Positions 1 to 37,452 of a DNA stretch of 37,452 bases are shown in pieces. Below the pieces are notes generated by a model that was not told the DNA's origin, made no database searches, and saw only the letters and a program-made list of their open reading frames with translations. The stretch is from a virus: positions 1 to 37,452 of IMG/VR virus record IMGVR_UViG_3300005293_000002. One strand, written 5' to 3'. Both the position numbers and the translations under genes were made by a program. Position 1 is the stretch's first letter, and each line of letters opens with the position of its first letter.

Positions 1-130
1 CGGCTTGCTGGGCCAGCAGGTACAGCAAGGGTGGATGAACGAAAACTACGTGCGCGAGGTCGAGTATTACTATTTCGAATATACCGACCGCACGCTGTGC
101 ATGCTGGTCGATGGCACGGTGAAGTTCAAA
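1..130. repeat. Terminal direct repeat, left copy
   Basis: The first 130 bases are identical to the last 130 (37323-37452). The repeat lies inside the portal coding sequence and keeps its reading frame, so it looks like the overlap left when a circular or circularly permuted genome is assembled. A real terminal redundancy that happened to fall in the middle of the portal gene is less likely. Confidence 0.95.
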
Positions 131-1546
131 GATGAACTGAACGAATTCGACCAGGTGAAGACTGACGCCGCCGGCAAGCCGCAAGAGCGCGAAAGCCAGA
201 TCCCACAGCTTATGTGGTGCAAGGCCACCGCCGGCGCCATCCTGGAGCGCACGAAGATCATGTGCCGCTGGATCCCGGTCTTCCCGGTATGGGGCAATGA
301 GGTAGACATTCAGGGCAAGGTGTTCCGCAGCGGGATCATCCGTGACGCCAAAGACCCTGCGCAAATGTATAACTTCTGGATGACTTCGGCCACCGAGGAA
401 GTCAGCCTGCGCCCAAAAACGCCGTTCATCGGCGCCGAAGGCCAGTTCGAAGGCCATGAAAAGAAGTGGGGCCAGGCGAACAATCGCACCTTCGCTTACC
501 TGGAATACAAGCCGGTCAGCCTGGACGGCAAGCTGGCGCCGCCGCCGCAGCGCTCGCCCATGGCCGACGTACCCGCCGGCATGCTGCAGATGGCGATTCA
601 CGCGTCCGACAACATCAAGGCCGTCACCGGCCTGTTCGATAGTTCGATCGGCGCGCGCGGCAACGCCACCAGCGGCGTGCAAGAGCGCGCGCAGCAGAAG
701 CAGGGCGACACCGCCAATTTCCACTACACCGACAACCTGAACCGGTCGATTCGCCACTGTGGCCGCTGCATCGTTGACATGATCCCGCACTACTACGACG
801 CCAAGCGCGTGGTGCGCATGATGAAGGAAGACGGCACGATCGAAAGCGCCGTCGTCAATGAACAGAAGGTGGACCCGATCACGCAACAGGTCACCGAAGT
901 GCTAAACGATCTGACGGTCGGCACCTACGACATTACCGTGTCCACCGGCCCGAGCTATTCCACCCTGCGCGAGGAAGCCAGCGAAGCCATGGTGGCCGTG
1001 GCTGGCGACTTCCCCAAGCTGATGGAAGTGGCGGGCGACCTGGTGATCGAATCGATGGACTGGCCGGGCGCCGAGAAAATCGCCGCGCGCCTGAAAAAGA
1101 CCATGCCGGCGGAACTGACGAAGGACGACAGCACCGAGGAAGGCGCCGGCCCGCCGCCGCTGCCGCCGGAAATCGAACAGCATATCCAGCAGGCCGACCA
1201 GATGATCGACCAACTGCAGCAGCAGCTACAGGAAGCGTCCGCCGGCATCGAGAAAGCGAAGTTGGACGCCGCCAGCCGCGAACAGGTCGCCATGATCAAC
1301 GCCGCCAGCGCCGCGCGCGTGGCCGAAATCAACGCCGGCGTGCTGATGGACAAGGAAGAACTGATCACCCTGCGCGCCCAGCTTGCGCACCACCACCGCA
1401 TCGATCAGGCAGAACAGGCCGCCAGCCTCGCCGCACAAGCATCTGAACAATCGGCTGAACAAGCCGCTGCAGCATCCCGCACCGAGGCCAGCCAAGCCCC
1501 GGAACCTGCGCAAACCGGCCCTACGGAAGTGATTTCCGGCTCTTAA
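1..1546 (+). CDS. Portal protein, C-terminal part (P22 gp1-like)
   Basis: This is the 3' part of the portal gene, whose 5' part is at 36709-37452. Base 1 is the last base of an Ile codon, and joining across the repeat gives one 719-residue protein, close to the 725 residues of P22 gp1. The portal is the dodecameric ring at one capsid vertex through which terminase pumps DNA and to which the tail attaches. The last 130 or so residues of this part are rich in Gln, Ala and Glu and should form a long helix or coiled coil, matching the barrel extension of P22 portals. The apparent TTG start near base 5 is only where the window opens, not a real start. The scaffold gene follows 15 bases after the stop. 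Confidence 0.9.
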   Translation, partial: GLLGQQVQQGWMNENYVREVEYYYFEYTDRTLCMLVDGTVKFKDELNEFDQVKTDAAGKPQERESQIPQLMWCKATAGAILERTKIMCRWIPVFPVWGNEVDIQGKVFRSGIIRDAKDPAQMYNFWMTSATEEVSLRPKTPFIGAEGQFEGHEKKWGQANNRTFAYLEYKPVSLDGKLAPPPQRSPMADVPAGMLQMAIHASDNIKAVTGLFDSSIGARGNATSGVQERAQQKQGDTANFHYTDNLNRSIRHCGRCIVDMIPHYYDAKRVVRMMKEDGTIESAVVNEQKVDPITQQVTEVLNDLTVGTYDITVSTGPSYSTLREEASEAMVAVAGDFPKLMEVAGDLVIESMDWPGAEKIAARLKKTMPAELTKDDSTEEGAGPPPLPPEIEQHIQQADQMIDQLQQQLQEASAGIEKAKLDAASREQVAMINAASAARVAEINAGVLMDKEELITLRAQLAHHHRIDQAEQAASLAAQASEQSAEQAAAASRTEASQAPEPAQTGPTEVISGS

Positions 1547-1561
1547 CTCTTGGGATTGACC

Positions 1562-2431
1562 ATGCAAACCGAAACAACCGCTGTTGACACCACCACTACC
1601 GCCGCGCCAGTCGAAGCGGTCAACGCCCCAGCACCTGCCGCGCCGGCCAGCGCCGCACCTGCCGAAGGCAAGACCACAGACGACACCAGCACCACCACGG
1701 CACCAGCAGGTGAGGAAGGCAGCACGCCGCAGGAAGACCAGCCACGCGACGACAAAGGCCAATTCAAATCCGGCGCGCAAAAGCGCATCGATGCCCTTGT
1801 CTTCCAGCGTCACCAGGCCGAACGGGAGGCCGCCTACTGGAAACAGCAGGCCCAGGCCGTCCAATCCGGCAGCACCGCGCCCAAGTTGGCGGACTTCGAC
1901 ACGCACGACGAATACGACCAGGCGATGCTGCAACACCGCATCGATGAGGGCGTGAATCGTGGCCTGTCGAAGACCGCCGAACAGCAGGCCACCAAGTTCG
2001 AACAGCAAGCACAGAGCGCCGCCGCCGAAACATACAACCAGCGCGTAACTGATGCCGTGACCCGGATCCCCGATTTTGTCGAAGTCGTCAGCAAATCGGA
2101 CGTTCCCATGTCGCCAGCCTTGCACGAAGCCTTGATGGACAGCGAACGCGGCCCCGAACTGGTGTACCACCTGGCGAAGAACCCGGCGGAAGCTGAACGG
2201 CTGAACAGCATGAGCGTGCGCCAGATGGACCGCGAAATCGGACGCCTGGAAACCACGCTTGGCGCCAAGCCGGCAGCCCCGCCGCCACCTGCTGCACGCA
2301 CCACCAGCGCCCCGCCGCCTGTTAAGCCAGGAACCCCGGCCAGCGCACCAGCAAACACTGATCCAAGCCGCATGAACCAGGCTGAATTCGAAGCCTGGGC
2401 CAGGGCGAACGGGTCGAAATATATCCGGTAA
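1562..2431 (+). CDS. Scaffolding protein (P22 gp8-like)
   Basis: A 289-residue, very hydrophilic protein between the portal and coat genes, the position and size of P22 gp8 (303 aa). Scaffold guides coat assembly into procapsids and then leaves. Residues 1-70 are low-complexity Thr/Ala/Pro/Glu; the middle (about 80-160) is Gln/Ala/Glu-rich and likely helical; a Pro/Ala-rich linker follows. The C-terminal segment, with a MNQAEFEAWARANG-type helix and a basic end, suits the coat-binding helix-turn-helix of this family. I chose ATG 1562, with GGGA about 8 bases upstream, over an in-frame TTG at 1550. The assignment rests on position and composition, because scaffold sequences diverge quickly. 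Confidence 0.8.
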   Translation: MQTETTAVDTTTTAAPVEAVNAPAPAAPASAAPAEGKTTDDTSTTTAPAGEEGSTPQEDQPRDDKGQFKSGAQKRIDALVFQRHQAEREAAYWKQQAQAVQSGSTAPKLADFDTHDEYDQAMLQHRIDEGVNRGLSKTAEQQATKFEQQAQSAAAETYNQRVTDAVTRIPDFVEVVSKSDVPMSPALHEALMDSERGPELVYHLAKNPAEAERLNSMSVRQMDREIGRLETTLGAKPAAPPPPAARTTSAPPPVKPGTPASAPANTDPSRMNQAEFEAWARANGSKYIR

Positions 2432-2467
2432 GCAGCACAAACCCCACCTTTTAGGACTTGAAAAATC

Positions 2468-3685
2468 ATGGCAAACGTACTTGCAACTAACAGCATCATC
2501 GCCAAAACGGCGCTGGCAGTGCTGAAAAACATGCTGACCTTTTCGGCCAACGTGAACCGCGACTGGGAAGACACGTTCACCGAGAACATGTCGCGCGGCT
2601 ACGCCCCAGGCGCCACCATCAACATCAAGAAGCCGCCGCGCTACACCTACCGCGCGGGCCGCGTGGCAGTGCCGCAGGGGACCGTCGAAGGCACCATTCC
2701 GCTGACCCTCTCGCAAGGCGGTTGCGATCTGTCGTTCACCAGCGCAGAACGCACGCTGTCCCTGACCAAGCTGGAAGACAAGATCGCCGCCGCGATCGCC
2801 ACCGTGGCGAACGAAATCGACCGCCAAGGCCTGCAACTGGCGCACTACAGCACCTTCAACGTGCTGAACCCCACCGGTGCGCTGCCGACCACCCAGGCGC
2901 TGGCGATCCAAGGCCTGACCGACCTGAACGCCCGCCTGGACGAAATGGGCGCCCCGCGCAAGGATATGCGCCGTACCTTCATCGCCGCCCCGCGCGTGAA
3001 CGGTTCGATGGTCCAGGGCATGGCCGGCCTGTTCAACGGTCAAGAAAAGATCGGTGAACAGTTCAACAGCGGCATGATGGTGCCGTCGTTCGGCCTGAAA
3101 ATGGGCATGGACCAGAACGTGGACACCCACACGAACGGCACCCAGGTGGTGACCGGCACCGCAGTGAACGGCGCAGGCCAGACCGGCGCGGCCATCACCG
3201 TGGCGGCAACTGGTGGCACGATCACGCGCGGCACCGTGGTGACCTTCCCCGGTTGCTTCGCGGTCAACCCGCAATCGCGCATCAGCACCGGCGTGCTGGC
3301 GCAATTCGTCATCACCGCCGACCTGGCCGCCGGCGTCACCAGCCTGCCGATCAGCCCCGCGATCGTCACCAGCGGCGCGTTCCAGAACGTGACCGCCAGC
3401 CCGACCACCGCGCAGAACTTCCTGATCGTCGGCGCCGCTTCGACCAGCTACCAGACCAACGTCGCCTATCACAAGGATGCGTTCACCCTGGCGATGGTGC
3501 CGATGTGGGCGCCGACCGATGGCAAAGGCGTGATCGGCGTGCACCAGGAAACCAGCGACGGTTTCACCATCAAGGTGACCGAGTTCTACGACGGCACCAA
3601 CGACGTGCCTATCACGCGTCTGGACGTGCTGTTCGGCTGGGCCGCCACCTACCCGGAACTGTCCGCGAAATACTACAGCGTGTAA
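2468..3685 (+). CDS. Major capsid (coat) protein, P22 gp5-like
   Basis: A 405-residue protein with an AGGA ribosome site 10 bases before its ATG. It follows portal and scaffold and resembles the P22 coat family, which has an HK97 fold. The N-terminal region (a helix, then the segment ending near GRVAVPQGT) suits the N-arm and E-loop, and the helical stretch at about residues 90-140 the spine helix. Residues of about 220-330 are rich in Thr, Val and Gly beta-strand sequence, fitting the inserted I-domain that stabilises P22-type coats. The C-terminal part (about 335-405) contains KVTEFYDGTNDVPITRLDVLFG, typical of these coats' closing domain. A UUCG-capped hairpin follows the stop codon. Confidence 0.92.
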   Translation: MANVLATNSIIAKTALAVLKNMLTFSANVNRDWEDTFTENMSRGYAPGATINIKKPPRYTYRAGRVAVPQGTVEGTIPLTLSQGGCDLSFTSAERTLSLTKLEDKIAAAIATVANEIDRQGLQLAHYSTFNVLNPTGALPTTQALAIQGLTDLNARLDEMGAPRKDMRRTFIAAPRVNGSMVQGMAGLFNGQEKIGEQFNSGMMVPSFGLKMGMDQNVDTHTNGTQVVTGTAVNGAGQTGAAITVAATGGTITRGTVVTFPGCFAVNPQSRISTGVLAQFVITADLAAGVTSLPISPAIVTSGAFQNVTASPTTAQNFLIVGAASTSYQTNVAYHKDAFTLAMVPMWAPTDGKGVIGVHQETSDGFTIKVTEFYDGTNDVPITRLDVLFGWAATYPELSAKYYSV

Positions 3686-3693
3686 TCGCGCCG

Positions 3694-3709
3694 GCCCGCT
3701 TCGGCGGGC
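3694..3709 (+). other. Intergenic hairpin after coat gene
   Basis: GCCCGC and GCGGGC form a perfect 6-bp stem closed by a TTCG tetraloop, 9 bases after the coat stop codon. No T-run follows, so it is more likely an RNA-stabilising or partly attenuating element than a full terminator. It is one of nine spacer hairpins in this genome. Confidence 0.7.
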
Positions 3710-3743
3710 TGTTCGTCACCCTCCCCAACTTCAAGGAATTATC

Positions 3744-4145
3744 ATGACCGTATTGCTTAAAAATGGTTACGCCGGCTACCTGGCCGGCACCACCGTGATG
3801 CTGCCCACCAACGTGGAAACCGCGCTGATCGCTCAAGGCCTGGCATCCACCGCGCTGGCCGCGAACATCACCCAGGGCGCGGTTACCGCCAACGTCCTGC
3901 AGGGTCGCGTCATCTTCGCCATCGGCGCCGCCTCGTTGGTGATCACCAACAGCAACATCGACGCCAACACCAAGGTGGACGCGGTGGTGGCCCAGGCTGC
4001 TGCCGATGCCACCGCGCTGCGTGTCGAGCGCGTCGTTTGCGCTGCCGGCTCTTGCACCCTCTACGTGACGGCGGCAGCTACGGCGGCCACCGTGGTGGAC
4101 TGGTGGATCATCCCCACGCCCGGCATGATGCTGGCCGGCGCCTAA
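3744..4145 (+). CDS. Small head-region protein, possible decoration protein
   Basis: A 133-residue protein directly downstream of the coat gene, with a good ribosome site (AAGGAATT). It is Ala/Val/Thr-rich with alternating hydrophobic patterns that suggest a beta-sandwich, and there is no signal peptide or membrane segment. The first 35 residues contain NGYAGYLAGTTVMLPTNVE. Small beta proteins encoded right after the coat gene are often capsid decoration or stabilising proteins; here that is inferred from position only. The two Cys residues (in VCAAGSCTLY) are close together and might form a disulfide in the virion. Confidence 0.5.
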   Translation: MTVLLKNGYAGYLAGTTVMLPTNVETALIAQGLASTALAANITQGAVTANVLQGRVIFAIGAASLVITNSNIDANTKVDAVVAQAAADATALRVERVVCAAGSCTLYVTAAATAATVVDWWIIPTPGMMLAGA

Positions 4146-4169
4146 GTCAACCACCCATCGCAGCACAAA

Positions 4170-4197
4170 GCCCGGCCAGCCATCACGGTGGCCGGGC
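4170..4197 (+). other. Intergenic hairpin before 4220 gene
   Basis: GCCCGGCCA and TGGCCGGGC form a perfect 9-bp stem with a 10-base loop, 24 bases after a stop codon and 22 bases before the next ATG. Only a short AT stretch follows, so termination would be weak. Confidence 0.7.
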
Positions 4198-4219
4198 ATT
4201 CACCTGGAGAACCAGCACC

Positions 4220-4720
4220 ATGAATACCTATCCGAAGATTTTCACCCACCGCAACGATCACAAGTCGCAAGTGGTGATCGCCAACGCCGAACAGGAAGCA
4301 CAACTGCCGCCTGAATACCTTCCGCCAGTCGTCGGCGTGAGCGGCCAGACCGTCAGCGGCGAAAACCGCCTGACCGACGCCATGCTGGCGCCAGAATACG
4401 ACGCGCTGCTGGCCGAACGCGAAAAGCTGGAAAACGACCGTGCCGAATTCGCCAACCTGGTGGCCGCCGCGCAGAAGGACGCCGCCCAGCAGCACCAGCA
4501 ACTGGCCGACGATCGCGCCGCGCTGACCGCCGGCTACAAAGATTCGATGGCGAAGCTGGAAGCCGACCGCGCGAAGCTGGATGAAGACCAGCGCCTGTTT
4601 GACGCCGCCAAGGCCGGCGAACAGCCCGACACGGCATCAGCCGACGACAAAGCCACCGGCACCACGTCAGCACCTGCTGCCGGCCCGGCCAAGCGCGTGC
4701 GCACCGCGAAAGGCGAATAA
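4220..4720 (+). CDS. Hypothetical coiled-coil protein in head gene cluster
   Basis: A 166-residue protein starting at ATG 4220 with a TGGAG ribosome site. The first 50 residues are polar and include a short segment with LPPEYLPPVVG. Residues of about 55-130 are a long charged helix, probably a coiled coil with repeated Glu, Lys, Asp and Ala. The C-terminal 35 residues are disordered and Ala/Thr/Lys-rich, ending in RVRTAKGE. It sits between the possible decoration protein and the gp4-like protein, so a structural or assembly role is likely, but no family was recognised. The longer upstream reading frame crosses the previous gene and its hairpin and was not used. Confidence 0.7.
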   Translation: MNTYPKIFTHRNDHKSQVVIANAEQEAQLPPEYLPPVVGVSGQTVSGENRLTDAMLAPEYDALLAEREKLENDRAEFANLVAAAQKDAAQQHQQLADDRAALTAGYKDSMAKLEADRAKLDEDQRLFDAAKAGEQPDTASADDKATGTTSAPAAGPAKRVRTAKGE

Positions 4721-4722
4721 CC

Positions 4723-5436
4723 ATGACCACGGTTCTGGATCTGGTCACCGAAGCGCTGGTAACGGTCAAGGCGCTGGCCGTTGGTGAGACTGCGCAAGCA
4801 GACATGACCACCGACGCACTGAACAAGTTCAACGACGTGCTGGAAAGCCTGTCGATCCAGAACCTGGCGGTTTATTCGAACCTGCAGACCACGTTTCCGC
4901 TGGTTGCCGGCACCGCCAGCTACACGATCGGCCCCACCGGCGCCGTGGTGGCGCAGCGCCCGCCCTTCATCGACACCGCGTTCGTGCGCTACCAGGGAAC
5001 CGACTTTCCGGTGGTGGTGCACACGCCGGCGGAATACGCGCTGCTGGCGCTGAAAAGCCAGCCTGGCATCCCGCAATGGCTGATCTACGATCCGGCCTAT
5101 CCGAACGGCGTCATGGTGCTGTGGCCGGTGCCTGACCAGGCGGCCACGCTGACGATCTACCAGAACACCGCCTTTACGGCTGCCGCCACGCTGCTGGACA
5201 CGTTCGACATGCCGCCAGGCTACCGCCGCATGATCCGGCTGATGCTGGCCTGGGAACTGGTGACCGACTATCCGGGCATGAGCGCGGCGGAAGTGGCGAA
5301 GCTGCAGGCCGACACCGCCGGCGCCGTCGCCCTGGTGAAGCGCAACAACAAGAAACCCGAATTGCTGCGGTCGGAAGTGGCCGGCCTGGACTGTTCCGGC
5401 AGCGGCAATTACAGCAACTGGAGGGATGGAGCATGA
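4723..5436 (+). CDS. Tail accessory factor, P22 gp4-like
   Basis: A 237-residue protein starting 2 bases after the preceding stop. It matches the general pattern of the P22 gp4 family: an N-terminal helical part (EALNDxL-type, here ALNKFNDVLESLSIQN), a Phe/Tyr-rich strand region (FPLVAGTASYTIGPTG), a central region with YDPAYPNGVMVLWPVPD, and a C-terminal LPPGY-type helix (MPPGYRRMIRLMLAWEL). In P22, gp4 binds under the portal and is the first protein to seal the DNA-filled head. The next gene starts inside its stop codon by ATGA overlap. It is longer than P22 gp4 (166 aa), which is usual for relatives outside enterobacterial phages. Confidence 0.8.
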   Translation: MTTVLDLVTEALVTVKALAVGETAQADMTTDALNKFNDVLESLSIQNLAVYSNLQTTFPLVAGTASYTIGPTGAVVAQRPPFIDTAFVRYQGTDFPVVVHTPAEYALLALKSQPGIPQWLIYDPAYPNGVMVLWPVPDQAATLTIYQNTAFTAAATLLDTFDMPPGYRRMIRLMLAWELVTDYPGMSAAEVAKLQADTAGAVALVKRNNKKPELLRSEVAGLDCSGSGNYSNWRDGA

Positions 5437-6002
5437 AGAATTTTCAAAAGATCGGCGGCGGCCTGGACACCGTGCCGCTGCTGCTGGCGATCAAGCGCCG
5501 GCCAGCGCTGTGGATGGAAGACACCTACCTGCGCGACTATCCGCAAGGCCCGTTCAAGCAAATCGAATCGATCATGCTGCGCTTCCCGGCCAAGAGCGTG
5601 CACGAAACCGAAGCCGAACTGGAAAAGCACGTCAGCACCTACGACCAGCACGAAAACATCGATTACCCGGCCTATGCGCTGCTGCCAGAAGCGCGCCCGC
5701 TGATCATGAACCTGATGCACTACGTGGGCGGCGAACGGCTGGGCCGCGTGATGGTGAACAAGATCGCGCCCGGCGGCGTCATCTTCCCGCACGTCGATAC
5801 CAAGAGCCACACGGACTATTACAGCCGCTTCCACATCGTGCTGCAAAGCCAGCCTGGCGTGCAGTTCCGCGCCGGCGACGAATCCATTTATATGGGCGTC
5901 GGTGAGGCCTGGTGGTTCGACAACGCGCAGGAACACGAAGTGATCAACAACAGCGCCGACGATCGGATCCACATGATTGTCGATATCAGGACTTCGAAAT
6001 GA
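5433..6002 (+). CDS. Aspartyl/asparaginyl beta-hydroxylase-like Fe(II)/2-oxoglutarate dioxygenase
   Basis: A 189-residue protein with the signature of the double-stranded beta-helix dioxygenases. H120-x-D122 (in PHVDTKSH) and H168 (in EHEVINN) would bind iron, and R178 (in DDRIHMI) would bind the 2-oxoglutarate carboxylate. Length and motif spacing match the Asp/Asn beta-hydroxylase family, which hydroxylates Asp or Asn side chains or small molecules. There is no signal peptide. The gene overlaps both neighbours by four bases (ATGA), so it is translated as part of the virion-assembly operon, directly before a GNAT acetyltransferase. The substrate is unknown; a virion protein or a host protein are both possible. 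Confidence 0.85.
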   Translation: MKNFQKIGGGLDTVPLLLAIKRRPALWMEDTYLRDYPQGPFKQIESIMLRFPAKSVHETEAELEKHVSTYDQHENIDYPAYALLPEARPLIMNLMHYVGGERLGRVMVNKIAPGGVIFPHVDTKSHTDYYSRFHIVLQSQPGVQFRAGDESIYMGVGEAWWFDNAQEHEVINNSADDRIHMIVDIRTSK

Positions 6003-6457
6003 TCACCTGCCACGTTGAAAGCTTCGAAGACCGCCTGGATGAACTCCAGGCTTTGCTGCCTCTGCACTACAAGGAACTGGCCCTGAACCAGGACCAGGTG
6101 CCGCTGTCGCCGCAGTACCACGTCTACATCGAGCGCGAGCGCACCGGCGGCCTGCTGTTCGTCACGCTGCGCGATGCCGGCGAACTGGTCGGCTACTTCA
6201 TCGGCTTCATCGCCCCGGGCCTGCATTACAGCACCTGCCTGACGTGCACGATGGACATTTTCTATGTCCGGGCCGACAAGCGCGCCGGCAGCGCGGGCGT
6301 GCGCATGTTCCGATTCGTGGAAACCGAACTGCGCCGGCGCGGCGTGCAGCGGTGGTTCATGGGTTCCAAGATTCACGCCGACGCCAGCGCGCTGTTCAAG
6401 CGCATCGGCGCGGCGCCTGTCGAAACGTATTACAGCAAATGGCTGGGGGACAAATGA
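5999..6457 (+). CDS. GNAT-family N-acetyltransferase
   Basis: A 152-residue protein with the GNAT fold pattern. A strand (GYFIGFI) and a second strand (MDIFYVRAD) lead into the acetyl-CoA loop KRAGSAG at residues 94-100, followed by a helix (VRMFRFVETELRRRG). The C-terminal strand-helix segment has ALFKRIGAAPVETYYSKWL, typical of motif B. The start overlaps the dioxygenase stop by ATGA, and its own stop overlaps the next gene the same way. The acceptor is unknown. Position suggests it acts on a virion component together with the upstream hydroxylase, or that it is expressed late for host modification; both are inferences. Confidence 0.82.
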   Translation: MITCHVESFEDRLDELQALLPLHYKELALNQDQVPLSPQYHVYIERERTGGLLFVTLRDAGELVGYFIGFIAPGLHYSTCLTCTMDIFYVRADKRAGSAGVRMFRFVETELRRRGVQRWFMGSKIHADASALFKRIGAAPVETYYSKWLGDK

Positions 6458-7317
6458 AAAAGCTTCGTGGGGAACTGAAACAGGACGCGCTGCTGGATGG
6501 CGCGTTTCGGCATTGTGGCGTGGCTGCGGCGATCGTCGGCGGCGCCATCATCGGCGGCGTGGCATCGAATGCGGCGGCCAACAAGGGGGCAAAGTCAGCC
6601 GACAAGGCCGCCGACCTGTCGAACAATCAGTATCAGCAAACGCGCACCGACCAACTGGCCCAGCTTGCGCAGCAGCGCGCCGACAGCGCCCCGTATCGTG
6701 ATGCCGGCTATGGCGCCCTGTCGCAACTGGCCGGCGGCATGGCGCCAGGCGGTGAGTTCAACCGCAATTTCACCATGGCCGACTACCAGCAAGACCCGGG
6801 CATGCAGTTCCGCCAGCAGCAGGGCGAACAAGGCATCACCCGGGCGGCCACGGCCAGCGGCGCGCGCTATTCCGGCGCCACCTTGAAGGCACTGGCGCGC
6901 TTCAACAGCGGCCTGGCATCGCAGGAATACGGCAACGCCTACAACCGCTTCAAGAGCGACACCGGCGACCGCTTCAACCGTCTATCGGGCCTTGCCGGCA
7001 CCGGCCAGGCTGCAGTGAACCAGATCGGCCAGGCCGGGCAAAGCACCATGAACAACCTGGGCCAAGCTGGGCAGGCGAACGCCAACGCCATGGGCAACGC
7101 GGCGCAGAACGCTGCCGCCTCGCGCGCGTCTGGCTACGTCGGCACCGCGAACGCGATCAACGGCGGCATCGGCCAGTACGTGAATTACAACCAGCAGCAG
7201 CAATACCTGAACCAGATGAACGGCGGTATGAGCTACACGCCGCCGCCTGGCTATGGCAGTGGCACCGGTAGCCGGGCCGGTGATTTCAGCGAAAACGCAC
7301 AACTTTACGGGGTCTGA
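6454..7317 (+). CDS. DNA ejection protein, P22 gp7-like
   Basis: A 287-residue protein with a hydrophobic, Gly/Ala-rich N-terminal segment (about residues 22-42, AAAIVGGAIIGGVASNAAANK) that could insert in a membrane, then a helical Gln/Ala-rich region. The part with PYRDAGYGALSQLAGG, followed by MQFRQQQGEQGITRAA, is typical of the small ejection or DNA-transfer proteins of P22-like phages. The C-terminal third is Asn/Gln/Gly/Ala-rich low complexity. The start is ATG 6454, overlapping the GNAT stop by ATGA. Such proteins are packaged in the head and ejected to form a conduit across the envelope. The next gene begins at the stop codon (TGATG). Confidence 0.75.
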   Translation: MKKLRGELKQDALLDGAFRHCGVAAAIVGGAIIGGVASNAAANKGAKSADKAADLSNNQYQQTRTDQLAQLAQQRADSAPYRDAGYGALSQLAGGMAPGGEFNRNFTMADYQQDPGMQFRQQQGEQGITRAATASGARYSGATLKALARFNSGLASQEYGNAYNRFKSDTGDRFNRLSGLAGTGQAAVNQIGQAGQSTMNNLGQAGQANANAMGNAAQNAAASRASGYVGTANAINGGIGQYVNYNQQQQYLNQMNGGMSYTPPPGYGSGTGSRAGDFSENAQLYGV

Positions 7318-8723
7318 TGATGGCTGATAACACGATCGCACTGCAAACAATGCTGCCGAAATTCGATTCGCCCTTCGAAACCCAGGGCAAGGCGCTGCAA
7401 CTGCGCGCCATGCAGCAGGCCGACCAGCAGGCGCAATACCAGCAGCAGCAGCAGGCCCAGGCCCAGCAGGATGACGCCAGTTACCGGGACGCCCTGCGCG
7501 CCAATCCGGCGGGCGGCGCCGGGCTGCTGTCGGCCCTGGCGGGGTCTGGCAACTACAAGGGTCACGCGGCGGCGGTGAAAGCGGACCTGGACCAGCGCAA
7601 GGGGAACACCGATATCGAAAAGACCCAGGCCGACACCAAGAAGACGATGCAGGAAATCGCGTCCCATCAGTTCGAACTGGCGGGCCAGTTGGCCGGATCG
7701 TGGGCGAAGGATCCGACCGTGACCAAACAGCGGATCATGGCCGGCCTGAACGCGGCGGCGCATAACGGCGTCATTTCACCGGAAATCGCACAGTCGAAGC
7801 TGGACGAACTGGGCCAGATCGCGGAAGACCCGCGCGCGCTGAACGGCTGGGCGGCCAACACGCTGATGCAGATCACCAAGGCGAAAGACCAGCACGACCT
7901 GACCACCGTCAGCGCGAACACGAAGGCCACGAACGACGTGTCGATCGCCAACAGCGTGCGCAGCGCGGCCAGCAGCAAGTATTCCGCCGACAGCAGCGCG
8001 CGCACCGCCAACGCGCGCCTGGCCTACGACAAGACGAAGGACGCCGGCAGCGAGGATTCGACCCTGGAACCGCTGTCCGTGCGCATGATCGCGCAGCAGT
8101 ACCTGGCCGGCGATTCGGGCGCCCTTGCCAATATCGGGCGCGGCACACAAGGCGCCAAGAACCTGGTGAAGGTGCGCGACGAAGTGGCCCGCATGGCGAA
8201 TTCCCAAGGCCTGAACGGTGCCGATATCGCGGCGAAAATGGCCGAATTTGGCGGTTTGAAGGCCGGCCAGCGCACCGCCGGCACGCGCAGCGCATCGATC
8301 GAGATTGCCGCGCAAGAGGCGTTCGAACTGGCGCCGCTGGCGCTGGAGGCATCGCAAAAGGTCGCGCGCAGCGGCCTGCTGCCGTTCGGGAAGGCGCAGA
8401 TCATGTTCGATTCGAACACCAATGACCCGGCGCTGCGGCAGTTTGCCATGGCGAACAACGCGCTGGCGAACGCTTACGGTCAGGTCATGTCGCGCGGCGG
8501 CGTGGCGACGGTATCGGACAAGGAACACGCCAAGAAACTGCTGTCCACGGCGTTCGACCAGCCATCGTATGCAGCCGCTGTACAGCAACTGCAGGCTGAA
8601 ATCCGGGCCGCGCAGAAGGCGCCCAAGACGGTGCGCCGTGAAATGTCAGCCGAAACCAGCGGGCGCGGCCATGACGGCAAGCCAGCAGCCGGCGGCGTGG
8701 TCAACTTCGGGGACTTGAAATAA
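7317..8723 (+). CDS. Ejection protein, P22 gp20-like by position
   Basis: A 468-residue protein, second in a run of three presumed ejection proteins. The N-terminal 50 residues are very rich in Gln, including a run of CAG codons near 7438-7470. The rest is mostly helical, polar and Ala-rich, with no clear membrane segment and no catalytic motif. It could start at ATG 7317 or at the next codon, ATG 7320. Size and order match gp20 of P22 (471 aa), but sequence identity in this class is low, so this is a positional call. The stop overlaps the next ATG as TAATG. Confidence 0.65.
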   Translation: MMADNTIALQTMLPKFDSPFETQGKALQLRAMQQADQQAQYQQQQQAQAQQDDASYRDALRANPAGGAGLLSALAGSGNYKGHAAAVKADLDQRKGNTDIEKTQADTKKTMQEIASHQFELAGQLAGSWAKDPTVTKQRIMAGLNAAAHNGVISPEIAQSKLDELGQIAEDPRALNGWAANTLMQITKAKDQHDLTTVSANTKATNDVSIANSVRSAASSKYSADSSARTANARLAYDKTKDAGSEDSTLEPLSVRMIAQQYLAGDSGALANIGRGTQGAKNLVKVRDEVARMANSQGLNGADIAAKMAEFGGLKAGQRTAGTRSASIEIAAQEAFELAPLALEASQKVARSGLLPFGKAQIMFDSNTNDPALRQFAMANNALANAYGQVMSRGGVATVSDKEHAKKLLSTAFDQPSYAAAVQQLQAEIRAAQKAPKTVRREMSAETSGRGHDGKPAAGGVVNFGDLK

Positions 8724-10759
8724 TGGACGTGAAACTGCCTGATGGGACCGTAATCAAGGGCGTGCCGGATGGCATGAGCAAAGCCGACCTGACCGCGAAG
8801 CTGGCAAAGAACGGTTACGACGTGTCGAAGCTGGGCGCGCCTACCGGGTCGGCAGCGATCCCGGGCAACGCCCCGCTGCCCGAAGCGGATCCGGTACAGA
8901 TTACCGAGACTGACCCGAACACCGGCAAGAAAACCACCAGGATGCAATACCCATCCGGCACCCAGCCGCGCAAGACGGCGGCGCAGAAACAGGCCGATAT
9001 CGACCGCGCGCGCGAGCTTGGCACGCCGGATCGCACTTGGCGCGACGATAACCTGCTGGGGAACCTGTTTGGCTTGCCTGACGCCGCCATGGGCGTGCTG
9101 TCTTCGATGGTGACGCCGGTTGTTGCGGTGCCTGGTGGCTTCATCAAGTCGGTCATCAGCGGCGGCGACCCGGAACAGAACGCCAGCAAGATTGCCGAAC
9201 GCATCGCCTACAAGCCGGCCACCGGCACCGGCGCCCAAATCCTGCGCGGGATCGGCACCGCCGCCGCGCCGCTGGCTGCGATCGCACCGGGCGACCTGGG
9301 CGCATTGGCGCGCGGCGTCGGCAGCAGCGCCAGTTCGCTGCGCACGATGGCAGGCGCCAACGCCGCCGCGCAGGGCGCCCAGGATGCGCAAATGGTCGCT
9401 GGCGCCCCCAAGCTGACCGCCGGCACCCTGGCGGACCTGGTGCGCGCGCCGAAGCCTGCAACCATGGCCGGCGTCGGCGCCGCCGAAACGACCGAGGCCG
9501 CCCAGCGGGCCGCGCGCTTCGCCGCCATGCGCGCGCCGATGCAGCCGACCAAAGGAATTTTGACGCGATCGATTGACGACGTGCAGTTCGAACGCGAGGC
9601 CGCCAAGCGCCCCGAAGGCAAGGCGCTGGACAACCGGTTCGCGGAACTGAACCGTGGCATGGAACAGCATATGGACGCGCTGGTGGATGAAACCGGCGCC
9701 ACGGCATCGAGCGCGCGCCAGACCGGCAAAGCGGTGGTGAGCGCGCTGGAAATGAAGCGGGCCGCCAAGAAGGCGGAAATCAACGCGGCCTACAAGGAAG
9801 CGGAAAAGAGCGGCGCCCTTGCCGAACAGGTCGATATCAAGCCGCTGCTGGACTTCGTGGACAAGAATCGATCGGCGGCCAGCACCGCCAAGATCGTGAC
9901 GGCCATCGAAAAGGAAGTCGAACGCCTCTCTGGTGGCACCGGCAAAATGTCGATCAACGACATGGAACAGTTGCGCAAGATGACGAACACGCTTTCCGAA
10001 CCAGGCACGCCAAACGGCGCCTACGGAAAGCAGGCCATCCAGGTGATCGATGACGCCACCGCCGGCAAGGGCGGCCCGGCCTACCAGCAGGCGCGCCGAC
10101 TGTACGAGAACTACGCGAACGAGTTCAAGAACCGCGACGTGATCGACAAGCTGCTGCGCACCAAACGCGGCACCAAGGATCGCGCGGTCGCCACCGAAGA
10201 CGTGGCGGACCACATCCTGTTCGATGGCAGCCTGGACGACATGAAACACGCCTTCCGTGTGCTGGAGGCCCACCCGGTCGGCACCGCCCCGGAAGTGGTG
10301 GCCGCCGGCCAGCAGGCCGCCAAGGAACTGCGCGGCGCCGCGATCGCCAAGATGAAGGAACGCATGTTCAGCAACGCCGGCGCCGACTCGTCGGGCCGCG
10401 TGGTGGGGTCCGAAGCGCAAATCAAGCGAATCGTGGCCGAACTGGACCGCGACGGCAAGCTGGAACCGCTGTTCGGGAAGAAGGGCGCCGAAGAAATCCG
10501 CGACACCGTGAAGACGGCGACGGACCTTTACAGCACGCCGAAAGGCACCGTGAACAGTTCGAACACCGCCAGCGCCATGGAAAAGGTACTGGACAAACTT
10601 TCCGGCGTCGGCGGTGGCGTGCCGCTGGTCGGCCCCGCGATCAAATACGCATCCAAAAAACTGGAGTCGCACAACTATTCCAAGCGCGTCAAATCGGCGC
10701 TGGAACCGACGCCACCACCGAAACCGCGCACGCTGGGCGACATGGCAGGGGACCAATAA
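8723..10759 (+). CDS. Large ejection protein, P22 gp16-like by position
   Basis: A 678-residue protein, the last of the three presumed ejection proteins. It begins with MDVKLPDGTVIKGVPDGMSK, a short N-terminal module common in phage DNA-ejection and internal virion proteins (DG-V-I-x-G-V-P-D-G-x-x-K pattern). A hydrophobic stretch (about residues 113-150, with LPDAAMGVLSSMVTPVVAV) could be a membrane segment. Residues of about 270-520 are long charged helices, probably coiled coil. P22 gp16 is 609 aa and aids DNA passage across the inner membrane. No lytic transglycosylase motif was seen. It begins and ends with TAATG junctions, so it is tightly coupled to its neighbours. Confidence 0.65.
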   Translation: MDVKLPDGTVIKGVPDGMSKADLTAKLAKNGYDVSKLGAPTGSAAIPGNAPLPEADPVQITETDPNTGKKTTRMQYPSGTQPRKTAAQKQADIDRARELGTPDRTWRDDNLLGNLFGLPDAAMGVLSSMVTPVVAVPGGFIKSVISGGDPEQNASKIAERIAYKPATGTGAQILRGIGTAAAPLAAIAPGDLGALARGVGSSASSLRTMAGANAAAQGAQDAQMVAGAPKLTAGTLADLVRAPKPATMAGVGAAETTEAAQRAARFAAMRAPMQPTKGILTRSIDDVQFEREAAKRPEGKALDNRFAELNRGMEQHMDALVDETGATASSARQTGKAVVSALEMKRAAKKAEINAAYKEAEKSGALAEQVDIKPLLDFVDKNRSAASTAKIVTAIEKEVERLSGGTGKMSINDMEQLRKMTNTLSEPGTPNGAYGKQAIQVIDDATAGKGGPAYQQARRLYENYANEFKNRDVIDKLLRTKRGTKDRAVATEDVADHILFDGSLDDMKHAFRVLEAHPVGTAPEVVAAGQQAAKELRGAAIAKMKERMFSNAGADSSGRVVGSEAQIKRIVAELDRDGKLEPLFGKKGAEEIRDTVKTATDLYSTPKGTVNSSNTASAMEKVLDKLSGVGGGVPLVGPAIKYASKKLESHNYSKRVKSALEPTPPPKPRTLGDMAGDQ

Positions 10760-12183
10760 TGCAGATCCCGTTCGTAGGCGCCTCTTACATCGAGCGCAGC
10801 AGGAACCTGGATTGCCAGGCCTGCATCAACATGTTCCCGGTGATGGGTGAATCTGGCACCGCCAAGGCCGTGCGCGCGCTGTACGGCACGCCAGGCACCC
10901 GCCCGCTGGTGTCGGCGGCCAGCGGCGCCGTGCGCGGCATGCACGCGCCCACAAACAGCGGCGACGGTATCGTGGTGGTGGGAAGCACTGTCTACAGGCT
11001 GAATTCCGCCTTCGCGCTGACTTCGGTGGGAACCATCGACACGCTGGACACGCCGGTGAAAATCGATGACAACGGGCTGCAGGCGGTCATTGTCACCGGG
11101 CCGGCGGGCTACGTGCTGGACCTGACCACCAACGTGCTGACGCAAATTGGCGACCCGGCGTTCTACGGCGCCGACAATGTGGACTTCCTGAACACCTACG
11201 CGATCTTCAATCGGCCCGACACAAACCAGTTTTACATCAGCGGTTCGAACGAAATCACCTTCGACGCGCTGGACTTCGCCACGGCTGAAAGCAATTACGA
11301 ACCCATCGTGAATTTCATCGTGAACCACGATGAACTGATCTTTTTCAAGGAAACCGTTACCGAAATCTGGCGCGCTTCCGGCAGCGCCGATTTCCCGTTC
11401 GCGCGTGACACGAACGCCGCAATTGAGCAGGGATGCGCGGCCCGCGATTCGGTGGCGCCGCTGGATAACACGGTTTTCTGGCTTGGCAAAGACACCCAGG
11501 GCGCCGGCATCGTCTACCGCATGGACGGCTACACGCCGCGCCGCGTCAGCACCGACGCGATCGAATACGCGATCGCCGGCTACAGCGACATGTCGGACGC
11601 GCTGGCCTACACCTACCAGCAAGAGGGCCACAGTTTCTATGTGCTGACCTTCCCGACCGGGAACGCGACCTGGGTTTATGACATTGCCACCCAACTGTGG
11701 CACCAGCGCGCCTATCTGGACCCGGCCAACGGCAGGCTGGGGCGGCACCGGTCGAACAGCCACATGTATTTCGGCGGGAAACACATCGTGGGCGACTACC
11801 AGAACGGGAACCTGCGCACGCTGGATCTGGATTATTACTACGATGGCGACAGCGACCCGCTGCCAGCGATCCGCGCGGCTTCGCATATCGCCAACGGCGA
11901 CTACGGAGAAATCATTCACAACAGGCTGCAGATCGACATGGAATCGGGCGTCGGGCTAAATGATGGCTTCGGTATCGCGCCGGTGGCCTATCTGGACTGG
12001 TCGGACGACGGCGGCAAGACCTGGAGCAACCAGCACGCGGCCAGCCTGGGCGCGCTGGGCAACTACAGCACCCGCGTGCGCTGGAACAGGCTGGGACGAT
12101 CGCGCGATCGCGTCTACAGGCTGACGATTTCCGATCCGGTCAAGCGCGCCATCATCGGCGCCACCCTGAACCCGAAGGAATGA
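10759..12183 (+). CDS. Packaged-DNA stabilisation protein, P22 gp10-like
   Basis: A 474-residue protein, almost the same length as P22 gp10 (472 aa). It starts with PFVGASYIERSRNLDCQACINMFP, the conserved opening of this family, in which small-residue and Cys-containing patterns are followed by NMFP. The body is a long beta-rich repeat region with YRMDGYTPRRVS and WHQRAYLDP segments, as expected for the propeller of gp10. In P22 it binds gp4 and forms the tail hub that carries the tailspikes and plugs the head. Its position after the ejection genes, rather than next to gp4, differs from P22. Confidence 0.85.
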   Translation: MQIPFVGASYIERSRNLDCQACINMFPVMGESGTAKAVRALYGTPGTRPLVSAASGAVRGMHAPTNSGDGIVVVGSTVYRLNSAFALTSVGTIDTLDTPVKIDDNGLQAVIVTGPAGYVLDLTTNVLTQIGDPAFYGADNVDFLNTYAIFNRPDTNQFYISGSNEITFDALDFATAESNYEPIVNFIVNHDELIFFKETVTEIWRASGSADFPFARDTNAAIEQGCAARDSVAPLDNTVFWLGKDTQGAGIVYRMDGYTPRRVSTDAIEYAIAGYSDMSDALAYTYQQEGHSFYVLTFPTGNATWVYDIATQLWHQRAYLDPANGRLGRHRSNSHMYFGGKHIVGDYQNGNLRTLDLDYYYDGDSDPLPAIRAASHIANGDYGEIIHNRLQIDMESGVGLNDGFGIAPVAYLDWSDDGGKTWSNQHAASLGALGNYSTRVRWNRLGRSRDRVYRLTISDPVKRAIIGATLNPKE

Positions 12184-12184
12184 C

Positions 12185-13198
12185 ATGAGCATCAATTTAT
12201 TCCCCGCGCGCGTGCCGATCGGGCGCGTTCAAATGCCGAACAATCAGCAATTGGACGTGCTGATGACGCCGGAATTTTCGCGTGCGCTGGCCGACGTGTT
12301 CGCCAGGATCGGCGGCACCAACGGCATGGGCAGCGATGATATGGCGCTGCTGGAATCCTTCGCCACGATCCCCACGGTGCCAGACGCCCAGGCAGGCAGC
12401 GCCCTGGTGGCCGCGCCGGCAGATCAAAGCGCGCAGATCGCCACGATGCTGGCGCAGATCGAAGCGCTGCGGGCCGAAGTCGGCGCCTACCAGCCATACG
12501 CCGCGCTGGCCCAGCAGCTTGAAGATATCCGCGTTCTGCTGGGGATGCAGGAAGACCCGGGCGCCGCCGTCCGGGCCTTGGTCACGAAATACGCGCCGCT
12601 TGACTCGCCAAACTTCACCGGCACCCCGACCGCACCCACCGCCGCCGTGGACACCACCACCACCCAACTGGCAACAACCGCGTTTGTGGTCGGCCAGGCT
12701 TCCGCCGTCGCGCCGCTGATGGATGCGGTAGCGGCGATCGGCACGTCGAAGCGCTACGCGCGCGCCGATCACGTTCACCCGGTCGATACCAGCCGTCAGG
12801 CCGCGATATCCATCACGCAATCCACGTCAGGCGAAGTCACGACGGTGGTCAGTGGCGATTTCACCGTGGCGAGCGTCAGCCTTGCGCCTGGCACCTACCT
12901 GCTGAACGGGACAATGCAAACGGTGAACGCCGCCGGCGCCACCATCACGCGCGCGGCGATCAACATCACCACCAACGTGGCGGACTCTGGCTACAACAAT
13001 TCGACCAACGCCAGTTATGGGCAGGGGGCGGATGCGCAAAATTACAACCCAGGCGGAAATGCAGATTTGCGCTGCAAATCCAGTTCCGTTTATACGAACG
13101 CCACCGCCGGCGCCGTCACTGTTTATCTTCGCGGGAACATCGTTATAACTGCCGGGACGATCGCCTACAAGGGGACCATTACAGCCGTGAAAATTTAG
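12185..13198 (+). CDS. Tail fibre-like protein
   Basis: A 337-residue protein starting 1 base after the gp10-like gene. The N-terminal 55 residues are probably the virion-anchoring part. Residues of about 75-125 are helical with heptad-like spacing, compatible with a trimeric coiled coil. Then comes SPNFTGTPTAPTA with TTQLATTAFV, the repeat typical of tail-fibre and tail-collar proteins, and TSKRYARADHVHP, another recurrent fibre motif. The C-terminal 130 residues are Thr/Asn/Ala-rich beta sequence, probably the receptor-binding or trimerising head. No separate P22 gp26-like needle was found, and this gene sits where gp26 might be expected, so a needle-like role is an alternative. Confidence 0.7.
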   Translation: MSINLFPARVPIGRVQMPNNQQLDVLMTPEFSRALADVFARIGGTNGMGSDDMALLESFATIPTVPDAQAGSALVAAPADQSAQIATMLAQIEALRAEVGAYQPYAALAQQLEDIRVLLGMQEDPGAAVRALVTKYAPLDSPNFTGTPTAPTAAVDTTTTQLATTAFVVGQASAVAPLMDAVAAIGTSKRYARADHVHPVDTSRQAAISITQSTSGEVTTVVSGDFTVASVSLAPGTYLLNGTMQTVNAAGATITRAAINITTNVADSGYNNSTNASYGQGADAQNYNPGGNADLRCKSSSVYTNATAGAVTVYLRGNIVITAGTIAYKGTITAVKI

Positions 13199-13261
13199 CC
13201 AGTGATTTGCCATTAACCAGTAACAAATTCAATTACCACGTAACCAAAAAAAGGAATTGCC

Positions 13262-13591
13262 ATGTCTGTCACCCCATATATTTTTGACGGCGGTTTGCTC
13301 ACCGGCGCGGCGGTCACCCAGGGGACGGTTGTTCCTGCGCTGACCCGGCGAATCATCAAGGCGGCTACGATCACGAACACCACCGGCGCCCCGATCGCGG
13401 CCACCGTCTACCTGGTGCCTTCGGGCGGCGTGGCCGGCGCGGCAAACACGTTCGTGCCGGCGGTGTCGATCGCTGCGGGCGCTTCTTACCCATGCCCCGA
13501 ACTGATCAACCAGGGGCTGAATGCTGGCGGATTTGTGCAGGCGCTGGGCAACGGCCTGACCTTCAAATACACCGCAACCGAATTCGTTTAA
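13262..13591 (+). CDS. Small beta-rich protein between tail fibre and tailspike genes
   Basis: A 109-residue protein with an AAGGAATT ribosome site. It is Val/Ala/Thr-rich with beta-strand patterning (ATITNTTGAPIAATVYLVPSG) and no signal peptide or membrane segment. Small proteins of this kind recur near tail-fibre genes of beta-proteobacterial podoviruses and may be tail or capsid accessory proteins; I know no function. The 63-base gap before it (13199-13261) is AT-rich and shows no hairpin or clear promoter. Confidence 0.65.
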   Translation: MSVTPYIFDGGLLTGAAVTQGTVVPALTRRIIKAATITNTTGAPIAATVYLVPSGGVAGAANTFVPAVSIAAGASYPCPELINQGLNAGGFVQALGNGLTFKYTATEFV

Positions 13592-13600
13592 GGGGTCGCC

Positions 13601-15358
13601 ATGTCTTTCGTAATGCCAAAACCAAAACAGCAGTATTTCAGCCTGGCGGGCATCCCGCTGATCAACGGGAAAATTTACACCTACGCGGCAGGGACCAGCA
13701 CGCCAAAGCAGACTTTCACCGATGCCGCCGTGGCCCAGCCGAACCCGATCCCGTTGAACACCCGGGGCGAACCGACGAACGCGATTTTTTGGGACGGCTC
13801 CTACCGCGTCGAAGTGCGCGATGCGCTGAACAACCTGATTTACACGGTCGATAATTATCAAACGCCGATCATGCCGGGCGACCTTTCATCGGTCACCGCC
13901 GGGCTGGGCGCCGGGCTGGTCGGCTTCGCTTATGGCGTGGCCTACCCTGCCGGGTCGATTGGCAAGTGGCTGCAAAACCTGGCGCTGTCGGCGGGATCTT
14001 CCTTCATCGGCTTCATCCAGGCCGGCGTCGGCGCGATCTTGCGCACCCTGCAGTCGAAGGCGCGCGAGTCGGTCAGCATTGCCGATTACGGCGCGGTGAC
14101 CACCGACCTGACCGGCGTGGTGAATAATGCCGCGATCGTGGCCGCGCTGGCAGCCAATGACACCGTTCTGGTGCCGCCTGGGCTGTTCTATGTCACCGGG
14201 TCCATCAACGCCAAGAACAAAGCGATTATCGGGGTGGATGGGCTGTCGTCCACGCTCCAACTGGTGGGCGCGAACACGAACACATCGATGTTCGTCAACG
14301 GCGGCGACATTACGACGCCGTGGGGAACTGGCGGCAGCATCGTGCTGCGCAACCTGCGCCTGAAAGGGAATTGGGATGGCGCGACCGCAAACGCGCTTGT
14401 CGATATTTCGGCCATCGGCGGCATCGTGAAATGGTGGGGCGGCGCCTATTTCAAGATCCAGAATTGCATCATCGATGACTTCTTCGGCTTCGGTATTTTC
14501 AGCTACCTGCTGGGCTATTCCGAAATCAGTAGCAACCACGTCTACACTGGCGCCAAGAACGGCATTCACCTGGAGGCGGCCAGCGGCGCGGCGGCGGTCA
14601 CCAGCACCACGCTATCCGGCAATTCGGTGCACAGCATCAGGGGCGCCGGCGTGACTGGCGGTTCGTGCATCTACATCAAGAACGGGTTTTCGTGCGATAC
14701 GTTCAGCAACACGCTGGAAGACGCGGTGAACGGGATCACGATCGACGGCAACGATAACCGCAACCTGCTTTTGATTAACAACCACATCGAGCAGACAAGC
14801 GGCTATTGCGTAAATTATCTCGGCTCTGGCAATAACATTTCCCTGATCGGGAATATTTTCGCCACGCTTCCCGTTTTCAATTTCGTCAATCCGGCGTTTT
14901 CCACCTATTCGGCAATCAACAATTTCCAGTTGCAGGACACGTACCAGTTGCCTACCGTGGCATCGCCAGCGGCAGAGGTGCAATTGAGCGCTGGCACGCC
15001 GAAACGGACCATCAATTCGCTGGTGCTGACGCCAGGTGATTGGATCGTTACGGCGGCCTGGAATGGCGTCAATTCGGCAGGCGCCGGGCAGCTATCCACG
15101 CGTCAGGAATTCGCGTTGAATACGGCGGCGGCGATCCCCGCCTATAGCGCCACTTTCGCCGCTGCGACGATGCGGGGCGATTGCGTTTCAACCGTCAACA
15201 CGGCGGATGGATTCTTGCAAGGCAGCCTGACGTTAAATATCCAGGTCACCGCCAACACGACCATTTACCTGTATGGCGGCGCCGCTTCCATTACCGGCGC
15301 GCTGATCGTTTCTTGCGCCGGCTGGATGAAGGCTAAAAAAGTCAGCGGCGCTTACTAA
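13601..15358 (+). CDS. Tailspike protein with P22-type head-binding domain and beta-helix
   Basis: A 585-residue protein. Residues 1-90 (FSLAGIPLINGKIYTYAAGT ... WDGSYRVEVRD ... DNYQTP) match the N-terminal particle-binding domain of P22-like tailspikes. From about 145 the sequence reads like a right-handed beta-helix of the pectate-lyase type: VSIADYGAV opening, VLVPPGLFYVTGSI, then repeated turns with Asn/Gly (ILSGNSV-, NNHIEQTSG-like segments). The last 140 residues are Thr/Ala/Gly-rich beta sequence, possibly a trimerising or sugar-binding cap. Such spikes bind and usually cleave surface polysaccharide. No catalytic residues can be assigned from sequence alone. AGGGG precedes the ATG. Confidence 0.85.
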   Translation: MSFVMPKPKQQYFSLAGIPLINGKIYTYAAGTSTPKQTFTDAAVAQPNPIPLNTRGEPTNAIFWDGSYRVEVRDALNNLIYTVDNYQTPIMPGDLSSVTAGLGAGLVGFAYGVAYPAGSIGKWLQNLALSAGSSFIGFIQAGVGAILRTLQSKARESVSIADYGAVTTDLTGVVNNAAIVAALAANDTVLVPPGLFYVTGSINAKNKAIIGVDGLSSTLQLVGANTNTSMFVNGGDITTPWGTGGSIVLRNLRLKGNWDGATANALVDISAIGGIVKWWGGAYFKIQNCIIDDFFGFGIFSYLLGYSEISSNHVYTGAKNGIHLEAASGAAAVTSTTLSGNSVHSIRGAGVTGGSCIYIKNGFSCDTFSNTLEDAVNGITIDGNDNRNLLLINNHIEQTSGYCVNYLGSGNNISLIGNIFATLPVFNFVNPAFSTYSAINNFQLQDTYQLPTVASPAAEVQLSAGTPKRTINSLVLTPGDWIVTAAWNGVNSAGAGQLSTRQEFALNTAAAIPAYSATFAAATMRGDCVSTVNTADGFLQGSLTLNIQVTANTTIYLYGGAASITGALIVSCAGWMKAKKVSGAY

Positions 15359-15369
15359 TCAACCAATCA

Positions 15370-15385
15370 CCCGCATCATTGCGGG
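15370..15385 (+). other. Hairpin between tailspike and lysis genes
   Basis: CCCGC and GCGGG form a 5-bp stem with a 6-base loop, 11 bases after the tailspike stop and just ahead of the lysis cassette ribosome site. No T-run follows. It may set the level of lysis-gene expression relative to structural genes. Confidence 0.6.
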
Positions 15386-15400
15386 GTAACGAAAGAAAAT

Positions 15401-15739
15401 ATGGCACCACGCTTACCTACCCGCACGCCGCGCCGAGTTGATGACGCGGTATCCCTGTTCGCGCGCCTGGATTCCAACAAGTGGCTGATCGGCCTGGTGT
15501 TCGGCGGGCTGATCAACACCGGGATCATGTACCAGCAATTTACCCAGATCAAAGAGACACTGGCGGCCAACATCGCGGAACAGAAAATCATCACCAGCAA
15601 GATGAATGACGTTCAGGTGCAGCAAGTACGCGGCGAGGCGAAGGCGCAGATTCTGGAGGCGAAGGCAGTCACCATCGAGCAGCGCATCCGTAGTCTGGAG
15701 GTCATGTTTATGGAAACGCCTTCACGGAGGGCCAAATGA
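15401..15739 (+). CDS. Lysis-cassette membrane/coiled-coil protein (holin or i-spanin candidate)
   Basis: A 112-residue protein. A basic N-terminal tail of about 27 residues is followed by one membrane segment (WLIGLVFGGLINTGIMY, about 28-44), then about 65 residues of charged helix with coiled-coil character. The positive-inside rule places the N-terminus in the cytoplasm and the coiled coil in the periplasm. That topology is like an inner-membrane spanin, but it lies before the endolysin rather than after it, and a second small membrane protein at 16209 looks more like a holin. Its stop overlaps the endolysin ATG by ATGA. Confidence 0.6.
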   Translation: MAPRLPTRTPRRVDDAVSLFARLDSNKWLIGLVFGGLINTGIMYQQFTQIKETLAANIAEQKIITSKMNDVQVQQVRGEAKAQILEAKAVTIEQRIRSLEVMFMETPSRRAK

Positions 15740-16212
15740 AACCTGCCGACTTTCTCGACGCCATCGTGCCGGCGGCCCAGGCATGCCACGCCGCCACCGG
15801 CATCCCCGCCAGCTTCACGATCGCCCAGGCCGCGCTTGAATCCGCATGGGGCGCTTCCAAGCTGGCGAACAGCGGCCACAACCTGTTCGGCGTGAAGGCG
15901 GATCCCAGCTGGAAGGGCGCCACCGTGGTCTTGCAAACCCGCGAGGTGATCAAGGGCGAATCTGTCATGGTGATGGCGAAGTGGCGGTGCTACGCCACCT
16001 GGCTGGAATGCCTGACCGATCGCGCGCTGTTCTTCCGCCAAAACAAGCGCTACGCCGCCTGTTTCAAGGCCACCAGCGGCCCGGATTGGTGCCGCGCCGT
16101 GGCCGCCGCCGGCTATGCGACCGATCCGCAGTACGCCGAAAAGCTGCTGGCGATGATCAAGGGCCGCGATCTTGAGCGCTTCGACGTGATCGCCAAGACG
16201 GTGAAGCCGTGA
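15736..16212 (+). CDS. Endolysin with glucosaminidase (FlgJ-type) domain
   Basis: A 158-residue protein that is almost entirely a glucosaminidase domain (Pfam PF01832 family). The pattern SFTIAQAALESAWGASKLA then GHNLFGVKA contains the likely catalytic Glu35 and the conserved N-L-F-G-V-K. The rest (TREV..GESVMVMAKWRCYATWLECLTDRALFF) matches the family's helical core. There is no signal peptide, so a holin should be needed to reach the wall. Within the lysis cassette it follows the coiled-coil membrane protein and precedes a small two-helix membrane protein, both with overlaps. Confidence 0.88.
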   Translation: MKPADFLDAIVPAAQACHAATGIPASFTIAQAALESAWGASKLANSGHNLFGVKADPSWKGATVVLQTREVIKGESVMVMAKWRCYATWLECLTDRALFFRQNKRYAACFKATSGPDWCRAVAAAGYATDPQYAEKLLAMIKGRDLERFDVIAKTVKP

Positions 16213-16406
16213 GCAGCACGCGCGCCAAAGCGAAAGCCGGCGTCGGGCTGGTCGGCTACCTGGTATGGGCGCTGTTCGCCTACATCGACCCGACCGCCCG
16301 CGCCGACTTCCTGAAATTCAATATCGGTTGCGTGGTCGGCGTGGTAGGCCTGATACTGCGCGACATGCCCCACACACCTTCCCAACCACCGAAAGACCCA
16401 CCATGA
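16209..16406 (+). CDS. Holin candidate, two membrane segments
   Basis: A 65-residue protein starting with GTG that overlaps the endolysin stop (GTGA). It has two hydrophobic segments (about residues 11-26, GVGLVGYLVWALFAYI, and 38-50, NIGCVVGVVGLIL) joined by a short charged turn, and a Pro-rich tail. Size and topology fit a class II holin with both ends in the cytoplasm. Its place next to the endolysin supports this, but the family was not recognised by sequence. Confidence 0.65.
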   Translation: MSSTRAKAKAGVGLVGYLVWALFAYIDPTARADFLKFNIGCVVGVVGLILRDMPHTPSQPPKDPP

Positions 16407-16756
16407 AATCGATCCGCAATACCATCCTGCTGGTGCTGTCCATGTTCGTGCTGCTGACCGCGTGCACGCAAATGGGCCTGGCGCCGGCCCAAGGCCTGGA
16501 TGAGAAAATCGCCTACGGCTACAGCGTTGACGCCGCCGTGCGCACCAGCGCGGCCCAGGCCTTGAACGCCGGCACCATCAACGTGGCCGACGCCAAGCAG
16601 GTGCTGGTCGCCACCGATAGCGCCAGGGTGGTGCTGGACGGCGCCAGCGCGGCGAGCCGGTACGGCGACGTTCCAACGGCCATGCAGAAGCTGGCGACGG
16701 CAACAGCGCTGCTTACGCAGATCCAGCAGTATCTACAATCCAAAGGGGTGAAGTGA
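16403..16756 (+). CDS. Lipoprotein in lysis cassette
   Basis: A 117-residue protein with a lipoprotein signal peptide: basic MKSIR, a hydrophobic core (NTILLVLSMFVLL) and the lipobox LTAC with Cys21. The mature part is Ala-rich and helical. In a lysis cassette such a protein could be an outer-membrane spanin, although it is longer than most Rz1 proteins, or a superinfection factor. The start ATG overlaps the preceding stop (ATGA). Confidence 0.7.
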   Translation: MKSIRNTILLVLSMFVLLTACTQMGLAPAQGLDEKIAYGYSVDAAVRTSAAQALNAGTINVADAKQVLVATDSARVVLDGASAASRYGDVPTAMQKLATATALLTQIQQYLQSKGVK

Positions 16757-16968
16757 TGAACACGATCGAAGCACTGAACGCGCTGCTGGCGCTGATGAAC
16801 GCGGCCATGAACACGATGGCGTCGGCCATGGAAGTGTCGGCCATCATCACCAAGGCGCACGGCGAAGGCCGCACCACATTGTCGGCTGATGAAGTGGCCG
16901 CCGTGAAGGGGATCGATGACGCGGCCCGCAAGCAGCTGGCCGACGCCATCGAAGCGAAGGGCGGCTAA
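16756..16968 (+). CDS. Small hypothetical protein at end of late operon
   Basis: A 70-residue protein, mostly helical: an Ala/Met/Leu-rich first half (NALLALMNAAMNTMASAME) and a charged second half with DEVAAVKGIDDAARKQLADAI. The ATG at 16756 shares a base with the preceding stop (TGATG) and has AGGGG upstream; a GTG one codon earlier is also possible. Its stop codon interlocks with the stop of the convergent gene on the other strand (16965-16968). Function unknown. Confidence 0.6.
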   Translation: MNTIEALNALLALMNAAMNTMASAMEVSAIITKAHGEGRTTLSADEVAAVKGIDDAARKQLADAIEAKGG

Positions 16969-17474
16969 GCCTTCCTGCGGTCGGCGCCTTGGCGCATGTT
17001 CGGCACCAGTTCCGTTTGCTGCTGGCGCCGATCAGGGCCGCGCGCCAGCCAGCGCCGCGCGCGGTCAGCATCCAGCGCCATCATCGCGTCTTGCACGGCG
17101 ATGGGCGGCACCGGGGCTTCGGAACAGCCGGGCACATGCGGTTCGCCAGCCTTTGCACAGCAGATCGTGCAGCGCATGCCGGTGGACTGCTGAATTTCCG
17201 GCAGTCCGGCCAGCGCCCGCGCGCCTTTGACGGTGATCACCCATTTATAGCTTCCGACAGACTTGATATAGCCAAGTTCATCGGGCCGCTGCCAACGCGG
17301 GAAATATTCAGGCGTCCAAACAACTGCCTCGCCTTCACCGTTCAATTTGCAGCCAGGGCGATCCATCACCATGCGCACAAAATCTAATTCACTATGCGTC
17401 AACGCGCCACTTGAGGCGGCGCGCTCGATCGGCTTATTGCGGTCGGGGTCATTGTAGTACTTGCTGTGTTCCAT
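16965..17474 (-). CDS. Hypothetical protein, last gene of leftward operon
   Basis: A 169-residue protein. The N-terminal half contains a compact segment resembling a small fold (SGALTHSELDFVRMVMDRPG, then YKWVITVKGARALAG). Residues of about 100-118 hold a Cys/His cluster (CTICCAKAGEPHVPGC) that could bind zinc. The C-terminus is Arg/Gln-rich. It ends convergently on the late operon with overlapping stop codons. TTGGAGATT precedes the ATG. I recognise no family. Confidence 0.6.
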   Translation of the reverse strand: MEHSKYYNDPDRNKPIERAASSGALTHSELDFVRMVMDRPGCKLNGEGEAVVWTPEYFPRWQRPDELGYIKSVGSYKWVITVKGARALAGLPEIQQSTGMRCTICCAKAGEPHVPGCSEAPVPPIAVQDAMMALDADRARRWLARGPDRRQQQTELVPNMRQGADRRKA

Positions 17475-17492
17475 TCTTCAATCTCCAATGAT

Positions 17493-17515
17493 GGCGCGCC
17501 GATCGATGGCGCGCC
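17493..17515 (-). other. Hairpin with paired GGCGCGCC arms
   Basis: Two copies of the octamer GGCGCGCC, each itself a palindrome, are separated by a 7-base loop in the 49-base spacer before the 16965-17474 gene. The RNA of the leftward operon would form an 8-bp GC stem just upstream of the ribosome site. Confidence 0.75.
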
Positions 17516-17523
17516 GTTTCGAT

Positions 17524-19158
17524 TTAATCCCAGCGGTCGATTTTGTATTCCATGACCTGGCCGGCGCTGATCACGCGCAGGTGCGCGCCGCCGCCTTCCT
17601 TGCCGATGTGCAGGCCGCACGCATCGCCCTGTTCGCGGCCTTCCATTTCCTGGCTTTTCGAATACGCCTCGATCACCGCGCGCATGCCGTGCAGTTCGCT
17701 TTTCAGCGTCGAAGGGAACAGCGCATTGCCGGCGCCGGTCTTCGTTTCGCGCGCGCCGTCGATGATGAACACCGCGCCGGTGGATTGGTGATCAAATCCG
17801 CCTTCGAACCACATGTGCGGGCGCAGGGTGATCGCGTTCACCTTGTGGAACTGCTGGCCGCGCAGGCTGAATTGCGAAGGCATCGAGCCATCGTTCCACA
17901 TGTACAGCGCCACCGGGTTGCGGCGCTCGGCGTGATCCCATTGCAGGATCGGCAGCGCGTCGGGGTCCACGGCGGTGGTGAGGGCGACGAACGTTTGCGG
18001 CTGCTGCGGAACATAGATTTCCAGCTGGTCGGCGGTCGGCAGCACGGTGCGCCGGAACTTGTCCCAGGTGATGGCGACCGGCGGCGCGCGCATGCTCATT
18101 GCCGGCGCTGGCGTGCCCTTCGGCTTCAGTGCGCCGAAGATGCCGCCGGCTGGTGCGGCCTTGGCCGGCGCCTTCGGCTTCCAGACAAATTCCAGGATAT
18201 CAGCCAGCGTGGCGTAGCGGCGCTTGAGCGCGGACGCGGCGCCCAGCTTGTCGAACGCAGCCTCGGCGGCGGCGATCGCGCCGGCGGTGGGAGCGGCCTG
18301 CGGGCGCTGGTAGGCCAGTTGGTGCATCTTCGCCGCCCATGCCGCCCGCGCCGCTTCGAACGACTTGCCGGCGGCGATATCATCCAGCAGGGTGGCGATC
18401 ATGCTGCTGCGTGGGTGGCAGAAGCCAGCAGGCGCCAGCGCGACCGCGCGCCAGGTCAGGTTTCGCCGGCTGTCGCCACGGCCAGGTGCCACCGAATCGC
18501 GCACGGCGTGCAGATCGGCCAGAAACTGCGCCTGGCCCAGCACCGCCGCCGCGTTCGGCAGCGTGTCGGCCTTCAGCAGCGTCAGCGCGGTCTGCACCGT
18601 GGCCGCGCTGTATTCGTGCAGCGCCAGCAGCACGGTGGAAATGTCTTCGAGTTTCTCGCTGGCCGCCTGGTGCGCGTTCTTCAGCGGCGTGCCCTTGTAC
18701 ACGCGCCCCACCTGTGGCTGCACCGCGAAGTGATGCCAGACCTGGCCGGTGAGGCGCACCGTGCTGGCCGGCGTGCCGTACATGGTTTCGGAAGACAGAA
18801 ACGGCATGACGATGTTTGCGCGGCGCACCAGCTGGGCCATCGCTTCCACGGCGCGCGCGTAGTGCGGCGGCGCGTCTTCCACGGTCCAGATGGCAGGCAC
18901 CAGGCGCCCATCGTCGCCCACCGTCGCCAGCGCGCCGAAGCGCTCGATGAAATGCCGGCAGCAGGTGCAGGTATGGTACTGGCGTTCGGCGCCGGCGGGG
19001 AAGGACGCCAGGTAGGCTTCGTACAGGCCGGCGGCGTCGGTCTGAAACAGCGGGCCGTCGATCAGGTGGAAGCGGTCATTGATGCGCTGGATGAAGCGGT
19101 GGTATTCGTCGGCGCCGTGGTTGCCGGCGGCCTTGGTGTCGTTGACGATCGTTTGCAT
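17524..19158 (-). CDS. Large conserved-looking phage protein of unknown function
   Basis: A 544-residue protein. Near the N-terminus there is a Cys-rich motif (YHTCTCCRHFIERFG, about residues 61-75), followed by a region with VPAIWTVEDAPPHYARAV. A middle part is helical and Ala-rich (about 150-330), with an Ala/Pro/Lys linker near 325-360. The C-terminal 180 residues are beta-rich, with WDHAERRNPVALYMWNDGSMPSQF and a final AGQVMEYKIDRWD. No nuclease, ATPase or polymerase motif is visible. It lies in the recombination operon downstream of the DnaQ-like exonuclease, so a role in DNA metabolism is possible. TGGAGAA precedes the ATG. Confidence 0.75.
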   Translation of the reverse strand: MQTIVNDTKAAGNHGADEYHRFIQRINDRFHLIDGPLFQTDAAGLYEAYLASFPAGAERQYHTCTCCRHFIERFGALATVGDDGRLVPAIWTVEDAPPHYARAVEAMAQLVRRANIVMPFLSSETMYGTPASTVRLTGQVWHHFAVQPQVGRVYKGTPLKNAHQAASEKLEDISTVLLALHEYSAATVQTALTLLKADTLPNAAAVLGQAQFLADLHAVRDSVAPGRGDSRRNLTWRAVALAPAGFCHPRSSMIATLLDDIAAGKSFEAARAAWAAKMHQLAYQRPQAAPTAGAIAAAEAAFDKLGAASALKRRYATLADILEFVWKPKAPAKAAPAGGIFGALKPKGTPAPAMSMRAPPVAITWDKFRRTVLPTADQLEIYVPQQPQTFVALTTAVDPDALPILQWDHAERRNPVALYMWNDGSMPSQFSLRGQQFHKVNAITLRPHMWFEGGFDHQSTGAVFIIDGARETKTGAGNALFPSTLKSELHGMRAVIEAYSKSQEMEGREQGDACGLHIGKEGGGAHLRVISAGQVMEYKIDRWD

Positions 19159-19175
19159 TGTAGGTTCTCCAGTGT

Positions 19176-19204
19176 GGGCGCGCCAGCGGCTGGCCGGCGC
19201 GCCC
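19176..19204 (-). other. Hairpin with GGCGCGCC core
   Basis: GGGCGCGCC and GGCGCGCCC form a perfect 9-bp stem with an 11-base loop in the 51-base spacer before the 17524-19158 gene. It shares the GGCGCGCC core with the hairpin at 17493-17515. Confidence 0.75.
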
Positions 19205-19209
19205 GGTTA

Positions 19210-19857
19210 TCAGGCGGCAGCGGCCAGGTGGTTTTTGATGCCGTAGTAGACGGCTTTGCAGGCCATGATATCGACCTGGGCATCGTGGGCGCCGTCCAGC
19301 ACCTTGCCGGTGAAGTGGTAATACGCTTCGCCCAGGTTGGGCGACTTCGGCCCTTTCATGCGCTTGGCGACCATCTTTTCCGTGGGCGGCAGGTTCAGGA
19401 TCCGCGTGCTGTTGGTCTGCGTGCAAAATGCCGGCGCGGCCTTCCAGTAGTCCGCGAAGGGGATTTCGCCGGCGCCGGTCTGCATCGCCTCGCCGCTCCA
19501 GTAGGCGCAGCGCATGATGGCAATGCGCATCATGCGGGCGTCGAACGGCTCATTGTGACCGCAGCGCAGATCGGCGTTGCACCACAGTTCCAGGAACGCA
19601 TCGAGGGCGGCCCGCGCCGGCACGCCGTAGCGCTCGGCGTGGTCTTCGCTGATGCCGTGCGTTTCCAGCGCTTCCGGGGCCATTTTCCAGCCTTCCGGTT
19701 TCAGAATCAGGTTGATGGCGCCCAGCGTCCTGCCGGTTTCTTCGACGCACAGTTCGGCGGCCAGTTGCACGACGTGCGGCTGGTCGGGATGCTCGCTTGG
19801 TTCCTTGAACAGCGGCAGGCTGGTGGTTTCGGTGTCGTAAAAAATAATCGTTTTCAT
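19210..19857 (-). CDS. 3'-5' exonuclease, DnaQ-like
   Basis: A 215-residue protein of the DEDDh exonuclease family. Exo I is DTET (D8, E10). Exo II is the HNEPFDARMM segment. Exo III is HDAQVDIMAC, with His and Asp at the expected spacing. These residues bind two metal ions for stepwise removal of nucleotides from a 3' end. There is no polymerase domain and no polymerase gene in the genome, so it may process ends for recombination with RecT, or degrade nucleic acid. It overlaps the upstream gene by ATGA. Confidence 0.85.
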   Translation of the reverse strand: MKTIIFYDTETTSLPLFKEPSEHPDQPHVVQLAAELCVEETGRTLGAINLILKPEGWKMAPEALETHGISEDHAERYGVPARAALDAFLELWCNADLRCGHNEPFDARMMRIAIMRCAYWSGEAMQTGAGEIPFADYWKAAPAFCTQTNSTRILNLPPTEKMVAKRMKGPKSPNLGEAYYHFTGKVLDGAHDAQVDIMACKAVYYGIKNHLAAAA

Positions 19858-20294
19858 GCTGCGTTCCTTTTGTTGTTGAGGCAAATTTCCACTACCTTGG
19901 CGCACTGCTTTGCGTCGAACCATCCGATGTGGCAGTGATTCACATCGGTGATGCCCATTTCGCGGGCCAGCCATGCATACACGGCGTTTTTGTCCATGCC
20001 GTCCACTTCCCACATGGGCGACAGGTGCGACTTGGCTTGTTTGCGGGCCGCACGCACCGCTTTGTTCGCCAGCGTACCCAGCGGGATATCGGTTTTCGGG
20101 TGCAGGCCCACGTAGCTGTCGCACACATCGACCACGCACCGGTAGGCGAACGGCCAGGCGCCGTATTCCTTGCGATAGATAACGCTGTTGCTGACGCGTT
20201 CCACCGCGCCGCCACAGTTCGGGCAGATGGTCGGCACCGGCAGCGGGTTCAGCACCTTTTTGACCTGGGCGGCGGATACCTTGAACACCTTCAT
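19854..20294 (-). CDS. Zinc-finger protein (DUF3268-like)
   Basis: A 146-residue protein. CPNCGG (about residues 24-29) and a later C-V-V-D-V-C pair (about 53-58) make a CxxC...CxxxxC zinc-finger module of the kind annotated as zinc-finger-containing domain DUF3268. A helical part follows (LGTLANKAVRAARKQAKSHLSPMWE), then a small domain with MDKNAVYAWLAREMGI and HIGWFDAKQCAKVVEIC. It overlaps its neighbours in the recombination operon by ATGA on both sides. It probably binds nucleic acid; function is not known. Confidence 0.7.
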   Translation of the reverse strand: MKVFKVSAAQVKKVLNPLPVPTICPNCGGAVERVSNSVIYRKEYGAWPFAYRCVVDVCDSYVGLHPKTDIPLGTLANKAVRAARKQAKSHLSPMWEVDGMDKNAVYAWLAREMGITDVNHCHIGWFDAKQCAKVVEICLNNKRNAA

Positions 20295-22084
20295 GCTGCC
20301 GCCTGTTCGCGCGCGCCGGCGATCAGACCGCCTTCGACCCAGTAAGCGGTGATGGTGTCGGCCAGGTTGTCGGGCAGCGCCTTCAAGGTGCCGAACAGCA
20401 GCACGGTGTCCACCACGTCGTTGAACGCCAGGCTGTCGAGCCATTCCAGGCACTGCGCGCGGCCCGGCATGTCCAGCACGTCGAAGCGATCCAGCATCAG
20501 GATGCGCAGGCCGGAAATTTCGGCCACCACTTCCGCGATCATGGCGTCGGTGCGCCACTGTTCGGACTCGCTCAAAAGCTGGTACGGGCGGCCCGCTGCG
20601 GTGATCGACATGTCGGGCGCGATGACAACCTGCATCCATTCGGTATCGATCGCGGCTTGCTCCAGCGCGGCGTTCACCGGCTGCAGCGCGTCCAGCAGCA
20701 TTTCGGCGGGGATACCATCGGGCGCCAGCGCGTCGGCTACCTTGGTCCAGGCCATCACGTCATTGTGGTGCGCCAGCGCCTGGGCGGTCTTGCTGGCCGC
20801 CACCGCGCGCTTTTCCGTGGTGGTGACGATATCCAGCCGCTGGTTCTCGGCCTTCGTTCGATCGGCGCGCGCGGTCTGCAGCATGCCTTCCACTTCCGCT
20901 ATCTCTGCCGATGCGTCCACGGCGTCACCAGCGGGCGCCAGCGCGTCGAACTGGCCTTTTGCCTGCGTGGCGCTGTCCAGGTCGCGCTGCAGGTTGCTGG
21001 CCCGGCTCTTGAGCAGAGCCAGCCCCTTTTCGCGCTCGGGCAGCGCGGCCTGGGCTTCGGCGTCCACTTTGCCGGCGGCCACGCCGTAATCGCCGCCGGT
21101 GGCTTCGTAGCGGCGCAGGATCGCGTTGGCGCTTTCCTCCCATTCCTTGCCCAGCGTCGGGATCGGCAGTGATGCCAGGAAGTGCGCCAGTTCGTCGGCC
21201 ATCGTCAGCTTGCCGGTCCCGGCGGCGCGCTCGCGCAGCGCCACCACGCCAGGTTCATATTCCGCTATGTCCACCTTGTTGCGTTCGATCTGGTCGCGCA
21301 GGTTGTCCACCTTGCCGGCGGCTTCGGCCAGGCTGGCGCGCCGGGTGGCATCCTCTTGCGTCTTGCGCGCCGCGTTCTTGATCGCGCCCAGGCTTTCGTT
21401 CAGGGTGGCGATGTTGCGATCGAGGCCGGCCACGGTGGTGACCAGGTGCGCCAGGTCGCCTTCGGGCATGTCGGGCAGCGGCGCTTCCCAGGCCGGCGCC
21501 TTCACCGCGCCGTAGGTTTCACCAGTCAGCGCGCGCCATGCGCCCTTCGCTTCGGTGGCCTTGCTCTTGGCGTGGTCGCACACGCTGGGAAACCCGGTGC
21601 GCAGCAGCGGCATCACCGCGTCGATCTTCGATTCCTCGCACGCCCACTTCGGCGCCATCATGCGCGCCTTGACGGTGGCCGCGTTCGGTTTCAGCTTCGT
21701 CAGGCCGAACAGGAACGGGCGGCGCTCGTCGGCGGTCATGCGGGCGAAGCGCTGGCCGTTCAGGGCCACGCGCATAGATTCGGAAATCTCCGGGCCGACA
21801 AAATCGCCCTTGGGCATGTTGAACGCGAAACCCTGGTCCGGGTCGTTGTCGATGCCGATGTGCGCGCCGCCGGCCTTGGCATCGCCGTGCACCAGCTTGC
21901 CGAATTCCTTTTTAACCGTCACGTCGCGCACGTTGTCCTGGCAAATCGCCATGCGCACGGCTTCCTGGATCGAACTTTTTCCGCTGCCGTTGCGACCGGC
22001 GAACAGCGTCACCACCGTGTCCAGCTTTACGTTCACGCTCTTGATGCCCAGCAGGTTGTCGGCCTGGATCGTTGTAATTTTCAT
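20291..22084 (-). CDS. AAA-type ATPase, SbcC/Rad50/RecF-like
   Basis: A 597-residue protein. It opens with KITTIQADNLLGIKSVNVKL and a Walker A GRNGSGKS at residues 30-37. The middle (about 200-420) is long charged helix, likely coiled coil, as in SMC/Rad50 proteins. Near the C-terminus are an ABC-type signature-like LLSESEQWR and a Walker B LRILMLDRFDVLDM. In such ATPases the head domains form an ATP-binding dimer that holds or scans DNA ends. No partner Mre11/SbcD nuclease is seen, but a DnaQ-like exonuclease and a Cas4-like nuclease are in the same operon. A hairpin (22105-22122) sits in the spacer before its start. Confidence 0.85.
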   Translation of the reverse strand: MKITTIQADNLLGIKSVNVKLDTVVTLFAGRNGSGKSSIQEAVRMAICQDNVRDVTVKKEFGKLVHGDAKAGGAHIGIDNDPDQGFAFNMPKGDFVGPEISESMRVALNGQRFARMTADERRPFLFGLTKLKPNAATVKARMMAPKWACEESKIDAVMPLLRTGFPSVCDHAKSKATEAKGAWRALTGETYGAVKAPAWEAPLPDMPEGDLAHLVTTVAGLDRNIATLNESLGAIKNAARKTQEDATRRASLAEAAGKVDNLRDQIERNKVDIAEYEPGVVALRERAAGTGKLTMADELAHFLASLPIPTLGKEWEESANAILRRYEATGGDYGVAAGKVDAEAQAALPEREKGLALLKSRASNLQRDLDSATQAKGQFDALAPAGDAVDASAEIAEVEGMLQTARADRTKAENQRLDIVTTTEKRAVAASKTAQALAHHNDVMAWTKVADALAPDGIPAEMLLDALQPVNAALEQAAIDTEWMQVVIAPDMSITAAGRPYQLLSESEQWRTDAMIAEVVAEISGLRILMLDRFDVLDMPGRAQCLEWLDSLAFNDVVDTVLLFGTLKALPDNLADTITAYWVEGGLIAGAREQAAA

Positions 22085-22104
22085 TTTCTTGGTTCCCCAT
22101 GGTG

Positions 22105-22122
22105 GGGCCGGTTTCCCGGCCC
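22105..22122 (-). other. Hairpin before the ATPase gene
   Basis: GGGCCGG and CCGGCCC form a 7-bp stem with a 4-base loop in the 44-base spacer between the 22129-22899 gene and the ATPase gene. It lies about 20 bases before the ATPase start codon. Confidence 0.7.
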
Positions 22123-22128
22123 GGTTGA

Positions 22129-22899
22129 TTATTCGACTTCGGCGGCCTTGCGGCTGGCGCGCTTGGCTTTCGGTGCTGGCTCGGCGTCATCGGCTGGCGC
22201 TTCGGTCTTCGATACGCGCTTCGGCTTCGTCACGGCGTCGATAGATGCCACCACAGACGCCACCGCTTCTTCGGTGGTCGCTTCGGTCGGCGCCAGCTTC
22301 ATGTCGGTGCCGGGTTTGTCGAACATGCTTTCCGCCTTCTGCCGCGCTTCGCTTGGCGCCGTGCCGGTCAGCGAAAGCTGTTCGACCTTTTCGAAGTTAT
22401 CCGGCTTTTCTTCTTCGTCGGCGCATTCAAGCGTGATCGGCACCACCTGGTTCAGCACGCGCATCAGCTTGGCGATCGAATCTTCGTCGGGCTTCGAAAA
22501 CTGGCAGCGGAATTGCCATTCGACCGTGCCGCCTTCCTTCAAAATCAACTTGAAATTGTTGGTCTTGCCACCGCCCAGCAGCACATCATGGGCGGGGTCT
22601 TCGGCATCGTGCACGCGCAGGCGGGTGCGTGGAATCTCCAGCTTGTACGATTGTTCGCCCAGCATCGGGAAGCGAAGATGCGGCATGTGGTCCGGGTTCA
22701 CCAGGTCGCGCGTTTCGTTGGCGCGATAGAAGGCCGCGCGCAAATCCGGGTGCAGCTTCGACAGCAGATTGTTGGCGCTGCTGAACGAAAACTTGAGGTC
22801 ACAGGCCGCCTCGCGGTCTTCGCCGTGCATTTCGGTCCTGATGTTCAAGTGGCCCAGCAGGCAGCGTTCGCGCACCAGGGTAAAAGTTTCAATTGCCAT
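22129..22899 (-). CDS. Hypothetical recombination-operon protein
   Basis: A 256-residue protein directly downstream of recT. Residues 1-150 read like a compact alpha/beta domain with LRERCLLGHLNIRTEMHGED-type sequence and ASNLLSKLHPDLRAAFYRA. After about 165 it becomes acidic and disordered, ending in a basic Lys/Arg-rich tail (PKAKRASRKAAEVE). An ordered domain with a charged tail beside RecT recalls ssDNA-binding proteins, but no OB-fold motif can be shown, so this is only a suggestion. Ribosome site AGAGGAAA. Confidence 0.6.
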   Translation of the reverse strand: MAIETFTLVRERCLLGHLNIRTEMHGEDREAACDLKFSFSSANNLLSKLHPDLRAAFYRANETRDLVNPDHMPHLRFPMLGEQSYKLEIPRTRLRVHDAEDPAHDVLLGGGKTNNFKLILKEGGTVEWQFRCQFSKPDEDSIAKLMRVLNQVVPITLECADEEEKPDNFEKVEQLSLTGTAPSEARQKAESMFDKPGTDMKLAPTEATTEEAVASVVASIDAVTKPKRVSKTEAPADDAEPAPKAKRASRKAAEVE

Positions 22900-22935
22900 G
22901 TCATTTCCTCTTGGGTTGGTGGGGGTAAAACTCTG

Positions 22936-24129
22936 TTATTCGGGGGCGGACGCGGCGCGGCGCACGCGCTTGGCCGGTGCCTTCGATTCGGTCTTGGCCG
23001 GCTCGGCTGCCGCCGGCGCCACCTGCAGTTCGCCCATGCGGGTGCGATACATCGCGTGCAGTTCCTTGCGCAGGCCGGCGTGGGCCAGCGCGTCGATCAT
23101 GTCGGCGGCGTCGGCCAACTGGTTCAGCGACAGCGATTTGTGGATGGCGGCGGCCACGCGTTCGTAGACTTCCGACACTTCCGGCGTGATCACTTCCTTG
23201 GCCGGCTGGGCGGCGGCTTCCGGCTTTGTTTCGCGCACTTCGACCGTTTCGGCGCGCTCGCGGCGGATATCGTTCTTGCTGGGCTTGTCTTCGGTGGCAT
23301 CGGTGCGCGGGATCGGCTCGGCTTCCGGCGTGGCCGGCGCGTCGTCTTCGTCATCCAGGAACACGAAATTGCCGTCGATGGTCGAATCCACCTTGGCGGC
23401 CTTGCCGGCTTCGTGGGCGGCGTTGGCGGCGATCGCGTTTTCCAGTTCCTGGGAGGTCGGCAGGAATTTCAGCACCTGCAGCAGCACCACTTTCTGGCCG
23501 TACGCTTCCATGTTGTCGTCGTTCTTCAAGGCGTAGTGTTCGCCGCCCACCTTGTTGTATTCGTTCAGGTGTTTGATCACCTTTGCCACGCTCCAGACTT
23601 TGACGTGTGGATACTCGGCGCCCTTCACACGCCCGATGGCGTAGTAGTGCGTAATATCCTTGTGGTCTTCGCTTTCGCCTGGCTTGTGGGTCAGGAACGG
23701 CGAATCGCCCAGCGCATAATCGAAGTGGTCGCCCTTGCGAACGATGCCGGTCCAGGCGCTGGCGCGGCCCGTACGGTTCACCAGGTCTACCAGGCCTTTC
23801 CAGCCCGGCACGTACGAACAGGTTTGCTTGTACGGCACCAGGTAGCCTTTGCCGCCGCCCAGGCCGATGCCGCTATTGATGGCGATGCTGACGGCGGTAT
23901 AGAACGATTGCGGTGTGGTGTTCTGGAGCTTCTTACTACCCATCAGCATGATGGTGGCGGTGCGGATTTCGCGTTCGACCGTCATGTGGCCGGGGATGCC
24001 CAGGCCCAGCAGATCCTTGCGCTTGTCCAGGAAGTCGGTTTTCCCAACGATCGGGTGCGCGGCGCGGCGGGCCAGTTCGGTGCTGCCTTCCTGCGCGTCG
24101 TTTTTCATGTCCTGCAGTTGCGTTGCCAT
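22936..24129 (-). CDS. recT: RecT-family single-strand annealing protein
   Basis: A 397-residue protein of the RecT family. The core (about residues 30-230) contains QSFYTAVSIAINSGIGLGGGKGYLVPY, then YVPGWKGLVDLVNRTGRA, and YHYAIGRVKG-like and VKVWSVAKVIKH segments typical of RecT. RecT coats single-stranded DNA and anneals it to a homologous strand. The C-terminal 150 residues are acidic and low-complexity, then a small helical domain. The ATG at 24129 has GGAG upstream; a longer in-frame TTG extension runs into the neighbouring gene and was rejected. The Cas4-like nuclease upstream probably plays the role of RecE. Confidence 0.9.
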   Translation of the reverse strand: MATQLQDMKNDAQEGSTELARRAAHPIVGKTDFLDKRKDLLGLGIPGHMTVEREIRTATIMLMGSKKLQNTTPQSFYTAVSIAINSGIGLGGGKGYLVPYKQTCSYVPGWKGLVDLVNRTGRASAWTGIVRKGDHFDYALGDSPFLTHKPGESEDHKDITHYYAIGRVKGAEYPHVKVWSVAKVIKHLNEYNKVGGEHYALKNDDNMEAYGQKVVLLQVLKFLPTSQELENAIAANAAHEAGKAAKVDSTIDGNFVFLDDEDDAPATPEAEPIPRTDATEDKPSKNDIRRERAETVEVRETKPEAAAQPAKEVITPEVSEVYERVAAAIHKSLSLNQLADAADMIDALAHAGLRKELHAMYRTRMGELQVAPAAAEPAKTESKAPAKRVRRAASAPE

Positions 24130-24155
24130 GTGGTGGTTCTCCTTCGGGTGGTTGG

Positions 24156-24959
24156 TCATTCGTGGAATTTGCAGACTTCCCAGCGCCCGCAATATTTTTT
24201 ATCGCACAGCGCGCTGGAAGGGTTCGGCGGGAACAATCCTATCTTGAACATCTTGCCGGCCATTTCCAGCAGGCCGGGCTGGGTGTCGGTGCCGACCAGG
24301 TGGCGCTTGGCGTCGAACACGCGCGACACGCCCACCTGGCTGGTGCTGCTGGTCTGCAGCGCCATGATCTGCGCGCCATCCGTCTGTTCGCCGTCCGTGT
24401 ATTCGCTCAATAGCTGGTAAATGCCAAGCTGGGGCGCGCGGGCCTTCACCACCACTTCGCCTTCGCTGATCAGGCGCCCGCCGGTCTTGAGGTCGGCAAT
24501 CACCTTGCGCCGCGTGGCGGTGCGCACCACGCGCGCCCGGTCCATGGTGCCGGTCAGGCGGATGATCACGCCTTCGGTTTCCACGTCCAGCGGTTTCAGC
24601 GTCATTTCCACCGATTCGAAATTCATCATCGGCGCGATTTCGGCGCAGTAGCGCGCATGCAGCGTCAGGCCGATCACTTCGGCCTGTTTCATCGACAGCT
24701 TGGGATCCTTGAATTCCACTTCTTCGGACGGATTCCACAGCATTTCCTGGAACACGTCCGCCGCCTGGTCGGCGGTGATGGGCGCGCCGGCCAGCTTGGC
24801 CTGATCGAACGCGGCGGTGCTGGCGTGGATCGAGGTTCCCAGCCACGCGCGCAGGCTGCTGGCTTTGTGCTTGCGCATGAGCGTTTCCCATTCGAAGCGG
24901 TAGCCGCAATCGAACAGGCCGCCGAACGCCGACGCGCGGACCTGGAAAATTTCCTTCAT
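24156..24959 (-). CDS. PD-(D/E)XK nuclease, Cas4-like with probable Fe-S cluster
   Basis: A 267-residue protein with the Cas4/AddB-type exonuclease layout. His45 (GTSIHAS), Asp140 (TGTMDRA), the D156-L-K158 pair (VIADLKTGG) and Q177-x-x-x-Y181 (QLGIYQLL) make the PD-(D/E)XK active site. One N-terminal Cys (C18) and three C-terminal Cys (C252, C257, C263) are placed as in Cas4, where they bind a 4Fe-4S cluster. It would resect DNA ends to give single strands for RecT, encoded next downstream. ATG 24959. Confidence 0.88.
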   Translation of the reverse strand: MKEIFQVRASAFGGLFDCGYRFEWETLMRKHKASSLRAWLGTSIHASTAAFDQAKLAGAPITADQAADVFQEMLWNPSEEVEFKDPKLSMKQAEVIGLTLHARYCAEIAPMMNFESVEMTLKPLDVETEGVIIRLTGTMDRARVVRTATRRKVIADLKTGGRLISEGEVVVKARAPQLGIYQLLSEYTDGEQTDGAQIMALQTSSTSQVGVSRVFDAKRHLVGTDTQPGLLEMAGKMFKIGLFPPNPSSALCDKKYCGRWEVCKFHE

Positions 24960-24962
24960 GGT

Positions 24963-25160
24963 TCAGTCTTTCGGGTTGGTGATGCGTTGTACTGGCGGGA
25001 AGCGGCGGGCGCGCACTTCGGCGGCGATCGCCTGGGCGCGCTCCAGATTTTTGGATGGGCGACCTTCATACGCCCGGTTCATGTCGTCCATCAGGTCGAG
25101 CGATTCACGCATGATAGAAAACAGCAGCGGGAAGCCGTAATCGTTGCGCGGCTCGCTCAT
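24963..25160 (-). CDS. Small hypothetical protein
   Basis: A 65-residue, charged, mostly helical protein (FSIMRESLDLMDDMNRAYEG, then KNLERAQAIAAEVRARR). Start ATG 25160 overlaps the stop of the small membrane protein gene by ATGA, so the two are coupled. Stop lies 3 bases before the nuclease start. No family recognised. Confidence 0.6.
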   Translation of the reverse strand: MSEPRNDYGFPLLFSIMRESLDLMDDMNRAYEGRPSKNLERAQAIAAEVRARRFPPVQRITNPKD

Positions 25161-25312
25161 GTCGGCACGCGCTCCAGGAAGCTGATCAGCATCAGGGCCA
25201 GCACGAAGCACAGCGCGGCCAGCAGCACCACCTTGCGTTCCTCGCGCACCTGTTTGAGCATGTCGCGTTCGTGCTGGGACATGCCCAGTTTGTCGAAGGG
25301 CGCGCGCTTCAT
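25157..25312 (-). CDS. Small membrane protein, 51 residues
   Basis: A 51-codon frame read directly from the sequence. A basic, helical N-terminal half (MSQHERDMLKQVREER) precedes one hydrophobic segment (VVLLAALCFVLALMLISFL, about residues 28-46). The positive-inside rule puts the N-terminus in the cytoplasm. It overlaps both neighbours by ATGA, strong evidence that it is a real gene. Function unknown; early phage membrane peptides can alter host physiology or exclude other phages. Confidence 0.7.
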   Translation of the reverse strand: MKRAPFDKLGMSQHERDMLKQVREERKVVLLAALCFVLALMLISFLERVPT

Positions 25313-25779
25313 GCTTCGGTCCTGGCGATATAGGCGTCGATGATGCGGTCGGCATCGTCGCTGCTGACGAAGTTCCCATGGTCCGGGCCTTCCGGCACTG
25401 CGATGCCCGGCACGCCGGTGGCGCCCAGCAGTTCGTCGGGCAGGTTGCGCAGCACCAGGTAGCGCTTGGCGTTGGCGATCACGTCGGGCGTGATAATCCG
25501 ATTGAACACCAGCGGCGTTTTCGGCGCCGACTGTAGCGCGGCCAGTTCATCGTCGGACCACCGATGATCCCCGTTGTTGATCGACTCGCTGGAAAATGCC
25601 GGCGGGCGCACCTTGGCGATGATGCCGGCCAGGTCGGGCTGATCGATCAGAACCCGCATGTGCGGGAACTGCGCCAGATACCAGTCGCGCACGGCCTGGG
25701 CCACGGCCAGGTCGCGGTTGTCGGCCAGGCTGAATTCGGCGCGCAGCGCTTCCACCACTTCATTGGCGATCAGGCTCAT
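25309..25779 (-). CDS. Hypothetical early protein
   Basis: A 156-residue protein. The ATG at 25779 overlaps the stop of the preceding gene (ATGA), so I prefer it to a longer upstream frame. It contains NRDLAVAQAVRDWYLAQFPHM, then DDELAALQSAPKTPLVFNRIITP and a C-terminal helix (DADRIIDAYIART). No catalytic motif is visible. It is the second gene of the leftward operon, where regulatory or host-takeover proteins are common. Confidence 0.65.
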   Translation of the reverse strand: MSLIANEVVEALRAEFSLADNRDLAVAQAVRDWYLAQFPHMRVLIDQPDLAGIIAKVRPPAFSSESINNGDHRWSDDELAALQSAPKTPLVFNRIITPDVIANAKRYLVLRNLPDELLGATGVPGIAVPEGPDHGNFVSSDDADRIIDAYIARTEA

Positions 25780-26051
25780 ACGGCACCTGCGTGCGTCAGT
25801 GCTTCGGTGGTCAGGTGCAGGAACGTGCAGTCTTCGGCGGTCCAGGTGTTGTTCGCTGCAAAGCGTTTCCACTCATTCAGCGCAACGACCATGCGTTCGT
25901 TGGAGTCGAGCAGCGCCAGCAAATCGATCGCCCAGTCGGGGAAGACTGGTTCGCCGCCGGCTGCCGTGTCTTTGTTGTACTGCTGGATTGCTTCTGTTGC
26001 TTGGCGCTGCAGGCGGTCTATCTTCGCCTGGGCCATCGAATTGAACATCAT
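25776..26051 (-). CDS. Hypothetical early protein, first gene of leftward operon
   Basis: A 91-residue helical protein (AKIDRLQRQATEAIQQYNKDT; then FPDWAIDLLALLDSNERMVVALNEWKRF). It starts at ATG 26051 or the next codon, with AAGGGAA upstream, about 50 bases from the predicted leftward transcription start. Function unknown. Confidence 0.65.
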   Translation of the reverse strand: MMFNSMAQAKIDRLQRQATEAIQQYNKDTAAGGEPVFPDWAIDLLALLDSNERMVVALNEWKRFAANNTWTAEDCTFLHLTTEALTHAGAV

Positions 26052-26108
26052 CGTGGTTCCCTTTCGGTTTCGCGGCTTGGCCGCTGGTTTTGTGTTCCAA
26101 CAGGCACG

Positions 26109-26137
26109 ATATTACGCGCCTTAATCGTTCGACGCAA
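26109..26137 (-). promoter_or_regulatory. Leftward sigma70-like promoter
   Basis: Read on the minus strand: TTGCGT (complement of 26132-26137), a 17-base spacer, then TAATAT (complement of 26109-26114). Transcription would start near 26102, 50 bases before the first leftward gene. It is the best match in this gap for that direction. Confidence 0.55.
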
Positions 26138-26155
26138 CAACAGAATCATAATTTT

Positions 26156-26176
26156 ATGCACATTTATTTATTGCAT
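26156..26176. promoter_or_regulatory. Possible operator in divergent control region
   Basis: ATGCA (26156-26160) and TGCAT (26172-26176) form an inverted repeat that overlaps the rightward -35 box. ATGCG also occurs twice within the rightward promoter (26175-26179 and 26189-26193). A binding site for the small HTH protein encoded at 26242 is inferred. Confidence 0.35.
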
Positions 26177-26199
26177 GCGGAAAAGGATATGCGTAGAAT
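26171..26199 (+). promoter_or_regulatory. Rightward sigma70-like promoter
   Basis: TTGCAT (26171-26176), a 17-base spacer and TAGAAT (26194-26199), giving a start near 26206. It lies 36 bases before the HTH gene. With the leftward promoter it makes a divergent early control region. Confidence 0.6.
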
Positions 26200-26241
26200 C
26201 TGGCGTTGAAATACTCCCCTCAACTTCCAGGAACCACCACC

Positions 26242-26469
26242 ATGAAAACCACCGCTGTACACCCGCTGCTGGACGCCCTTATCGATGGCGAAAAGCTGCG
26301 CAACGATGCAGATATCGCCCGCGTTCTGAACATCGCGCCGCCGCAAGTGAGCAAGACACGGCACGGAAAAATCGAAGTCAGCGACACCATGCGCGTGGCG
26401 ATCATGCGCCGCTTCAAGTGGTCGCTGAAACGCATCGATGAACTGGCGCCGCCGGCCACCGAGGAATAG
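26242..26469 (+). CDS. Small helix-turn-helix regulator, Cro-like
   Basis: A 75-residue protein. NDADIARVLNIAPPQVSKTRHGKI (about residues 20-43) has the pattern of an HTH: helix 2 with an Ala, a turn, then a recognition helix. The following part (DTMRVAIMRRFKWSLKRIDEL) fits the rest of an XRE/Cro-type domain. ATG 26242 has CAGGAA upstream and is preferred to an in-frame TTG at 26206. As first gene of the rightward operon, facing divergent promoters, it is likely an early repressor. No CI-size repressor was found. Confidence 0.65.
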   Translation: MKTTAVHPLLDALIDGEKLRNDADIARVLNIAPPQVSKTRHGKIEVSDTMRVAIMRRFKWSLKRIDELAPPATEE

Positions 26470-26471
26470 CC

Positions 26472-26999
26472 GTGCATATCGTCGTCGTCAAACAGACCGA
26501 TGAAACGCTGGCCGAACCTGCCGCCGGCATGGTGCGCCGCTTCCTGTTCGAATTCTTCGAAGGCGCCACCGAGAAAGACACGAAGGCCTGGCGCCGGTTC
26601 TGGCGCGCGATGAACGAAGCCGGCAGCGGCGAATATTTCAGCTTCAAGCTGGAGCGCCAGCGCCAGAACTGGCGGCACCGCAAACACATGGGCATGATCA
26701 GCGCGATTTTTAAAGCCCAGGAACGCATCGAAGATTTCGAGCAGTTCAGGCTGTGGCTGAAAGTAGGCAGCGGCTTTGTGGACTGGTGCGCAGGCCCGAA
26801 AGGTGGCGTTTTCCCGGTGCCGAAATCGATCAGCTTCGACAAGTGCAGCGAGGACGAATTTATCGCCTTCCATGATGGCGCGGTGGCGTTCCTGCGCACC
26901 GAACACGCGGCCAAGTACCTGTTCCCGAATTCGCCCATCTTCCTGGCCGAATCAGGAATTGAAGAAATTTTGTCACGCTACGAAAGGCAGGACCAATGA
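26472..26999 (+). CDS. DUF1367-like protein
   Basis: A 175-residue protein with a GTG start right after the HTH gene. The pattern WRRFWRAMNEAGS, then FEQFRLWLKVGSGFVD, VFPVPKSISFDKCSEDEF, and FLRTEHAAKYLFP matches the DUF1367 family often found near phage Holliday-junction and nin-region genes. No biochemical role is established. It overlaps the methyltransferase start by ATGA. Confidence 0.65.
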   Translation: MHIVVVKQTDETLAEPAAGMVRRFLFEFFEGATEKDTKAWRRFWRAMNEAGSGEYFSFKLERQRQNWRHRKHMGMISAIFKAQERIEDFEQFRLWLKVGSGFVDWCAGPKGGVFPVPKSISFDKCSEDEFIAFHDGAVAFLRTEHAAKYLFPNSPIFLAESGIEEILSRYERQDQ

Positions 27000-28744
27000 A
27001 AGACATTACATTCGGGTCGGTATGCAGCGGCATCGAAGCCGCCAGCGTTGCGTGGCATCGCTTCGGCTGGCGCGCTTCCTGGCTGGCCGAGGTTTCCACC
27101 TGGCCGGCGCGTGCGCTACACCACCACTATGGCAGCGGGCGCCCGCACTTTATGCTGGATCCTAATGAAGAAGGCCTGAGCGACGAAGAACGCAATGATC
27201 GCCTGATCGCAATCAAGACGGTTGCAAAGCTGCCGCTGGTGCCGATGAATAGTAAGACGACGCCGCCGAACTTGGGCGATATGACTCGCATTGAAGCGCT
27301 GGTGCGTTCCGGGGCTGTTGCTGCGCCTGATATTTTGTGTGGCGGAACGCCCTGCCAGGCTTTTTCCCTTGCTGGTCTGCGCGCTTCGATGGAAGACGCG
27401 CGCGGCCAATTAACCCTTTCTTTCGTAAGGCTAGCCGATGCAATCGATACAGCAAGACATGTTCGCGGGGAACCACCTGCAATTATCGTGTGGGAAAACG
27501 TCTTCGGCGTCATGTCCACAAAGGACAATGCGTTCGGGGCTTTCGTGGGAGCACTTGCCGGCGAAGATAGCCCACTCATCCCGCCAGGGGCCGGATGGAC
27601 GAACACTGGTTGTGTGTTTGGACCCCGCCGTACAGTCGCTTGGCGGGTCTACGATGCCCAATATTTCGGAGTGGCCCAACGACGCCGCCGTGTGTTCGTT
27701 GTCGCAAGTGCTAGAGAGGGAATTGATCCATCCGAAATACTTTTTGAGTTCGACGGCGTGCGCCGGGATACTGCGCCGAGCCGTCAAACGGGGCAAGACG
27801 TTACCGGAACAATTAGGGCAAGCGCTGCGCGCCGTGGCGGAGTGCAAGACGAATGCGGGCTTGGACTCCAGCCAGTAACCGGCACGCTGGATGCCAGCTA
27901 TGGCAGGCTTCAGGGATGCGCAGGGCAGGACGCAAACCACGGTCACAGCCACCTGGTTGTTGCCTCCGTAGGCAACAACCAGGCAGGGCCGATAGAAGTT
28001 GCCACGGCCTGCCGCGCGCACGCCAGCCCGCACCTAGATTTTGAATCCGAAACCTTCCTGGTGCAGTCGGTAGCATTGCGTGGGCGTGATGGCGGCGCGA
28101 CTGCTGAACTTGGCGATGATTTAGCTGGCGCGCAGCGCGCCAGCAGCGGCGGGAGTGACAAGGCGCATGTGCTTGCGCCTATCGCCTTCGACAGCCGTCA
28201 AGATTGCATCAGCAGCACCGAAGTGTTCGGCGCGCTGGGTTCGTCCAGCCCGCAGGCGCAGGCGGTTGCGTTTTCCTGCAAGGATTCCGGCGCTGACGCA
28301 TCTGTTGAACTGGCGCCCACTATGCGCGCAATGGGGCATCAAGGAAGCCATGCAAACGGTGGTGGTCAAATTGCTGTATGCGTCACTGGAGAAATCACGC
28401 ACACGCTGAAAGCCGAAGGCTTCGACGCCAGCGAGGACGGCACCGGGCGCGGTCAGCCGATCATTGCGCATCGCATGGCTGTTCGCCGCCTCACGCCACG
28501 CGAGTGTGAACGGCTACAGGGATTCCCCGACGATTACACGCTGATCCCGATGGGTATCGTGTCACAAGCGCGTGCGGAAAAGATACTGGCCGCTGGCGAC
28601 CATGCCCGCCAGGATGACGCAGGCAACTGGTGGAAGATGGCAGCAGACGGCCCACGCTATAAGGCGCTGGGCAATAGCTGGGCAGTGCCGAACGTGGTTT
28701 GGATTGGACGCCGAATTGACCAGGCATTGCGGGCGGCGGCATGA
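26996..28744 (+). CDS. DNA cytosine-C5 methyltransferase
   Basis: A 582-residue m5C methyltransferase. Motif I is FGSVCSGIEA; motif IV is GGTPCQAFSLAG with catalytic Cys120; motif VI is WENVFGV (about 166-172); motif VIII is AQRRRRVFVV (about 227-236); motif IX includes RRLTPRECERLQGFPDDYT and motif X is ALGNSWAVPNV. It transfers a methyl group from S-adenosylmethionine to C5 of cytosine in a specific DNA sequence. A long, Gly/Ala/Ser-rich target-recognition region lies between VIII and IX. No matching restriction gene is present, so protection of phage DNA from host restriction is likely. A perfect 14-bp hairpin (27952-27983) lies within it. Overlaps both neighbours by ATGA. Confidence 0.93.
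   Translation: MKDITFGSVCSGIEAASVAWHRFGWRASWLAEVSTWPARALHHHYGSGRPHFMLDPNEEGLSDEERNDRLIAIKTVAKLPLVPMNSKTTPPNLGDMTRIEALVRSGAVAAPDILCGGTPCQAFSLAGLRASMEDARGQLTLSFVRLADAIDTARHVRGEPPAIIVWENVFGVMSTKDNAFGAFVGALAGEDSPLIPPGAGWTNTGCVFGPRRTVAWRVYDAQYFGVAQRRRRVFVVASAREGIDPSEILFEFDGVRRDTAPSRQTGQDVTGTIRASAARRGGVQDECGLGLQPVTGTLDASYGRLQGCAGQDANHGHSHLVVASVGNNQAGPIEVATACRAHASPHLDFESETFLVQSVALRGRDGGATAELGDDLAGAQRASSGGSDKAHVLAPIAFDSRQDCISSTEVFGALGSSSPQAQAVAFSCKDSGADASVELAPTMRAMGHQGSHANGGGQIAVCVTGEITHTLKAEGFDASEDGTGRGQPIIAHRMAVRRLTPRECERLQGFPDDYTLIPMGIVSQARAEKILAAGDHARQDDAGNWWKMAADGPRYKALGNSWAVPNVVWIGRRIDQALRAAA
27952..27983 (+). repeat. Perfect 14-bp inverted repeat inside methyltransferase gene
   Basis: CCTGGTTGTTGCCT (27952-27965) and AGGCAACAACCAGG (27970-27983) are exact reverse complements with a 4-base loop. 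It encodes about residues 319-330 in the target-recognition region, which would not predict such a symmetric DNA sequence. Confidence 0.9.
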
Positions 28745-29148
28745 AGCGCACACCCATGAAACGAACACCGTTTAAGGTAAAGGTGCCGGCCGAAAAATGT
28801 AAGGCGCCAGCAAATAAACGTAAAGCGATGAAGTCGACCAGGCCGCGCATGACGCCGATTCGCAAGGCCGCGCGCGGGAAGGACTGCACCATGATGATCG
28901 TCGGCGTCTGCAACCGCGATCCGGCCACGGTGGTGCTGTGCCACTCCAACAGCCTGGCCGATGGCAAGGGCATGGGCCTGAAGGCGCCCGATACGGAAGC
29001 GTGTTTCGGCTGCAGCGCCTGCCATGACGTGCTCGACGGCCGGCGCCCGCTGCCGGCCTGGATGACCCGCCAGGTGCTGCTCGAGGTCTTCGACCGCGCG
29101 CGCACCATCACCCACGAGATTCTAAAAACAGAGGGGCTTTTACCATGA
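28741..29148 (+). CDS. YbcO-type nuclease (DUF1364)
   Basis: A 135-residue protein. After a basic Lys/Arg/Pro-rich N-terminus (about 45 residues), it has KAARGKDCTMMIVGVCNRDP, then VVLCHSN, GKGMGLKAPD and CFGCSACHDVLDGR. This His/Cys pattern is that of the YbcO (DUF1364, Pfam PF07102) family, an HNH-like metal-dependent nuclease common in lambdoid nin regions. It likely cuts or resolves DNA. It overlaps both the methyltransferase and the RusA gene by ATGA. Confidence 0.85.
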   Translation: MKRTPMKRTPFKVKVPAEKCKAPANKRKAMKSTRPRMTPIRKAARGKDCTMMIVGVCNRDPATVVLCHSNSLADGKGMGLKAPDTEACFGCSACHDVLDGRRPLPAWMTRQVLLEVFDRARTITHEILKTEGLLP

Positions 29149-29573
29149 TCCAGTTCACCATTCCCGGCCAGCCGGTGGCCAAGGCCCGCGCGCGCGTCAC
29201 GATGGTGGGCGGCTTCGCCCGGGCCTACACGCCGAAGAAAACGGCCGACTACGAAACCCTGGTCGCCGGCATCGCCCGCAACGCTATGGCCGGCCGCGCG
29301 CCATCGGCGGCGCCCATCGAAGTGATGCTGGAACTGCGCATGGAAATTCCGGTTTCCTGGTCGAAGGCCAAGCGCCTGGCCGCCAGCGTCGGCACCGTGC
29401 GCGCCACGAAGAAGCCCGACGCCGACAACGTGCTGAAGGGCGTCAAGGATGCGTGCAACGGCATCGTGTGGGTGGATGACAGCCAGGTGGTGGTGATCAC
29501 CGTTCGCAAGCTGTACCACGCCGATCCGTGCGTCGTCATCGCCATTCGTGAAGTTGAGGGGGAATCCGCTTAA
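29145..29573 (+). CDS. rusA: RusA-family Holliday-junction resolvase
   Basis: A 142-residue protein. The opening FTIPGQPVAKARARV and the central KPDADNVLKGVKDACNGIVWVDDSQV give the conserved Asp residues (in PDADN and VDDSQ) that bind metal in RusA. RusA is a dimeric nuclease that resolves four-way DNA junctions, fitting recombination-dependent replication with the RecT system. It ends just before the 454-bp gene-free region. Confidence 0.9.
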   Translation: MIQFTIPGQPVAKARARVTMVGGFARAYTPKKTADYETLVAGIARNAMAGRAPSAAPIEVMLELRMEIPVSWSKAKRLAASVGTVRATKKPDADNVLKGVKDACNGIVWVDDSQVVVITVRKLYHADPCVVIAIREVEGESA

Positions 29574-29597
29574 TTTTGCGATTACGCAATGATTCGC

Positions 29598-29627
29598 TTG
29601 ACGGAAATCAATTGCGTGTGGGAATAT
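29598..29627 (+). promoter_or_regulatory. Promoter for candidate small RNA
   Basis: TTGACG (29598-29603), an 18-base spacer ending in TGG, and GAATAT (29622-29627), resembling an extended -10 element. It lies just after the rusA stop, with a predicted start near 29634. The -10 box is weak, so this rests mostly on the context of the structured RNA and terminator downstream. Confidence 0.45.
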
Positions 29628-29633
29628 TCGTTC

Positions 29634-29750
29634 GTGCTTGGCGGCATGGAAAATATGAAAAGCGTTTCACATGGATTCCCGGAGGCCGAAAGGTCTTGCC
29701 GCCAAGCCCTACGAAAGTAGGGTGGGATTCCAGGTGAAACGCTTTTTTTT
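29634..29750 (+). ncRNA. Candidate structured small RNA with three-way junction
   Basis: About 117 bases between a promoter-like sequence and a run of eight Ts. A 13-bp stem (29658-29670 with 29734-29746) encloses a second helix (29673-29680 with 29724-29731, one T-T mismatch) and two hairpins. Hairpin A is 29683-29696, with a 5-bp stem and GAAA loop. Hairpin B is 29707-29722, with CCCTAC pairing GTAGGG around a GAAA loop. Paired GNRA tetraloops on a junction recall riboswitches, ribozymes and other docking RNAs. No sequence match to a known class was found. No ORF with ribosome site is seen. Confidence 0.6.
29658..29750 (+). terminator. Intrinsic terminator formed by outer stem of the small RNA
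   Basis: The outer stem AAAAGCGTTTCAC with GTGAAACGCTTTT is followed by, and overlaps, eight Ts (29743-29750). It should end transcription of both the small RNA and the upstream rusA operon, unless antitermination acts. The complex loop is unusual for a simple terminator. Confidence 0.75.
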
Positions 29751-30027
29751 CGTCTGTACGTCGCCAAGCACCGTACACCGCACGTTAGCAAGGGCCATAT
29801 TTCGGGCCGCGCGGTAGAAAACGGGACTGGTAGCGCAGCAGGCAGGCGCAGGGTGCAATTCCCATAATCCAGGGGCTGGCGTTGATCCTGTAGCCCAGGG
29901 GCGTACCGTGAAAACCGGTAGCTGACAGGAATCCGATTTATCGGGATGGCGTCCAACACTTCTTTTCCCCTACAGGGGTTAGGGGGGCGTTGGATGGAAT
30001 ATAAAATAATTCTAAGAGGACAGATCC
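29751..30027 (+). other. Gene-free stretch with further inverted repeats
   Basis: No protein-coding gene was recognised. Inverted repeats include GTACG with CGTAC (29756-29775), GGGCC with GGGCC (near 29790-29808), GATCCTGT with ACAGGAATC (near 29884-29934, one bulge) enclosing TACCG with CGGTA, and GTCCAAC with GTTGGAT (29951-29957 with 29989-29995) enclosing CCCC TACA GGGG (29967-29978). An AT-rich TATAAAAT lies at 30000-30007, just before the next gene's ribosome site. It could be a second RNA, an untranslated leader, or an origin region. Confidence 0.5.
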
Positions 30028-30306
30028 ATGAAGAAAGAGATTCAAGGGCCATGGGAAAACCGGGGAACGCTGGTTTTCTTCGCCAACAATGCAGGCGGGT
30101 TTGATTTGCGCGGCTGCCCGCATCCTGTAGACAAGGCCCGGCTGGCCGCTGCTGCACCGCTGATGCTGCTGGCGCTGGAAGCGATTCTGCCATTTTGCGC
30201 CAAGACTTCGGCCAGTGAGGGCGGCGCCGCCAAGTACAGCGCCAGCGTGACCGCTGCTGACATGGTGCGCGAAGCGATCGCCCAGGCCACCGGGGTCGCA
30301 TCGTGA
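30028..30306 (+). CDS. Small hypothetical protein before replication genes
   Basis: A 92-residue protein with AGAGGACAG upstream of its ATG. It contains WENRGTLVFFANNAGGF, then a helix ARLAAAAPLMLLALEAILPF. The Ala-rich middle is a pattern seen in many small phage proteins near replication modules. It overlaps the next gene by GTGA. Function unknown. Confidence 0.6.
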   Translation: MKKEIQGPWENRGTLVFFANNAGGFDLRGCPHPVDKARLAAAAPLMLLALEAILPFCAKTSASEGGAAKYSASVTAADMVREAIAQATGVAS

Positions 30307-30815
30307 ACGCCTACACCGCCCTGCGCGCCGCGATGGACGCCACCAAGATGGACCAGGTGATCGTGATGCGCACCGACCTGGCCGAACTGCTGGCCGAAGT
30401 GGACAAGCTGCGCGCCGCCGCACCGGTGAAGAAGACCAGGGCGAAGAAGGCCGCGCCGCCGGCTGCTGCCGTGCCGCTGCCCGACTGGCTGCCGCTGGAA
30501 GCCTGGCACGCCTTCCTGGACATGCGCAAGCAGATCAAGAAGCCGGCCACCGACCGCGCCCAGGCGCTGCTGATCAAGAAGCTGGCCGCCTTCTATGCCA
30601 ACGACCTGGACCCGGGCGTGATCCTGAATCAGTCGATCATCAACAACTGGCAAGACCTGTACGCGCCGAAGGAAGCCAGCACGGCGCACGTTAGCCGCTT
30701 CGGTGATGGCCGCGTGCCGGTGGCGGACCAGAACCGCGCGAACAATACCGCCGCGCTGGCGCTGCTGGACCAGGTGAACTTCGACATGGCGAGGACGATC
30801 GATGAATGCCAATGA
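30303..30815 (+). CDS. Possible replication initiator-related protein
   Basis: A 170-residue protein with a GTG start. An N-terminal helical part and a basic linker (KKTRAKKAAPP) lead to DWLPLEAWHAFLDMRKQIKKPATDRAQALLIKKLAAFY, followed by DPGVILNQSIINNWQDLYAPK. That last pattern is common at the C-terminal end of phage replication-initiation (O-like) proteins. There is no recognisable winged-helix DNA-binding domain at the N-terminus, so it may be a stand-alone version. It is followed by a helicase-loader-like gene, the O-P order of lambdoid phages. Moderate confidence. Confidence 0.55.
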   Translation: MNAYTALRAAMDATKMDQVIVMRTDLAELLAEVDKLRAAAPVKKTRAKKAAPPAAAVPLPDWLPLEAWHAFLDMRKQIKKPATDRAQALLIKKLAAFYANDLDPGVILNQSIINNWQDLYAPKEASTAHVSRFGDGRVPVADQNRANNTAALALLDQVNFDMARTIDECQ

Positions 30816-31467
30816 CCGCCTGGCGTTTTTCGAACTGCTGGACCTGACCTATGACATGATCGGCGTCGGCCCGGCCAAGATCATCAGCCCGGCGGCCAAG
30901 GCGATGTTCTTCACCGACCTGGAGCGCTACCCGCTGGACCTGATCAGCGGATCCCTGGCCGCCCACCGCGCCGACCCGGAGCGCGGCAAGTTCACCCCGA
31001 AGGTGGCCGATATCGTGTACCAGATCGAGCGGCGCCGGCGCGTGTCCTGGCTGTCGGCGGATGAGGCGTGGTCGCAGGTGCCGAAGATCGAAGGGCAGCC
31101 GGGCCTGATGAACGACGTTACCGCCCAGGCGCTGGCCGTGGCGAACCAGTTCCTGGCGCTGCCGCGCCCCGACATGACGGCGGCCCGGATGGCGTTCAAG
31201 GGCTGCTACGAAAGACTGGTCGAGCGCGCCAAGCTGGAGCGGCGCGGCCCGGTGTATTTCGTGTCACCTGGTGGATCGTATGAGGAACAGCAGGCCATCG
31301 AGCAGGAAGCCGTCCGCCAGGGGCTGCTGCCGGCCCGCGTCGAAGCGGCGGTGCCGCTGCTGGAGACTTCGAAGCGCACGCCGGGCGCCAAGCCCGACTT
31401 GAAAGCTCTGCTGCTGTCCATGCAGGCCAAGACCATGCCACCACCGGAGCCACAAGATTATGAGTGA
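30802..31467 (+). CDS. Possible helicase-loader (P-like) protein
   Basis: A 221-residue protein overlapping the previous gene by 14 bases. FFELLDLTYDMIGVGPAKI is followed by FFTDLERYPLDLISGSLAAHRADPERGKFTPKVADIVYQIERR, a pattern resembling proteins annotated as phage replication protein P-like. The middle holds a helical region with AMAFKGCYERLVERAKLERRG, and the C-terminus is disordered. If right, it would recruit host DnaB helicase, fitting the absence of a phage helicase or primase. This is inferred from position and general pattern. Confidence 0.5.
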   Translation: MNANDRLAFFELLDLTYDMIGVGPAKIISPAAKAMFFTDLERYPLDLISGSLAAHRADPERGKFTPKVADIVYQIERRRRVSWLSADEAWSQVPKIEGQPGLMNDVTAQALAVANQFLALPRPDMTAARMAFKGCYERLVERAKLERRGPVYFVSPGGSYEEQQAIEQEAVRQGLLPARVEAAVPLLETSKRTPGAKPDLKALLLSMQAKTMPPPEPQDYE

Positions 31468-31813
31468 TACCCAAGTCGATAACAGCACCTGCCACGCCGC
31501 AGGCTGCCCGATGATCGCCACGAACAGCAGCAGCACCAACGGCGGCGGCGAGTGGCTTTGTTTTATCCACTTCGCCGGCGACCACGCCGACCGCCAGCGC
31601 ATCACCAGCGAACTGGCGCGCCTGCGCTGGATCGTGGACATTGTGCGCTGCCTGCGCGCCGGCTACCCGCTGACCGCCGACATGCAGAAGAACTTCGCGC
31701 TGGCCCAGCGCAGCGACCTGAAACAGAACGACCGCGAAGACCGCGCCGGCTGGATGATCCGGCTGGAAGGCGTGCTGCAGAAATCGTGCCGCGATAGTCT
31801 GGTGCAGCAGTGA
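31460..31813 (+). CDS. Hypothetical protein with possible zinc site
   Basis: A 117-residue protein overlapping the previous gene by 8 bases. The N-terminal 45 residues contain CHAAGCPM and WLCFIHF, a CxxxxC...CxxH spacing that may bind zinc. The rest is helical (LARLRWIVDIVRCLRAGY). Function unknown. Confidence 0.6.
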   Translation: MSDTQVDNSTCHAAGCPMIATNSSSTNGGGEWLCFIHFAGDHADRQRITSELARLRWIVDIVRCLRAGYPLTADMQKNFALAQRSDLKQNDREDRAGWMIRLEGVLQKSCRDSLVQQ

Positions 31814-32193
31814 CGCCGTTCGAACTGATCGCCCTGAAACAAAAAGTGGGCCATGAATACGCCGACGAAGCCGCGCTGTTCGTGCTGATCCACTTCGATG
31901 CCGCGCACCGCCGCCAGCTTGGCCCGATCGGCTACAACTTCATCAGCCGGCACCTGGTGATGGCGCAGTATATTTTCGCCAAGCTGCGCCAGCCCGCCAT
32001 GTTGGACGTGGTGCGCGTGGCCGGCACCGCGTGGCAGCGCGCCGGCGCCCGCCCTGGTGAATTCGCCAGCCTGACCACCGCCGAATATGGCGCCATGTGC
32101 GCCGGCCTGCGCGTGTACCTGCGCACACTGCACAAGATTGAGGTGGGAACCTTCCGCCAGGCCTGCAACGTGGCCGACCAGGTTATGAAGTGA
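31810..32193 (+). CDS. Hypothetical protein, middle operon
   Basis: A 127-residue protein with a GTG start overlapping the previous stop (GTGA). It is mostly helical, with FELIALKQKVGHEYADEAALFVLIHFDAAHRR and LGPIGYNFISRHLVMAQYIFAKLRQP. No family recognised. Its place ahead of the late promoter region makes it one of several genes that could encode a late-gene regulator, though no Q-type motif was seen. Confidence 0.55.
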   Translation: MTPFELIALKQKVGHEYADEAALFVLIHFDAAHRRQLGPIGYNFISRHLVMAQYIFAKLRQPAMLDVVRVAGTAWQRAGARPGEFASLTTAEYGAMCAGLRVYLRTLHKIEVGTFRQACNVADQVMK

Positions 32194-32199
32194 CGCGCC

Positions 32200-32221
32200 G
32201 CCGCCCCGCGATCCGGGCGGC
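32200..32221 (+). other. Spacer hairpin before 32239 gene
   Basis: GCCGCCC and GGGCGGC form a 7-bp stem with an 8-base loop, followed by CAC and an AAGAAAG ribosome site 11 bases further. Two similar hairpins occur at 32896 and 33485. Confidence 0.75.
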
Positions 32222-32238
32222 ACACAAGAAAGTAGAAA

Positions 32239-32874
32239 ATGATCGAGAACGACAACAGCACCGAAAAAATGATCCAGGCTGCAGGCCTGACCGCGCCGCG
32301 CCTCTCGCCCGCTATTTTGCAGGCCAACATCATGCACACCGAAATCGTGAAGCATGTTACGCACGGCGGCCAGGTGCTGCGCTGGGCAGTGATCACGACG
32401 TTAAGCGGGTTTGGCGTAGTGGGGCGCCCTTCGGTGTCTGTCTCGCCTGAGAACGACAACGAAGAAATCGGCATCAAGGTGGCGACCGAGAATTCGACGG
32501 CTGAAATGTGGCCGCTGATGGGCTACGAACTGAAACAGCGCCTGTTCAATGAGTCGCAAGGATTGCAGGCGCTGGCCGGCGATGCGCTGCTGGAGCGGTT
32601 CAACAGTCTGCATCGCCAGTACATCGCCGCCGGCGTAGAAATCCACCATCGCGGCGGTGCTGAACTGAGCGGGCGCCCACCGTATCAGCAGCGCGTGGTC
32701 GATGAGCGCGACGAATTGGCCGACAAGGTGGAAAAGCTGTCCGCCTTCCTTGGTGGGGACACCTACAAGCGGCTGGCCGACGAAGAACAGACGCGCCTGG
32801 CCGACCAGTTGGCCGCCATGCGGCAATACGTGGCCGTCCTGAACGCGCGCATTGAGGCGTTCGAACCGCAGTAA
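32239..32874 (+). CDS. Gp49-like protein fused to crAss001_48-related domain
   Basis: A 211-residue two-part protein. The first part (about residues 15-105) has IMHTEIVKHVTHGGQVLRWAVITTLSGFGVVGRPSVSVSPENDNEEIG, then TAEMWPLMGYELKQRLF, matching the Phage_gp49_66 family. The second part (about 150-211) is QRVVDERDELADKVEKLSAFLGG with a long charged helix, as in small phage proteins related to crAss001_48. Both are phage accessory domains without known function. It lies between two spacer hairpins. Confidence 0.6.
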   Translation: MIENDNSTEKMIQAAGLTAPRLSPAILQANIMHTEIVKHVTHGGQVLRWAVITTLSGFGVVGRPSVSVSPENDNEEIGIKVATENSTAEMWPLMGYELKQRLFNESQGLQALAGDALLERFNSLHRQYIAAGVEIHHRGGAELSGRPPYQQRVVDERDELADKVEKLSAFLGGDTYKRLADEEQTRLADQLAAMRQYVAVLNARIEAFEPQ

Positions 32875-32895
32875 AACGCCAGATTGGCACGGCCA

Positions 32896-32919
32896 GCCGC
32901 CCCGCCGACCTGGGGCGGC
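32896..32919 (+). other. Spacer hairpin before 32935 gene
   Basis: GCCGCCCC and GGGGCGGC form an 8-bp stem with an 8-base loop, followed by ACATCG and AAAGAGAAA before ATG. It resembles the hairpin at 32200, but with a longer stem. Confidence 0.75.
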
Positions 32920-32934
32920 ACATCGAAAGAGAAA

Positions 32935-33477
32935 ATGAACTTTACCCACATCGCCAACCCTGTAGCGGTCACCGCGCGCGCCATCCTGGGCGTGTCCACC
33001 ATCACCGAAGGCGCCATGCTGGCGCTGGATGACACCACCAATTATTTCGCCAACAACGCCATGCTGGCCCGCTACACGCCGGTGGCCGGTGATTACCTGG
33101 TCACCCAGGATGACGGCTACCAGTACGTGAACCCGAAAGACGTTTTCGAACGCAAGTACCATCCGGTAGACGATTTGCCCGAAGCGCTGCCGGCGCCCAC
33201 CCATGGCGTGGCGATGTGTTTTTCCGGCGCCCTGCTGCACTTGAAAGGCGGCGCCAAGATCGCGCGCGCTGGCTGGAATGGCAAAGGCATGTTCGTGTAT
33301 ATGGTGCCGGCCAACAGCTACCCGGCGCAGACTGGAGTGGCAAAAGATCATTTCGGTGATGGCGCCATGGTGCCGTACAAGGCCTACATGGCACTGAAAG
33401 GCACGGACGACACCGTAAGCACCTGGGCGCCAAGCGCAGGCGATACGCTGGCCGAAGACTGGGAAATCGTCCTGTAA
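32935..33477 (+). CDS. Two-domain protein with C-terminal Tad2 (DUF2829) anti-Thoeris domain
   Basis: A 180-residue protein. Residues of about 93-180 match the Tad2/DUF2829 family: ARAGWNGKGMFVYMVPANSY (about 110-129), then VPYKAYMALKG and a C-terminal WAPSAGDTLAEDWEIVL. Characterised Tad2 proteins sequester the cyclic ADP-ribose signal of Thoeris defence. The N-terminal domain (about 1-78) has LGVSTITEGAMLALDDTTNYF and AGDYLVTQDDGYQYVNPKDVFERKYHP, a pattern found in other phage proteins of unknown function. Anti-Thoeris activity is inferred from the family, and no ligand-binding pocket can be proven here. Confidence 0.75.
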   Translation: MNFTHIANPVAVTARAILGVSTITEGAMLALDDTTNYFANNAMLARYTPVAGDYLVTQDDGYQYVNPKDVFERKYHPVDDLPEALPAPTHGVAMCFSGALLHLKGGAKIARAGWNGKGMFVYMVPANSYPAQTGVAKDHFGDGAMVPYKAYMALKGTDDTVSTWAPSAGDTLAEDWEIVL

Positions 33478-33484
33478 TCGGGCC

Positions 33485-33505
33485 GCCGCGCCCCGATCGC
33501 GCGGC
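33485..33505 (+). other. Spacer hairpin before 33523 gene
   Basis: GCCGCGC and GCGCGGC form a 7-bp stem with a 7-base loop, followed by ACC and an AGGGGAAA ribosome site. It preserves the layout of the two hairpins upstream while its stem sequence differs. Confidence 0.75.
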
Positions 33506-33522
33506 ACCATAGGGGAAACAGC

Positions 33523-34326
33523 ATGGAAATCATCGCAATCATCATCATTGGCATCATCGCCCTGTGCATCCAGGTCACGTATGAACGCCGCCGCACCGCC
33601 ACCAACCTGGAATTCCAGCACCAGCGCCTGGCAGCCGAGGCCAAGAACTGGGCCGACATTCTGGAGAAAGCCACCATCACCACCAGCGCCAGCGCCAGCG
33701 TGATCATCGCCAAGTCGATGGCGGAAGTGGAAGCGTCGGGCAAGCGCTGGAGAGAGGCGGAAGCCCAGCGGCAGAAGGCCGTCGCGGATGCTGAACGACA
33801 GCGCTACGAGAACGCCAAGAACCGCAAGCCCGCGCCGGTCGGCGTCTTCGGCGGCGATGGCGTGTACCGTGAAGCCGGCCAGCCGGTTGTCTGGTATGAC
33901 ATTCGCACCGACCAGTGGAAGGATCGTTCGGGCCAGGTGGTGCCGGATCCGCGCCAGAACGCCAGGATGCAAGCGCTGTACGGCGGCACGTCGATGATGG
34001 ACCCGCGCACGGTCGGCGCGCGCATCAGCACCGTGGACCTGGGCTATGAATCCGACATGGAAGCCCAGGCCCGGCGCGCCAGCCAGTCGGCCATGATGGA
34101 CGCGATCGCCACCGGCACCGGCATGATGCGTATCAGCAGCGAAGGCGCGGAACATGTGCCGGCAGCGCAATACCAGGGTGGCGGCGGTTCATTTGACGGC
34201 GGCGGCGCTTCGGGAGACTATACGCCGGCACCAAGCAGTTGCGATTCGTCATCCAGCTACAGCAGCAGCGACAGTTCATCGTCCTGCAGTAGTTCGGACA
34301 GCGGCAGCAGCAGTTCGTCAGACTGA
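33523..34326 (+). CDS. Membrane-anchored protein with Ser-rich tail
   Basis: A 267-residue protein. It begins with a hydrophobic segment (MEIIAIIIIGIIALCIQVTY, residues 1-20) without a cleavage site, so it is probably a signal anchor. Next come about 70 residues of charged helix, then a central region with GVYREAGQPVVWYDIRTDQWKD. The last 50 residues change to Gly/Ser low complexity with several Cys (GGGGSFDGGGASG, then SSCDSSSSYSSSDSS-type repeats). Such a tail might be extracellular or periplasmic. No family recognised. Confidence 0.65.
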   Translation: MEIIAIIIIGIIALCIQVTYERRRTATNLEFQHQRLAAEAKNWADILEKATITTSASASVIIAKSMAEVEASGKRWREAEAQRQKAVADAERQRYENAKNRKPAPVGVFGGDGVYREAGQPVVWYDIRTDQWKDRSGQVVPDPRQNARMQALYGGTSMMDPRTVGARISTVDLGYESDMEAQARRASQSAMMDAIATGTGMMRISSEGAEHVPAAQYQGGGGSFDGGGASGDYTPAPSSCDSSSSYSSSDSSSSCSSSDSGSSSSSD

Positions 34327-34349
34327 CCACCACCAAGAGGGGAAACACA

Positions 34350-34439
34350 ATGTACGTCGCTGCCTACCTGATCGCCGGCCTGGCCGCCAGCATCCTGTTC
34401 GGGATGATCGCCCGCCACGGTGGCACCGACTCAAGTTGA
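34350..34439 (+). CDS. Small membrane peptide, 29 residues
   Basis: ATG 34350 with AAGAGGGGAA upstream, stop at 34437-34439. The product is almost one membrane helix (YLIAGLAASILFGMI, about residues 6-20) with a charged, His/Arg-containing end. It lies 23 bases after the Ser-rich protein gene. The strong ribosome site supports it; the short length does not. Confidence 0.5.
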   Translation: MYVAAYLIAGLAASILFGMIARHGGTDSS

Positions 34440-34464
34440 CGCCCGACAACAGCCGGCTTACACT
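34436..34464 (+). promoter_or_regulatory. Promoter ahead of the terminator, possible pR'-like late promoter
   Basis: TTGACG (34436-34441), a 17-base spacer and TACACT (34459-34464), giving a start near 34471. The -35 box overlaps the end of the 29-residue ORF. The transcript would run about 70 bases to a strong terminator. Confidence 0.6.
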
Positions 34465-34470
34465 TCGTCC

Positions 34471-34539
34471 GGTTCTCAAGTGTCCCAACAGCCACTTTTT
34501 CACCCCGCCCAGCGCAAGCTGCCAGCGGGGTTTTCTTTT
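34471..34539 (+). ncRNA. Possible short leader RNA (6S-like)
   Basis: Predicted product of promoter 34436-34464 and terminator 34503-34539, about 69 bases. By position it resembles the lambda 6S RNA made from pR' and ended at tR' when the antiterminator Q is absent. No sequence similarity is claimed. Confidence 0.4.
34503..34539 (+). terminator. Strong intrinsic terminator before late operon
   Basis: CCCCGC (34503-34508) and GCGGGG (34525-34530) enclose a second stem CAGC with GCTG and a GCAA loop, followed by TTTTCTTTT. It should end rightward transcription from the early/middle operon and from promoter 34436, isolating the late operon unless antitermination occurs. Confidence 0.85.
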
Positions 34540-34555
34540 GGGCATCCGAAATACA

Positions 34556-34584
34556 TTGCCTTTGCTGATCAACAGCAATATATT
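34556..34584 (+). promoter_or_regulatory. Late promoter with dyad-filled spacer
   Basis: TTGCCT (34556-34561), a 17-base spacer and TATATT (34579-34584), start near 34591. The spacer is a perfect inverted repeat: TTGCTG (34562-34567), ATCAA, CAGCAA (34573-34578). It lies after the terminator and about 130 bases before the small terminase gene, so it is the simplest promoter for the late operon. The dyad could be the site of a repressor or activator. Confidence 0.65.
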
Positions 34585-34660
34585 CGGCTGGAAATATAAA
34601 CCGCCGCGCCCGGATGGCGTGCATTTCTTGGCAATAGGCCATGCGTAGGAGCGAAATAGC

Positions 34661-34720
34661 ATGAAAAACCGAATTATCACCGTCGCAAACCCGCACATTA
34701 GCCAAATTATCGGTGAATGA
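34661..34720 (+). CDS. Possible 19-codon leader ORF coupled to terminase gene
   Basis: ATG 34661 with a good TAGGAG ribosome site 9 bases upstream. The frame encodes 19 residues (MKNRIITVANPHISQIIGE) and stops at 34718-34720, so its stop overlaps the terS ATG (ATGA). It could be a leader peptide for translational coupling, or chance. Confidence 0.4.
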   Translation: MKNRIITVANPHISQIIGE

Positions 34721-34992
34721 TCGTGAGTGAAGACCAAACTAAAGTAGCCCCAAATAGGGGCCGCGTCGGTGGACGCGCGAAAGGTACGCCGAACAAGGCC
34801 ACCAAGGAACTGAAACAGATGATCCTGGAAGCGCTGGGCAAGGCTGGCGGCGTGAAGTACCTGACCGCCCAGGCCACGGCGAATCCGAAAGCGTTCATGA
34901 CTCTGCTGGGCCGTGTGCTGCCGCTCCAGGTCACTGGCGAGAATGGCGGCCCTGTCCAGATCACGTTCAGCAACACGGACGCCGACCTGTGA
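34717..34992 (+). CDS. Terminase small subunit
   Basis: A 91-residue protein. RVGGRAKGTPNKATKELKQMIL (about residues 16-37) and YLTAQATANPKAFMTLLGRVLPLQV (about 48-72) match short small-terminase proteins found next to the large subunit in P22-like phages. It would bind the packaging start site and guide the large subunit. ATG 34717 overlaps the leader ORF stop; a GTG start two codons later is possible. Its stop overlaps the large-subunit GTG. Confidence 0.8.
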   Translation: MIVSEDQTKVAPNRGRVGGRAKGTPNKATKELKQMILEALGKAGGVKYLTAQATANPKAFMTLLGRVLPLQVTGENGGPVQITFSNTDADL

Positions 34993-36359
34993 GCGGTTTT
35001 ACCCTGACCGAGCGCCAAAGCCTGGCGCAGACCATCCTGGCCGGCATCGCCACATGGCTGATGCTGTTCGGTGGTGGCCGGTCGGGGAAAACGTTCCTGA
35101 TCATTCGGAACATCATCACGCGTTCGCTCAAGGCGCCGGGATCGCGGCACCTGGTCACGCGGTCGCGCTTCAACCACTTGAAGGCTTCGATCATGATGGA
35201 CACCTTCCCCAAGGTCATGAGCGTGTGCTTTCCGCAACTGGTCAAGGGCAAGGATTGGGATATCAACATGTCTGATGGCTACGCCTGGCTGCCCGGCGGT
35301 TCGCAAGTGTGGTTCCTGGGCCTGGACGACAAAGAGCGGATGGAAAAGATCCTGGGCCTGGAGTTCGCCACCATCTACATCAATGAGGCCAGCCAAGTGG
35401 CCTGGGCTGGTGTTCAGATCCTCCTGACGCGTCTTGCGCAGCGGTGCACGCAGATCATCAACGGGGTGGAATCGCCGCTGAAACTGCGCTTCCTGTTCGA
35501 CTGCAACCCGCCCAGCAAAATGCATTGGGCGTTCAAGGTCTTCAAGCAGAAGCTGGACCCGGAAACCAAGGAACCGTTGCGCAACCCAGGCAATTACCAG
35601 TGTTTCCAGATGAACCCGGCGGACAATGCCGCCAATCTGTCGCCCGAATACATGGAAGCGCTGGACGGTCTTTCCGAGCGCATGAAGCGCCGTTTCAAGG
35701 ATGGCGAGTTCTCCGACGCCACGCCAAACGCCCTGTTTGACGAAGCCGACATGGACAAATGGCGCGTGACCGATGGCGTGGTGCCTGACCTGGTGCGCGT
35801 GGTGGTGTCGGTCGATCCATCGGGCGCCGGCGACGACGGCGAGAACACCGACAACGACGAAATCGGCATCACGGTGGGCGGCCTGGGCGTGGACGGCAAC
35901 GCCTACCTGCTGGAAGACCTGACCGTGAAGGGCGGGCCATCGACGTGGGGCGCGGTCGCCGTGGCTGCCTACATGCGCCACAAGGCCGATGCGATCGTGG
36001 CCGAAACCAACTTCGGCGGCGGCATGGTCAAGTTCGTGGTGCAGGCCGCCGCAGTGAAGGCCGGCTGCAAGATCAATTTCAAGATGGTCACCGCCAGCAG
36101 GGGCAAGGTGCAGCGCGCCGAACCGTTCAGCGTTCTTTACACGAATGGCAAGGTGCGCCACGTCGGCATCTTCGCCAAGTTGGAAGACGAAATGTGCGCT
36201 TTCTCCAGTGTCGGCTACACCGGCCCACGATCACCGAACAGGGCAGACGCGCACATTTGGGCGCTGGCTGAATTGTTCCCGGCGCTGGTCAAGGCGCCGA
36301 AGAAAGAAGTTGAAGAAGACGAAACCAATGGATATGGGGGTAACGGATGGATGAGTTAA
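34989..36359 (+). CDS. Terminase large subunit
   Basis: A 456-residue protein with a GTG start. The ATPase has Walker A GGGRSGKT (residues 28-35), Walker B ATIYINEAS with Glu133 (about 127-135), and a coupling motif near FDCNPP (about 170-175). The nuclease has Asp276 (VVVSVDPSGAGDDG), Glu339 (IVAETNFGGG) and Asp420 (RADAHIWA). It powers DNA packaging and cuts the concatemer. The order small terminase, large terminase, portal is that of P22. The next start lies inside its 3' end. Confidence 0.95.
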   Translation: MSGFTLTERQSLAQTILAGIATWLMLFGGGRSGKTFLIIRNIITRSLKAPGSRHLVTRSRFNHLKASIMMDTFPKVMSVCFPQLVKGKDWDINMSDGYAWLPGGSQVWFLGLDDKERMEKILGLEFATIYINEASQVAWAGVQILLTRLAQRCTQIINGVESPLKLRFLFDCNPPSKMHWAFKVFKQKLDPETKEPLRNPGNYQCFQMNPADNAANLSPEYMEALDGLSERMKRRFKDGEFSDATPNALFDEADMDKWRVTDGVVPDLVRVVVSVDPSGAGDDGENTDNDEIGITVGGLGVDGNAYLLEDLTVKGGPSTWGAVAVAAYMRHKADAIVAETNFGGGMVKFVVQAAAVKAGCKINFKMVTASRGKVQRAEPFSVLYTNGKVRHVGIFAKLEDEMCAFSSVGYTGPRSPNRADAHIWALAELFPALVKAPKKEVEEDETNGYGGNGWMS

Positions 36360-36712
36360 AGCCGGGAACAATCACGCTGGGGCCGGCCAGCTTGCACCTG
36401 TCATACAGCGCGCTGGTGCCGCCGAACATGCGCGGTAATGCCCTGGAGATAACAGAGTTGTTGACAGCAGTCAACGAAAGGGGGCAGAATCACGCCAATT
36501 CCTTGATGCAAGAAGTTTGCGAACAAGCCGACCAGGCCGGCAAACTTCTGTTGCTCATGCCCGAGACATACGGCCAGGATGGCGGATTGACCACCGAGCA
36601 GCTATCGGACTGGTATCAGCGCCGCCACGGCTTTGTCGTTCTCCAGCTTTCCCCAAAAACAATTCTGGTGCGCATGCCTGCAAGGGCAGCGGCTAAATGG
36701 GCTGGACAATGA
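36347..36712 (+). CDS. GNAT-like small protein between terminase and portal
   Basis: A 121-residue protein that overlaps the terminase by 13 bases and the portal start by ATGA. The C-terminal half (KLLLLMPETYGQDGGLTTEQLSDWYQRRHGFVVLQ, then TILVRMPARA) resembles the last strand-helix-strand part of GNAT acetyltransferases, with the Y-x-x-x-G-F pattern. The N-terminal half lacks a recognisable acetyl-CoA loop (R/Q-x-x-G-x-G/A). It may be a divergent or degenerate GNAT fold. Confidence 0.5.
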   Translation: MDELKPGTITLGPASLHLSYSALVPPNMRGNALEITELLTAVNERGQNHANSLMQEVCEQADQAGKLLLLMPETYGQDGGLTTEQLSDWYQRRHGFVVLQLSPKTILVRMPARAAAKWAGQ

Positions 36713-37452
36713 GCGACGAAAACAACAAGATGACCGATGACGCCCTGCTGAAAGAAATCAGGGACTACTGCGACGAAGCGATCCGGGCCGACGCGCACAA
36801 CCGCGCGCCCGCCGTGGCCGATCTGCAGTTCCTGGTGGGCGAACAATGGCCGGAAGATATTCGGCGCCAGCGCCAGCTTGAAGGCCGTCCGTGCCTGACG
36901 TTCAACCGCCTGCCCACTTTCCTGCACCAGGTCACCAACGACCAGCGCCAGAACAAGCCGGGCATCAAGACGCACCCGGTGGATGGCGGCGCCGATATCA
37001 AGCGGTCGGAAATCAATCAGGGCGTCATCCGCCACATCGAATACACCAGCAACGCCGATATCGCCTATGACACCGCCGTGAACAGCGCGGCGGCGATCGG
37101 CTTCGGCTTCTGGCGCCTGATCACCGAGTACGAGTCGCCCACGTCGTTCGACCAGGTGATCCGCTACCAGCGCATCCGCGATGCCCTGAAAGTGTTCATG
37201 GATCCGGCCAGCACCGAGGCGGACGGATCGGATCAGAAGCGTTGCGCCATCATCCGCGACGTGCCGCGCCGCGAGTTCAAGCGCCAGTATCCGCAGGCCG
37301 ACGAAGCGACCAGCACGGCGATCGGCTTGCTGGGCCAGCAGGTACAGCAAGGGTGGATGAACGAAAACTACGTGCGCGAGGTCGAGTATTACTATTTCGA
37401 ATATACCGACCGCACGCTGTGCATGCTGGTCGATGGCACGGTGAAGTTCAAA
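36709..37452 (+). CDS. Portal protein, N-terminal part (P22 gp1-like)
   Basis: The first 248 codons of the portal gene, running off the window end in frame; the rest is at 1-1546. ATG 36709 overlaps the previous stop (ATGA). The N-terminal part has DLQFLVGEQWPEDIRRQRQ, then RPCLTFNRLPTFLHQVTNDQRQNKPGIK and HPVDGGADIKRSEINQGVIRHIEY, the typical opening of P22-like portals. It would form the dodecameric ring for packaging and tail attachment. Confidence 0.92.
   Translation, partial: MSDENNKMTDDALLKEIRDYCDEAIRADAHNRAPAVADLQFLVGEQWPEDIRRQRQLEGRPCLTFNRLPTFLHQVTNDQRQNKPGIKTHPVDGGADIKRSEINQGVIRHIEYTSNADIAYDTAVNSAAAIGFGFWRLITEYESPTSFDQVIRYQRIRDALKVFMDPASTEADGSDQKRCAIIRDVPRREFKRQYPQADEATSTAIGLLGQQVQQGWMNENYVREVEYYYFEYTDRTLCMLVDGTVKFK
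37323..37452. repeat. Terminal direct repeat, right copy
   Basis: Identical to bases 1-130. It continues the portal reading frame, so joining position 37322 to position 1 restores a full-length 719-residue portal protein. Confidence 0.95.

Follow-up and report, generated by a model that had tools for sequence, protein, structure and literature searches.

We describe a family of folded RNAs for which we found no published account in the literature searched (itself covered in part) and which, as judged from sequence comparison, so far occurs only in uncultured phages. Its conserved core, by the same comparison, is a 5' end that is exchanged between two partners, one of which (a') lies in the loop of a predicted terminator and the other (a'') past that terminator. 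We hypothesize, with a probability that we put at roughly one half, that the element acts in cis, as the leader RNA of an early operon in a phage, and gates transcription by strand exchange around the terminator. The stretch of DNA analysed here, which we call the window, is an entire IMG/VR record of 37,452 bases whose gene content (portal, head, tail, NinB, methyltransferase, HNH, RusA and large terminase) is that of a tailed phage. An earlier note on this DNA had proposed that positions 29598-29750 encode a small RNA with its own promoter and terminator. The structured RNA, the promoter and the terminator all stand; a free-standing RNA is probably not what these positions encode, as they form the first third of a leader of about 390 nt.

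The gene-free stretch of the window runs from the end of rusA (29145-29573), its upstream border, to the start of the next gene at 30028. The first gene downstream (30028-30306) encodes a 92-aa protein of unknown function (phrog_1273) and the second (30303-30815) a 170-aa protein with a replication-initiation O-like domain (phrog_678, E 5.6e-21); these two genes and all features of the element given below are on the plus strand. We rejected a coding explanation for the stretch: a 239-aa minus-strand open reading frame that crosses it is interrupted in three relatives (L196, L083 and L047), and the alignment contains single-base gaps. A tRNA or tmRNA origin of tRNA-like words at 29820-29875 was likewise dropped, ARAGORN having found neither there. 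Elsewhere in the window we noted a protein with a Tad2-like (Thoeris anti-defence 2) domain at its C-terminal (32884-33477; Pfam PF11195, E 1.2e-21), a fusion of Phage_gp49_66 and crAss001_48-related domains in a single protein (32239-32874), a 582-aa protein (26996-28744) matched over its full length by phage DNA methyltransferases and in its N-terminal half by a DNA primase profile, and a large terminase subunit (34989-36359) with 48% identity to its closest annotated relatives, from Synechococcus phages Ssp-JY42 and Yong-M4-211.

The extended -10-like promoter of the earlier note is present: a -35 hexamer, TTGACG (29598-29603), is followed after an 18-nt spacer by a sigma70-type extended -10, TGG-GAATAT (29619-29627). 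From the position of this promoter the transcript is predicted to start at about 29634, which leaves a leader of 24 nt up to the terminator stem, in agreement with the figure of about 24 bases given previously. A sigma70-like promoter was found in 27 of 27 elements, its -10 ending 6-9 nt 5' of the start of the compared element and adjoining arm a (see below), and the median promoter score of the elements is reached by 0.7% of random sites. This constant position next to a makes it most likely that the RNA begins with a, and transcription would proceed from this promoter upstream of a. Generic promoter and terminator scans made no call at the window element, because its -10 is off consensus and its terminator loop is longer than the 8-nt limit of the scan. 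The -35 lies within a dyad, TTGACGGAAATCAA (29598-29611), and a dyad of the form TTGA-N6-TCAA overlaps the -35 in 8 of the 27 element promoters, where it is likely a (putative) operator; the other copy of this dyad in the window (36461-36474) falls within an open reading frame and is probably there by chance. A further perfect dyad, TTGCGATTACGCAA, is located just 5' of the promoter (29577-29590).

The two arms of the terminator stem, T5 (29658-29680) and T3 (29724-29746), were recovered by folding, by repeat search and by covariation. Over 23 positions they are 91% complementary (21 bp), and they lead into a run of eight T (29743-29750), with at least four T present at this place in all 27 elements. 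A GC-rich hairpin followed by a U-run, the sequence criterion for an intrinsic (Rho-independent) terminator, was found in the window and in all 27 elements. By that criterion the outer stem also serves as the terminator, as had been suggested, and polymerase is predicted to stop at the U-run, at about 29750. The structure is as elaborate as the earlier note held: the segment 29620-29752 has a minimum free energy of -60 kcal/mol, compared with -38.2 +/- 3.8 kcal/mol for shuffled sequences (z -5.7; 0 of 200 as good). Two hairpins, Hb (29683-29696) and Hc (29707-29722), are indeed capped by GAAA in the window. Hc is confined to the window-like subgroup, Hb carries a UUCG loop in L196, the closest relative, and a GNRA cap is not a family-wide feature of either hairpin; the two-GNRA three-way junction is therefore a local feature, and not the defining one that it had been taken for.

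Two pairings of the RNA's first bases, together with a structured domain at 29770-30027, had been overlooked. Arm a (GTGCTTGGCGGCA, 29634-29646), which comprises the first transcribed bases, is complementary both to arm a' (TGCCGCCAAGC, 29697-29707), within the terminator loop, and to arm a'' (CGCCAAGCAC, 29762-29771), beyond the T-run. In the window, the repeat search gave a perfect helix of 11 bp for a:a' (29636-29646 with 29697-29707) and one of 10 bp, also perfect, for a:a'' (29634-29643 with 29762-29771). Since eight bases of a are common to both helices, these are mutually exclusive; a:a' and the terminator stem have no bases in common, and the two could coexist as a pseudoknot. All three arms are clear in nearly all 27 elements. 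The geometry is constant across members, with an a-to-a' loop of 49-58 nt and a linker of 7-15 nt between a and T5; the stem is approximately 18-29 bp as counted. Displacement does not extend to every member: in a few of them (L067, L070) the pairing of a'' is restricted to the 5' part of a and overlaps that of a' little if at all. L078 has a poor a''. The 7-nt linker of L067, next to a 20-bp stem, would make simultaneous formation of a:a' and the stem hard. Folding of successive prefixes predicts a:a' in most members from the point at which a' is present; the terminator state is thermodynamically favoured at the U-run. Arm a also has several one-mismatch sites in the window, none of them evidently a target.

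Relatives were gathered from the neighbours of rusA and then by pattern searches, which brought the elements with this architecture to 27, from 26 IMG/VR phage contigs. When 1.7 Mb was scanned algorithmically for a terminator combined with a, a' and a'', the window ranked first and all scores of at least 32 belonged to the family. L196 and L066 constitute the window-like subgroup, the remaining members being much diverged in sequence. Our main alignment (A1, made with MAFFT) holds 13 relatives and leaves out the window, which is too diverged. In A1, where the structure was derived from the same sequences, the sequences lack independence through their relatedness and the a' of L050 is slightly out of register, the terminator plus a:a' is 99.5% paired, with 14 pairs changed on both sides and 58 compensatory cells (shuffled controls, mean 18.2; slid controls, at most 7), and the terminator plus a:a'' is 98.5% paired, with 15 pairs and 55 compensatory cells. 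Taken alone, the a:a' helix (9 bp) is 100% paired in the 13 relatives, with 4 compensatory pairs, and the a:a'' helix (12 bp) is 97.4% paired in them. Columns 11, 13 and 14 of a show compensatory changes with a' and a'' both. For the window subgroup (alignment A3, in which pairs were counted with a'' only), a G-to-A change in a that distinguishes L066 from the window is matched in a'' and, by eye, in a'. The arms of two near-identical pairs of sequences, L072/L076 and L071/L074, also differ by matched changes. As an alignment-free check, we calculated duplex energies for cognate and swapped arms, which were -20.9 versus -14.7 kcal/mol for a/a' and -22.1 versus -14.4 kcal/mol for a/a''. Stems broken without compensation in relatives, the observation by which the earlier note would have given up its proposal, were not what we found: relatives change their stems with compensation. 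On these comparative grounds we regard as established an RNA with promoter, arms, terminator stem, both alternative helices and a 3' domain.

The 3' domain of the window (29770-30027), defined by alignment and consensus fold, belongs to a subfamily that we term S1 and extends to the next gene. It begins with a common hairpin, ACCGYACMCC..., which is recognizable in all members but the S3 pair and L195. S1, the window type, and S2 are represented by 7 sequences each and have their own consensus folds, with 15 pairs showing compensatory change in S1 and 18 compensatory pairs in S2. The S1 model (R2) matches some other subfamilies weakly, in the correct place and on the correct strand, and there is a faint indication of a loop-to-downstream pairing in S1. 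We also observed that at least six families of structured 3' domain, of about 250 nt, stand behind the one common 5' module (L050, L046, L058, L072, L067 and others). The S1 domain contains a T-loop-like GGUGCAAUUCC hairpin; a reading of S1 as a cobalamin riboswitch was dropped, as this hairpin alone is alike and no model matched.

That the element matches no known class, as the earlier note had said, was confirmed by covariance-model searches. Across the window no Rfam family was found at E<=1, and at E<=5 the element stretch gave three matches only, all far below threshold; with Rfam 15, the window and the other stretches yielded nothing near threshold but a tRNA elsewhere in L207. GOLLD, ROOL and the other Rfam 15 families gave no covariance-model match, c4 antisense RNA (RF01695) had no cmscan match in the window or the stretch, and no model of the cobalamin riboswitch (RF00174 clan) matched the stretch at E<=5. 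A blastn search of five members against 50,697 annotated phage records (INPHARED) matched nothing beyond rusA, and one of one member against plasmids gave no match. Three pattern matches came up among 84,980 species genomes, and on inspection these were due to chance and lacked the architecture; the R1 search, whose sensitivity in such genomes is uncertified, found none in that set or among 398 genomes sampled from one phylum. Two probes were discarded: the loop motif TTTTCTGGGTTARATCCC recovers some members and matches mostly coding sequence of other phages, and the matches of one relative-finding pattern are mostly chance.

Comparison of gene neighbourhoods shows that the element is placed before replication or recombination genes. 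An O-like replication initiator is found downstream of it in the window and downstream of the plus-strand element of G001, a replication initiator in L067, a helicase and a primase in G012, and a RecT-like annealing protein downstream of the minus-strand element of G001. The R1 search of these records located two divergent elements a few kb apart in G001, G009 and G012, opposite-strand matches at one place being mirror artefacts of inverted repeats; G010 is a possible fourth case and is ambiguous, and a single element was found in the window, G003, G006 and others. The second element of G012 (L208:8450-8600) has a and a', no clear match for a'' and a different 3' domain. Genes of the nin type lie ahead of the element in the window (NinB, HNH, RusA) and in G001 (NinB, NinG), and in G001 an HTH regulator is the first gene of the rightward operon, between both elements. 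Where a genome has two elements, their a sequences are not the same, and for this reason cis action is favoured.

In the gating mechanism that we propose, the sigma70-type promoter would start the transcript at arm a, which would capture a' as it emerges, in a loop of about 50 nt that encloses the 5' arm of the terminator. The a:a' helix would hinder closing of the 21-bp terminator hairpin; were the hairpin to close, the transcript would end at about 29750. Upon read-through, a'' would emerge and capture a, its target being partly shared with a', and a:a'' would close the start of the RNA onto a site beyond the terminator, the 3' domain of about 250 nt then being transcribed ahead of the first gene. 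We infer from this arrangement that a:a' antagonizes termination; it might instead assist it. The signal that chooses between the states would act on the nascent RNA, and may be folding kinetics alone, a host factor, a phage protein or a ligand. We also entertain, as a tentative and rather unlikely proposal, a new class of RNA-only elongation control, in which the a/a'/a'' exchange would admit polymerase and the 3' domain would then modify it in the manner of the put RNAs discussed below.

Several other explanations have to be weighed against gating by strand exchange. A protein-gated attenuator, in which a host factor or a Q- or N-like protein of the phage would bind the leader and, as at lambda pR'/tR', enable polymerase to pass the terminator, would account for a promoter, short leader and terminator that precede an operon and follow nin-type genes. 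We hold it to be doubtful, given that no Q- or N-like protein was recognized, that lambda boxA (GCTCTTTA) is not enriched over shuffles and that the lambda leader works without a conserved three-strand pairing. The terminated RNA of about 115 nt (29634-29750) could also be a trans-acting antisense immunity RNA, whose free a would bring later transcripts to an early stop by pairing with their nascent a' or a''. Such an RNA would be produced whenever the terminator works, its single arm with two complementary sites in its own leader recalls P4 seqB with seqA and seqC, and the TTGA-N6-TCAA dyad in 8 of 27 promoters is in keeping with it. Within the short RNA, however, a is already paired by a' in cis; the arms differ between the elements of one genome, the Rfam c4 model is unmatched, and among the window proteins scanned (a partial coverage) there is neither a repressor nor an integrase, so that we consider this reading improbable.

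An ornate RNA of about 390 nt that acts as a molecule, as has been proposed for GOLLD and ROOL, would make the U-run stem mainly architecture and a:a'' the closure of the RNA. The 3' domain equals the 5' part in structure and conservation, P1 links the 5' end to the domain and stem length is constant, all as such an RNA would have it; yet the GC-rich stem with at least four T in every element resembles an intrinsic terminator, the element is always directly ahead of a gene and GOLLD and ROOL are unmatched in Rfam, which leaves this reading quite improbable. The location of the element between rusA and the next genes would suit an ordinary boundary, where the upstream operon's terminator meets the promoter and untranslated leader of the next operon and the extra structure is incidental. 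This we regard as very improbable, as it is contradicted by the covariation of a:a' and a:a'' across widely diverged phages and by a promoter that precedes the terminator and does not follow it. Least credible of all is a metabolite riboswitch with the 3' domain as its aptamer, suggested by the likeness of the T-loop-like hairpin of S1 to the cobalamin riboswitch core and by a conserved hairpin loop with its possible, faintly indicated downstream pairing: models of cobalamin and other riboswitches are unmatched even at E<=5, several different 3' domains stand behind one 5' module, and the aptamer would follow the terminator rather than precede it.

Among known systems, lambda nutL/nutR resemble the element in being sited in divergent early operons, and lambda pR'-tR' (Q) in its order of promoter, short leader and terminator behind nin-type genes; the element differs from both in showing no boxA enrichment, no conserved boxB-like loop and no recognized N or Q. 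The boxA near a boxB hairpin that characterizes nut was not found, the hairpin loops not being conserved, and we know of no three-strand pairing in lambda nut or pR'-tR'. The immunity RNAs P4 CI and P1 c4 control termination through RNA pairing and, like the element, have one arm that complements two other sites of their own leader. Unlike them, the element has its complementary arm first, at +1, its arms differ within a genome and the c4 model does not match it. Attenuators and riboswitch expression platforms similarly set mutually exclusive helices beside an intrinsic terminator, whereas here the alternative helix shares no bases with the terminator stem and one partner lies past the terminator. 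GOLLD and ROOL are, as is the element, large, highly structured and phage-linked, but they lack any sequence or model match to it, and the element is always a leader directly ahead of genes.

RNA-only antitermination is, to our knowledge, known from essentially one phage group, that of HK022, and by analogy HK022 put is the closest to the element in working position. In HK022, putL and putR are two cis RNAs of the divergent early operons, in which RNA alone suppresses termination; put is about 70 nt long, with two tandem stem-loops, putL lies right behind its promoter, and the RNA binds the zinc-binding domain of the polymerase beta' subunit and suppresses downstream terminators (PMC9378689). 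Like putL and putR, the element has a complex fold and is a probable cis RNA of early-operon leaders; it occurs as divergent pairs in G001, G009 and G012 and singly in other records. Put has neither a preceding terminator of its own nor strand exchange, whereas the element has one large branched stem and long-range pairings; because the put shape, in size and in its two stem-loops, is not seen here, we do not class the element as put. Action on polymerase has been shown for put and is hypothetical for the element. We see in the element an RNA family of uncultivated phages that is separate from put, has diverged widely, covaries strongly and occupies an equivalent place, with a built-in terminator, two conserved competing partners for its first bases and interchangeable 3' domains. 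It probably decides whether the DNA-copying or recombination genes are read, it opens to test how RNA folding can gate an early operon in a phage, and it offers a natural strand-displacement switch.
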